The notes below the pieces were generated by a model. That model had not been told where the DNA came from, did no database searches, and saw only the letters and a program-made list of their open reading frames with translations. The position numbers and the translations under genes are program-made. DNA of 64,000 nt. Origin: Paramacrobiotus metropolitanus (lineage: Eukaryota > Tardigrada > Eutardigrada > Parachela > Macrobiotidae). Shown piece after piece: positions 1 through 64,000 of this stretch. The stretch is taken from NCBI RefSeq assembly GCF_019649055.1, contig NW_026570273.1:620001-684000 (forward strand), read 5' to 3'. Each line of letters starts with the position of its first letter. Positions within the stretch are counted from its first letter, which is position 1.

Positions 1-2123
1 CCTAAAGGCGATGTATAAGCAATTTCAGTTAGATGTTGTAGTGGCCTTGTTGTTGTCTGGTGAGTGGTGACAGATGGTAACAAATGGGTCCGGAGGTTTT
101 AGGAAGAGACCACTTATCTGCAGTATAAACTCAGGAAAATATACGCGCGCCTGGCGTGTTACAACTCACACTGTTTTGACTACAGGTGATTCGCGCATGT
201 GATCGCTCGAAACTCATACAGATAGCTCCCAAAACACAATCATGATGAGTTTCATTCAGAGCACCCTGTATAATTGTATTCCTGTAGAAATCATCTGTTT
301 CAAGCGTACCTGATTTTACTTTTTACAAAAACCTGTAGACACACGTTTCGAATGGAGAAATTAAGGACTTTGGCACTTGAAGCAGTTGCAAGTGATACTC
401 CGACAGTGCAAACAGCAAAGTAGCACTTCGTGTACGGAGTAAAAGTCTGTTGAACTCTACTCAATATAATAGCAACGATTTTTAACACTCGAACTTATTT
501 TTTATTTAAAAAAAACAGCGGCGAATAACAAAAATTCGGGATTTCGCAGGCCCTGTGCCTTATCGAATAACTGCAGGACTGCAGTTCACGCTAGTACCGA
601 CTCTAGTACCGTTATTTTTCAAACTGGCGCAGTCTATAATGTTCAATAATGGACGGTGAATAATGTTCAATATTTTGCAAAATGCAAAATATCTAAATTT
701 TGTTAACACCCAGTTGTAAGCCAGTTTACAAAGCAACGATTTTGCGGGACTCAACAGTTCTATGGAAAAGGAAAAACGAGTATGCCGGTACATAACACAA
801 AATCGGTAAAGCACCCCCACAAAAATCGCTTCGAAATGAGAATATCGGCAACTATTTCACTCCCTTGTATGTACTATAAAACTCCCTTGCACCCCGTTTG
901 ACCAGAGGCAGCCCTTGTGAATTATGTAACGTTCTTCTGCCTTGATTATGAGGGCGTATGTAATTTACTGGCCACTGCTATTAATTGTTGCGTCGCCTAA
1001 CCATCTTGTGCGTGCCACATTCGCCGGTGGTTATTTAAACTTTACAATGGCATAGCTCGTTCAACATGCAGTAACTGAAGGGCAGCTTTTGTAGTACGTA
1101 ATGTTGCATACTACATGTGAATCTGTACTAGTGTGCAATGATAGCTGTGAAATCTGATGTGTTAGTCCGATCAAACAATCCCCCCCCCTTGCGGAAAAGT
1201 GCCCAGAGACCGCCAAACGCACCCCGTAGAGGCGCATGGTAAATTGTAATCAATGAACAGTATCGTTTGGTGACACGGTCATCTGATGAGCATCTGCTCA
1301 GCAAATGGCATATACGGCATTGGCATATATATGGCATTGGCATATATATGGCAGCATATATATTGGCATATATATGGCAGTATATATAAATGGCATATAT
1401 ATGGCATTGGAAGGCTTCTATGTGATAAGCTGATTTCAAAAGTTTTATTGTTGTTTGTGCTTGGTGTAGCGCGTGAGTCATCATGACTTCCGCTGCGCTA
1501 TAATGCCGATAAAAACCGTGCATGCTGAAATTAAAAAGCTTATTTTATTGTACAGGTGTATCGCCAGCCGAGCCGGTGTTATAGAGCGCAGTCTCATACA
1601 TATTACCAAACAACGCCTTTTCGTTTCACTGTTAGTACTGATTGTCAGTAATTCTGAGCCAGTAATGCCGGCAGATACTAAATGAAAATGAAAATGTCAG
1701 TCTCAGAACTGCAGTCGATTGAAAATACACTTTGTACTGTTCTGTTTGAAGTGACATAATCGGGCTTGTTGTTTGCCGGAAATTGCGCTGCACAAAGCGC
1801 ACTTACGATCGATGTTGTTAACGCTTAAAGTGTGAGTGCGCTGCGCGGTTGGCGCATGCAGATAAACTGGGGTAGTAGTATAGATTACAAGGAAGCGGTG
1901 AAATTTTCAGATGAAATTTACATTTCTGAATCTGCTACTAACTTTTTTGTGGCTTGGCATTTCGGTAATGGATTGTTTCATCAGGAAACCTACTGGCCAG
2001 TGCAACCAACAAATGATAGACTTCGAAACAGTTCGACTGGGCAGTGGGAGCAGTACATGGCAATTAATCATCCGATGAGTTTGTCTGGAGAAGCACTGCA
2101 TATTATAACATTTCTGTTCAAAA
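1..2123. other. Intergenic region, no gene recognised
   Basis: Open frames here are short, AT-rich and lack family features. The only clear structure is the TA-rich tandem repeat at 1309-1413. The last part presumably holds the promoter and leader of the F-box-like gene that starts at 2124, but I see no convincing TATA box. Confidence 0.5.
1309..1413. repeat. Degenerate TATATATGGCATTGGCA tandem repeat
   Basis: About five imperfect units built on ggcatatatatggcattggc follow one another. It is a simple AT-rich minisatellite, and the open frames across it are by-products of the repeat. Confidence 0.8.
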
Positions 2124-4478
2124 ATGCTATTGTATAAAAATGGCAGACAATCGGCATTCAGCTGGAATTCTGTGGACGTGGAAGTGAATGGGCAGTTGCA
2201 GCACGGCCACGTCATCGGTCTAACGGAAAGCAATGACAACACACAGCGACTGATCGTGGATTTTGGTTGCCTGACACAGCGCGCGGTTATGGTGAACTAC
2301 GGAAAGGTGTTTGATTGCTCTACACAACAGAACAAGAATATATACGGTCCCCGTTCTTACCCACGCTGCAGCGATAAACTGCTCCAGTGTCGTACTTCCA
2401 CTGCAGCCAAAAGACCGACTTGCAGGTGCTGCTGCGCTCTAGTCGCGATCAACCTTGGATTTGGAATCCCGGAAAACTCCTCATGTGCAACTTTGACGAC
2501 TTGGCAAATTATGTTCTGGTGAATGTGACGGTAGAAGGGCGCATCTCCCGCAAACTTCTGCCCAAGCAGCAGTTGAGACGGCCGTTATCAGGCAAGCGGC
2601 TCCGGCAGCGGCTGTTGCGGCGGGGGCATTTTGTTACACGAACGTGCAGCGTGCCTGCGGAATGCTGGCCGACAATGGAGCCTGCAGCGAGGCTTAGGTT
2701 CCGCCAAAGGCTGGAGCTGGATAAGCGTTTGCATGTGGTCAACATCATTGGCCCAAGAATTTACTATGTGCAACAAACTAGTGTGGATTGGCTGACGGAG
2801 GAAGATACAGTAAGTTCAGGCACCGCCGCCATACATACAGGCGCACTCCAGTTGTCCAGTAGACGCTTACGCCACTGGCATGATGTAGGGTTTTGAAAAA
2901 AGTAGGTGATGTATTCTATCGCATTTTGCGCCAAGCGTTTCTGTGTTGTAACCCAGTGCTGCTGGTTTATGCGCTCTGGATGTACTTCTGTGGATTATAA
3001 CGTGCAATTTGTAAACCACGGATCAGGTAGTGTAAATGCCCAGTTCTGCATAAAAGTAAAAACTTCAAACAGAACACTGCTGCTCAGTGGCACACTCCGC
3101 CATAGTGTGGACTGAAAATGTAATATTTGTCCCCGTACTGAATTGTACGCGACATGCAGCAAACGTATTAACAGGCATTCAAAGATTGCGTTACAACAGG
3201 TCAGATTGATGGCCCAGACTATGAGCAGCCTCACACGACAACACCAGTTGATAAATAAAGAGCCCTTAGCAGTGGAAAACGAAGCAGCAAGAGGATCAAA
3301 GCGCAAGTTGCAGCTTGACATCGAAGAAGAACCGCTCTACTTGCCACCGGAGCTTCTTTTGGAGATTTTGCGTTCACTAAACACCCTAAGCCAGCAGCGC
3401 TGCCGACGAACCTGCTCTTTGTTCGACGAGATACTAACTCTTCCGGAAATGCGCAAAGAAGTGTGTATATCGCTAGACGATTCGGATGCCATCCTGGAGT
3501 GGAACTACGCAGCGTACAATTGTATCTTTAAGTTGATCACGCCGGTCACGCGGGCGATATGCATTCGGGACAGACGGATGGGAGAGCACAGTTACGTCAG
3601 CAGCGAAATCCAGACGTACGCCGGGAAGGCCGCGCGGTATATCAAAATGGTCCTGGACGACGCCGGAATCCATATTGACCGGCTGATTATTTTCCGAAGC
3701 TCAATAACCGTGAAAATGTATGACACGAAATTCTCTAACTACCTCGACAGCATCCGGGATGTGTATTCCGATGTTGTGTCTTGTTGTGAACGATTGGTTT
3801 GGAAAGGCGCTATCTGGAGACACTTCAGTTACCACCGCCCTCCTGTAGTGCAATTCCGCATTCCCTGTGCATCGTGCAGTCTACAAAGCTTCGACGTGGC
3901 GACGCTTTGGGATCTCTTCGAGCAGCATGTGTGCTCTGACAAAGCCCTGGAAGTGGAACAAATTGCGCAGCTGACGCGGAATTTGATTGCCGGAAAGTCG
4001 GACGCAGACTGTAGGAAACTAATCCAAGTAAGCACAAATTATAATTGCACGGTGAAGGCGCGCATTTCATGCACGAAACTGGGAAGTACATTATTTGTAC
4101 ATACACCGGCCATCTTGCATAACTTAGAGAAACCCGTCACCACTCACCAGGATGGTGAATTGTACTCGAAATTTTGAAGTATTAATACTAATAATGATTT
4201 CATCTACCTTCCTATCATGTATCCGTTTCTTAAAAACTAATTTACAGCTTTTGCAGAATCTCTGTGAATATCAGATCAAGGATCCGCGTATTCCGGGACG
4301 TGACTGGATTCCGGCATGGACAACGGACGATGAGGGCAGCTTGAGCGTGGAGCATCTGGCTAGTTTAGACGTGAAGAAACTGAACAAAATCTGCCTGTCG
4401 GCTTGGTGGACACTGTACATAGAGACTGATTTTTGGGGTCGGAGTCCGTTGACACTGCTAGCCTGTGGGTTACATTGA
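2124..4478 (+). CDS. F-box-like protein, lineage family, copy 1 (possibly degraded in exon 1)
   Basis: Paralogue of the minus-strand gene at 33289-35938. Exon 1 (2124-2809) encodes the WNSVDVEVNG..LQHGHV..LIVDFGC..KVFDCST region and then a VLLR..WNPGKLL region. Between these the frame changes from that of 2124 to that of 2387, explained either by a frameshift or by a very short intron at about 2347-2387 (41 nt, GT..AG). A GTAAGT donor follows at 2810. Exon 2 starts near 3200 and runs to 4027, with the F-box-like core LPPELLLEILRSL..QQRCRRTCSLFDEIL. Exon 3 is 4248-4478 (LLQNLCEYQIKDPR..). The introns after exons 1 and 2 are phase 0, as in the paralogue. F-box proteins usually recruit substrates to SCF ubiquitin ligases. 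That role, and whether this copy is functional, are inferences. Confidence 0.6.
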
Positions 4479-5252
4479 ATAATTTAAATTCTTGGCTCGG
4501 GAATGGTTACAGAACTAACAGATAAAAAAGGTGCTAACAAAAAAAATGCGGAAGGCATCCAATCCAGACCTTAAAATAGTGGAAAAAAATTTATTACTGC
4601 ACACTGCCGCTTCGCCAGGGGGAGGGCGAGGCGTCTTGGGGGGCGGCCCTGTGTTAATACGTAAGTAGAAGCACACTGGCAATCAATTCACGTAAGAGCT
4701 ACCGTTACACAGATTAAATACGTTTTAATATGTGCTTTTTTTATTTGACCATGCCCTGTTCACCCTGACCAATGAAAGCAGTTTCAAGCTTACTATGAGG
4801 TCTACTTTTAAAGTGTATTATGTGTTGAAATAATGTACTGCGTTATTTATCGTTTAACCGGTATCACAATAAAGTGACTGGTCTGTTTTTGTTCTACTTA
4901 ACCCAAAAACTGAAATTTTACTGGCACAAGAGCCGCAGGCAAATTTTATAACGAATGAAATATAACAGTAATACGAGAACAACAAGAACAACAACAGTAT
5001 AACTGGAAACGCTGCAATATAACAACAAAAAATTCTAATTGTCTACAACGTGGATAATAACGTGAAATGTACGCACATATTTATACGTTCAGGGATATAG
5101 TATTATTTTCATGATTTTTTGGTGCTTTTGCAAGATGCCTTTGACGAAATAACCGTATCGTGACATGTCCTTATGCTAAAACGGTAATGCGACAAGCGGT
5201 GAAAATTGGCATCCTGTTATAGAAAACAGCCGAAGTTGTGCTACGGTCTTCG
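4479..5252. other. Intergenic region with candidate poly(A) signal
   Basis: No gene is visible. An AATAAA at 4868-4873 is a plausible cleavage signal for the upstream F-box-like gene, about 390 nt after its stop. A short (AAC)n run lies at about 4979-5000. Confidence 0.4.
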
Positions 5253-6053
5253 GGTTAACCAATTGGTGCCCATTCTTGGAGAGAATGTTTGAGTTGGGAC
5301 AATGATTTACAGGTGGCTCAGCTTGACATATAAAGCACAAAGGTGAACCTTAAGCCTCAGAAAACTTAAATGGCGTAAGCATCCTAAGAAATAAACAATG
5401 AAACACACGAAATACATGAAACACGGGAGACACATGAAACACCAGAAACGCGTGAAACACATTAAACACATGAGGCGATCATGAAACAGACGAAATACAT
5501 GAAACACAGGAGACACATGAAACACATGAAACGCATGAAACACATATGCAAGAAGGCGACGCCCATGAAACATTAAACAAGAAACGCAAAGCCTGGAGAG
5601 GGAGCGTTAAAAAACCTAACGAGTAACAAGAATAGAAACCTGAAACAACGAAACACTGAAACATGCATAGTGAGACATTTAGGCGATGAAACACGAAACA
5701 AGAAACAGGAAGCACGAAGTCATAACCTAACAAACCAAACAAGAAATGAAACATGAAACAATGAAACACTGAATTACAAAGAATCGAAACCTACAAATAA
5801 GTCATGAAACACGAAACGTTTCATGTTTCATCGTTTCCCGAATCTTACTTCATTTTTAGTGTTTCATGTTTTAATGTTTCACTAATCCATATTTACTATT
5901 GCTCAGTGTTTCCTGTTTCGTGTTTCATGACCCATACTTATGTTAGATGTTTATTGGGTTTATGCTGCCCAACTCGGTTTTTGCAATCAGAAAAAAGCGT
6001 TGTCCCAACTTGCATATTCTATGGAGAGCATTCTTGGTGAAGAGTGGTTAATC
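5253..6053. mobile_element. Foldback element with inverted GAAACA repeat arrays
   Basis: From about 5395 to 5815 the plus strand is dominated by GAAACA/ATGAAACAC units (dozens, irregularly spaced). From about 5815 to 5935 the complement TGTTTCAT dominates, so the two blocks can pair. Both ends carry imperfect inverted repeats of about 50 nt: the left end contains GGTTAACC, CATTCTTGGAGAGAATG and TTGGGACAA, and the right end TTGTCCCAACT, GGAGAGCATTCTTGG and GGTTAATC. No transposase is seen. It looks like a non-autonomous foldback or MITE-like element whose interior expanded as a minisatellite. Confidence 0.6.
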
Positions 6054-6171
6054 ATCGTTTGAATTTAGTTGTACTCGGCGTAGTAATTCTGAATTTGGTT
6101 TGTCCAAAAATAGTAACACCGATTGCTCGCTAGTGGACCCACTTAAGCGTTTGCGTTACCATGAGGCATGA

Positions 6172-8810
6172 CTACCGACGTCCTTTTCTGCGCAGAGACG
6201 GGGCTGCGCTGGTTCTGCAATTTGATTTCAGTTTGGCCAAGAAAATCTCTTTGGCCGCTGGAGCGCAGACGACAAAGACGGTATCGTTCAAGACACAGTT
6301 AAGACTGCCAAACAATCGGCTGATGTCCGCTAGTAGCCGCCAATGCGGGAAGAAATGCCCGGTATCAATGGCAAATCCCCAGATAATAATGTTGATGGTC
6401 GAGGATATGCAGAACACGGCGTTCTTGCCACTGCTCAGTGAGTGCGGGTTGCGGCTGCCTTGAAGCCCTACAACACAAGAGATAACTGTCAGGTTCAGGT
6501 TTAACACAGTGAGTGACCTTTGCGACCGGTAAAAAGTCTCCCGTCCCCCGGATATTTTTTGCCGTATCCCCTTCACCACCAAAACGGTAACCCTTTGGTT
6601 AGAACGATCTGCACAGAAAAGCCATTTTCCGGATCAATCGGTGACCTTTCAAGAACTAAGCCCCAGATAACGCGTTGCAAAGGCACAGGCAACCCAAAAA
6701 AATTCAAAATCTGATTTAATATTCTACGCCTTCTGAACGATCAAACATTGCCGTGCGATGGGGGTCTTGGGGAATCTGCTAACCAGAAGTGCGACCAAGG
6801 TGCGTGGACGCCAGTGCTCAAGGATCCGCGGGTCGCTCTAGCGACACTGGCATCCCCTTGATATCAGTGGAAACAAAATAACGGTGAAGTCAAGCGATTC
6901 CAGGTGTGCGGCTCTCTAAAAACACTTTGAATTTTAACAGTTTTTATTGTTCTTAGCCCACGTGTTTTATTTTAAAGGCAGATGTAATGGGAGGTAATTA
7001 CCCCAGCATAGGCAGAAAAGATTAGAGATTTTGTGATCAAGGCAATGGGTTTGACTGCTTTTGCAGCGCTTGCTATATAAGCCAGTAAAATAGAGGTAAT
7101 TAACATTATTAGGTAGGTAAGTGGCCCGCCTACCGTTTCTTTAACCTTTAGCCGCAGATGCAACTAAAGGTCGAAAAACAGACAACCGAGAAATCCGAGG
7201 TACCGGCGGTGCAGCTTGTAAATGATCGAGGAAAGCACTTGGAAATCTACTCTTTAACACTAGTAAACACATTCTGGAAATGATGTTACCCTTGCCGGGA
7301 ATCGATGGACATGTTTCGGACCTTTACACTCCGACAACTATTATAATGTTTCGGGAATAACGTCTTCTTTCAAATTTTTAAGAAAATGTTTTGGTGATAA
7401 CCAACGCTGTGATAACCCTGGCGGCAGTTTCCCAAGGGTTACGGATAACCTGGAGTTCAACTTTCCCATGCAAACTCATTTTTACTTTTTACTGTGGACC
7501 CACGTATAAACTAGAAAAATGCACGTTGGCGTGCATCGGCAGACCGGAGCGAAGCCAAAAACCTTAGTTTATTGGTAGTGATCTGGTGTGTATACAAAAA
7601 TGTTGTTATGAGCAGCCCATTATCAGTTACCTTTTTACTGAAGTAGGTTAAACTAATAGTTGGAGGCGGTTTCCTCCTTGATACGCAGTAAAGTTGTCTT
7701 TTTAGACGTAATATTTGCTAGCAGAGAAAATGGAAAAGTTGGCTCTAATGCTAGCCCAGCCCATGATTTAACTGTGGATAGGCCGACATACGTTTATCTT
7801 AAATGATAAACTTTTATCTTAAATGTAAATTGTCGTTTTTGGTTTTATAATATTTGTATAGCAACGACGATGCGCGCAGGCGGACCCCATTAATAATGAA
7901 AATCTTGTATCAGGCCAAAGTATTCTGGTTAGTTTTGGCTGGTTTTAAAAAAAATTGTGCATCCTATACATCTGTACACTTCGTTTAATTTCGTTTCCTT
8001 TCATGGTATTGACTAACCTAAAAACCGCGGAAATTGAAAGTAACCTGATACTTGAAATAAGCGGGTCCACATGTGTAACCTGAGATCTTTGACGCTGGAA
8101 GCCGTCTTCCGACTCGGATAACAATACAAACGATTCCGGAACAAATTTCTTAACCAATACTACGGAAGCCCCATTACTGCACCATGCCAGCAGGAATATC
8201 TTTTGCCCTAATTGTATGAACGCAAGCAGTTTCTTACCCGGAGGACACGCATTAACGCTCTATCTTTTAATACGTCGCACAACGAGCACATACGGCACCG
8301 ACCCAAATATAATGATCATACTGGCAATGGAGATATTCCGAATGATAGAGAAAAACAGGGAATACACATGCACAGGCATTACACACGCTTTCCCTTGTTC
8401 ACCTAAACGTTCGGTGATGGTCACAATAAAATGAGGCAGACGAGTTGCGCACACCACAATACACATGAGGATACATGCCAGAATTGCCACGCGTTTTGTG
8501 TGGTGTTTACGGTAAGAGAGGGGAAAGGTCACAGCCCAGATGCGGCTCAGTGCCAGTTGCACGTGCCCGGAAGCGCCGAGTGAATCAACGACCCACAGGT
8601 ACAGAATCCGCACGGCGCACTAGCCAACGCTAGTTTCCACTGGGTGCCCCGTGATATGCATGTTGAAAATTGTGGCGCATTTTAACGAGAACGCCGCTAT
8701 ATGACACAGCAGCATGTTGATCAGGTAAATGTTGAAAGAAGTGCGCAATCGCCCACTGAACAGAAACAGGCTAACGACGGCAACGAGAATGAAAGATTTT
8801 GATTTTGCAT
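6172..8810 (-). pseudogene. Rhodopsin-type GPCR pseudogene, divergent family
   Basis: Exon A (about 8810-8238) reads from a TM1 end and TM2 (GRLRTSFNIYLINMLLCH) through TM3 (LYLWVVDSLG), an SRIWAVTFPLSY segment in the DRY position, TM4, an extracellular loop with a cysteine, and TM5 to VVRRIKR. Exon B (6467-6172) holds TM6 (CISSTINIIIWGFAI) and a TM7-like segment (SLNCVLNDTVFVVCAPAAKEIF). The 1.77-kb intron joins them in phase 1. Two in-frame TAG codons break exon A, at 8620-8622 (where a Trp is expected before CAVR) and at 8260-8262. The 5' end, including most of TM1 and the start, is not found. Otherwise the frame is preserved, suggesting recent inactivation. Confidence 0.7.
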
Positions 8811-10574
8811 GAATGAGTTAGCGCTTATGGCAGTGCATTCACTCAGAACATAATTACGCCAAGATTAAATTGTCACCGGTGCCTTTTGCGGGCGGTTTGC
8901 TTTCCCTCTTGCGTGAAATTACTCTGCACTTGATAAATGACCACAAGGCGACAACCTAGATGTTGTTACAACGTGCCGGAGATATGGAATCAAAAGAAAT
9001 AAATAATAGTTTATTTAACTTGTGCACTACTGTAATACCCAGATTCGGCTGCAGCCACGAGAATAATAGGTGCAATTCAAAAACGCAATTACACCTACTG
9101 AGCTATGACACCGTTTGAGCCACCTATAATTCAAACATTTGTGTTTACAGATCAGAAATCGTTAATTACCCACCAGGAATAGGCGCAGTTTTGTCTACAG
9201 TGTAAACACTGGAAAGGAAGTGTCTGCTGCAGTGAGCTACAACCGCGCATCGAGCTACAAATGCACATTCATTTAACATCCGCTCTACACCGTTTAAATG
9301 GCTCTGTCATGCAACACATAACAGTTTAATTAGGCCTTACTTAAGCGCGCGTCATAATGTTGCTATCCGGGGCGAACAAAATTAGAAACGATTGTATTGC
9401 AGTTGAACGGTTCTCGGAAAAAGCAATTAATCAAGTAACACGGAGAGAACAGCATGCAACGATGGACGCATATATACTCTGTACATATCAGTGGCACCAT
9501 GGAGTGTTGTCCAGTGTTATGAACACTGTTTCAAATTTTACTGTACGACTAGCTGACGGTCGGACTCATTTCGGTCCGGATGCGAATTGCAGTCTCTGGT
9601 CAAAGGTCTTCATATAAATTTAGGGTTAGTCAGACGTCCGGAGAAAATATTACTGTCAGGCAGTAACGTCCGTATGCGAATTACTCTCTCAGGTCAAAAC
9701 ATCTTGATATGACACTATGTTAGGGAAAACGTCCTTGTGCGACTTGCACAAACCGGTCAAAAAATATGAATTCTCGACGCTAATCGGTCCCATTATCAGG
9801 TAACTCAGATTCGTACAGTTCCAAAACCCTTAAATTAAATAAAAAGGCCATCCATGCCTGCTGCATGTCAGCCACGGATCCGTGAAAACCGGGTTGCTGT
9901 AGCTTTAAGATTAGTACGCACAAAGTTTTTTTATCAATCACAAGGTGGTGTTATAGTTTCTACTTCGAACGCAGAATAATCCTCTCCTTAAAATGTGCCC
10001 ACGGTGACGAGTTTAGCTGCCGAATTTTCAAGAAAATGGTGAGTAACGACGAAAGTGTATTGAGAAAGACAGGAATACTCAGTGACATTGTGACATTTTT
10101 TACTGAGTAGGGAGTTTAACCGAACCGGTTGCTGTGTTTTCCCTGGAAACATTCTGGAGGAATGACGCTTTGAATCAATAGGCGAATGCATATTACATAG
10201 TAAATTCAGTAACTGCAACCTACTGCATGCCTGCACTACGTACTATATAGCTGAATTGCCTTAATAATATGTCAGCACTGTCGGAGTACTCGTAAACTAA
10301 ACTAACTAAACACATCAAGTACGTTTAATTCTTCGTCAATAGACCTGCAGAATGTTTTTCAGATAGCCATGCGAGCATGACACAACGATCAACCTTATAA
10401 CGTCGATCAACCTGCTCTCCAAGAAACAAATCAGCTGATTTCCAAAACATTTCAGCACTACGCCACTGTATGCACATAAATACACCAGCCATACCTACCT
10501 CAACAAAAGGTTCGCACAGAGCGTCCGACCAAATTATTCGCGCCGAGAGAACTTCACAGTAAATTGTACTCCAA
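8811..10574. other. Intergenic region with weak degenerate repeat
   Basis: No supported gene. Three degenerate units of a motif like cgtccg.atgcgaatt...ctc.ggtcaaa occur at about 9570-9640, 9665-9710 and 9725-9775. The 86-codon open frame at 9357-9617 runs into this repeat and has no family features. Confidence 0.4.
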
Positions 10575-11290
10575 ATGGAGATGCGCACGATGAGCTGGCT
10601 TGTTCGAATTTCCCATGTTGCTTTGTGCTGCTGTGCTATTCCTGGTCAGTCTAGATAAAGTCTCTACTGTGATGTTGCAAGCAATAACTTCTGCAATGCA
10701 ATGCAAAAGTCAAAATTTAACGATATTTTAATGGTTGACCAGGTGCTATGAATTTTAGGTTCAGCGAATCGTTTAGCAAACGAAACAGACACCGATACTT
10801 TGCAAGGACCATTCGTTTTTCACGATATCATCGCTATCGCAGCTGCCAGCCGACGTCAACGCGATCAAGTGATGCAAGAACAGATTAAACCGCAATGGAC
10901 AGGCCTTTTTGGCTCCGCTGGGCCGGAAATAACTTTGGCACTGACATCTGACACCTACTACTAATCACCTGCAGCGTCCGATGGCCGCCTAATACTCCTG
11001 GTGAAATACGACGTCATTGGAGTGTCGATTGCGGTAGCAGATCGTTCGGCCGTAATGCACGCTGCCCATCATTTACTACGAAGGCTCAGTTGCCTAATGT
11101 ATGGACTGTTCCTGATGACAATGGAAAGATACCGATGGCAAGGTCTTCTCCACTGCCGGCAACTGCTGACGGTCTTAGTACCACGTTGCCCGGTTATATG
11201 TACGATGAGGAGAGCACTGCTAGTGAGCCTACAAAGTCCAGAAATATATCGGTGGAGAAGACCGGTACGCGATTAACCGGCAATTCTTAA
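10575..11290 (+). pseudogene. Secreted family P, copy 1 (nonsense and frameshift)
   Basis: Exon 1 (10575-10644) encodes a signal peptide, MEMRTMSWLVRISHVALCCC.., and ends in phase 1 before GTCAGT. Exon 2 starts at 10759 after TTTTAG and shows the family landmarks: QGPFVFHDIIAIAAASRRQR, then IKPQW, then a KYDVIG segment, SAVMHAAHHLLR, LPNVWTVPDDNG and a YMYDEE tail. A TAA at 10962-10964 interrupts it and one base is missing near 11081, after HHLLR, so the VPDDNG part is in another frame. It lies just upstream of an LU pseudogene on the same strand. The family function is unknown to me. Confidence 0.7.
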
Positions 11291-11489
11291 CGATAATACT
11301 TTGTAGCAATATTTCTGAGTTCTAGTTACCGGCGAGAATGTCCGCAAACTAAAAATGTGCTAGTATATTATTATTAATAAAAGTTTTTTTAATCATATAT
11401 TATAGAAGTACAGATAATATTAGATTACATTATGTCGGTTGTTTTTTCGCAAAGAAACCATAGTTTAAAATTATACTTTGTATTTTTAG

Positions 11490-12110
11490 ATGCAATTTCA
11501 TCAGTAGCTCCGGTCACCTGCATGAACTGCACCTCGTCCGCCTATGCGCACTGCGGTGTGGAACTTGCGCCAAACCAAACTAAATCCATGCCATGCGCTG
11601 CCGGATACTGCTACACTCTCGTCACCGTAAGCCAATACCTACTAGTGTCTGTTCGGTGCACAGACGGTAGGTTTTCCGATGACGATAACGGTATGACGAA
11701 AGCCTACCGTTATCGTCACCGCAAAACCTACCGTGTGTGCACCGAACAGGCACTACTTTCGGTACTAAACGCTTTGGTTTACGTGTTACGAGCGCAAAAC
11801 CACCAAAGTCTAAACGTCGTAAAATGCGTTTCGTTGATACAAAGTGCGCAACAGGCAGTACCGGATAGCGAACCGCAGGTCGAGCGCGGATGCGACGGTG
11901 TTGACTGCACGTTCTTCGGAGCTCCGTATGGTGATGGTAATGTTTGCGCCAAAAATGACCCAACGCAAAACCCAAGCGCCAGCTTTAATTAGCCGTTCAG
12001 CACAACCCGATCATACTACCATGTTATACACGGAAAGCCGACCACTATAGCGGTGCAGTACTGTCGCCACGCCAACGACTGCAACGTTGGACCTATTGGG
12101 GATTTCCGGC
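11490..12110 (+). pseudogene. Ly6/uPAR-like (LU) A-type pseudogene
   Basis: Exon 2 (11490-11626, 137 nt, as in LU-A) encodes VTCMNCTSSAYAHCG..PCAAGYCYTLVT and ends at GTAAGC in phase 0. Exon 3, starting about 11855, encodes ERGCDGVDCTFFG..VCAKN and continues to TIAVQYCRHANDCN at about 12090. A TAG at 11990-11992 sits exactly where paralogues read FNQ, so a CAG-to-TAG nonsense change is likely. No signal-peptide exon is found. The intron holds a strong hairpin (11642-11756) and happens to be open in frame. Confidence 0.7.
11642..11756. repeat. Hairpin, about 52-bp arms
   Basis: The left arm (about 11642-11693) contains GTTCGGTGCACAGACGGTAG and the right arm (about 11705-11756) contains its near-exact complement. 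An 11-nt loop separates them. It lies inside the LU pseudogene intron. Confidence 0.8.
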
Positions 12111-12273
12111 TGAGAGCTCTACCCTCATCCGACTGCAGCAAAACGGTGCGTCACAGAAAGAACATGGCATAAATTGCCTCGAACATCGGTAGTAAGCGGT
12201 CAGAACGCGCAGATTTACTAAAGCTATTCTTTTACAGCTTAAAAGCAGCGCGCTATGGCCGACTGTGGACGAG

Positions 12274-12459
12274 GTACGAGGACATTTGGGTGCTGTGTAC
12301 ATACCCTGCACGATTAGGCTGCGATGAACAGCTGGTTAGCCGTAGCTCTCAACGCTACTGATATCACAGTCTGAACGCAAACGGCTATAAATTTAGCCGG
12401 CTGTTCATCGCAGCCTAATCGTGTAGGGTATGTTTACAGCACCCAAATGTCCTCGTACT
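12274..12459. repeat. Hairpin, about 70-bp arms
   Basis: The left arm (12274-12343) contains GAGGACATTTGGGTGCTGT and CGATTAGGCTGCGATGAACA. The right arm (about 12381-12459) is its near-perfect complement, with a short insertion in the stem. The spacer is about 37 nt. It lies just beyond the LU pseudogene. Confidence 0.8.
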
Positions 12460-13630
12460 GAAACTGTACAACAGAACGGAAAAAATGCCGGAAGCCCAGA
12501 TGTATCAGACGACTGACGTCCCAGTCGCTGGCAGCCAGATGCCTAGGAAAATAAACACCGGTGAGAACGCTTTTCGGGGACCGGAGGAGGAAATGAATCG
12601 CGAATTTGACCGCCCGAGATGGTGGTAGTGTAATGTAAATATCTATATGTTGAGAAGTACGTATAACTTTGTACCGTGCAAAGCAGCTGTTTGTATCTGA
12701 TCTTTATTGTACCATAAAGGAAACGCAACTGAACTGAATAACAGGAATCGTAGCAAAGTACCTAAAGTAAGGAACACGAAGTTGCTAAGTGAAATAGCAC
12801 AAAGAAATACGAGAAATCAAGTACAGCGGAACAGCATCGTATCGTACACTTCCGATAGTACGGACATATGTACATACGTACACTACACGTAACAACGTCA
12901 CCTGCGTGGTTGTACATGATGATTCTCTAGATGCCAAATCAGCTGTAGCCAAACCAGCTGTAGACACATTCGCCAAACCAGCTGTAGACACATTTTAATA
13001 TGCCATTACCATCAAAATAACAAAAAGTGCAAGCGCGGGCGCACTGCTTCGCAGTATAAATTTGAATATTAAAAAGGCAGCCAAAATCTCTGTATTGTCA
13101 TAAGGCAAAGGTAAAATACTTCACACAGCTGTTGCGCTTCTCCTAATGGCAGCAAATTAAGAGCTTGCTCAAAAAAAGCGGTAGAGCGCGCTTCGGCAGT
13201 TAGTTCACAAATTTTTGGCCAATTTGATGCATCAGTTTGCATAAAGTTCGAGCTGCGAGCTAGGATCACCAGTTCGCTAAATTTTGGTGTACATAGGACG
13301 TAGCAAAGATCGGGCCTGCAAATGCGATACTGGAATGCTTTATTAGTTATCCACAACAGTGCTGCGATAAAAATTACAAAATGCCTCCTCTGGATATAAC
13401 CTCTGGATATTTTCTTAGGCGGTGTATCACCTCATACAGCTCAAACCAAATTCATTGATGCGACAGTTGTGATATCGCTGAGAATGTTTACAGACTAACG
13501 ATTATAGTTTTCTTTTGTAAATAATATGTTCACAATATAGGTAGTCACTTTTCAGTTGTTTAGAGGGCGACTTTTTCAGAAGTCTTTTTCAGAAGTCTCA
13601 GATTGCGTAGATTAATTTTTTGTCGGCAGC
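12460..13630. other. Intergenic region with short tandem repeat
   Basis: No supported gene. At 12933-12995 a unit like gccaaaccagctgtagacacatt is repeated about two and a half times. The remainder is AT-rich with only short open frames. Confidence 0.45.
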
Positions 13631-14100
13631 CTACCGCTCGCGGGTCCTGGCCTTGCAGTAGGCCTTACAGTTCTGTTCGTTCATAATGCTCGCATTTAAC
13701 GAGATGTCCAGACCGCCCGTTTCAACCGGAACTCGGGAAACGTTTGTCACTTTAATCAGATTTCCATTGTCATCCGGGACTGCCCATATATTTGGCAGGC
13801 CACGTGCACGCAGTAAATGATGATCGTGCATTATGGCAGATTTATCTGCTGATGAATTTGATCCGGAAACCCCGCTAACGGCGTATCCGATCAGGCGGAT
13901 CATGTCACCGTCTGGCGCTGCTGGTGTAGGTGACAAGATATACGGAGTGACCGATGTAATCTCAAATCGGGTTGTCGGTGCAGGCGCAGGAAGGACTTGT
14001 ATCCATTGCGGTGCAATCTGTGCCCGGCAACACTGAAAAGAGCTGTAAGCGGCTATACACTGTAATAGCGATGACATCGTGGATAACAAAAAGTTTCTAT
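13631..14100 (-). pseudogene. Secreted family P, copy 2 (frameshifted)
   Basis: The minus strand reads LFVIHDVIAITVYSRLQLF in one frame and then IAPQWIQVLP, DMIRLIGYAVSG, KSAIMHDHHLLRARGLPNIW and AVPDDNG in another. Compared with copy 1, the stretch from HDV to PQW is one base longer (67 versus 66 nt from the matching codon), so a 1-nt insertion broke the frame. The 3' part is open to a TAG at 13631-13633. No signal-peptide exon was located. It lies downstream, on the same strand, of the B-like LU gene at 14440-15546. Confidence 0.65.
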
Positions 14101-14439
14101 GGGACAATACGGTCAGGGTCCGTATCTGACTGAGTTGCGTTCCTGAAAAAAATTACCGTAAACATGTCACCGAAAAAATGTTCTGCTGGTTAATGGTACA
14201 TAAAGAATCCGCATAATCCGTTCTGCCCGAATTCGACAGAGAGGTTTTGCCGCGTTAACTCGCGGACCCTTATGCTGGTGACAGTCGTTGCCACTGAGTC
14301 ACCATAGACAGTTACTGTTGCTACGTTTTATGGGAAGAACGGATTATTTTACGTACAAGCGCGGATACATTTCTCGGGGAAAAAGTCAACAAAAATTGGT
14401 TCTCTGCGCTAATTGCAAAATGTACGTGGTTGGACCAAC

Positions 14440-15546
14440 CTTGTGAATCTTGCTGGATGAAACGCACAGCGCCGTTGTTGCAGCGATCAGAATCGCAATA
14501 CTGCAGCGTACTGATGACAAAGTCCCGATTCGGCGGCTGCGATTTGTAGGTGCGCGATTCGTTGAAACGGCTTTCGAACGCGGTGACCTTCTTTACTCGC
14601 AGCACCCCGGCGGCGTCTTCTTCACAGACGTCGGAGGTGTTGTAGCCGGCGGGTACGGCATCACAGGCTATCTGACCGCAACGGGCGCAACCGCGGTACA
14701 CCATGGGCACTATATTCTCAAACACTTAAATGTTTATTTAGCACAAAACTCGACAAAATTGTTAGGCCAGAGGGCTGTGCTGTCCATCACTTACACTTGG
14801 CGGGCGCATTCTGCAAAATGAATGAAAAAAATCAGAAATTAATTGGGGAAGGTTTTTTTGCCATGCTTTGTAAAGCACCATGAAATATCTGGCGCGTCGT
14901 AAATTCAATGTGCATCAAGACATTTGCCGCCCGAATTTGTTACTGCGACTGAAAATTCATTGATTCAGCGCACATTACTATTATCGCATCAAGGTTGCAG
15001 CGGTTAGTTGGCAGTAACAGGTTTTAGTGCTTTTTCTGGGTTCATTATGCATTTTCTGCGTAGCTTGTCCATGTATTGATTGGGACGGAAGACGTAAGGA
15101 ACTCGCAACTAACAACTATTTTTCTGACTCTTCATAAACAGACACAACAGCAAAATTGTGAATTTTTATCCTATGATCCCATGAAAATAGTGAGCTGCCA
15201 ACCGAGTGAGCTTCCCAAATCCGTTCCCAGTATTGTACACCCCCCTGCCTTGCTTTAATGCATATAATATAGCACTATCTTCTGGAGGTAAAAAATCCCG
15301 CCAGTTTTTTGGGAAGCAATAGTGGGTTCCCACGCGCTTTGGTACATGGGAGCGCACCACCGCCGTTTGTGGGCTGTTTGCAAATTTAGGAACAAGCGTA
15401 CCCTGACATACCGTAAGTGTAGCATACTCCCTCGGGGCACAGTTGTGTTTTCATTTCCCAGTGGAATGATGTCCATCCTCGACCAAGTCCACATACTGGA
15501 CCATCCGCGGCACCTTCACAGGAATAGCAAACGATGGCGCCGCCAT
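14440..15546 (-). pseudogene. Ly6/uPAR-like (LU) B-type copy, frame disturbed at exon 2 end
   Basis: Exon 2 starts at 15546 after CACCAG and encodes GAIVCYSCEG..PVCGLGRGWTSFHW..TQLCPEGVCYTY. Its end differs from LU-B by a 5-nt insertion near 15412, so splicing at the homologous donor (GTACGC) gives the wrong phase. A new GTATGT donor at 15411 gives phase 1. A 16-nt microexon, AATGCGCCCGCCAAGT, lies at 14810-14795 between TTTTGCAG and GTAAGT. Exon 4 (14709-14440) encodes PMVYRGCARCGQIACDAVPAGYNTS..VCEED..LQYCDSDRCNNG, with three extra residues against LU-B. From the new donor, skipping the microexon would restore frame. The signal-peptide exon was not found. Intron sequence near 15335 also matches the LU-B intron near 45100. 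Confidence 0.65.
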
Positions 15547-16889
15547 CTGGTGGAGCAATACGATGCAATGTCACCATAAAAGTTTAAAAGCAGACACCTG
15601 GTAGAACGTTATGATTTACACAAATTTTGAACAGCCACTTTGTCAACCCAGGCGCATGACTCCCTTCTGCACATCGTACGCAGTTGGTTGTCACGAATGA
15701 GTTACAAGAGTCGATCAGCATGTAAAAACTTTTCCGTAATTTCCATCGCATCAACACAGCGACAAAAAAATATAAATTCACGGGTACATGTAACGCCAAA
15801 CTGCATACTACGCCACGCCACGCGGCACCGTTTACGCTCTAAATGAATTTAAGATGGCGGCGCGGCGGATACATGCCATACATTTACATACTTCGTAGTC
15901 TACACTCTACAGTAAAGGTGCATACTACATATGCGTATGCAGCCCTGTTAAAAAATTTTTCACTGACCTCCACTCCTCCAGTAGCTGTGAGACCGACGAG
16001 AAAGAAAGTGCAAATATAACCTAAGTTTTCCATGACCCAAAATAATATGAACTAAACAGTTGTTACATTGCAAAATACTCGAAAACTTGGAAGCCTTTTG
16101 CAAACACAAAAAGAGCTGTATTATGAAAACCGAGGATACTGTTGAAACCGCTGTGCCTTTCCGGTGTTGTACAATATGTACCCAAAAGTACATTGATGTT
16201 TTTTTGAGTTTGCCCAAGGCTGAAGAAACTCAGAAAGTGACAAGAAAGTGACGCGGAAGAAACACACACTCTATTGTGTTCAGAAACATCTCACGTATAA
16301 AGAAAGCCTCTTATTGATAACAAAACCCGGATTTTGACGGCAAATATTGCTGAACGGTGAACCTAAACAATAACTTCGTATATAAATATCACCAGACTTC
16401 AACGGTAACGGATATAACTTTCGTAAAGGCTTCCCGATCAGAAAAAAGCAGAACATTTTGATAGAATATCATAATCAGTCAATGATACCATAGGTTGGCA
16501 ACTTGGCACAGGGTTCTGTTTTCGACGTGCACATCAAAACCGCAAAAAAATTAAAGCATTGCGCGGCGTCGATTTATGTACTCGTATATTACTGCTAAAC
16601 ATAAACATGGAAATAAAAGAGGGATTGCTAACTTGAAATTGCTATCAAAAATGGTGTCTGCACAATACTATCGTGAAATGGAATCATTTTTTGTGTGGTA
16701 TATTTTTACGCTTATTCAGTTTTCGCTAGCTCTGAAAGTCAATTGCTCGATTTCCGGTTGAGCAGGTTGTTGCACCTAGACCAAAATGCGACATCACGAT
16801 ACGGGGCATTCAAACTATCTTTTGCAATTCTAACTGCACAATATCTGCCGTTTTAACATTTTTCACAACTCGATATTCTGACTTCATTA
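15547..16889. other. Intergenic region, no gene recognised
   Basis: Only short open frames without family features are seen. The missing signal exon of the B-type LU copy could lie here on the minus strand, but I could not identify it. Confidence 0.4.
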
Positions 16890-17469
16890 TTATTCTTCTG
16901 CCGGCTTCATCCCTGGGGCAGTGTCCGGCACGCGGGATGGTGAGCGCGACACTGGTACAAGCGCTCCATCATCATTGGGAATAGCCCACACACTAGGCAG
17001 ATCGGCACTCCTCATCCTAGCATGGACCTCGTGCAGCACCGTGGTGTTGCTCAATAGCGCCTCCGATACTCGACGGACGAGGTATGTGATTACACGAATG
17101 GGTTTGCCAATGGATGTTGTCGCAGAGGAGTGCGGCCGGTCTCTCTGCATTTCCAGGGAAACAGTTTCACCTAGAATGGGCCTCCACTGAGGAAGAATCT
17201 GTTTTTTAAGAACTTGTGCCGTTTCACCTTTGGAACTGACTTCAAGGACGATGACATCCTGGATAACAAATTGTTCCCCGCTTTGCTTGACGGAATTTTC
17301 GGCAGTACCTTTAAATTACACATTAGAACTCCGTCAGGCACACAACCGAAACTTTGAATGGGTATGAATGCGTTGATTGCACAAAGAGATGGAGTAACTG
17401 AAACAAACCTCAAGTTGTGGCGAAACCGACGAAAATTAAGAAAAACAATATAATGGCTAAATTTTTCAT
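16890..17469 (-). CDS. Secreted family P, copy 3
   Basis: Exon 1 starts at 17469 with a hydrophobic leader, MKNLAIILFFLIFVGFA. Exon 2 (17308-16890) follows TTTAAAG in phase 1 and is fully open: EQFVIQDVIVLEVSSKGE, ILPQWRPILGE, IRVITYLVRR, VLHEVHARMRSADLPSVWAI, PNDDG, ending PGMKPAEE. The best-scoring donor of exon 1 (GTTTGT, after 61 nt) would place a TGA two bases before the splice. A weaker GTTTCG donor after 43 nt gives an uninterrupted frame of about 154 residues. The family is unrecognised. It has no cysteine framework and is probably exported. Confidence 0.6.
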
Positions 17470-18630
17470 GTTGTGCCGCAAGATAGAATAAAATAAATTC
17501 AAGTTGTGACACGAGTTAAAGAGCTAACGCTGCAGTGATTATAATGTGGAAACCGAAGCTCTCGAAATTGTAACGTATTTCTAGTTTGGCAGTTTGTCCA
17601 CGTATAGCAGCATGCACAAGCAGAAATCTTTCGCCACAGGCATTATTATTATTTTGTTAACACGTATTAATTGTGACGTATTATAAATCCACGCCATTCC
17701 GTGATTCACTGAGTGATATCATACGAAAAGTACAGTCAAACTTTGCAGCGACTTTGATATGATTTACTGTACTAGTCAACAGTATACTGATTGTTTTGTT
17801 GATTGCTATTATTTTTGCTTCTGCTGCACTCTTGAACTTGGTTTGAACCCGGAGAAATTAGGTACCTCTCGGTAAACAAGAACGTATTTGTGATTAACCA
17901 AAAATGGCGTTACCCATCCAACGAATTTGAACGCCATAAGGGCATGGTCCCCTGAAAGTGCGATAAAGCCAGCTTTTTCCATAAACAAATTAAAAATAGT
18001 TTTCCTAAGTCACTAAAGTTTTTTAAAATTAAGTACGGTTTTATCGCATTAAGCGGAGTATGCGGCAAGCCGATGGTATTGTAAAAATACCCTTTTTAAA
18101 GTTAACGAAGAGTGTTGAAACTGGAAGCATGGACCAGATCTACTACCTGTACTTTCGAGTGGGTGTGTTGTGGGGTAAAATTTCTTTCCAGGAATTCATT
18201 GTAGATCGAATCGTAAGAGCATCCGAAGCGAAGCCGAAGATGACTTGTGTCCATTAATAAAAGAAGAGAACACTACGTTAGAGAATTCAGAAAGCGGCTT
18301 CCAGCGATAAATGCATACCCTGAACAGCTATCGAGATTAAATTGGCCGATGGTTTATCTGATACGGTAACTTTTAAGGCCAGCCAGTCGCGCTAGGTTTA
18401 TTGGACTTTTCCTGAATCAGTTCTTACTGCTCTGGTATTACCAGAAAAATCGAAAATGGTTAAATTTGAAGACTGCTTAAATTTGTATACTTTGTAAATT
18501 TGTATTTGCTTAAATTTGTATAGATATGCAGACGACCAGTCCTGTTGCACTGCATCCGGTCCACTTCCTGTTATTCTTTTCTTTTTGTTTCGTTCCTTGA
18601 TGTCATTCAATAATTGCAGCTTTTCCGTGT
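17470..18630. other. Intergenic region with a dispersed repeat copy
   Basis: The segment 18185-18372 resembles 23215-23395 in the same orientation. Shared words include CTTTCCAGG, GATGAC.TGT and ACCCTGAACAGCTATC. I cannot name the repeat. No gene is supported. Confidence 0.4.
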
Positions 18631-19326
18631 CTAATTATAAACGGGAATCGATCCTGCATTGCATTCGGGCCCGTTGTTGCAGTACTGTACCGCGCCGTTC
18701 TGCATTGTCAGTTTGGGTGCATAGAAGAAACGCATTTCATTGAACAACCGGCCGGCTGTAGTATTTACCGGCAGCAACCGATTATGCTCATCACAAGGAA
18801 AGGTCGGGCTACCGAAACCCGGAATCATGTTGCAAAAGACCCCACCGCAGCCGCGCATGACGAACGGTAAGGAGCCAGCTTCCACCTATATCAGCGATAC
18901 AGTACAAATTGACAGCCTAAAATGATTCAAACGGTTTCACGGATTATGAGCGAATATTGCAAAAAATTAAATAGCTGATTGATGCAGAAGTCGCAGCTGT
19001 TTTTGTAAAAACTGAGCGCACTTGATCCGTTGAGCGATTTGCAAAATAAACGTTCTGAATACGTTTATTGATGGAATTAAGCAAATTTTTCTTTGAGTGT
19101 GTGAAACAGGAGTTTGAAGAGGTAGAACAGCATTAGCATATCACCGTTCAAAAGATGTTCCTTCGTCCAGCTTTACGCTTAGTCGTACCTTGACGTATGT
19201 AAAGCAGTATCCCGCGTTACACGCTACCCGTTGCGCTCGGGGATCGACGGAACCTTGTAGGCCACATTCTTCCGCAACCAAACTCAAACACTTGGATGCA
19301 GCTGGTTACAGACGGCACGCTGTCCG
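18631..19326 (-). pseudogene. Ly6/uPAR-like (LU) A-type pseudogene (1-nt insertion)
   Basis: Exon 2 (19326-19189) starts after TTTCAG and encodes SVTSCIQ, then, in a shifted frame, VAEECGLQGS..RVACNAGYCFTYVK, ending at GTACGA. It is 138 nt against 137 in LU-A, so a single inserted base after SCIQ explains the shift. Exon 3 (18885-18631) begins in phase 0 with VEAGSLPFVMRGCGGVFCNM and runs to GAVQYCNNGPECNAGSIPVYN followed by TAG. The hydrophobic GPI tail present in LU-A is missing. A partial copy of this locus lies on the plus strand at 39376-39850. Confidence 0.75.
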
Positions 19327-19479
19327 CTGAAACGTGAGATACCGATCGTTCGGAATTTTATTGCAAAGCGTACTTATGTGCGTTATTGCGTAAGATAGCG
19401 CCGCAACGAGCTTAGCGGAAACAGGGAACGTGAGGAGTCGCGTCTTATATATTGCGCCTTCTAGTTTCAGCAGAAATTT

Positions 19480-20608
19480 TTACCATCTACCTGAAATGTC
19501 ACTGGCAACTGCTGCTACCGCTGCCGTTTCGTTATTCGCCGGCTGATTGGTCGATGGCACTCTTGTAGCATTTCCGATGCTCTTTGATCCGGAAGCCGGT
19601 GCCGGCAAAGCCATCGGGAGCATGGGCGCGTGCGACGCCGGCGTCGCCGTGCCCATAGTAAGTTCATCCAGTTGAGCCATTTTATTGGTGAACAGTACAA
19701 CACCAGTAAAAATTTCTTCTGTCGCTGGTAGCTGCCCATGACCGGGCTCTCCTTCTCTTCACATTCGTACCTTGACCAGTGCCGCCCTAAAATATAACAT
19801 TTTAAAAATATCATTGAAAAGGAACAAGGAGTAATCTGCGAAGTGCAAACGAGATCAAACAGAGTCGGCTTCTAATAACTGACAGTGACCACTGCTATTA
19901 CATACATAATTTGCCTAGCTGAGCACCCAGTGGTTGTTATGTGATCAGGAGTTCCCCAGGTAACCTGCGATCTCGAGAAGGGGCAGTGATAAATTAATAA
20001 AACTATGTAATCGGTGAAAAAGGCCGTTCCGAAAGAAGAGCAAATTAGGGTAAGCTAGAAAACTGAAGATATTATGTGTTTGCGCCTTTGAGAGCAACCT
20101 ACCAAATCTTACGCCGCAGAGCTACCCTTCTTGAAAAATAAAATCTTGCGCCCGGAGCCCGCCCGGTGTGTCTGGGTGCAAACAAATTTAAAACTCTTTT
20201 ATCGATTTGCTTCTGGCGTTACGGTAAAAGTTTTTTTTCGCACGCTGCCGTAACGCAACACATGGCGCGAGACGGAGCGCCCCTCCTCTCCAGAAGCCCA
20301 AAGACCAGAGTCTGGTCATGTTAATTATTGTTAACAGAATAATGTTAATTATTCTGCAGTGTCCATGTCTTTCGTAGCCCGTTTCTTTCTTGCATACACT
20401 TTTGCTCTTCTTTTCGGAACGGGCTTGCATAAGTACCGCCTCACCATCACGAGAGTGTAGCAGATGCCCTCGGGACAGATGGCGCCGGTACCCTTGTCCA
20501 GATTGGATGGCGTCCAGCCTTTGTACTAACCACAGGAAGTTCCGGCTGTGCCGGGTTGCTCCATCGTTCCGTTGCAGTTGTAACATGCAATGACTGCAGC
20601 CCACAGTC
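19480..20608 (-). pseudogene. Ly6/uPAR-like (LU) C-type pseudogene (nonsense plus exon deletion)
   Basis: Exon 2 (20608-20445) reads GLWAAVIACYNCNGTMEQ..SCG, then TAG at 20526-20528 where LU-C has Trp (CGWYKGW), then YKGWTPSNLDKG..CPEGICYTLVM, ending at GTGAGG in phase 0. The 16-nt microexon GGCGGCACTGGTCAAG lies at 19786-19771 with a GTACGA donor. The cysteine-rich part of exon 4 is absent, and what follows is the Ala/Pro-rich tail (TATPASHAPMLPMALP..TNQPANNETAAVAA) ending near 19480. It is the mirror copy of LU-C at 58745-60714. Confidence 0.7.
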
Positions 20609-23019
20609 CTAGTCGTGTTCAACGTTCTGATAAAAACATCCAAGTATTTTACTGTATATCCATGTGCTGATGAGCAATTTAATTAAAGAGTGAATTTGCG
20701 GGATACGTTGTATAAATCGAATATAATTGACACAAGTGGCTTAATTCATGGTTGCCCTGTCCATTCGATCATGTCGGTACTGCAGTGTGATTGGTGAAAA
20801 AAAATTAATAAGCAATAGGAATTTGCTGTAGGCACCCCCTATAGGTACCTACAGGCACCCTTAAGTGGTATCGGGTGCATTATCATTTAAGTGATTCACC
20901 ATACCACTTAAATGATTCTCGATATCATTGAAGGGATATCGAGAAGAAACGCATCAAATATTTGGTGACAGAAGGTCCGATTGCCTGGGAAAGGCACACC
21001 AAAGGCCTCTACAAGAAAACTGAATACCAATGCGTCCGAAAGAAAACGAAAAAAGAGGTGCAGGCATTACTTAATTCAAAGGCGATGCCTCTAGAAAACG
21101 AAGCGGAAAGGGGTGCATTTAGCCTCACCCTAAATAAGTGTAAAATGCCTTTTCAGATAATTATACCAGGAAGATGGCGTTCCTACTTACGTGATTATAT
21201 AAGTGCAGAAAATTAAAGTATTGCGCTTGGCAACATAATAATGGTAATTCATACACCTAAGATTATTCGTGTCTATGTGGAGACACAATTTCAATGAAGC
21301 AACGAGATTTTTTGAGACATTTAATGAATAAATTTGTCATCAGAATTTCCTTTTATCGCAGTGCACATGCCTCACAAACTTTAATATAGCCATTGCATCA
21401 TCTGGTCGTTGATGATTCTGACAGGGCGAACTGTCTTTAGTTTTGAATGTTATTTTCTTTAATTTTCTAATTAGTTTGAGTTAAGCAATTAGTGCAGACA
21501 AACCTGAACCCGCGGCACCATACAAAAGTAATGCAGTCCACAACCATGCCATTGCAAAAATAAGTATACTTAAAAGTTCAGAATTTAAATTGTACATACT
21601 GGGAATGCAGTTTAGGCAGCTACGATGAAACAACCGTAAGATACCAACGTTTACGAAATATGCAGTCGATTGCATAATAATTATTACTTTTAACGGCGCT
21701 GCGCTGCCCCTAATGGCTTTGTAAAGCGAGAACATAATGTTCCTCTAATGCAACAGCCGCTTGCAACTGTCGTATAAATTTCTGGGTAGTCGTCTTTCAG
21801 GTTTTTTTTTAGTATGCCAATATGGTGTTAGCAAAGCTGCTGTTAATTTAATAGATAACTGTTTGACTGGATTGCGACTGCTTCCGGCACGTCAAAGACA
21901 CGCAAGTGGCATTTTACAGTAGCAAGTGTTTACTGTAGCAAGTCTTTCTGTGAAACGGACGCGCTTGCTGTGATTCAAGATGATAAACCGCAAGATAACA
22001 AGCTGTTGTGATTCTTTCTCGCAGTTATTCGATACCGCACCATCTACGAGTATCATCGAATATCCCTCAAAACATGGGGCATTGCCAATAATACTGCGAT
22101 AATTTATGAGCCTCTTCCAAGTAACCCTGAACACATACTCGTACCGTTAACTAATCATCACTCCACTGAGATTTCCGTGGGTCGCTCAGTAGTGCGTTTG
22201 TAATTTTGCAGCATGCATTGCGGAACGGTGCTCTGATGGCGCAGATCGATTTCATCGGGTAATTCGATATTACAAGACCTCCTTGTCCATAGTTACTTAG
22301 CGATCTCCCAGTTCTCACTTGGTGAGCATTCCGGGGAAACTCGCTAACACAATGTCTAAGTTGAATTGATTGAGATTGGAGTGCTTTGCACAGGAGTGGT
22401 ATGCCGGTGGTTGTCAAGTATCTGCTTCTAACACCGCCTGCAATGCGACCTCAACGCCCTCTCACACCGCCATCATCACCCCCAAATTGACCACCAGTTT
22501 GTCACAAACGATCTCAGAACAAGGCAACAAAACCGGCCAAGTCGAAGGGCCAGCCAAATAAGCTGACTGATTACCGCCTCTTCATCGCTTGATCATCCCG
22601 CTTCGTTCACTGCTACTCCGGTCCGCTGGGAATCTCATTTGAATCAAAATGCACGGATCAACGTTTCGAATACCACAACACCCAGTCCATTTGGTAGTCT
22701 CTGTCATGAACACCCAGTTAAACCTGATAACCAGCAAATCTTAACCTTGTCTTGGCACCAGGCACGCACTTCCCGCCAAGTTGTAAACAAAAAACCAAAG
22801 CACAGTCCATCTTGACTGTTAGTTCGTTTTTAATTTTCTTCGTGGATAAACCTTAATGTGAAGCACCGTTATGTTGTTTCTAATTGACTTGGTTATTGTA
22901 TCACGATTATTTGGTAGAAAAGCACCACGACTATTTTACAATTATTCGCGCCTGATTTTGCGGCACATAATTGTGTACAATGCAACAATCTGTTGCAAGT
23001 AACACATAATTCAGAATAA
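20609..23019. other. Intergenic region, no gene recognised
   Basis: Several open frames of 60-90 codons occur (for example 20962-21216 on the plus strand, 22151-22417 on the minus strand), but none shows a domain, signal peptide or splice context I can support. Short palindromes occur near 20840-20945 (CACTTAAGTGG-like and GATATCGAGAA words). Confidence 0.35.
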
Positions 23020-23044
23020 GTACTTTTCAACACTATGGAATCTT

Positions 23045-23190
23045 TTAAGAAAAAGCGCACCACTAAAGGAAACCTGTTCAAAGAACAAGGCACGAACACA
23101 ACAGAATTCACTATAACACTTCTGTGCCTGGTTACTGATTCGTTCTAAAAAAATCCCCGGATACCATTTCCAGCGATATTTTTCACCCAT
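23045..23190 (-). pseudogene. Decayed F-box-like family fragment
   Basis: The minus strand reads YRWKWYPGIFLERISNQAQK, followed by ALFFEQVSFSGALFLKRF. This aligns with KWYPGKVLVRMFANQNLQ and ELVFREQVRLPSSEEDLRQR of exon 1 of the gene at 33289-35938. No other part of that gene is present, so this is a remnant. Confidence 0.5.
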
Positions 23191-23214
23191 ATCTAAATCT
23201 AGAAATACTGAAAA

Positions 23215-23395
23215 AGGTACTTTCCAGGGAATCGCTTGTAGACCATAAGAGCCTTTGAGGCGAAGCAAAGATGACCTGTACGTAGCAAAGATGTGCAGTA
23301 ATTAAAAAAATGGCTAAAAACCGATTTGCCGCGGTAAGCGAACACCCTGAACAGCTATCAAAATTATTTTAGCTGATAGATCACCTGATCAAGTA
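23215..23395. repeat. Dispersed repeat, second copy of 18185-18372
   Basis: Direct-orientation similarity to 18185-18372 over about 180 nt, with shared words CTTTCCAGG and ACCCTGAACAGCTATC. The type is unknown. Confidence 0.5.
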
Positions 23396-23600
23396 CTGCA
23401 TGATCCTGTAGTGTTATGGGATAAGTACTGAATACACACAAAGTCGAATCATTTGCAGTGAAAGTTTTGTTTCAAATGTTACCAACTTGACGCTCTTGCA
23501 CAACAATGCTTGCGCAAAACATAAAATAGTTTGTAATGTTTCCGAGGTTTATTTACGAAAGGTCACGCTTGCATCCACTTATTGACATAGGGTCTCCGGC

Positions 23601-24167
23601 TTAGCTATCAGGACAGCCGACGCGACTCTTGACAAATTCCGCTTCACCCAGCACACCATCGCCATTTGTATCCATCATGCGGAACAGCTGCTTAACTCGA
23701 CTTCCTGCCGCTGCAGGATTTTGTGCCGTTGCCACTTTTGGTGACTGCAGCTGGTCCATGACTTCTTGCACCGTCTGCAAAACGTTCTCCATCGTAATTC
23801 GCCCAAACGTTAATCGCAGAACATTACATGATATTTCTGCCAGCATGTAAATTTGTTTAAAGCAGGAACATACTGGTGAACGATCCGGATGCCGCTTCGC
23901 TAAGGGAAAATTGCGAACCGACTGATAATTGCATTCATTTCCGGTTTTGCAGTACTGCACGGTCCCGGCCTGCATATGTCCAGTGGATCGATGCCGAGAC
24001 GAGAAAGACCGAATGTGGTCAAAGGGGTCTCCCTGGTCGGGATCAAGTGGCGCAAGTTTGTCACTATCATCACAGACGCCGATTGAGTCCGCTGCGCCGG
24101 GAATATTTTTGCAGGACACTGGTCCACAACCACGCCATACTTTTGGAACGCTTCTATCGTTTTCCGT
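23601..24167 (-). CDS. LU half-domain joined to an EF-hand exon (5' incomplete)
   Basis: Exon 24167-23874 starts in phase 0 after GTTTTAG and encodes the second LU half: VWRGCGPVSCKNIPG, IGVCDDSDK, GTVQYCKTGNECNYQS. A 99-nt intron (GTATGT..TTTTGCAG) leads in phase 0 to exon 23774-23601: TVQEVMDQLQSPKVATAQN.., VKQLFRMMDTNGDGVLGEAE, FVKSRVGCPDS, stop. The loop DTNGDGVLGEAE has Asp1, Asn3, Asp5, Gly6, Leu8 and Glu12, a canonical calcium-binding EF-hand. The paralogue at 29845-30428 has the same exon order and phase. The signal peptide and first LU half were not found upstream. A secreted or cell-surface calcium-binding LU protein is inferred. Confidence 0.7.
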   Translation of the reverse strand, partial: TENDRSVPKVWRGCGPVSCKNIPGAADSIGVCDDSDKLAPLDPDQGDPFDHIRSFSSRHRSTGHMQAGTVQYCKTGNECNYQSVRNFPLAKRHPDRSPVCSCFKQIYMLAEISCNVLRLTFGRITMENVLQTVQEVMDQLQSPKVATAQNPAAAGSRVKQLFRMMDTNGDGVLGEAEFVKSRVGCPDS

Positions 24168-24307
24168 CTAAAACATTTAACGACAATGAGCTCCATAAAG
24201 AGAATTCAGAGATAACTATGCCACTGGCTGACCAATAATGAACGAGCTGACCAATAATAACAAAGATAGGTTTGATTTTCTAGAAGCATTTCCGGTTAAT
24301 TAAAGAT

Positions 24308-24785
24308 TTAGGCGTCTGCCAAACGCGCAATTTATCCATGTTGCGTTAACAAATGTTGAATGCCTTTGGGTGATCCAGTCGAATTCAGGAGGACGTCCGA
24401 ACGAAAACACATTTCGTCAGACACTTTGCTGCTAATTTAGCCAAACAGTTCCAAGAAACCGTCCACCTGATTTTTTCGCCGAAAATGCCCGCTTTGAGTT
24501 GGCAAGATTTACGCCGAGTTTTTATTGACGAGTGGCCGGTTTAACGGCAAAAGCGTCCGAACAGTATATCCAGTTACAAAGGGCTCACCAGCGCCAACCT
24601 AAAGTGCTTTCCAAATTTTTACGGCTTATGGGTTGGACTTGCTGCTTTACAATCGCCGAACGGTTTTGCTGGCCTAACAACCAACCGTCTGGTAAACGCT
24701 TCATTCGTTCAGACGTCCTCCAGATTTGACTGGATTATCTGGAGTCGTTTCACGTTTGTTATTGCGCAGTTTGGCGTTCGCTTAA
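24308..24785. mobile_element. Foldback element with imperfect inverted arms
   Basis: The left arm (from TTAGGCGTCTGCCAAACGCGC through AGGAGGACGTCCGAACG) and the right arm (complement of GGAGGACGTCTGAACG back to AACGCCAAACTGCGC) are inverted copies of about 130 bp with indels. No coding sequence is recognised. It is probably a non-autonomous DNA element. Confidence 0.55.
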
Positions 24786-25011
24786 ATCCGCTTAAATTGA
24801 ATTAAAAGAAAAACGGGTCTGGATGTAACGTTTGTCGTTTACATACAAAAACATAGGTGTGACAATATTTCGATGCGCACGCATTGTCATCGGATCGGGC
24901 CCTGTCGTCAGTGGGTACCAGAATGCCGCATGAACCATTAACAGCACCTCAGCAATTGACGCAGAAGTGGGGCGTATATTCCTCAGTGGCTACTGCAATT
25001 TACATTAAACT

Positions 25012-27963
25012 TTAAAGTGATGTAATTCGTGAGACGAACTTTGCCGTAACTGACCATCTGCATCTGTTCGTACTATCTGTATGCCGAAAAAAGAAACACG
25101 TACGCTCGGCATTCACCGCGAAATGTGTGGCGGCTCTGTTGCAGCGGTCGGTGTCGCAGTACTGCAGGCGGCCAGTCCCATTCAGAACCTGACTGACCAA
25201 GGTATACAGCTGATTAAACGGCGGCCCAGAGGGGACTGGCACGCTTTTGTCATTCCAGAACCCTTCCCAGCGGTCGTCCGCGTCACATAGCACTGAAACA
25301 TTGCCTCTATATGTCAGCAAGGAGCAAGGTTTTCGACCACAACCCCGTTTCACTCTAAGTTCTAAAAGGAATAGCGAGACATTTGAAGCCGTGACGTCAA
25401 TTGCCGAGGGTTCTGTTGTGTGTTCCATAATATACCCACCCACCTTTGCGCACAAATATTTGGCTCTGCAAATACAAAAGTTTTTACGGGAGTTCCTTAT
25501 CGCTAGTTGTCGGTGATTGCAGTATTCCTCTAAAACTACTTACATATTCGTTTGTATAGCAGAATCCATCCGGACAGGGCTTCGCAGTGCTTTCCAGATC
25601 GGACACATTCCAACCAGCACCCAATCCACATGCCATGCCGGCATGATTGTCACAATGGTAACAAGAGATGGTCGCTGCGCTCGATGCTGAATTTAGATAG
25701 AGCACCGTTTAAACAATGATTTGTTAGGTTGATTAATTCAGAAGTTTCTTTTTCCTTCAAGCAGTTGTATTTTAACATGGAATCCATTGCGAGAAATTAT
25801 ATTTGTCGCGGTGCAGTAGGCATCCTTTAGCACGCACCCGTTTTTAGGCTTCAAGACCGTACAGATGGATAAACCTTTTCGGCGATATACTGGTTTGTAA
25901 AATACCAACTTTTATAGCTACTTCGAAAATCTTTTGTGCACATTGGTTCTGTCTGTTTTCGGAGTGTATGGGTATGGGTTCATTAGAAAGCTCATAAATC
26001 GCGCTTTTTAATAGACAGAGTTTCAAAATCAACACTAATAGCATAATCGCCTTAGAAATTTTTCTGTTGTGTAAGCCCTAGAAAAATCTTAGCCAAGAAC
26101 CAGATGGAACATCTTCAGGTCTGATGTTTTCAAATGGAACTAAAATTATTTTACACGCTGGGCTTATTCGAAAAAAATCTTGAATGAAAAGCTAGGAGGA
26201 TACACATTTTTGAACATGGAACTAATTCTTCTTATCGAGAAAACCACTGAGCGTTGGAGTTCGAATGTCTGTATTAGAGCGCTAAATGCTTGCTTCACGC
26301 TCGCTCGCGGTAGTTTAACTTTCGCAAAATTTTTCTCAGCTCGCTCGTGCTAGCTCGTTTGCTCGCTCGCTCGGCTCGTTTCGGCATGTCTCACTGCTCA
26401 GATCGCTCGGCTCGTAAACCGAATCAGTTTTTCTGCTCATTTAACTCGGAAGCAAACTAATAAAAAATTATTGCATTTTTAATTTTTAAATTTTCATTCA
26501 GATAAAGTAGTCTTTACCAACGCAGGTATTTTTGTCATGTGGACATAGCAAGTATTGTCAGTTTTCATATCCTGAATGTATCCCATTTTATCGGTTTCGA
26601 TAACTGAGATGCTCTACAGTCGCAACTCTGACTGGCAGACGCAAGGGTATTATTAATTTATACGGAAACAAACCCAGATCGGTGCATACCAACGGACAAC
26701 AGCGTATCGAGATGGGGCAAAACTAATGGGTACTTTTTGCAGAGATTGTTCAAGGCCACGATTTTCGGTTAGGTATACATTGATCGATGCTGCAGAGTGA
26801 CTAGTAGCGTCACCAAGTATGTGGCAGATTTTGCCGAGTAGTGCAGTTTTTCAAGGGCCGTAACAAAAGTACTGCTCAGCTCGCTCGCCCTCCCAGAGCG
26901 CCGCTCGCTCGGCTCACTCGTTGGTCAATAACCAACAACTCGGCTCGGCTCGTGAAAAAACTGACAATACAGACAGTGGTTCGCTCATTCGGCTCGTGAG
27001 CGGCGAGCGCTCGCGCAGGGCTCTAGTCTATATCGCAAAACCAAGAAAATCCAGTGTGTAGAATAATGTTTTCTTTCCAATGGTACCAAAAACGGCCAAT
27101 TCCATTGCGGCAGTGGAATGCAATACGCGTAAAACTGTCCGAACTTTATTTCCAGTAAATCAGGGTTTTCGTGTTTTGGGAAATGGAATGGTCCGCTGCA
27201 TCGGTGGACCAGTTTGAGCAGACAACCACGCTACCTGCAGGCTGCGTAAGGCGTTCATGAAATCGCCGCCTGCGCACGGCTGCAGCGGTACGCAGACACG
27301 CAGCCCGCGTGCGGTTGGGTATACTTCGATTGAAACTGTGATGGCAGCTACGTGAATCGAACCGTGCTGCTGCACCCCTGCGTCATTTTGGACCCGCGGT
27401 ACCTTTTCGTTTTAGACAGATTTGGGTTTTTGTTCTGTTCTTTGCTTCTCAAAAGATCTCTCATTTTAAAGAGAATTTTTTTCTGTTCTAGAAAATATAC
27501 TCGTAGTTACTGTAACTTCTGTGGGGATGAAGCAAGACCAGTCTATCGCCTTAATAAAACACAGCCGTCGTAAATATTGCCTGAAGCACTTTTTTACAGC
27601 TGCTAGTGCATTCAACAGCTGACGGCTTTGTCGAACTGAAAACTAAAAGTTTTCAGTTTTAGTTTCCTTTTATACTAGAAATCTGGTACAAAACTGTAGC
27701 GATGTCTGCCATGCTTTACGCACGTGATGATACTTCGGCAAAAACATCAAATTATCAAAGCATTTAAAAAGTAACGAAACACGTAAGCTTTACATAATCG
27801 ATAGCTTTGTGGTCATTATGTATGGTAGTTTAAGCAATGTGGTTGAACAGGTTAACGGAAGAGTTAGAAATATGTGATAGATTTGACGGCTACTTCTATA
27901 CATACCTGTAGCGGTAAGTGTGCCCAAGGAGAAGACGATTGCAATACTCCATAACTGCTCCAT
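25012..27963 (-). CDS. Ly6/uPAR-like (LU) protein, F type, with 22-nt microexon
   Basis: Exon 1 (27963-27906) encodes the signal peptide MEQLWSIAIVFSLGTLTAT, phase 1. Exon 2 (25686-25544) encodes ISCYHCDNHAGMACGLGAGW..KPCPDGFCYTNEY, phase 0. A 22-nt microexon (25465-25444, SQIFVRK) lies between TTTGCAG and GTGGGT. Exon 4 (25361-25012) encodes VKRGCGRKPCSLLTYRG..VLCDADD..GRLQYCDTDRCNRAATHF and runs to TAA. All phases agree and give 190 residues with ten framework cysteines. A GTACGT at the codon after NAE could be a donor to an unlocated last exon. The 2.2-kb first intron contains the hAT-like element. No GPI tail is visible, so it is secreted or anchored through a missing exon. Confidence 0.75.
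26275..27025. mobile_element. hAT-like non-autonomous element rich in GCTCGCTCGG
   Basis: The left end reads TAGAGCGCTAAATGC and the right end, read inward on the other strand, TAGAGCCCTGCGCGAG. It is flanked by near-identical 8-bp repeats, GTCTGTAT (26267-26274) and GTCTATAT (27026-27033), as expected for hAT insertion. Sub-terminal regions are packed with GCTCG repeats (26283-26410 and 26870-27015). There is no transposase frame. It interrupts the first intron of the LU-F gene. Confidence 0.6.
27160..27375 (-). other. Unassigned GC-rich open stretch inside the LU-F intron
   Basis: A 71-codon minus-strand frame (AAITVSIEVYPTARGLRVCV.., LRSLQVAWLSAQTGPP) stands out by base composition from the AT-rich intron. 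I see no domain and no convincing splice borders. It may be an exon remnant of an unrelated gene. Confidence 0.25.
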
Positions 27964-28697
27964 TTCTATGACCCTAATGGGAAAAAACGGTTTCTGGAGT
28001 TGTGAAAAGGAAAAGAAAAAAGCTTTAAAAGCCGTCTGTCGCATCATGTACTACTCCAGTGTATTGTATGTATGCTGTGCAGCAGGCAACTTTGGAAAAT
28101 GCGGCCTTGTGTTCACTGTCAACGTTTCAAAATGCTAGATTCTGATGTACTGAGTGATAGCATCGCAAACGCGATCGACTGATAAAGGCAATAAACAAAC
28201 GTCGTCCACTTTGTGGTTGCATACTGCATGACTTATAAAAGCCTAACTTATAAAAGCCTAACTGACTAAAAAGAGCTAAGCTCTTTTCATAATTTTCACA
28301 GCGCTGTACATAGACCATCCTCACTGGACAGATAGAAGCGCCACGAAAAATGAATCAGCTTCTTCTCATAATTCGTCGGGTAGTTTTCTCCGCCAGCTTT
28401 CATAGGTATCGAAAACGTCATCAAATTTTTCATAGATCTTTCCAGTTTTTATTAATAATTTAAGTGTTCAGCAACGATGCGCAAACCACCGCGTATTTAA
28501 GTTATGATGGAAGCATTACTAATGCTAGCAGGTTACCCTACCATTAGTTATTCTTTCTGGTGTGCCTAGTGGGTGTAGTAAGTGTCTCAAAATTTGTTTG
28601 CTGTACAGTAATGCAGTATTACGGCACCTGAATGATCGATAGCGATGACTAAAGTGTGACAGCAAAGACAACGGTTTATTCGTTCCTTTCCTTTCAG
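27964..28697. other. Divergent intergenic region between the two LU-F copies
   Basis: This lies between the start of the minus-strand LU-F gene and the plus-strand LU-F pseudogene. The duplicated phrase ACTTATAAAAGCCTA occurs twice at about 28231-28263. No signal-peptide exon for the plus copy could be fixed. Confidence 0.4.
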
Positions 28698-29340
28698 CAA
28701 CCAACGCAGCAACTGTTCCGTGCTACCACTGTAAAAACCACGCCGGTATGGCCTTGTGGACAAACGACCGGCTGGAAGGTTTCCGATCTGGAGAACAGTG
28801 CAAAACACTGCCCGGACGGATTCTGCTACACCTATGAAGACGTAAGTTCCGTTCTCACATTGCCTAACGGCCTACTCCAGTACAAATATACCATCACCGA
28901 CCAAGAGCCGACCAAGAGCTGTCGTAAGTCGTTTTGTTGCAGAGTGGAACATATGTGCAAAAAAGTGCGTGGCCTTATTTCTGTATTCCTTATAAAACAG
29001 AATATGGAGTAATTTTCTCGAAATTTGGAATCTGACCTTTTGTCCGTAACGCGCTTGTTATTCCCGGTAGAATTCCGAGTGAAACGGGGTTGTGGTCAGT
29101 TTCCCTGCAACGATTATTAAGGAAATTTAAATGCTTCGGCACTATGTGACGTCGGCAGCGACGGCTTCTGGGCAGACAAGGAAATCCCTCTCCCGTTGGA
29201 ACCGCCATTCAAGTGGCTGTACTCCTCATTGTCGGGGTGGTAGTCCTGAATCGGACCGGTCGCCTGCAATACTGCGATTCCGACCGCAGTAACAAGGCCG
29301 CCACGCATTTTGCGGTGGATGCTGAACATAAGACGGACGG
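28698..29340 (+). pseudogene. Ly6/uPAR-like (LU) F-type pseudogene
   Basis: Exon 2 starts at 28698 after CTTTCAG: ATVPCYHCKNHAGMA, then a 1-nt insertion near 28754, then CGQTTGWKVSDLENSAKHCP, DGFCYTYED, ending at GTAAGT. The 22-nt microexon is kept at 28943-28964 (SGTYVQK) before GTGCGT. The last exon (from about 29072) reads FRVKRGCGQFPCNDY and then TAA, and the final GRLQYCDSDRSNKAATHF lies in another frame, with the last framework Cys replaced by Ser. It is the inverted copy of the intact gene at 25012-27963. Confidence 0.75.
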
Positions 29341-29521
29341 CGGACATCTTATTGCTCCATTTTTATCAGGACAATGTTTTAGCTGCAAAATAAATAATAA
29401 TCTTTTCGGCGGATTGCAGTATCCCCTGAAGCAGGTGCACCCTTATGCTGCGCCAACTGCAGCGGTCCGGTAAATGGATTTCCTGAAACCATTTCCCGTT
29501 TTTAACTGAAACGTTCACCAG

Positions 29522-29690
29522 ATGTCTTGCGTCGAAATGTCGCAAAGGTTAAATGTCTCAAAGCAGTATGTCCCAAATCAAATGTCCCAGCGACTAGATG
29601 TCCCGCGGCGAGAAGTCGTGCGTCGAATTTGGGTGCGGCGAAATGTCACACTCCCCACATGTCCGGGTGCGACGTTACGTGCGCAAATTG
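29522..29690 (+). repeat. Degenerate AAATGTC..GCGGCG repeat, copy 1
   Basis: Units such as AAATGTCCCAGCGACTAG, GTCGAAATGTCGC and GCGGCGAAATGTCACAC recur at roughly 17-20 nt spacing. The stretch AGTCGTGCGTCGAATTTG is shared with 54750-54775, where it lies on the other strand. Confidence 0.65.
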
Positions 29691-29844
29691 TACAGCAAAA
29701 ACTACAATGCGTCTTTCTAATTTTAAATCCGTTGCGTGCTATTGCTCGTAAGTCAAGAAACAGCAACCGAGACACCTATTTCTTCTGCTAGTGAGCTGTG
29801 TTTAAGAACTTTTATTTTCTTATGTTTCCTCATGTTGGTTATAG

Positions 29845-30428
29845 ATGTGAAATCAGGTTAGGCGAATTCCAACGGGATGCCACAAGCCCATCGCTGATGC
29901 GGCAACGCAGATTGCAAGTACTTTAGCGGAAAATATCATGCTGATAATTGCGATGAAAGTGGCCAATGAAGACCTGGAAATGCCACTGATAAAGAACCGT
30001 TCAATGTCACTCGCGCGTTCTACGGTGTTATGAACGGCAAGAGAACAAGCATCACGGTTCAGTACTGTCGCAACGGTAATGGCTGTAACCAGGGGCCAAT
30101 TGGCGATCTCCATTTCAAAGACCAGCTTTCAGGCGACCACGAACTAGTACGAGAAATCGGGCAAAGAATGCATGAGTGATTTTGTTCGCTAAAGTTATAT
30201 TAATTTTTAATGTGGCGTCCTTTACAGACTATGCAACAGCTGCTACATGTATTTAACACAACGAGAAATATGGCGAGATTCCGGCTGTCACAGGCGCAGG
30301 CCTCCGCCAAGGATATGTTCGAAAGGATGGACAACAATGGCGATGGTCTGCTGAACCAACAGGAGTATCTGAATTGCAAATACAATCCAGAATTGATAGA
30401 ACGCGAGGATGTAATCCACGTGTGCTGA
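29845..30428 (+). pseudogene. LU plus EF-hand pseudogene, mirror copy of 23601-24167
   Basis: The LU half reads CGNADCKYFSGKYHADNCDE, NVTRAFYGVMNGKRTSITV, QYCRNGNGCNQGPIGD in one frame, but with TGA codons at 29895-29897 and 29967-29969. A GTACGA donor near 30147 allows phase-0 splicing to exon 30228-30428, after TTTACAG, which is intact: TMQQLLHVFNTTRNMARF.., AKDMFERMDNNGDGLLNQQE, YLNCKYNPELIEREDVIHVC. The loop DNNGDGLLNQQE is a canonical EF-hand. The intact EF exon beside a broken LU exon is notable. Confidence 0.7.
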
Positions 30429-32424
30429 AGGTTCCTTGGACCGTGGATAAACGGTAAAAGGTCAGGGTCGCCAATTACTGAAGTGCTCTACCGTCATGAC
30501 AAACGTTTGCGGTTCGTCGATTTATGGGTCGCGAACGCAAACGCGAATCCTGTACAGATAGCATATCGCTGTCCTTTCTAATATTTCCTATAACACTTTT
30601 TTGTACAGCGACTGACGACACAACAAACTGAGTAGCATAACCAATTCAGTTCGCAATAGCCTGACGGTGTCTAATTATTGTGCTTTTAAGCATATGAATG
30701 TGCATTACACTGCCGAGACTATATGTTATTGCTTCATTTTGGTTTACAATAAATCGCAAATTCTCTTTGCGGCATTTGGTAACATTGGCGCAGAACGGTT
30801 TACAAAAACCGTTTATAATACACTAAGTCTGCAACTTATTCCGCTGGACGCAAATGCTTTACTGGTTTACTCCTTTAACTAGTAGACCCCGCGCAAATTG
30901 CGCGGAATAAGTTAGCGGCTGATGACTGCAAAAGCAAAACCTCTGGAAATTGACAATATTTATTTTCGTTGATAATGCCATGATCGTAATAAATACTTCC
31001 TTAACAGCAGTCACTGTTGACGAACAGCCAGTGCATCAAAGCGCTCGCGCGGTGGCACCGTTAAAAACATTTGAAAATAAATTCTTGACGTTGCCACTCC
31101 GTTCACTATTTTAATTGCTATTATTGTAAAACGGAAGCTACGAACCCCTACACAGAATGTCTCGCTTGTTGTTCCGCGAACTCCGCTCGTGTCGCGGTCC
31201 GGCGTCACCTGCCTGTGAAACTGTAAACTTTGGACAGACAACTTTACGTTTGAAACGCGAACGCTGTATAGCTCGCAAGAAGTTTCCATTCTTCCAAAAA
31301 TTGAACATAACAAAAACAGTTTTTCTGCTGTTCCAGTTTTTGCTTGTACTCGTAACAATTTCCCCAGAGTCACTGTACATTATGTCATGAAACTGTTGCA
31401 GTAATTACACAAATTTCAGTAACGGGAATAGCTGTCAGATTACTGCGTGTAGTTTTTAACAGTACTTGTACTAACAAAGAATACAAAGATTTATAGGACT
31501 GACAACTGGGCACACTTTAAAGTTTAAACGTGTGCCTTTAACTTGTAGATGACTTTTACCTTCAAAAATTTAAACCCAAATTAATTCGAACTCGACTACA
31601 AACACAATTGCAACCGTACTTTTGTTACCGTTGTAAACCCGTTTCCCCGCCGTTGTAAACTCGGCAGGCTGCAGAGGCCCAAAAACCTGCGCGAGGCGGC
31701 AGCTACTTACTTAAGTGCGCTAATTTAACTGGTTTTTGACGTCCCGTAGACTTTCCATGTTAGAGTTTTGAATTTTTTCTCAAAACGTATTCCGTTTTTC
31801 TGAAATCTGACTGTTTTGTACAAATCTACACAATCAAGGCTATCGAACGGTACCTTGACATCTAAGATTGGTTGAACGTACCTATGAGTTAGACCCTGAC
31901 AGACACAAATTTTGTGTACATTCTTATTCTTTTATTATAAAGGATTTACGGACAAGATCCGCGAGAATTGCAGCTCTTTCCGCTTAACTGCCATCATTGG
32001 GTTCGCGCTGTATAGATGGCTAATTCCATTTCCGTTAAACATACATTACTCGGCGTTCTTCTGAAATCAGTAAATATTACGCAAGTCGCAGAACGCTGCT
32101 AATAGCATCAAAGCATGCATTTGCTGGAAAGCAATATTGCCAATGTACTCATGCCTACAAGCACAGCGGAGATCGCAGTATAAACCATGAAGTATGAACG
32201 TGCGAAAATTTTCAAAGATGTGTGAATCAGCGCATCCTGCTGAAAGTTGAAATATGTAGTTCGTGTTTTCAGAAAGCCACTATCTGATGCGTTGTCTGGA
32301 AGGCCTAAACGCTCAAAAAATACATTTGGCAAGCGTAATTTTACCCTTCATCTTGCCTTCGTTTATCCAGAAATTTTCCCAGTCCGACAACCGATCTCAT
32401 TAGTAGGCCGTTCGTGCTGTATAC
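30429..32424. other. Intergenic region, no gene recognised
   Basis: A small palindrome (CGTTTGCGGTTCG..CGAACGCAAACG) lies at about 30502-30543. Overlapping open frames near 31011-31390 on both strands lack family features and splice context. Confidence 0.4.
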
Positions 32425-32730
32425 AGTCGTAAGCAATCCGCCGAAACCCACAGCCACTATAATCGCCTGCTGGACAACCAAGTCCAGCCCCAACGGATGC
32501 TGGCGTTCGGTCGGGCGATGAATAAAAACCTTGACTGTGGCGTATGAAGACTTACTTACCGGAGGCGCCAAGCGAGAGCTAGCTCCTCTTCCTCCGCTAC
32601 GATGTCAGTGAAACGGCAACGGTTCCGGTCAACCTAGCCGACATATGTAGCGAAGCCCACAACATATTGAGCCGAGACCAACGCATAACATGTTGTGGGT
32701 TGTTTTCGAATCGGATGGAGAACTGTAGAC
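32425..32730 (+). pseudogene. Secreted family P, copy 4 (remnant)
   Basis: The plus strand retains AETHSHYNRLLDNQVQPQ, matching AETRRQRNRALDNHVQPQW of copy 6, and further on LRYDVSETATVPVNLADICS and EAHNIL, matching the RLIHYDISGTA..VRxKVHxRL block. The frame changes between them and no start or signal exon is present. Confidence 0.55.
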
Positions 32731-32901
32731 GGCATCTCTGGAGAACTGTAGACGGCATCTATGATAACAGACTTGTAAGCGTTAAACCGAGTTACTTCTT
32801 CTTAAACGTTTGAAGGAATACTACAGTACTACACTAAACTCTACAGTATCATGAAGTATGTGCTACACTCTAAAGTCTAAACTCTACAGTATCATGAAGT
32901 A
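32718..32901. repeat. Short direct repeats
   Basis: GGAGAACTGTAGACGGCATC occurs twice back to back (32718-32760). AACTCTACAGTATCATGAAG occurs twice (from about 32837 and 32880). These look like small local duplications. Confidence 0.7.
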
Positions 32902-33288
32902 GTATTATGAATAGTTTCTGCAAAACCATTGTTCGGTGACTAACGTCTAACTGCAGTTCGGTGATTGACATTTGACACTGGTTGCGAAGGAGTAAATCTG
33001 AGCTCATACAGTCAACAGTGCGCACCAGGCTAGACCAAACAGAAGCGTGCGTAATCCGAATACGAGACCACCTCCGAAGAGAGTAAACGTAAGGCAAGCA
33101 TAATATTCGATTTCCGTAACGCCAAATCAGAATAAACGCATAGTAGTACCGTAGTACATATCATTTACAAAAAAAGCTACCATGAAACAGCACCGTCGCT
33201 GTATCTGTATCTTATAATAGTAACCAGAAACAAATTAGTCAGTCGTCAGTCGTGGTCTGGTCAGTCGTCCACAGAACGCGATTGCTTG
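32902..33288. other. Intergenic region downstream of F-box-like gene copy 2
   Basis: This is the 3' flank of the minus-strand gene. Nothing else is recognised beyond a short GTCAGTCGT direct repeat near 33238-33265. Confidence 0.4.
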
Positions 33289-35938
33289 TTAATCGTCTTC
33301 GGAGCTGTCGCTGGATTCTTCATCCGCAGAAGGGCCTTCCCACTTCCAGATGTAGCGCCACAACGTGTGCAAGCAAAATTTATTCATCTTGCTAAGGTCC
33401 GCTGCCGCCACATTATATAATGTCCACTTATGTCCCCGATAATGCGCGGACGGTCGCGGATCACAGGCTTGAAAATTCTCCAGAATCTGTAAATTATTCG
33501 TATCTGCAATTAAGTCCCGACGTTTGAGCTTGCACGTGCGCATTGCACGCCCTGTTGTCTGAAAGTGTATGAGTGCTTGCTAAAATTGATAGGGACGGAA
33601 GAGAGAAAATTATCTTCATTCGAATCGAATCGTTTTCCCTTTAATTTCAAATTGATATTAAAACTAAAGACACAGGTTTGTAGAGAATTCTTTTCTCTAT
33701 TTAATGATTCTAATAAACTGTTGAGGAACCTATGGAAACGTTCAGAGCAAAGCGAAAAGCACGAAAGTTAAATGATATGCCTCATACAGTTTCGTAGCTA
33801 GGCAGGTGTTGATGGCCGGAGACCACATCAGCAATACCCGTGCGTGCGGGCCACATTGATAGACGTTTACCCAACCACCACTGATTGACTAGTTATGAAA
33901 CTGTATGAGGAATACTAGCTGACTTTCCTGCTTTTCGCTCCAATCTGAAGGTTTCCATAGGTTTCTTAACAGTTCATTAGAATCTTAAAGTAGAGAATAA
34001 AATTCTCTACAAACCTGTATCTTTAGTTTTGGGATCAAGTGAAATTCAACGGAAAACGATTCGAATGAAGATAATTCTCTCTCTGTCGTCCCTATCAATT
34101 TTTAACAAGCACTCATACACTTTCGAAGGCAGTTACGTGCGCCATGGCCCATGGGCATATCGTTGCACGACTGCTCAAACGTCGGGACTTAATTCATCAT
34201 GCCGTGAAGCAGGGAGCAAAATATTATGAACTGCGATAACAGATTAACTGCAACCCAAAAAAGAACGAACGGAAAATTGTCAACACATTGCTCTACACAA
34301 GTACACACCTTCTTCACTCCCTTGGCTCTGGCACGGGTATTCGTCAGATTGGCTAAGCGGCGTGCAATGTGCTGAGCATCGCTTAATATCCAACCGTCAC
34401 ACAAACACGTCCCTGCACACAAATGCTTCTCAAACACGTCCCAAATTTGCGCTTCGTCGATATTTGCCGGGGCAAAAACAGCGAATGGAATTCGGAATTT
34501 CATCAAGACCCCACTTCTGCGGTCTTCACACTGCAGCGTATAATCTTCCCAGAATAAACGATCGCAGCAGGACGCCAGTCGGGAAATTTGCGCGACCATT
34601 TCAGCAAAAAAAGCTTGCAAGTTAAATTGATCAAACTGGATCGTCAGTGACCGTTGGCGCTCCACCAAACGATCGACGCGAACTTCAGCGGTATCCAAAA
34701 CTTGCTTAATCAGTTCTACGGCTTCGTAAGCTCTGGCAAAATCTTCGTGACCCATCCAGCCGTCCACTTCCCCAGGGCGAATGCAGACTGTACGCGTGGC
34801 TGGAGTGACGTATTTAAAGATACAGGCGTAGACCGCGTAGTCGCATTCCGAAGGCCAGTCCCATCCTCTAACACGGGAAAAACCACAGTCCTCGCGTGAA
34901 ACCAGAACATCTTTTGACATCTCTGCCGAAGAGAGAATGGCTTCCCACAACTGACTGGTGCGTCGGCAGCGCTGTCGATCGACGGTATCAAGTGAATGGA
35001 AGACCTCTCTCAGCACGTTCAATGACAGCGCCAAACTAAAACGCTCGCTGCACTGCATGCCGTTTAACATCTCCTTTACATCAACGGAAGTTTTAGTCCC
35101 GCGCCATTTACGGAATCGACGCCTCTGGCGTCTTACTCTCTTAAACTCTTGCGCCTATATCAACAGAAACGAATTTCTTTATAGCTGATAGCGTCGGGAA
35201 GCTGTTTTTGGGATTTTTGACTTTTCGCAGATGGTAAAAGACAGTAAAGGTACTGTAACTGCATTTAATTACTGCGGTAAGAGTATTAAAGTCAGAGCAA
35301 CTTACCACATCTTCGTCCGTCACATGCGGCTTCTGAGTTCGCCGAACGCTGTGCATCGACTGGCTGAGAATATTAAAGAATCGCACACCGAAGCTATTCT
35401 CCACTTGGCCGAGCAAAGACGCCCCCTCAGCCGGCTTCCGAGTCCATTCAGTCCAGTAGCCGTCTGGCACCCTGCACGTCTGCATCACGAATTCACCAGG
35501 TTGTACCATCCTCTGCCGAAGATCTTCCTCTGAGGACGGCAAGCGGACCTGCTCCCGAAAAACCAATTCAGCAGAGCGATATCCGGCTCTCGCTACCTCT
35601 ACCATAATGAAATCCTGCAAGTTTTGGTTCGCAAACATGCGAACGAGGACTTTTCCGGGATACCATTTCCGGGGACGATTTGGATGGTCACGCAACAGCA
35701 CCTCCACGTTTTCTCCTTCGCGAACTCTGTACACAGTGTACCGTGGATAAGTAGAGCAGTCAAAGGCCTTCCCGTGATCCACTAGCACCGACTGCTGCCC
35801 AGGACATCCAAAATCGACAATCAAACGCGGAGGCATCCTTGGGTCTTTGTGCAGGCCGACGACGAAGCCGTGCTGCAGCACGCCATCAACCTTTACATCC
35901 ACCGCATTCCACTGGTACATCTCCCAGTACAACTGCAT
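33289..35938 (-). CDS. F-box-like protein, lineage family, copy 2 (intact)
   Basis: Three exons in phase 0: 35938-35306 (211 codons), 35154-34309 (282 codons) and 33486-33289 (65 codons plus stop), giving 558 residues. Exon 1 starts MQLYWEMYQWNAVDVKVDG and holds VLQHGFVVGL, RLIVDFGC, KAFDCST, NVEVLLRDHPNRPRKWYPGK. Exon 2 begins with a basic stretch (KRVRRQRRRFRKWRG, possibly a nuclear signal) and an F-box-like core: LNVLREVFHSLDTVDRQRCR, RTSQLWEAIL. Exon 3 ends in acidic DEESSDSSEDD. Splice borders are GTAAGT..GATATAG and GTGTGT..TTTACAG. F-box proteins commonly link substrates to Skp1-Cullin ligases. The N-terminal region could be a Tudor-like or chromo-like fold, a guess only. Intron 2 (822 nt) contains a long inverted repeat. 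Confidence 0.75.
33508..34194. repeat. Long inverted repeat in F-box-like gene intron, about 300-bp arms
   Basis: The left arm (33508-33800) begins AATTAAGTCCCGACGTTTGA, and the right arm (33889-34194) ends with the complement TCAAACGTCGGGACTTAATT. In between, pairs such as GTGTATGAGTGCTTG / CAAGCACTCATACAC and TAGGGACG / CGTCCCTA match in order. The spacer is about 88 nt. The outer end includes sequence lying just 5' of exon 3, so the repeat arose partly by copying the host intron. Confidence 0.85.
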
Positions 35939-37680
35939 TGCGATTTCTATCGTTGCTATACGTCGTTAATAAGACACAGACAACGGAGATAAGACGTAGC
36001 ACAACGTTTTAATTGATGAAAATACAGAAGGGACTGGTATTATCGAGGCTAAAATCACGTACCCTGAAGAACCGTCGCACTGACAAATTTCACGCGCTGG
36101 CATGCGGCAAGGCGCGCGTGCTTATCAGATCAGTGAACGCAGTAGCCAATAAATACGCGTTAACCTCTCACGTAGCTGCTGCTGCGTGTGCGCAATGCCC
36201 GTTGCTTGACAAGTGTACTGACCGCGAACAGCTGCTTTATACGGTAGAAGTAGAACTGTCCCAGAATAAACCTGACAGAAATAACTGGAAAAGGCATCTC
36301 GGTTATGTGCCACCTTCTAAGTGATGAATATTACAATCCGGGCGCTTCGGTTTTAAACGGCGTAGAATCCGAGTTTTTCGGAAGGTTACAAATTTTGTAA
36401 CCGTTCAAAACGCTCAGACGTCCGAACGTTTTAGATCTTTACGATGCTCATTCGCAGGCTGAGACTTCACCGAGTGTGGTCCGTTACGGTGAGCAGCCTA
36501 ACCAAATTTGAGGTCAAACTTTGAGCAAAACCTGCGCTTGGTTTATTGCAGAGAATCGTTATGAAACTGCTGGAAAAATATTTGGTCACCAAGCTGTTCA
36601 ATGTCTTATCATAATATTACTAAGCCCCTCATAATATTACTAATAATATAAATTTCCCCTTCTTCTGCTCATGGAAGAACGTGAAAAGCGAGAAACAGAA
36701 AGCTAGTGATAGGAGTGAACGGTTTCAATGGTACACAAAATAGTGCGTACGAAATGAAGAGTACGGAGTGAAAATTAATGCAGAAGTTTGTGTACCGAGT
36801 GAAAGGTCGTGAAATGAGTGGTCAACAAAAATTTTGGTTTAATGTGAGAATTACCTCAAGTCGTAACGGCCCAGACTTTACATCCGGTACAAAGTGCTTC
36901 AACGTTTCCTTATCATGTTTACAGAAACATGAAATACGCAATTTTCATCCAGACAAAAAAACCTGCACTTTCAGTAAGAATCAAGTATTGATGATTATAA
37001 ATACAGTATATATTGTTTCTCTAAGGAGCCCAAAACAAAAGCTGTACCGATGTGGTTACGCTGGCGCATCTGGTTCTGTAATACGTATTTACACTTACTT
37101 TACAACAGTAAAAGTAATTACATCCTAATACGTATTTGCTTCGCATCCGAAGCATTTTCGCTGTACGACTTAATACAAGAAAAGCACGCCACAAATAGTC
37201 TCCGTACTGGTTCCACACAGTAATAATAAAATTGCTATTATGGTTCTTGTCAATATATCTTTTAAAGCTGCGGTCTTCCGAATATCTATAGCATTCAAGA
37301 ACATGAGAACACAGTAATGAATAGATCAGTAAAGCGTTTCAGCAAGCCCGGTAATAAAAGAATTTCAGCTGAATGTTTCTTTTTCAAGAATTATGCAGCA
37401 AATCACTTCTTCTCGGCAGTGAATCTGTCTTGCTAATATCATTGCGGGTGGTTATCCCAGGTGGGGAACAAATTATACGTTTGTATATCACATGTTGGAT
37501 TTAGCAGTTAGTCAGCCAAATATTTGTCGGAATTTCCAAAAGACTCTGTTTTATACTACGTAATTGTAATGCTGCGTGCGATAGAACTACCGAAAGAAGA
37601 AGTCTGGAAACAGTTATGGACATGTTACCGTTGCAATCTCGATCGAAACATGCTATTGAAATATCAGACAAGCCACACGT
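35939..37680. other. Intergenic region, no gene recognised
   Basis: It holds the presumed promoter of F-box-like copy 2 at its left end. Plus-strand open frames at 36013-36324 and 36778-37128 exceed 100 codons but have no family features or splice context. A small palindrome (GGTTACAAATTTTGTAACC) is at about 36384-36402. Confidence 0.4.
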
Positions 37681-38625
37681 TTAATTATGCCCACTTTCAT
37701 CCGGGATTATCCCCACCATCTTATCCGGCTGGTATGGGCCTAATCTGTTGTGGACTTTACCACGCACTTCGGCCTGATTGAATTTCAGCGCCGCTGTTCC
37801 ACTGATATCATAATGGATCAAGCGGACGGAAAGGTCGGAGCTGGACGCCGGTAAGTCTGGATATTTCTCGTCTTTGGTTACTTCGAGTTTGAGGTCCTTT
37901 ATACTCCCACCCACTGCCTCTTTCCACAGAGGCGCGACGCTATCATTAAGCACTCGTTTGGTTTGACGCCGGGTTTCCGCCGCGACCACAACGACATCAT
38001 GAATGACGAAGGGACCCGTGAGAGAATCGCCGTTCGGGCTATTAGCTTTATCGGAAGACCCTAGAAATAAACTAAAACCGGACTAAGCGCAGTGCTACTT
38101 GTACTGTCAAGAAACGGTCACGGTTCAGATGCCTCGTTCTATAAATAAATTTTCCGAAAAGCACACCGGAAGTTGCCTACCGCGGATGTAGATTTAGCTC
38201 GCAATTGGTTCTAGAAAATCTCAACTCGAATTGTATACTCTCTGCTCTGAAAACGTTTAGTTGTGGAACACCAGAAAATGGACTCAAGGTCATCAAAGCA
38301 GTTATGGCTGCGACATTGCGTTTACAAGGATCAGGAAAATATACAGGCAGCACAGGTATTCACTTTTTTGCATAGATGTACCCAAACGCTGATAAATATG
38401 CACAGGGTGTTTGTTCAACAGCTGAAAATTTTATTGAGCAGGTATGCGGTAATGTCGTCGAAGGCCGCTTTCATGGAAAACGTAGCCTTGCGCGCTTTTC
38501 ACCGAGAGATTTTTGTAATCAAATTTTTGCGTTAAGATTGCTATAGGCAGCTTTAGCGACTTACCTTGCATAACCGCCGAAATCGAAATAATAATTACAG
38601 ACAGAATCAGATATTCTGGCTGCAT
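37681..38625 (-). CDS. Secreted family P, copy 5 (intact)
   Basis: Exon 1 (38625-38565) encodes the signal peptide MQPEYLILSVIIISISAVMQ and splices in phase 1 at GTAAGT. Exon 2 (38060-37681) follows TTTCTAG and encodes GPFVIHDVVVVAAETRRQTK, VAPLWKEAVGGSIKDLKLEV, SVRLIHYDISGTAALKFNQA, EVRGKVHNRL, VGIIPDESGHN, giving 146 residues in all. It pairs head-to-head with copy 6 at 40674, and exon sequence, intron end and 5' flank are similar. No conserved cysteines or known domain. The Ser/Asn-rich start after the signal, then beta-rich alternation (VIHDVVVV, RLIHYDI), suggests a small secreted globular protein of unknown role. Confidence 0.75.
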
Positions 38626-38838
38626 GTTGAAAAATGGGTAGGCAGACGTTGGAGAATTTACAAAATTAGGGAACGAAAAGCTGACTGTATATGTTTTGGA
38701 GGGCTCGCCTTTTTTCAGTGCAGCAAGTGATGTGCAGTAAGATCACTATTTTGTTAACCGTTCAACATATGCCGCTGCAGCTATCGCTAAATATTGTCTG
38801 GGCTTAGCTGGGGGCAGGAGCGCATAAATTTGATTTAA

Positions 38839-39066
38839 TTACGCAGCATTCATGATGTTTAACAAGAATTCCGAGTCAATTACCTTGAAATGCAGGTAGT
38901 CACTAAATAAATTGCGAATTTTTTTTCTAAGTGCTTTTCCAACCGGGATGCTGCATTTTGGTGGTTCCAAGAAGCCTCCGTCGTATACAGCGTCGACGAG
39001 TGACACTTCGGCATTTTCACATTTATACTGCAAAAATTTTTGTTTATGGTGGTGTTTTTTTTTCAA
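38839..39066 (-). pseudogene. Family P-related C-terminal fragment, minus copy
   Basis: The minus strand reads VDAVYDGGFLEPPKCSIPVG followed by KALRKKIRNLF. This matches APYMHDGDFFEPTKRSPPVE on the plus strand at about 40283-40342, and loosely the YMYDEE..EPTK tail of P copy 1. It lies upstream of P copy 5 exactly as the other fragment lies upstream of copy 6. No exon borders are clear. Confidence 0.45.
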
Positions 39067-39375
39067 TTATGGTCATTAATCATTATGTTTCTGTTATGGT
39101 CATCTTCTTTTTTTCATGCAGTTATGTATTTATCAATTTATACAGTAGAATTTATTGAAACATTTGAAATAACAATTTAAAAATGATGAAGCAGGAATTT
39201 TAAAAGGAATGAAGGACTTCCAGAAGCTCCAAAAAATTCGAAAGCGGATCCCGGCAAATTTCATCAGTCTCTCCCTGTTTCCGCTAAGGCAATAAAAATT
39301 TGATCTATCGGTATCACTCGTTTTAGCGGCCAGCACGCCGTAGGTAATCAGCTGCATAATGCATCCCGTGTTTAA

Positions 39376-39850
39376 GCGAGGTTACGGAAGAATGTGGCCT
39401 ACAATGTTCGGTCGATCCACGAACGCATTGGGTGACGTACAACGCGGGATGCTGCTTCACAACGTCAAGGTACAGGAAAACGTAAAACTAGATGAAGGAA
39501 CATCTTTAGAGCAGAGGTATCACAAGAGCGTTTGTCATCCCTTATTAAATTTGATGACACTCGCTAATGCTGAAGTACCACTTCAAAATCCTGTTTCAGA
39601 CACTCAAAGAAAAAGTTGTAAAATTTCATCATTATACGTAGTCAGAACGTGGTTTTGCGAATCGCTCACTTGGTCACGTGCTTTAAAATTTTACAAAAAT
39701 ATCTGCACTTCTGCATCGTTCAGCTAATCGATTTCAGCGATATGCGCTGATGTGATAACTTAAATTGTTTAAAATCATTTTGGGCTGCGCAATTATACTG
39801 TATCGCTGATACAGGTGGAAGCCGGCTCCTTACCGTTCGTCATGCGTGTA
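39376..39850 (+). pseudogene. Truncated LU A-type pseudogene, copy of 18631-19326
   Basis: Positions 39376-39473 match exon 2 of the minus-strand LU pseudogene (shared words GCGGAAGAATGTGGCCTACA with one change, and ACGTCAAGGTAC). At 39822 an exon-3 start follows ATACAG: VEAGSLPFVMR, after which similarity stops at about 39850. The end of the intron (AAATCATTTT.GGCTG and ACTGTATCGCTGATA) is also shared, so a genomic segment was copied and cut off. Confidence 0.7.
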
Positions 39851-40087
39851 TACTGGAGTTAAACCGACACCCCGAATCAACTCTTCCAACCAACTAATCC
39901 GCATACTAGTGCACCGCTCAAGGTCTGATTAGAACAGACCTGCTCGCACAGCTGAACAACCGTTCGCAAGTGACGGATTCGCAGCGTTTCACTTGCGTAT
40001 TTTGACCCCGATCCCGAAGGTCTCCCCTTTTCCCTACGATACACAACACCTGTTTAAACTTTAATGCACAAAATCTCTCGTCAACGC

Positions 40088-40293
40088 TATATACAAGGGG
40101 CGAAAGTAAACGCGTTCCACCGTTCCCCTGTACTGCTGCTGTCACCCGCCTGGAGTGTGACGTTACGGCAATACATATGGTTAAATCTGGCGCGGTACGT
40201 AAGCGCCATGTTCAGCCACTACGTCAAACTCCAGCCGGGTGACGGCAGCAGTACAGGGGAACGGTGGAACACGTTTACTTTTGCCCCCTATAT
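40088..40293. repeat. Hairpin, about 72-bp arms
   Basis: The left arm (about 40088-40162) contains AAGTAAACGCGTTCCACCGT and CCCTGTACTGCTGCTGTCAC. The right arm (40222-40293) is the near-exact complement. The spacer is about 60 nt. The right arm coincides with the start of the P-related fragment, so one arm is a local inverted copy of it. Confidence 0.85.
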
Positions 40294-40447
40294 GCACGAC
40301 GGAGATTTCTTTGAACCAACAAAACGCAGCCCACCAGTGGAGGAAGCACTTGTAGGGAGAACAGTTATTTTGTTGACTAATTGCCTTTCCGGTTATCGGC
40401 CCCGGCGGCATTATTGTTACCTAAGCAGTTTGTATGTTTCGTTGTAA
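40222..40447 (+). pseudogene. Family P-related C-terminal fragment, plus copy
   Basis: Open frame segment reading WNTFTFAPYMHDGDFFEPTK, RSPPVEEALVGRT, related to the minus-strand fragment at 38839-39066. It sits about 230 nt upstream of P copy 6 on the same strand. It is either a lost last exon of a vanished P gene or an unrelated exon. No splice structure is certain. Confidence 0.4.
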
Positions 40448-40673
40448 CATTCCAGCTAATGAGCTCCTGTCTCTACTAAACGGTAGCCCGAACCACATTT
40501 GAACGCTGACCTATGCTTTAACGATGCTTGTTAAGGGTTCAACAAATGACTTTACAAGATATTGCGTACAAAATAGTAATAAAAGCCGAACCTCTCGAAA
40601 CTTTAACAGTCAGTTTGTTCTTCCGTTGTACTCGTATTATCTACTCTTCTTCGTGGGTCTAGCAAGTTTTAAC

Positions 40674-41772
40674 ATGCATTCAGGATGTTTGCTTCTGTCT
40701 GTAATTAGCATTTCGATATTGGCGGTTGTGCAAGGTAAGTCGCTAAAATTGCCTAGCTATCAATTCTGACACACAAATCTGTACTGGGTTAAAAACAGAC
40801 TTTGTGGAAGAACGCCAAATCGGATGTAATTTTTTCGGACAGCTGAAAATCTTGCATTTTTACAAGGCTTTGTTTGCTAGACCACGTAGGGGCATCTACG
40901 CAGACGGCACTGCATGGCAAAGAGCCATTTCGTGTGGATAGGAAGCAATACTTCCGAATCTCTGAGACGCGCTCTTAGCCGGCATCTGCGGTGGATAAAT
41001 GTATATTTGGTGTGTCTACAAAAGGGCAGGAGTATGAAAAGCAGGAATATTTATGTTAATTCAGGACACCTTGCTTTAACTACTGTTCTGAGCGCAGTGT
41101 CTGACTATGCAGATTTATCGAAATCTGGTCGGCTCTCCCAACCTTTATAACTAAACATTTTTTAAAAGCGCTATACTGTATATAAATATTTCGAGCTGGG
41201 AGTTTTCAAAGAAATTGAGAGCCGAAATTTCTTTCAGGAAGCTCTTAGACCATTTCGTAAACAACCGCGGTACTGTAAACTTCCGGTGCGCTTTCTGGAA
41301 ATATTTCCTCACCAGAACGAAGCACAAGCTGTGATTTGTCGGTCCCATAGCGCTGTGCTTAGTCCGGTTCTGTCGATTTGCAGGGTCATCCAATAAAACT
41401 ATCATTCCAAAGGACTATTTTCTCAAGGGTCCCTTCGTTATTCACGATGTTGTCGTCCTCACGGCGGAGACCCGACGTCAGCGGAATCGCGCGCTAGACA
41501 ATCATGTCCAGCCCCAGTGGAAAAAGGCGCTGGGTGGGACAGTGCAGGACATCAAACTGGATGTAACCAGAGACGGGCCATATCCTGCAGACGAACCGGG
41601 GACGAAGTCCGACCCTACCGTCCGCTTGATCCATTACGATATCCATGGAACAGCGGCGGGGAAGTTCAATCAAATTGAAGTGCGCGATAAAGTCCACAGC
41701 AGACTGGGGACATACCAGCTAGATAAAGTGGTGGGAACTGTTCCGGATGACATCAGACATAATATTATTTAA
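40674..41772 (+). CDS. Secreted family P, copy 6 (intact)
   Basis: Exon 1 (40674-40734) encodes the signal peptide MHSGCLLLSVISISILAVVQ, with a phase 1 GTAAGT donor. Exon 2 (41384-41772) follows GATTTGCAG and encodes GPFVIHDVVVLTAETRRQRN, RALDNHVQPQWKKALGGTVQ, DIKLDV, VRLIHYDIHGTAAGKFNQIE, VRDKVHSRL, VVGTVPDDIRHNII, stop: 149 residues. The TAATAAAAGCC at about 40575 is a weak TATA-like candidate about 95 nt before the ATG. The copy 5 flank shares the word ACAGTCAG at a similar distance. Family landmarks are HDV, AETRRQ, PQW, HYDI.G, VHxRL and VPDD. Confidence 0.75.
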
Positions 41773-43800
41773 GCGAGTAGCTGAACAATTTCATCAGTGA
41801 ATCGAACAAAATCTTCGTGAGATTTGTTTCAGTCTGCAAAAATTCCCAGTACAACATCAGAATATCATATTCATACGTCAGACTCTGCTGAATGGAGCAG
41901 TTGGAATGGTCTGTAGATTGGTCTTTAGATTTTATTAGATGTATGCTTCAGAAAACCAGACAACTAAAACCATATTGAGGTGGGCCGGAATATGTTTACG
42001 GTGACAGTTTACCCTCAAAGATGCACAGTAATTCCTTTCTATTATGATTACCATCAACCATGTCGATTTCTCAAATGGGACTGGCCTGGACTAATTAAAG
42101 AATTTAACACGTTAAAAAAACGTACTATGGTTAGCTTTTTTATAAACCGTCCACTAATAAGAATGATCTATCCAACAGCTCTACGCCTCAGACCTTTATG
42201 GCACAAAATTTGTCCATGTGGTGGTAGAGTCGGTAGAGTTATGTCAGAGTGTAGATTATGGTGGTTCATTTTTACGGAAAAACAGCGGCCTAAATCTGGG
42301 CGAAAGGTTTTATTTCCGTACATAATATTTAGGAAATATCACACATGACGGGTCAGTACAAGAAAGACGATAATATTTCTGGAATAAATGCTTGGTGCCT
42401 TTTGATCATAACAATCAAAAATTGCTCTTGAAATGCAAAGTCTGAACTGTAAAATTTCTGAAGGCACCTTATGCTCGTGACTTGCAACGGTATTTCAAGA
42501 TATTATCGTAAAATACTGCTGTAGAAAAATACTGTTCAATAATTGTGATTAAACATTTTATTAAGGTATAGAGTTATCAAAGGCAGCTTTTAATTTCACT
42601 TGCGCCTTTAGCAAATTACTGATATTTTAGTCTGCTTTACTTTGCGTATAACGGTTGCGGTAACTTTGAAAATATTAAACGTCTCCATTGCACGTTCGCT
42701 TGGAAAAAAATGATTTTATGCAAGTCTTCACTTTTTCCGGACGGAACCAGGAAATAATACTACGAGACTGTTAAGCCGGTGCGCAATTAATCCCCATAGC
42801 GAAGCTGTGCGGATTTGCCAAAAAAATTTACAATATTCCGCTAGAAGTGCATTTTTTACAGAAGAGCATTTTTTGTATGAACTTCATACTATGAAGTATA
42901 TATGTATTCTACGAAGCGAGTCAAATTAATTTTTTAATGTTCTGTTACAGCCAGGTTTATAAAATTTTGTGAACATTTTTATTTATTTTTATTTAACTTT
43001 ATGGTAAAGCATTAATATTAACAACAAATTTAAATAAATATATTGATTGTAAAATCGTAAGCGCTAATTGACTAATTCATCTTTAACAATCGCACGCATT
43101 CACGCTAAGTCAATTACCATAATGCCGTTAACAGAATATCTTAACCTTGAACGTTGCGGCGCACGTCTCATAATTCTTCGCATCTTAACCAAGAATCTCT
43201 GATCGAAGAAATGTCTTTATATAGAACGCATAATTGCGGGTGGCCGCCGCGTATAAACCTCGCATATCGCCGCGACGCTGATGCAACTGAAAACCCGTCA
43301 AACCAGACACCGCACCGTGCCGCGCATTCTTTCGTCGTACGACCATAACAATATCGCCGCATGTACACTATACTCGATACCCAGGTAACAATCTCTCATA
43401 TCTGTACGTACGAATAAAAAAATGCACTTTATGCCACCGACAATGACAACCATCAACAGCTGCACGCCGCAGCGCATGTGCTCATTTAATACGCTGCAAT
43501 ATTATGTTGGCAAACTGTGCCGCGCCGGTAAAACATCAACTTGACACTTGTTGCTCGTATAGCGCGCTTGTTGGTTAAGTAATCGCGGATTAGCTAGCGC
43601 TTGTACTATTGTACTAGGTATATACCAAGAGGAGAAAATATTCCATTTTGGCCTCCGATTCACGGCGGCATTCCTGCATTTCAACGCAACTGGTCAAACC
43701 GGAAAATAATTTATCGGAATTTTTTTCTTCATCTTCGTTGGATTTTTCTTCCCGTTTTTTATGAGAATATTGGTTATCGTGTGGGATTAACTGCTTAATC
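41773..43800. other. Intergenic region, no gene recognised
   Basis: A 122-codon plus-strand open frame at 41980-42348 is rich in basic and aromatic residues but shows no signal peptide, domain or paralogue here, and I do not call it. The rest is AT-rich. Confidence 0.4.
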
Positions 43801-46671
43801 ATGGAGTGGGTGTTTACTGCAGTTTCTTTAATATGTTCTTTGCTAATTATTCCAGGTAAGGTCGTTAACGCGTACGTTACACTTACGCATGGGAAAAACC
43901 GTTTTGCGTTTATTGCATGATGCGGTAATAAAATGTATCGAAAATTCTCAGATAAATAGTGCTAAAAGCTAAAATGTTTGACCCTAGTAATGTAGGTCGC
44001 GCCGTCTTGATGACCGCTGCTGAAAAACTGTGCTACAGTAGACTTCCGCAAAGTCATCATTAACCGAATATTTCTCTAATAAAGATACAGTATAATCCCC
44101 ATGCAAAGATATTTTGGCGTCAGGGTATCGAATTGACCGTACCGCATTGATTTCCCAGGAGAATATACTGTAAAAATAGAAGCAACTAACAGTAAAATAA
44201 CTTCGCATATTTTTATATAAAATCTGTAGTAAAGTTTTTAGCAGACAGTTCACAAATAAATTTAAATAGTTTTAAGCCTAAAATACGCGTAAGCTTCATA
44301 ATGTATGCGGCGGTTTCAGCCTTTTATACAAGTTGCAATTGGGAAAAAAACTTTCTGGAAAGTTGATGACTTCTTAGTTCTTATTAAAGAGATATGGATT
44401 ATGGCAACGTGGTTTAAAAAAAGCAGATACAACATGGAGCACTTTAGCGTTTCAGATTTTATGAGATCGAATTGGCTTTTCACGGTTTTGACAGTTTCTT
44501 TTTTAAAATATAAGACTTAGTCTTGATTTATTCGTCAAATTCATGATGCTGACAATAAATATTTTCCTTTAATTGGCTATGTTCAATTCATAATCAATGA
44601 CTCAATGGCCACGATTATTCAGCGCAACGAGTGGATGATTGACAAGTTTGCCCAAAATAGAGGAAACCGTACGAGGAACTTGTGAAAAAATTAGGCGGGC
44701 TACAGATACTCGTACAATACATTCCGCACAACCAATTAGGCAGGCGGACGAGTTGCCAGTTACAACAGTGTTGTGCTGACTCAGCCCCGGCGCTGGGTGG
44801 TCGGCAAAGTGGCTGCCAGCATCAGTGTAACATGTAACGCACTAGCGTGGTCAGCTGTTGAACTTGAGCGCCTTATCGTATTATTGCAGCACATGGCGCC
44901 ACAGGTACTACCGTCTGTTATTCCTGTGAAAGCGTCGCCGGTCTGGCGTGTGGACTGAGTCGAGGATGGACGGCGTCCTACCTAGAGGCCAACACACAAC
45001 TGTGTCCTGAGGGAGTATGCTACACATATGTCAAGGTACGTTCGTTTAATTGTGAACTGTTGTTACCGGCGGTAATGCGTTCCCACGTATCAAAGCGCGT
45101 GGGAATCCGAACTGACGGTTCCCTAAAACTGGCTGGATATTGCGTAACGAGCAACAATGGGACCGATCTAGGTGATTGGTATTTGGTCGTTCCCTTGCAC
45201 AGAGACCCTACTCGTATGGTCGTTTAAGTGAAACACTATGGTAAGTGAATGGGCGATGGTCATTTAAGTGAAACACCCGAAATAACATTTTCCACAAACC
45301 GATTTTCTTTTGGATTTTTTCCTCTTCCGATTAAACGGGATGTACCCTTTACAGAGCACTTGAAATTTTTAAAAAAGCTTTAGCCGTTTTCTTGCAAATG
45401 AGACGTAACGAAATCAGTGACGAAAGCGCTTTAGCCACGCCACGAGTGCCACTGCACTACGCTCAAATATTTGCAGTCACCGCCATTCATGGGTGGCTGT
45501 ACCATCGCGGTGTAAGATGTCTATTGAGGCCAAAACTAATACAGTTTCAAGACACCAACTTCAAACAAACGAAGAAAAAAATTCAATTGAACATAAATTT
45601 ACCTGAACTGAATTAACAGCCCCCCATAAATGGCGGTGACTGCAAATATTTGAGCGTAGTGCAGTGGCACTCGTGGCGTGGCTAAAGCGCTTTCGTCACT
45701 GATTTCGTTACGTCTCATTTGCAAGAAAACGGCTAAAGCTTTTTTAAAAATTTCAAGTGCTCTGTAAAGGGTACATCCCGTTTAATCGGAAGAGGAAAAA
45801 ATCCAAAAGAAAATCGGTTTGTGGAAAATGTTATTTCGGGCGTTTCACTTAAACGACCATCGCCCATTCACTTACCATAGTGTTTCACTTAAACGACCAT
45901 ACGGGTAGGTTTTTAGAGCTTTACTATGTTTGGCGTTCGCGGTAAAGCCGAGACGGGTGTGTCAGTTTTGAGTCTACCAACTTGTTCAAGTCTGATTTTT
46001 TTCGGCAGATTTAAATGTGCTGCACTCATTACAAACGCAGCCGAAAGTCTTTTAAAAGGCGCCAAAATTTGGTTTTCGATTATCAGTTTTGGAAACCAAC
46101 TGCGTTTTATTATTAAGGATCCGCATAAATAAACAGTTGTTAAGCTGAAAAATTTTTTGACTGTGTTGAAAAATTGGATCTAAAGAAATCTGCATACAGA
46201 ATATGGACATAAAGCCAGAACGAATTATAATAAACTAATTTGAATATTTTGGTTTTGCAGACTGCCCCCAGCAAGTGTAAGTGCCGCCTGGAAGCACTTA
46301 TCAAGTTTTGCGTACTTGCTAAACATTCTTTATTGATTTATTTCACAGCTCCGATGGTGTACCGAGGCTGCGGTCAGTTGACATGTGATGCCCTGCCCGC
46401 CGGCTACAACACCTCCGACGTCTGCGAGAAGGACGCCGCCGGAGTACTGCGCGTGAAGAAGGTCGCCGCGTCCGAAGGGATCTTCAACCAATCGCGCACC
46501 TACAACTCGCAGCCGCCCAATCGGGACTTTGTCACCAGTACACTGCAGTACTGTGATTTCGACCGCTGCAATAATGGCGCCGTACAGTTCGTACAGCAAG
46601 ATCTACAAGGTAAACTAACAGTGAACGCTTACAGTACTTCGCAATGTTACAGTATTTACAAGATACGTTAA
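43801..46671 (+). CDS. Ly6/uPAR-like (LU) protein, B type, with 16-nt microexon
   Basis: Exon 1 (43801-43855) encodes the signal peptide MEWVFTAVSLICSLLIIP, phase 1. Exon 2 (44890-45035) encodes TTVCYSCESVAGLACGLSRG, WTASYL..TQLCPEGVCYTYVK, phase 0. The microexon (46261-46276, ACTGCCCCCAGCAAGT) lies between TTTTGCAG and GTAAGT. Exon 4 starts at 46349 and encodes PMVYRGCGQLTCDALPAGYN, VCEKDAAGVL, LQYCDFDRCNNGAVQFVQQD. It can read through to a stop at 46671 (179 residues) or leave at GTAAAC after 46609, where the paralogue at 14440 also has a GT. A last exon, possibly with a GPI signal, was not located. Ten framework cysteines are present. Intron 2 carries a TA-flanked MITE. Confidence 0.75.
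45211..45905. mobile_element. MITE with about 290-bp terminal inverted repeats, TA flanked
   Basis: The left end CTCGTATGGTCGTTTAAG and the right end (inward) CCCGTATGGTCGTTTAAG differ at one base, and complementarity continues almost perfectly for about 290 bp on each side (to about 45501 and from about 45615). The spacer is about 113 nt. TA dinucleotides at 45209-45210 and 45906-45907 fit a Tc1/mariner-type target, although CCTA/TAGG also matches across the flanks. There is no transposase. The high arm identity implies a young insertion. Confidence 0.8.
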
Positions 46672-47767
46672 GTTATAGTACGTAGCAATGTTGACGGTTT
46701 AACTAAAAAAGGGGGTCATCAGTGATGCGGAAAATAGAGCGGCGATTCGTGTAAAAAGTAACAACATTCGGTGTTTATGATGTTGTCACAGCGCGACCAG
46801 TGATACGGTTCGTTTCACCGACGAAACGCTGGTGTCACGCGTTTGATTATATCTTTTCAAAGAAATTTTATTGAGCGGTATTCCTTTGAATGATGAACTA
46901 TCTGTACCAATTACGTACGCTGCATGCTTTCAATAATTATTTTATTACTGCGTCTTACTGTTCGAATGGAGTCGGATAAATGGTCAAAAGTGGACCGCCG
47001 TCGTAGTGTTTATTATAATAAAATTTTGCCGATTTTGTTTGCAAAATTTGACCAGTAATTTTCCTTAAAACTTCCCACTCTATCAACTCACAATTTTTGT
47101 TTTTTGTTACCGCAATTGCTGAATAAATTTTTACATTTTCTGGAGGTGCGTTTCTTCCGGATTTAAAAAATTTTTCCGGTTCAAATCCGAAATGCAAAAC
47201 CGGAGGTAATCTTCTGCGTAAACATAATATAGGATTGTTTTCCGTATAAATGCCGAAAAACTGTTTATGCCTTCGAAATCTTAGTCTTCCAACTTCATGA
47301 GCAGTTTTCTACACAGAAGATAAAAAGCTGCCTTTTATAGTGTACTGATTCAGCATACTTTTAAACTGGTCCAGCCGGCTTTCGCGTGTAACAGTATTTG
47401 CGCATCGAGCTCTTAATCAGCGGTACAAAGCCCGAGTTTAAGTACTGCACACGCTCTGTACATTTGTTTAGTACAATAATCTATACTCGTATGTTTGTGA
47501 AATCCACGCTCCATCGGCAGACGTGGCCCACAATACCAGTGTGAATAATGTCATGCAACAGCGCTTTGTTTCTTTGCTACCGTTTTCCGAGCATTCTGAC
47601 CTTCTTTTCCGGTGCGCAACATCTTCGATTACAAGTGTCTGTGCAGGTTTTCAAATAGTTTTGGTTTAATACAGTCATCGTGGCTTGATCGCTTTGATTG
47701 AACTAATTCAACGATATAATAACACCTTTTGATGCCAATGCGATGACGGTGTATTGATATGTTGTAC
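46672..47767. other. Intergenic region, no gene recognised
   Basis: The only sizeable open frame (46955-47197, minus) lacks features. A final exon of LU-B, or the LU-A promoter, could be here, but neither is identified with confidence. Confidence 0.4.
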
Positions 47768-49709
47768 ATGGATGATTCAATGCGCATGATCACAATGTTT
47801 TTACGCCTGGTATTTTCCGCTGTATTACTCTGCAGTGTTTCCGCTACGACGACTACGTCGACCGGTAAATCAGCTCTTAAAAATGGCGGACGTTAATAGC
47901 TTCAGTGTATTTTGTAATTTTCTAATTTAGGCATCATACGGACGAATCGGAATTTACTAATAATCAACTACGTATTTTTGTACGTCTTATTTTATTTCCG
48001 TTCGTTATTTTCGCTTGGTTAGAGTTTTAGTCATCGCTTGCGATCTACTGATTAAGGGTGTTAACGCTTTGAATATTTGAATTTTTTTAAGATAAAGCGC
48101 GCTAAACAATTAATTATTGGATGTTCACATATTATTCACAAATTCACCATATTAATTTTTTCCCGTCGTTAGTCTAGAAATTTCCGTTACTGTTTCTACA
48201 TTTTTTTGCTGAATCTCTAATTCGTGCAAAAGCGTAAGTTTTATCACGAGTAAGTTTTGAGTGTATGTATCACTATCAGTACCACAAATTTTCTTGTCTA
48301 TTTCTTAGGTTTTATTTCTTTATAATGCTTGAAATTTATTAGTTAGCATTCGGAAAAAATCATTACTGTTGGATTATACTTAAAATTTATTTAACTTACA
48401 ACCGAAGCTCACTATACATCCGTACGTTGTTTTTTCTTGTTCGTGGTTAGACCGGAAGCTGATAATACTCGTGCTTGAGTGGCACTCCAGAAGTGCTATC
48501 CCAGCATCGACACTTTGTGAGAAAATATTCACAGCTTGCATAATTTGTAACCGTCTTTTAATTATTTTTCCAGCGGTCAGTGCGCAGCCGCCTACCAGCT
48601 GTATCCAGTGCCGCAGTCAGGTTACGGAAGTGTGCGGTCTGAAAGGTGCCGGCGGTGGACAAGTGCAACAGGTGGCATGCAACGCCGGATACTGCTTTAC
48701 ATACGTCAAGGTAAGGAACAACTTTTATGTGGGATGACGATCAGCTGCTTAAAACTGCAGAATGGAAAGATCGTCTCGCTCCAATATTCATACTAAATTT
48801 TTAGAAACTAATTCCGTATAAAACAATTATTTGCTTTAATCGTAAATGCCGCTTGGAATTTACGCTTACATTTTTAAAATCCGTTGTATTAAAAAAGCTG
48901 TGTATATGTTAAATAGTCTAGGGTAGGAATTATATAACAAGACACGGAATTTTGTAGTAATTACGGCGATCTTCATTACGATTAAATGTTTAGACGCCTG
49001 TTGACGCGCTAAATCCAGGCTTTACATCGGTCTTTTCGAAACATTACGTACGTCAACCTTTAAAAAATTTAAATAATTTACGATGACACTGATCCGCTTT
49101 TATTATTTTTTTGACCACTGCGAAAAGATTTGGTACTCCCATTTACGCAAAAAAATCGTGAACTGTATAAACAGTAAATGCAAGATACGCTAGCACGCCT
49201 CATGAGAAGGAAAAGGGGTCAAAATACCTTTACTAACTGTGGCAGTGTCAACAACCAAAACACTAATATGCAACATATCGCTTTTTCGGCATTTTATATT
49301 TTTGTGAAATATTTTGGAAATCCATTGCATTCTCACATATTTACAGGCGGAGGCTGGTGCCGTACCGGTCGTTCTGCGCGGCTGCGGAGGCGTCCCCTGC
49401 AGCCTGATTCCCGGTTCCGGCGGCTCTACGGTATACTGTGATGAGGCGGGCAAGCTGGTGCCGGTGGACACGAGCGCCGGCGGCCTGTTTAACCAGAGCC
49501 GCTCCTTCTACGTCCCTTTCGGACCCAACCAGGTCCTGCAGAGCGGCACGGTGCAGTACTGCAACAACGGACCCAACTGCAACTCGGGACCCATTGCCTC
49601 ATTCCCCTTGAAGAACTACTACTACCTGGCCGATAACGGCTCTGGAGCCAGCGGTGTGGCGGTGACGGTAGCGGCACTGCTGACGGGACTATTAGTGACG
49701 CTGCTGTAA
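47768..49709 (+). CDS. GPI-anchored Ly6/uPAR-like (LU) protein, A type
   Basis: Exon 1 (47768-47864) encodes the signal peptide. Four in-frame ATGs (47768, 47780, 47786, 47795) precede the core FLRLVFSAVLLCSVSA, and I use the first. It ends in phase 1. Exon 2 (48574-48710) follows TTTTTCCAG: TSCIQCRSQVTEVCGL, QVACNAGYCFTYVK, phase 0. Exon 3 (49347-49709) encodes VVLRGCGGVPCSLIPGSGG, VYCDEAGKL, FNQSRSFYVPFGP, VQYCNNGPNCNSG, and then a small-residue stretch, DNGSGASG, before the hydrophobic VAVTVAALLTGLLVTLL end, a typical GPI-attachment signal. Total about 198 residues with ten framework cysteines. No microexon is needed. LU proteins of this kind sit on the outer membrane face and bind receptors or matrix. 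The ligand is unknown. Confidence 0.85.
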
Positions 49710-51612
49710 ACGGTGAATGCGTGTATTTTTCATACCTCTATACGCTCTGTATTATACGTTCTTGTGCTGTTTAACTTTATGCATCTGTATGTAAATGTAT
49801 AATACCCTTTCTTACCATTATAATGTTCTTTAATGTTCGCCATTTCCCGTAATCCAACTTCCGTACATATTGCTCAAACATGTTCAGTGACTGTTAAGTT
49901 GTTATTGCTCGTTAAAAATAACTACTGTACTGTACCTGATGTATATATGTACGTGTACGTACATTGTTCTTGGACGTCCTTGATCGCCTTCCTGAAGCTT
50001 GTTAAAGGCAAGCGTTTAATTTAGCGCGTGTTTATAGCATTTTACTTCGCGCAGTTCTTGTGGTCAGAGTTTTTCCGAACAGCTCACGGCGATACTGAAT
50101 ACTTACCTGTATATGTTTATTCATCTTGAGTGTAATGGATACCGCCACAAAAAACGCAGTCAACAAAATCAAATTTACTGAATTAAAGATGACAATCATA
50201 TATCTGTAGGTTGCTAACTAAGGGCATTAAAAATTAAAAGTCGGAAAACTAAATGCCGAACGCTCGGTAATACCGGTACCATTACATACAGGTAAGATAG
50301 AGAAGTATGGATCTGAGCTTAAACATTATCCGCATAAAATATGAAGAACCTCGTACTTTAGGCGTCTGACTGGATACTTGCATGCGATTAGATAATGAGG
50401 GATACTATTACTATCTCATTGCAAAAATCTCAATTTCGATTAAGGGTATCAAAACACGGATCAAACGGACTGTCGCAATTAGGTTACGTTTAAATATCAT
50501 CCGTGTGCGGTTTTTTGGTATGCGGTGTACTTATTTGAATGAAACGAGAATTAAGCTCTGTATGGTTCTATCATGCATTCCTGTTACGCAGCAGTTTACG
50601 AAATCCACTGATAACGGATGGCTGTTTTACAGTAATAGGAACAAATTCGTAGTGTTTTGATTTTGGGAAGTTTTATAATTTATTCGTAAAATTTTCGTAA
50701 TGTGGTATCCTTGCGAATGTTTTTTTCGACTTCTATCGATCGTTTGATCAAATTATCAAATGAGCGAGAGCAAAATCGAAATTTACGAAATATTGGCGTG
50801 ATACAAAGAAAATCTACAGCAGGTCAAAAATACCCACTATTAGAATCAACCAAACAATTGAATTCCAGATTTGCAAATGTACTGCATTTAATTACAAGTC
50901 CCTTTACGCGGCTGTAAAGTGGCTCTGATAAAACTATATTGAAGTAAGACTTCGCCAAGTGGAAAACGCTAACGTCTCCTCGACGATCCACAACTAATTC
51001 CCAAGTAACCAGGCGCCGACGACTATATCCACCTAATTTTTGTCAGCTGCAGATATAGTGCCTGTACGTAGTGACTGCGGCGACTATTGACGTATTTAAC
51101 AATAATTATTTCTAACTGAAACCGAAATTACAGCCTCCACTCTTGGTGTGCAGTTAAGAATGGTTAATTTGTGTAAAATTCACGGGCAACCAGCGAACAT
51201 ACAGCACTACACCATCAACATAACATAAACTGGTAAACATTGCATGCGATTATGCATATATCAACGGAGCCCGGAAAATGCCTAAATCTGTCTGATTAAT
51301 TAACTGTTTTTGCTATCTCTCTCTCTTTGCATATGCAGATTGCTAATATAGAACGCTGCCGAAGCGCAGAAACACCGCCGTCGGAATTTTGTGTAAGAAT
51401 AATAACAATGTAATAATTATCTAACGAGACACGGAATTTTGCAGTGAAATAACAATGAAAATGTAATGCTTTATAACCGCTGTAATTATTGCATCATAGG
51501 ATGCACTACTTGCCGATTTTAAAGAGAGACGCTGATTCGGCATTAAATTAATTTGGATTACACAATTAATAATCACCGTAACATATCTTTTTCTAAAGAA
51601 AGACTCCACCCG
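49710..51612. other. Intergenic region, no gene recognised
   Basis: It contains the 3' untranslated region of LU-A at its left end and AT-rich sequence with only short open frames. No repeat stands out. Confidence 0.45.
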
Positions 51613-51620
51613 TATAAAAA
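51613..51620 (+). promoter_or_regulatory. TATA box of gene X1
   Basis: TATAAAAA in the context CCCGTATAAAAAGGCTGCG lies 104 nt before the X1 start codon. Transcription would start near 51645. It is the clearest core promoter in the window. Confidence 0.6.
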
Positions 51621-51716
51621 GGCTGCGCTGTTGTAATAAGACTATATCTTCTGCTTTTTCGTTTGTTCAACGCTGTACAGAGAGAACAGTTTTTCTTAGA
51701 ACTGCAACACTGCAAC

Positions 51717-53102
51717 ATGAACCGCTTGGGACAGATCGCCGTTGTACTGCTGGCTGTTGGTAAGAACGATGCGCTGATGAATGGCTGGGACAAACTATGG
51801 GAGCTTGTAGAAATTTTTTTTAAAAATAAATTTAATATTTATTTTCTTTACAGTAAAAATCAAAAACTTTACGAGTCGTACTAGGTTAATGTGCACACCC
51901 ACGGTGCGCCGTTACTTAAAACCATGTTCAGTTCTCTGTTTTTATTACCGAATTAGTGTTGTCCGTTCGCTACTGGAGTTTGATAAAAATAGAATTAATA
52001 ACAATTATAATATTATAAATGTTATTAACTATTATTATCTGCAGTGTTCAGCCACTCTGTGCGCATTCTGGCCGACAGTTACTACGGTCCCAGTGATTCC
52101 GGACGTCCAGCGCGCCAGGGCACATCGCAATGGTCATTCGATCCCTATTTGAATAAATTCTACACCATTGACCTGGCCAGTCGGGTCAACATGAGCGAAT
52201 TTGCAGTGGTTGACGGTACGTTTGTCTGTCGATACCGCATGTAGCCCTGACACAATAATACACATAACTTGTAATGTAATATTTATCTACAATTCACGCC
52301 AATGTGACTAGCAGCTTCCGGGTGTGTACAATATATCTGTATACAACCGGTTTATGCTTCGCGTAACGTAGAACACCGCTTTAAATCCTAAACTTACACA
52401 CATTAGAAAAAGACGCGATTTGGTATTTATATGTATGTAGTTAAGTTTATTGATTTTATTGATTTCAGGATGATTATTATTTATAGGTCGTGCATTATCT
52501 TGGTGCAGATTCGGAATAAATTTGCAGTATATAAATATGGAACAAACATATCAATGTACAACTTTTATTTTTTATGTACCAAAAACCCGATTTCCACAAT
52601 TGCAACCCGAAAGATTTACTATGTGTATAAAAATCTTTGTTTGCCGGTCTGCAGGTGTCCCCGCCGCGGCCGTCGCGGGCGGTGAGCAGCAGTACTACAA
52701 TCTGTCGGCGGACGGGTCAACGTACATGCAGTACGTCTTCTTCCCCAGCGGCGCCGACTTCAATTCGCAAATTCCCTTCGTCCTGGGCCAGTCCAAAACG
52801 GTCCCCTTGCCGGGTAATCAGACCATTACATACAAATTCGACATGACCAACGCCACACAGGTCCGTATCGATATCGATAAGGATTTTGGCGATCATCACG
52901 CGGTCTTTATCATCTATTTAACGTGGAACGCTGATGGAAGCGGCTATTCGGATGTAAGTGCACGCGCCTGAGAAAAGTAGATCGATCCGGTACCTGGTGA
53001 AAGTTTAATTTACGTATGACCTTGTGTTCTGCATTACAGCTGGTGCAAATTCTCCAACCGTCGCCGTTCGAAGCCCATGCATGGTACAACCGAACGGGAT
53101 AA
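51717..53102 (+). CDS. Secreted protein X1, family not recognised
   Basis: Four exons with consistent phases: 51717-51759 (signal peptide MNRLGQIAVVLLAV, phase 1), 52045-52215, 52655-52953 and 53040-53102, total 191 residues. Exon 2 encodes FSHSVRILADSYYGPSDSG, RQGTSQWSFDPYLNKFYTID. Exon 3 encodes GGEQQYYNLSADGSTYMQYV, IPFVLGQSKTVPLPG, ITYKFDMTNATQVRIDID, HHAVFIIYLTWNADGSGYSD. Exon 4 is LVQILQPSPFEAHAWYNRTG. No cysteines occur in the mature part, and the alternating hydrophobic pattern suggests a beta-sandwich. Several N-glycosylation sites (NLS, NQT, NAT, NRT) fit secretion. The paralogue X2 lies 2.7 kb downstream. I do not recognise the family. Confidence 0.8.
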
Positions 53103-54694
53103 ACCGCCAGGACAAGGATTCTAATTTTTGTCTTGTTTATCAAAACGCTTCTCTTTGCCTCCTGATTCTCCTTATTTTTTTACGTTTTTTATTCAAAATG
53201 TTCCAGTTGATCGTTCTGCGTAGACACTTATTGATCCTCGCACAATGGATACACTGCAATTATTTAACAAAACCACGTGGAAAATAAATGTTACGCACAA
53301 ATAAGCTGCTCTTGTTTGTACTGGATTGATACAGAAATAAGAATTTCCAGTTCGGCAAACAAAAGCGGCAATTGTGCATGTTACATCATGGTTGCGTTAA
53401 TCACATTGTACTCTGTAAATGGCTTAATAACTGATCGATTAATAGCGCCTTATGTAATAAGCTGCTAATCCGTAACCGGCTTTTATTTGCGCTTACAATA
53501 TTATAAGCTAAAAGAAGCGTGTTATATTTTCACTGGTAAAATGTAGGCCAGCGACCGGCTAGCAGTGTTAGCGAGCAATCAGCAGCGAGTCATATATTGC
53601 CGCCGCTTAGGCACTTAAGAAAATCTCATGATAGACTTTGAAAAAAAACCTTAACTGAATTCGCTTGAAACGGCAACAATTATTCAGCGAAATTTCCATG
53701 CTTTTTATGTCTCGGATATGCAGTTTCTGCTTTGGCGAAGCGTGTTAGCGAACCACTCAGGGCCAGCAAACGGCAAATTAGCCACAAGTCAATTCTTCTG
53801 CCATGCAAAAACCCATATGAAAAATCGAGTAATTACCAATGATTAATTAAACAAACTGCGGCAATCTAAGAAAGTCTGCAATGGTCTTCAGCAGTGATCG
53901 AACAGAATGATGCATTGTAGTGCAGTTTCAGAAACATTTGACTGGTGCCAGTAGACAGCCGGCGTCCGATGACCTTTCGCCGTGATTGTCATTTTTGCGG
54001 CGGTCGACCATTACGCTAGCCATTTTCCAAGAAAATCCGCAATTATGAGTGTATTGTATGCTGGGTCCGAACGAGCAATGCAATTTGATAAGCATCATTA
54101 CGTAGGCTGTTTTCTAAAAATTAATAATGTGCTGCCATTCAGATAGCTACATTTTTTATGGCATTAGCTGCTCGTTTGCGGAAACTCCTTGCTCTGTTTA
54201 AGCTGTTTTGCGCGGCAGGATCGACCACTTAATTGGCGGGATGCATTTTATTTACAGGATAACTTCCGCGCTACTGCTTTACGGTACGTTCTAAACAAAA
54301 CTAGCATATACGGTACAGGTGCAAATATTTAACATGTTTATAAATTATTGGTAACTAATACGATAGATTTCCTAGGCAGCTGGATGGCAGGTCAGCCTCT
54401 GTAGTCCAGCTAAAGTTGTATGCAAGTTTGTGATTTTGTTCGGTTCTGGTACAGTGCCTCAGGTTCTCAGCAACTTGTTTTGCGAAGGTGGATTAGGAAA
54501 AACTAAGGCCCATGTATCAGCAGTACAACAAAAGCCTATAATTTGTCTACCTCTCATTACTTATCTCAAACCCGAACATCGAGGAACCCTACTTTCCGTG
54601 TGCCGCGTGTTACTGGACGAGTAATGCATTAAAAAAAGAATGTGGTGATGGTAATGCTAATTTTCTCTACGTAATTCTTTGTAGTATAGCACAT
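53103..54694. other. Intergenic region with X1 poly(A) signal
   Basis: AATAAA at 53283-53288 lies 181 nt after the X1 stop and is the likely poly(A) signal. The remaining sequence up to the repeat at 54695 shows nothing I can name. Confidence 0.45.
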
Positions 54695-55165
54695 AGTGCA
54701 GTCCAAGTGGTCGCACCCGGACATTTGGGAGTGTAACATTTCGCCGCAAACAAATTCGACGCACGACTTTTCGCCGCATGGACATGTGATTTCGGGACAC
54801 TTCGTTTTGGGACTTTGGCACATTGCGAATATTTCTTACTGCGCCATTGAAAAGTGTTGTAGTGGTCTTTTGTCATGGGTTTTGTTGGTGTTTTATTTTG
54901 CTTATGCTTTGTCGTAATGCCGACAGTGTTGCGCCGAAACGCGTCCCTACGTCAAATTGTCCGCTGGCAATATGTCCCTGATACGAAAAGCCCTAAAAAT
55001 CAATTGTTCCTGCGTCGAAATGTCTCGCGGCTAAATGTCTAGTCGGTGAAATGTCCGGCGGCGAGTGGTCCCATAACGAAATGGACTTGCGGCGAGTCGT
55101 CTTCGTCAAAATGTCCTGCGACTAGTTGTCCTCCGCGAAATGTCGCCAAGTTCGGTGCCCCAAGT
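54695..55165. repeat. AAATGTC..GCGGCG repeat, inverted double array, copy 2
   Basis: From about 54715 to 54825 the plus strand carries GACATTT/CATTTCGCCGC words. From about 54930 to 55160 it carries the complement (CGAAATGTCTCGCGGCTAAA, GTGAAATGTCCGGCGGCGAG). The first part is strongly related, in inverse orientation, to 29630-29690. This is probably a foldback-type element family with internal 17-20 nt units. Confidence 0.6.
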
Positions 55166-55800
55166 GGTTCAGCCACACAAACCGTCAATGATTCCCCGTG
55201 TTGTTATACGCTTATAGATAGTACAGGCTTTCTTGCTGCTGCTTATATCGATGTTCTTGTGCAGGGTCGCACGGTGTCACTCGTATAATGATGTAGTGTC
55301 GAAAATATCACTCATATCATCTGTAAGATGCTTCCACCGGATCGTCCTACAGTTTGCCTGCACTGCCCATTCAAAAAATGGTCAATTCCACGCTGCACGG
55401 CGGTCATATAGAAAACCGGCTTTTTCAACACTGAAGGATCATTAATAAGCAAGTACGCGCAAGCGTATACGCTCTATTTGTGAGCTTTGGTTCTGCTTTT
55501 GGACATAGAATCGCTGGCTTTTTTAGAGGATACAGTAGTGATGCAGTAACACTTTCAGTGGTGTCAACTCGTATCTGTCTCGAATCTCGTAGTCAACTCG
55601 TATCTTGTATCTGTTTGCGATTTTTTATTTAGTTCGCATTTTTTGTGCTTTTTATGTAACACAAACTTCGTGTTCTACATTGAAGTGATTGAACAGCCAT
55701 GCAAGGCAAAATGCTAATTTCGAAGCACCAGTTATTTGTAGTTAGGATCTGTAGTCCAGGTATTTGATTATCCTGAATAGTGAGGACCAATAATTTGCAG
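55166..55800. other. Region upstream of X2
   Basis: The signal exon of X2 should lie here. One weak candidate starts at ATG 55699 and ends in phase 1 before GTATTTG at about 55759, leaving a 41-nt intron. Its leader is only mildly hydrophobic, so I do not call it. Confidence 0.3.
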
Positions 55801-57056
55801 CATGTTATACATCTTTCTTAACCATCGCGGATGATTACAATTACGCCACCACCGGATCGTCCGGACCTTTCGGTCCATCGCGGATGATTACAATTACGCC
55901 ACCACCGGATCGTCCGGACCGGGCGGTCCCGGCTGTACTCCTGCAACGCCCAAACGCCAGGGCAAATCGCCATGGTCACTCGACCCTTTCCTGGGCGTGT
56001 ACGACATGATACCGGCACTTCGTCACAACATCGTTAACTTCACCGAGCAAATTCTGTGTAAGTCACGGCCACCCATCCGGATCCCTGGTCAACCTACACA
56101 GGCGCTCCTGTGGCATCCTTACACCAACGGTTTGTGAACATATGCATTTTGCAGTCACGCCAGCATTTCTTGTGGACGGTGGCGAGCGGCAAAAGTTTAA
56201 CCTGACAGCCGACGGCGACATGTACGTGCAGTGGGTCCATAACGGAAACGATTCCACCTTTACCACTTTTGACAGTTGGCTGCCGTTTGTGCTGGAGGAG
56301 GAGTTTCAGGTCGTATTTCCCGGAAATAATATGCTAAACTATTCCTTTCGAATGACGAACGAGTCGACGCTGAACGGGCATTTCTACCGTACATTTCCGG
56401 ATGGTCACTCGGCCGATATTCACTTTTGGCTAACGTTCAACGAAACCAACTTTTGGGATGTACGTAGAGGAAAGATTATTACAAGTTTTTATCCGATAAC
56501 TAAAACCATATTATCTGCACAAAAAAATTAATAGCAGCAGTAAAAGATATCTTAATCATGACTTAATGGACAAAATTAAGTTGAGCTCCTTAGAAAAAGC
56601 CGGCCACCACACTTAGGACAAAAATTTAAATTTAATTCGGCCGGGGCAAGCAACACAGCACGTAGTGTAGTGCGGTGGACTAGGTTTTTTTTTAAGTGCG
56701 TTTGTGTTTTGGGTGAATTTGAAATGCTCCAAAAATTTTTTGTAATTTCAAACTACTTTTCCAGTATTTTTTGTGCTTTTTTCAAGCGCAGAATGTGAAT
56801 GCATTGTCTTTTGACTCTGACTGTAATTACATATCTGTAGTTACTGTTGCGATCCTCATGATCATAATTCGTACACAAATCATGCCATATAGATTCGTTG
56901 CATAATGAAATCTTTGTTTCATTTGAATCTGTTTTTTTTTATCAGGAGGTCAATGTCAGTTCGCCGTTCCCACTCAACGCCTACGCACCGTTCATGAAGA
57001 TTGACCCAAAAGCCAGACCGTGCAATCGCGGTGATTGTACATACTTAGACGATTAA
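55801..57056 (+). pseudogene. Secreted protein X2, paralogue of X1, broken by a 53-bp duplication
   Basis: Exon 2 (55801-56057) follows AATTTGCAG. It encodes TIADDYNYATTGSSGP, and later, in another frame, ATPKRQGKSPWSLDPFLGVY, IVNFTEQIL. Exon 3 (56155-56459) encodes DGGERQKFNLTADGDMYVQW, WLPFVLEEEFQVVFPGNN, LNYSFRMTNEST, SADIHFWLTFNETNFWD. Exon 4 (56946-57056) encodes EVNVSSPFPLNAYAPFMKID, then PCNRGDCTYLDD. Exon 2 measures 257 nt. Removing one 53-bp unit gives 204 nt, which restores the phases seen in X1. The duplication is therefore the frame-breaking event, everything else being open. It could be polymorphic or an assembly artefact. The signal exon is not fixed. Confidence 0.7.
55822..55927. 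repeat. 53-bp tandem duplication in X2 exon 2
   Basis: The unit starting CCATCGCGGATGATTACAAT occurs at 55822 and again at 55875. The first 46 nt are identical and the last seven similar (TTTCGGT versus GGGCGGT). The near-identity implies a recent event. Confidence 0.9.
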
Positions 57057-58744
57057 CCCGTAGAACCCGGTAACCGTGGCCAACGATCGTTGCACTTCCC
57101 CTTCCAAGATTTGCAGCGCCGCAATATCCAATCCACAGCGCAACGGCGCCGCATGCACACTCATCACGTGACAATTTTTTACAACATTTTCTGAATATTT
57201 ATTTCTTAGGCTGAAACACGTTGTAACTTGTAACCGTAACCGGTTTCTGTATGCTGCTCTGTCGCTGATTTCCAGATGATTATGATGCAAAGTTTTTTTG
57301 TTTAAGAGTGCACTTGATTGATGTGTCTGGTAACGAAATCTGAAAGTGGTGACATTCGGAATACCAAGAAGATTTACATAATGCCCAGTGTAATTATACA
57401 CAATATGCGTTTAATGATGGCCACCCGGCGACGCGAGTATCCTGCAGTCATGTCAATTTTTAGACTATGAAAAGGAGATCGTTATTTTACTTCCATGTAC
57501 TTCTATTTCAATGTAGAAACGAAACAATTTAGGATGACAACGATGGTACTCTACCAATCGGTTCGCGAGTTAAAATAATGATAACAACAAAATAAGTCAG
57601 ATTAAGGATAACACCAACAATAAAGAACGCGATTCAAAATGATAATGCACAATAATATTCGGATCTAAAAATATTAACAAAATATTAAAATGTGCGGATC
57701 AATAATAATAATAATCGGATCTAAAATAATAAAATAAAATAATAAAAATGATAATATAATAAAATAAATATCAAAATAAAATATTAATATAATAATAAAC
57801 AATAAAGTAATCAATAATAAAAAATAATAACATTCTGAAGACCAAGTTGCGCCCCAACACCATTGGGCGTCAGCGGGTTAAAAGATATTATTAATATTAA
57901 AAACATAAAATAAACGCTTCAGAATAATGGTAACAATAAAGTACTCGGTTCAAAACTAGTCTTAAGAATGAAATAGACGGTTCAAAATGATGCCAAAACG
58001 ATAATACCAGTAATTCAAAATCTTATTTAAATAATATGGGTCACGGTCAAAAGTTATAATGAAAATATGGCATTTTAATCACGGAATCGAAAAACAGTGT
58101 CCTGCAAAACCACATCTAGGGGATGCGCATAAATCATAAATGACCACCACTGGGTTCGAAGCGCTCGTTTGCACAGAGTGCGCTATAGTGAAACCAAAAC
58201 TTGTTTTTAGCCAGAAAGGTTCTTCTGGTAATATTTCCGAGCCGGCGATAATACAATACTTATACTCGTATCTCTGTATGATTGCATTCTACCGGCAATT
58301 TCATCATTGTTATTTAAGGCTTTTAAGCAGCCATCGTTGGTATAACAAACAAATAAAATGACACTCATCGAGTGGCACATTCACGGTTCGGCATGCATCG
58401 TATAAAAGCCTCGACGCTGCCAGAAGCCATCGTAATCCAGTTGGATAATTACGGCGAGCATCGTTAGCGGCGGGCGGAATAACAGCACTGTCAACAGGTG
58501 TACACAAATCCACGAAAAGCCTGAAAGGCGAATAAACACGCTAGGCACATGTACTGGAGAAAAATTTAATAATGGCACCAGTTTCTCGCTGTAGAACGCC
58601 GGCAGACGTTAGGACACTGGGTGAATATGTAATCGGTTGCATAATTGACACGGAGACGCGACTAACTCGTGCTTTATCGGGCCTGTCTACTGAATGCCGC
58701 CACCTTGATCCCGTTAATTTGAATTATTTTATTTATTTGGCGTG
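57057..58744. other. AT-rich intergenic region before LU-C
   Basis: It includes the AAT-rich low-complexity tract at 57590-57830. A TATAAAAG at 58402-58409 is a possible core promoter for LU-C, but it is about 340 nt before the ATG, so the link is weak. No gene is recognised. Confidence 0.4.
57590..57830. repeat. (AAT)n / AATAAAAT low-complexity tract
   Basis: Imperfect ATAATAATAAAATAAAAT-type repetition over about 240 nt. This is simple sequence. Confidence 0.8.
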
Positions 58745-60714
58745 ATGGCGTGGATATGGATTGCGTTACTGTTGGTTTCCACCGCCGGTGCAGGTCTGTA
58801 AAATTAGTGATAGAAGTGGCAAAATGTAGTTTCTTTAAAAAATGAATGGATTTACAGAAATTTTGTTACAGCGTCGAATTATCAGGAATTAAAAAATATA
58901 TATGGCAATGTACATATGTAGAATATTTATAACCGTTTTTACAAGGCGTTCTCAATACAATATTACAAGGCGTTCTCATATACTATAATACAATACAATA
59001 CAAGGCGTTCTCATATACTATAATTACGTGCGCGCGTTGAGAACTATAATGATTGTGTTGCATTTGACATAGCATGGTGCGAACCTTGATACGAATTTTG
59101 TTATTGAATTTTGATGAATTCAGTTTCAAATTTTTTGTGCCAGAAATAATTTCTTAAATTTGGTTTGTCCAACTACGTACTTTTTCATAGGAACACTGCA
59201 TAAATAAGAAACTGTACTCTGTACAAACAATATAACCTGGAAACTGCACCCACAGATCGATTGTTAATACTTAATTGTTAGAAGTGTATTATAAACGTTG
59301 ATTTTTCTGTTCGTGCCAATCTCCTTTTACGTATTAACGCACATTAGTCATCGGCATTTAAGTAAGTACTATCAAATTGTTTATAATTGTACTGCATCGT
59401 TACAAAAGCATTTTCAATAAATATTGCAGGACTGGCTGATACGATAACGTGTTATAACTGCAACGGTACGGTGGAGCAAGCCGGCACAGCCGGAACTGCC
59501 TGCGGCTGGTACAAAGGCTGGACGTCGTCCAATCTGGACAAGCGGACCGGCGTCATTTGTCCCGATGGAATCTGCTACACTCTCATGATTGTACGCTCAC
59601 AACTGCAGTATTTGGCCATGTGTTTATTTGTTTACACACTCCATAACGGCATAACTGTTATTCCCATTTTATTCTTCAGTTCAATATTTATATTTTATTC
59701 CATTTTAGGGAGGCACTGGTCAAGGTACGAGCTTGTGGAGGTGAAAACGACCCCGAAGGACAAACTGCCATCACCCTACAGCGTGCTCATAGTTATTTAT
59801 AATTTGCCGTGATAATTAAAATTATTAATAATTTGATTATACAAGTAATTAATCTGTTTATATATTTGGTTTACCATAGTATTTGAATAATAATATTTGT
59901 TAGTGTAATTATTATTAAAATTTTATCCATAATGATAAAAATGTATCTGTCAATTATTAGATGGATTCTAAAATAATTAATAATTAGTGTGGCTATTCGA
60001 ATAATCCCTTACACTGCGAGGAATAAACTGCAGTAATAATAATGGGAAACTGGAAATATAATCTTAATTTTCATATCTGGGTGCTGTGTAGTGGCGACTA
60101 TATACCGCGGCTGTGGCCAGGTGACCTGCGATAAGCTGCCGCGCGGCTGGGAGAAACAGGAAGCTGTTTGTGATAGCGCTACGAACAAGGTCAAGCCGCC
60201 GCCCGCCAACGAGAAACTGAACGACATCCGCCTGTTCCAAGCCAGCCTGCCCGGCAATGTCAGCGTCACCAACCTGCAGTACTGTGACACGGACTGGTGC
60301 GGGACGGGCGGCGAGCAGATTGTCCAGCGCTACACCACAGCGCTAGCGGCCGCCGCCGCGCCACCGGCGACACCAGCGCCGCCACCCCCTCCAGCCGTGG
60401 TCCCAGTGGTGGTGCCGCCACCAACCAATGTCGTTACCACCAATAACGTCGCCGGGACAGGGGACCAGGCGGGGACGTCGAATCAGCCGGCGAATGGGGC
60501 CGTCGTGGTACCGGTTATAACGAACGGTACCGTAGAAATTGCTTTGAAATAATATTATTACGCGGTATACGATAACTCCGATTGCGTTGCAGGCGGTGGG
60601 CAGACACCCGCGCCGGTGGATACCTCCAAAGTGGCCGCCGGGAACGCGGTCAGTGCGGGAGCCGTCTCCACGGGAACGGATAATAATCAGCCGGCTGCCG
60701 GTACATTGCAATAA
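58745..60714 (+). CDS. Ly6/uPAR-like (LU) protein, C type, with 16-nt microexon and Pro/Ala tail
   Basis: Exon 1 (58745-58793) encodes the signal peptide MAWIWIALLLVSTAGA, phase 1. Exon 2 (59430-59590) encodes ADTITCYNCNGTVEQAGTAG, TACGWYKGWTSSNLDK, ICPDGICYTLMI, phase 0. The microexon GGAGGCACTGGTCAAG (59709-59724, residues GGTGQ) lies between TTTTAG and GTACGA. Exon 4 (60092-60526) encodes ATIYRGCGQVTCDKLPRGW, EAVCDSA, LQYCDTDWCGTGGEQ, then a low-complexity Ala/Pro/Val/Thr tail. A 66-nt intron leads to exon 5 (60593-60714), GGQTPAPVDTSKVAAGNAVS.. to stop. Phases sum to 260 residues. The tail looks mucin-like (many Thr, Pro) and has no GPI signal, so a secreted or O-glycosylated form is inferred. 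The mirror copy at 19480-20608 is dead. Confidence 0.8.
58930..59025. repeat. Short tandem repeat in LU-C intron 1
   Basis: Units like ACAAGGCGTTCTCATATACT recur about three times, with AATACAATACA filler. This is a local minisatellite. Confidence 0.7.
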
Positions 60715-61046
60715 TTGACCGTATTTTATCTATTATTTACATAATTAATCGTATTCACTGTAGGTACTATCATGTTATTTACATGATAAAATACAAATTT
60801 ACCGTATTTTATCGGATATTATTTGTTTCACTGTTTTCCATTTATTTTTTTGATTTATGGGTTAGGCCGCCGCTAATTAGGAAACTCACTAAAGCAATTG
60901 TTTAAATTGAATTTCTTTGATTACGAAGCTTGAAATAATTACTACCGGTATAGTACAGTTTTTTTTCTTGAACGACAGGCTGTGATTTTATTAAGAGCAA
61001 ATTAAATCAAAGACACGTAAAACATGTATGTGATGCATTTACATAG

Positions 61047-62277
61047 GTGGCGTCGTGATCCGACCAGGCACAATGCTCAACAGTTGTCTGCAGTGCCGCA
61101 GTCAAGCTAACGACATTTGTGGATTGCGCGGCTCGGATCTGCTGGGATCCGTGCGGACCGTCAACTGCAATGCCGGGTTCTGTTTCATTTTCGTCAGGGT
61201 AAGTTCTCTTTCTAGACGCATATAATTTTTCTGCCAGAACTGTCGCCATAGCAGTAAACGAACGCACACAACGATCTGATTGCTCTTGATAATTCTATCA
61301 TCACGTGTAGAAATGTAGTGCATTGGCTTTGTATCATTCTGAACTCGAAGGGCGCTTCCGTTGGTGTATGTCTATTATAACACAGCGGCGGCGCATTCTT
61401 AAATTAAGGATGCAAGACTTTCCTTTTTATTTTCGCAACTATATAAACATTCAACGGTCACAGATCGGCTGTTATTTGGCCTATCAGGAAAATAATGATA
61501 TAATTATCAAAATAATTATATTTTTAGTATCGAGATTCCGGGAAATTCTGTATAGAACAATTTTCTCTCAATATACGTACTAATATACATCAATATTACA
61601 TATACATTTATCGGTAAAATCAATAATAAATATTGTATTACTTTGACATTGGATTCTTAAATACGCATGAACTGCTTAACCTAACCCACTACTTGTTAAG
61701 ATATAATGATTATAAAAAATAGATCATGTAAATTGATTAATTTCTATAAACTGATTGCTTTCTAACATTTTAATTAGTGTGTACCAGCGCTGGCTTTATT
61801 CTAAAAGCTTGTCATTGCCGAATAAAAGCAAATGTATATTTAACCGATATTTGTTTACGTATCAATAGGTGTTTATAAAGTCTTAAATTTATTTCGACTG
61901 CATATTTTAGGCCGAAGCCGGTCAGCCGGCCGGCCATGGTGACGCGCGGCTGTGGCCCGCTGCCGTGTTCGTTGATCCCGGGCGCCAACGGTGACAGTCG
62001 CCTCTGTGATGAATACGGCCGCGTACCGCCCATCGACGCCAACAACGGATTGTTCAACCAGACGCGCTCCTACTACGTGCCTTTTGGCCCGGGTCAGGGC
62101 CTGCAAGCCGGCACCCTGCAGTACTGCGACAGCGGGTCCAACTGCAATTCCGGATCCATTATCAATTTTCCATTGAAGAATTACTATTATCTCGTGGGCA
62201 GCACGGCTAGTAGACTGCTGCCGGGGTATTCCTTATTTGCAATGGGCACGGCGATAATCCTGGCTGTGATAGGCTAA
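61047..62277 (+). CDS. GPI-anchored Ly6/uPAR-like (LU) protein, A type (signal exon not located)
   Basis: Exon 2 (61047-61198) follows TTACATAG in phase 1 and encodes MLNSCLQCRSQANDICGLRG, VNCNAGFCFIFVR, ending at GTAAGT in phase 0. The last exon encodes MVTRGCGPLPCSLIPGANGD, RLCDEYGRV, FNQTRSYYVPFGPGQG, LQYCDSGSNCNSG, and a hydrophobic GPI-type end, PGYSLFAMGTAIILAVIG. The obvious acceptor (ATTTTAG, exon from 61911) gives the wrong phase. An AG seven nt further on (exon from 61918) restores phase 0 and yields PVSRPAMVTRGCG. LU-A is the closest relative in the window. An upstream phase-1 signal exon should exist between 60715 and 61046 or earlier. Confidence 0.7.
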
Positions 62278-62734
62278 TTGCGTTGTATATGTGACCTTTA
62301 CCAATAGCTGTTTCGATACATAAATTGACGTGACGGATAATTAATGTTGTACCATATATTATCGTAGCTAAAGGCAATTCTGCAACGTCTTAATAAAACT
62401 GACGCGCACGTGACACTAAAGAATCAATTTGTAATTACTAGTATTATGGAGGCGCATCTCACAGCAAAATTGCAACAGTTGTATAGACGAGACGATCGTA
62501 CTTCAACACGGAATAAAAATTATCTCTCCTGAACAACTCAAAAAACAATTTATTCGGCATTTATCGCGCATGATACGTGCCATATGCGTCACAAATCTTA
62601 GCTGACGAGCGAAGCGAAGCGAACATTTTGCACAGCAAATACCGGCTTCCAACAGCAGCATTTTCGTAAGCTTTAAGCAGCATTATTTTTTTTCTTAATC
62701 AAAATCGGATGGAGAATCGCGTCATCGGGCGGCT
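62278..62734. other. LU-D 3' flank
   Basis: AATAAA at about 62393-62398 is a likely LU-D poly(A) signal, about 115 nt after the stop. The rest shows no gene. Confidence 0.5.
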
Positions 62735-62891
62735 CGACGTAGCGCGCACAGCACCGGACTGCGGCGCTGACGCTTGGCTCCTTTCTTGGGTGGAGCGTTG
62801 TCACAGGGTGGCAGTGTCGGCGGACTCACCGGTGCGGCGGTAACGACCGCGCCCTCGGTTGCGGTCTCCCTCGCCCGAATCCGTTGTGGCA
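62735..62891 (-). CDS. Possible exons of a basic, RG-rich protein (uncertain)
   Basis: On the minus strand a 62-nt exon (62891-62830) between GAAAACAG and GTGAGT encodes ATTDSGEGDRNRGRGRYRRT in one frame. Further along (to about 62735) another frame reads APPKKGAKRQRRSPVLCALR. Both are strongly basic and GC-rich, unlike the surroundings, and resemble ends of RNA-binding proteins. The join between them is unclear. The rest of the gene would lie beyond the hAT-like element to the right. Confidence 0.25.
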
Positions 62892-62996
62892 CTGTTTTCA
62901 TAAATAAGTAACAGGATCACAAAATTAATGCACAGCGAATGTATAACTGCATTATCTGTTTTCGAATTATACATAGATTTTTCTGGATGGGTCTGC

Positions 62997-63907
62997 CGGG
63001 GTTGTTGATACCAGGCACTTGAGCGGTTCTGTGGTATTGGTATTTTGGTATACCAGTTTATATCACTGGTATACCAGTTAATACCACTGGTATTACCAAT
63101 AATACCTGGTATTCTATATATGCTATGGTATTGGGCTTTTTTCGTTGAAATTAAACTAGGTATAAGCTTTAACATGAAAAAACGGTTAACTGATCCTTTC
63201 CACCCTCCGAACAAATCATGAAGTATTTAAAACGCGGTCGCTTATTTGATAATTTTCTCACATGCGGGCAAGAATCCAGTGTTCTTGATGCGGGTCAACC
63301 CACAGCCAGTGAATTAGAACACTTAGACTGATCGTCCGTTTATTCCGACTCGTTGTTCAGGCTTGCTCGAATATGTACCTGGATTTACATTTTACAGCTA
63401 GATTTATTACAGCAGCTCTTAATGATATCAAACGGGTAGTTTTGCTTAACATATACTTTTTTAACCAATTTTGCTTAACATGTGCTTAATCAGTTTTTGA
63501 AATGAGCACAAAATAATGATTTCTAATTACCGTATAATTTCTGACTGATATACCTCGTAGATGCTGATGTAGAGCGAATGATGAATACTTCTATCACCTT
63601 GCTTCTATCAAACTGCATGGTAGTGAACGATAATAGCACAGTAAGCGACAGAGACTGATTCTTCAGAATAACAAATCGTAACGCTGGCAGTAGATTTACG
63701 ATTTTAAAAACCTTCTCCATCTCCTGTAGTCCTGCACTGCAAATTAAATTAAATTTTGGAAATACCATACGCATTTTGGTATAGCAAACTTTATCTGGTA
63801 TATCTGGTATTTAATTTTACCATTTGACACCTGCCTGATATACCATTGGTAAGTGGTATACCAGCCGTACCACAATACCAAATACCAAATGGTATCAACA
63901 ACCCTAG
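62997..63907. mobile_element. hAT-like non-autonomous element with TGGTATACC repeats
   Basis: The left end CGGGGTTGTTGATACCA and the right end (inward) CTAGGGTTGTTGATACCA are inverted repeats. Flanking 8-mers GGGTCTGC (62989-62996) and CCGTCTGC (63908-63915) agree at six of eight positions. Sub-terminal zones (63030-63140 and 63760-63900) are full of TGGTAT/ATACCA words that can pair. There is no transposase frame. This looks like a hAT-type MITE. Confidence 0.6.
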
Positions 63908-64000
63908 CCGTCTGCGAGTTTTGATACATTTTTAGCGCTGTTCGCGGTTACCAAAAATTTTTGTGCCAAGCCCGTGCAGACATAAGTGCAGAGATATTTA

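Follow-up and report, generated by a model that had tools for sequence, protein, structure and literature searches.

Two-LU-domain genes of the tardigrade Paramacrobiotus metropolitanus that end in an EF-hand exon related to the last exon of NCS genes

We analysed a 64,000-nucleotide stretch of contig NW_026570273.1 (C53) of Paramacrobiotus metropolitanus (the window, C53:620001-684000; positions given without a contig prefix are window coordinates). Computation showed a recurrent gene structure in which two LU (Ly6/uPAR-like) domains are followed by a single EF-hand exon. Genes with this structure (LU-EF genes) form a family, purifying selection acts on their EF exon, and this exon is related to the last exons of neuronal calcium sensor (NCS) genes (hippocalcin / neurocalcin group). 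The explanation that probably holds is exon capture: an LU gene took up the last exon of an NCS gene, and the chimera was subsequently duplicated, resulting in a chimeric gene family. Match searches covered one genome, that of P. metropolitanus (169.8 Mb), and the exon borders and splicing of all LU-EF copies were inferred from the genomic sequence.

A first-pass annotation of the window had placed EF loops and LU half-exons on both strands, and analysis of open reading frames and DNA comparison located them where it had put them. On the minus strand, the reading frame at 23601-24167 is open for 188 amino acids and contains an LU half together with the loop DTNGDGVLGEAE. The short intron between the two exons, which has GT-AG borders, and the phase 0 at their join were also as described (Table 1). 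The single LU domain assumed at that stage gave way to two once the exons upstream of this pair were added (SP, H1a, a 22-nt microexon, H2a and H1b, 27963-24847), and the minus copy (also called the focal copy) has seven exons, which encode a signal peptide, two 10-cysteine LU domains of the QVR type and then the EF-hand exon. A gene with one LU domain, made of two half-exons and the EF exon, was rejected because the phase-0 donor of H1a disagrees with the phase-1 acceptor of H2a, and it was this clash that led to recognition of the microexon and then of the second LU domain. Comparison of the junctions across copies revealed a 22-nt, GT-AG-bordered exon between H1a and H2a, which splits LU domain 1 and restores the frame.

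The minus copy, too, has a defect. Its H1b contains an in-frame TGA after CVNC, at a position occupied by Arg or Lys in the four other aligned copies, and the product of the copy as assembled would consist of a signal peptide and a single LU domain. Skipping of H1b would break the frame, because H2a ends in phase 1 and H2b starts in phase 0. Since the other exons look constrained, this TGA probably arose recently, or is an error, and we regard the minus copy as probably a recently disabled gene. An AATAAA is found 48 nt past the stop of its EF exon, and AATAAA or ATTAAA occurs within 400 nt after the EF-exon stop in five of six copies.

Table 1. Location of the LU-EF copies, their EF-less window paralogues and the NCS last exons (window coordinates unless a contig is named)
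Gene	Feature	Position	Strand	Description	Basis
Minus copy	SP	27906..27963	-	first coding exon, MEQLWSIAIVFSLGTLTAT + 1 nt, ends in phase 1 (gtatgt)	
Minus copy	H1a	25544..25686	-	LU domain 1, first half (CYHC...CYT), phase 1 to 0	
Minus copy	22-nt microexon	25444..25465	-	phase 0 to 1 (SQIFVRK)	junction comparison across copies
Minus copy	H2a	25104..25361	-	LU domain 1, second half (RGCG...QYCDTDRCN), phase 1 to 1	
Minus copy	H1b	24847..24992	-	LU domain 2, first half, phase 1 to 0, in-frame TGA	
Minus copy	H2b	23874..24167	-	LU domain 2, second half, phase 0 to 0	
Minus copy	H2b-EF intron	23775..23873	-	99 nt, GT-AG	
Minus copy	EF exon	23601..23774	-	terminal coding exon (TVQEV...DTNGDGVLGEAEFVKSRVGCPDS stop)	
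Plus copy	H1a	28698..28841	+	frameshifted	borders by eye
Plus copy	22-nt microexon	28943..28964	+	open	intron sequence, by eye
Plus copy	H2a	29071..29327	+	stop and frameshift, donor GT lost	borders by eye
Plus copy	H1b remnant	29420..29500	+	CANCSGPVNG, end approximate	by eye
Plus copy	H2b	29862..30146	+	two in-frame stops	borders by eye
Plus copy	EF exon	30228..30428	+	open (TMQQL...DNNGDGLLNQQEYLNCKYNPELIEREDVIHVC stop)	
EF-less paralogue	two-LU gene	44.9-49.7 kb	+	hydrophobic-tailed	
EF-less paralogue	two-LU gene	59.4-62.3 kb	+	hydrophobic-tailed	
L001	LU-EF gene	C53:601559-603562		362 aa, intact	
L002	LU-EF gene	C53:607151-609374		358 aa, intact	
L003	LU-EF gene	C9:1357032-1359401		352 aa, intact	
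NCS gene, same contig	last exon	C53:483208-483426			
NCS gene, C2	last exon	C2:3210975-3211205			

With E-values up to 10 allowed, the EF exon matched the genome at 11 places. Two are the last exons of NCS genes. Each of the other nine, of which C53 holds six and C9 three, sits just downstream of an H2b match in the same orientation. The position of the EF-hand exon directly after the second LU half, first noticed in the window, is therefore more than chance, as the order recurs at nine loci. The gene models of six copies follow the order SP - H1a - microexon - H2a - H1b - H2b - EF with identical phases (H1b and H2b of L004 were not placed in this model), and the microexon is 22 nt long in all of them. 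Three copies outside the window (L001, L002 and L003) are open from ATG to stop over all seven exons, each with two LU domains followed by the EF exon; in the translation of L001 we counted by eye 10 cysteines in the first LU domain and 10 in the second. In the five copies examined the H2b-EF intron measures 77-124 nt, with in-frame stops in four and an open frame in the minus copy only.

The remaining six of the nine loci, both window copies among them, are disabled or incompletely modelled in the assembly. L005 has a 1-nt frameshift in H2a. In L004 the H1b exon is visible and open, and inspection by eye found no acceptor in phase 0 ahead of H2b. Several defects are present in each of L006, L007 and the plus copy. 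The raw EF matches of the three C9 copies contain a TAG, which belongs to the splice acceptor itself and is not a stop in the exon. We also rejected L013 (C443) as a sister copy; next to the exons of an EF-less gene, it has only a piece resembling SP, an element that was inserted and an incomplete (truncated) H2b. At L012 (C41), a frameshifted H2b is followed downstream by an EF-like start (VLDNLKPS), seen by eye only.

The Pfam EF-hand_1 model matched the window reading frames with E-values of 3.7e-5 and 8.6e-5, below its curated cut-off, and scored 21.4-24.2 bits (E about 2e-5 to 2e-4) on the three assembled proteins, short of the cut-off of 25.4. Against the QVR model (PF17064, cut-off 27.3 bits), L002 (30.3) and L003 (28.9) passed and L001 (24.8) failed. 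All seven aligned open EF exons contain a 12-residue loop with D/N at positions 1, 3 and 5 and E at position 12, and D1, N3, D5 and E12 are unchanged in every one, the plus copy included. The loop is altered by an insertion in the disabled L007, and one coordinating position is altered in L006. Each modelled copy has one loop in its terminal exon, and not a pair of EF-hands. The AlphaFold model of the EF exon, built from two window sequences, was poor (pLDDT 65.5), and the single Foldseek match was meaningless (E 8.9). A hydropathy scan of eight copies identified a hydrophobic ATG exon with a phase-1 donor upstream in six, and found no signal-peptide-like exon for L007 and the plus copy. The kept coordinating residues, together with signal-peptide-like exons called from hydropathy only, are consistent with the suggestion of the first-pass annotation that the product may be an extracellular calcium-responsive protein.

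Genes of the same cluster without the EF exon provided a view of what may have preceded the capture. Two tailed paralogues in the window share H1a, H2a, H1b and H2b with the LU-EF genes, together with a candidate microexon (16 nt) and matching phases where checked; they differ in having H2b as the last exon and a hydrophobic tail in place of the EF exon. Their H2b reads through FPLKNYYYL into the hydrophobic C-terminus, and it is near this point that L002 splices away (FPLKNLYQHRTP). The 16-nt candidate fits two EF-less neighbours, and the microexon is therefore probably older than the EF capture. The hydrophobic tail, called GPI-like by eye, is present in only two of the eight EF-less H2b halves examined. 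In three (window 18.6 kb, L009 4.6 kb and L010) the coding sequence ends 8-10 residues from where the final CN pair begins, and three (L011, L009 1.2 kb and window 11.9 kb) extend for 29-32 residues with no hydrophobic stretch. In the LU-EF copies, reading through the H2b-EF intron by eye (five copies) gave no hydrophobic tail and hence no C-terminal GPI signal. Because only two of eight EF-less halves have such a tail, replacement of a GPI tail by the EF exon is only a plausible reading, and we are less sure of it than of the capture itself.

We then considered how often the EF exon was acquired. In a tree of H2b halves, which excludes L006 and whose six EF-less rows named GPI_ include only two hydrophobic tails, seven of the eight EF-bearing halves formed one clade (82/83), and one change of the EF label among the labelled rows sufficed in 85% of bootstrap trees. 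The eighth, the H2b of the plus copy, is not part of this clade, and a single capture is therefore not proven. This copy is a degenerate pseudogene. The two stops in its H2b half and the open EF exon, with the loop DNNGDGLLNQQE, were correctly described at first; the damage, however, is not confined to the LU part but runs through most of the length of the copy, with most of H1b missing and the microexon, like the EF exon, still open. Its H1a and H2a pieces are 72-85% identical in DNA to the minus copy, whereas its H2b groups with the window 11.9 kb locus (100/99, on long branches), and the plus copy may therefore be composite. Its position outside the clade would fit a second, separate capture of an EF exon, as would an EF exon that retains more sequence after the loop and is about equally close to the C53 NCS exon (E 0.087) and to the focal exon (E 0.35). 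However, the likeness of its first half to the minus copy and the single label change speak against more than one event, and long branches and pseudogene decay can explain where it falls in the tree; we consider repeated capture unlikely, though it keeps an appreciable chance.

The relation of the EF exon to NCS genes was analysed at the level of sequence and of exon structure. A profile of the LU-EF exons scored 43.8 bits on the C53 NCS last exon and 38.3 bits on that of C2, as against 20.3 bits for the best of 20 other EF-hand loci (control stretches chosen from 58 EF-hand_7 matches, mostly the top-scoring ones). Both NCS last exons begin with AIQEM after a phase-0 acceptor, and LU-EF exons likewise begin with TVQEV or TVQQV; the NCS exon aligns to the focal EF exon from the second residue, with a phase-0 start in both, and this agreement of the exon starts rests on about five residues and the phase. 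The EF exon is homologous to the EF4 exon of NCS genes, with matching boundary and phase. Profile-profile support for the link spans 27 columns, which are the EF-hand itself, and the linker is not conserved. Among PDB chains, hippocalcin-like protein 1 came first with the single exon (E 8.8e-9) and with a six-row profile (3e-12), E-values that add up several EF-hands of one chain; its best-scoring single EF-hand is the fourth, with an i-Evalue of 0.033. Exon 1 and the EF3 exon of NCS genes had no significant match in the LU-EF loci.

An origin from another EF-hand family, such as calmodulin or a secreted EF-hand protein, with convergence accounting for the NCS likeness, would draw on the shortness of the sequence, on that modest single-domain value, and on matches to calmodulin-type chains in PDB. 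These matches have weaker E-values, NCS being first for both single sequence and profile, and the NCS last exons score at least 18 bits above all 20 controls (of the 58 EF-hand_7 matches). As exon start and phase are also common to both, we find such an origin quite improbable, and have good confidence that the donor was an NCS gene. The NCS gene of C53, which retains a recognisable first exon (MGGKNSK...) along with its last exon, is suggested as the donor itself. Its last exon and the nearest EF-bearing H2b (C53:521506) are 38 kb apart and share a strand.

A dN/dS analysis of the EF exon, put forward earlier as a check on the architecture, indicated purifying selection. In six EF exons (the disabled copies L006, L007 and the plus copy being excluded from all dN/dS estimates), nine of 15 pairs gave a ratio, ranging from 0.16 (L003-L004) to 0.38 (focal-L001), and six were saturated at synonymous sites. 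Pooling of two independent pairs resulted in a dN/dS of 0.36 (bootstrap 0.21-0.65; Fisher p 1.4e-4), and an alternative pooling in 0.26 (0.13-0.45). For the LU exons the ratio varied from 0.05 to 0.75 in pairs with a ratio. The LU-EF architecture thus recurs and its exons are constrained. That two-thirds of the loci, including both in the window, are disabled or incompletely modelled, and that the H2b on C41 is frameshifted, might suggest a family made up entirely of pseudogenes in decay and an architecture that survives only as a relic, but all seven exons, microexon included, are intact at three loci, which lie on two contigs, and dN/dS is below 1 for EF and LU exons in every pair with a ratio, which makes this very unlikely.

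It is also very unlikely that the EF exon forms a gene of its own, or is an exon of an unrelated transcript that merely lies beside the LU half-exons: the focal EF exon does share one open frame with H2b and is preceded by an ATG inside the intron, but neighbour, order, phase and a GT-AG intron of 77-124 nt are common to the five loci at which both exons were modelled, in-frame stops interrupt that intron at four of the five, and what is conserved is an acceptor directly before TVQEV and not a start codon; a start of the exon after the in-frame ATG of the focal intron was rejected because the compared copies share the acceptor before TVQEV/TVQQV.

Comparison with known systems shows from which parts the LU-EF genes are made. 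Their LU domains resemble those of QVR / Quiver-sleepless proteins (PF17064) in the signal-peptide-like exon, the exon-split 10-cysteine domain, the RGC motif, the CN end and the arrangement in a gene cluster. Unlike these, LU-EF genes have two LU domains, a microexon in the first of them, no hydrophobic tail and a C-terminal EF-hand. A C-terminal GPI signal is common in LU / QVR proteins, though not universal. With NCS genes of the hippocalcin / neurocalcin group they share a last exon composed of the end of the EF3 helix and EF4, with a phase-0 start and a DGxLDExEF-like loop. They differ in that exon 1 and the EF3 exon are absent and the EF exon stands behind a signal peptide, whereas NCS proteins are cytosolic. 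LU-EF proteins do not have the four EF-hands and the N-terminal myristoylation site of the NCS family; of the NCS exons compared (exon 1, the EF3 exon and the last exon), they share only the last. The addition of a foreign exon to an LU gene is known from GPIHBP1 and SP-10, which, as described in passages of a review (PMC6600238), add a disordered N-terminal exon; LU-EF genes instead add a C-terminal exon of calcium-binding type.

We propose that a gene of the local cluster of two-domain LU (QVR-type) genes gained a splice donor just after the second LU domain. The new donor would have joined, in phase 0, the NCS last exon with the tail of the EF3 exiting helix and EF4, and the resulting chimera would then have duplicated. 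The tails of two EF-less window paralogues suggest that the captured exon may have taken the place of a lipid anchor. The product is predicted to be a secreted, non-anchored protein with two three-finger domains and one canonical calcium-binding loop at the C-terminus. Being unpaired, the EF-hand would be expected to bind calcium weakly, which would suit millimolar extracellular calcium, and it could either pair with itself, dimerising the LU ectodomain, or dock on a partner. A fuller version, in which exchange of the GPI anchor of a Quiver-type LU protein for the last exon of an NCS gene located in the same chromosome region founded a new secreted, calcium-dependent two-LU family and pairing of EF-hands between molecules serves as a calcium monomer/dimer switch, is tentative and in our view rather doubtful.

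LU-EF is a new domain combination made from known parts. The first-pass annotation was aware of no described architecture of this kind, and we too found no description of an LU/Ly6 architecture with an EF-hand or calcium-binding part in open-licence PMC papers, nor, in the same set, one of NCS exon shuffling. The P. metropolitanus transcriptome paper (PMC11191345) did not contain the LU- or calcium-related terms that were looked for. In the passages of the review referred to above, LU domains are considered poorly mobile and probably not bona fide mobile modules, occurring mostly singly or self-repeated, with few proteins that carry an LU domain in a foreign context (PMC6600238). Here, a foreign exon is found with its likely donor family in the same genome and a join that keeps the phase, selection on it can be measured, and related genes without the EF exon survive as neighbours. 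Taken together, these features make the birth of a chimeric gene directly testable, and the same is true of the calcium switch that a cell-surface-type protein may have gained.

The window is a cluster of LU/QVR genes and holds paralogues beyond the LU-EF copies (see table), some of which contain stops (at 11.9 kb, and in the H1 half-domain at 20.5 kb). Genes of the cluster do not all end alike, since a stop follows the last cysteine almost immediately in three LU paralogues (window 18.6 kb, minus strand, and the loci L009 at 4.6 kb and L010 at 3.1 kb), and more than two types of C-terminus occur. Elsewhere in L009 (1199-1438; C53:611.2 kb), a divergent half resembling H2b (CGGSIPC), the second half of LU domain 2, is followed by FPLKFVRYFPTK and then by a GT, roughly where the splice donor joining H2b to the EF exon sits in LU-EF genes. 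Searches with the EF exon gave no match at L009 1199-1438.

Intron 1 of the minus copy, a seven-exon LU-EF gene, spans 2219 nt, versus 440-558 nt in the five other modelled copies, and GCTCG repeats are abundant within it. An inverted-terminal-repeat element lies in the H1b-H2b intron of this gene, and a piece 80% similar to it was seen on contig C443 (locus L013). Upstream of the neuronal calcium sensor gene on C53, an ORF (L014 83-559; C53:472582-473058) contains putative LDL-receptor class A repeats, judged by eye.

Features of the LU/QVR cluster, numbered from the window start (nt unless kb is given)
Feature	Position	Strand	Context
Further LU/QVR paralogues	11.5-12.1, 14.4-15.5, 18.6-20.6, 44.9-49.7, 59.4-62.3 kb		
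Inverted-terminal-repeat element	24347-24761		H1b-H2b intron, minus copy
GCTCG repeats	26280-27020		Intron 1, minus copy
Candidate 16-nt microexon	46261-46276	plus	Between LU half-exons, EF-less paralogue
Candidate 16-nt microexon	59709-59724	plus	Between LU half-exons, EF-less paralogue

Because candidate microexons also occur in paralogues that lack the EF exon, tiny exons within the LU domain may be a general feature of the LU/QVR cluster in the window.
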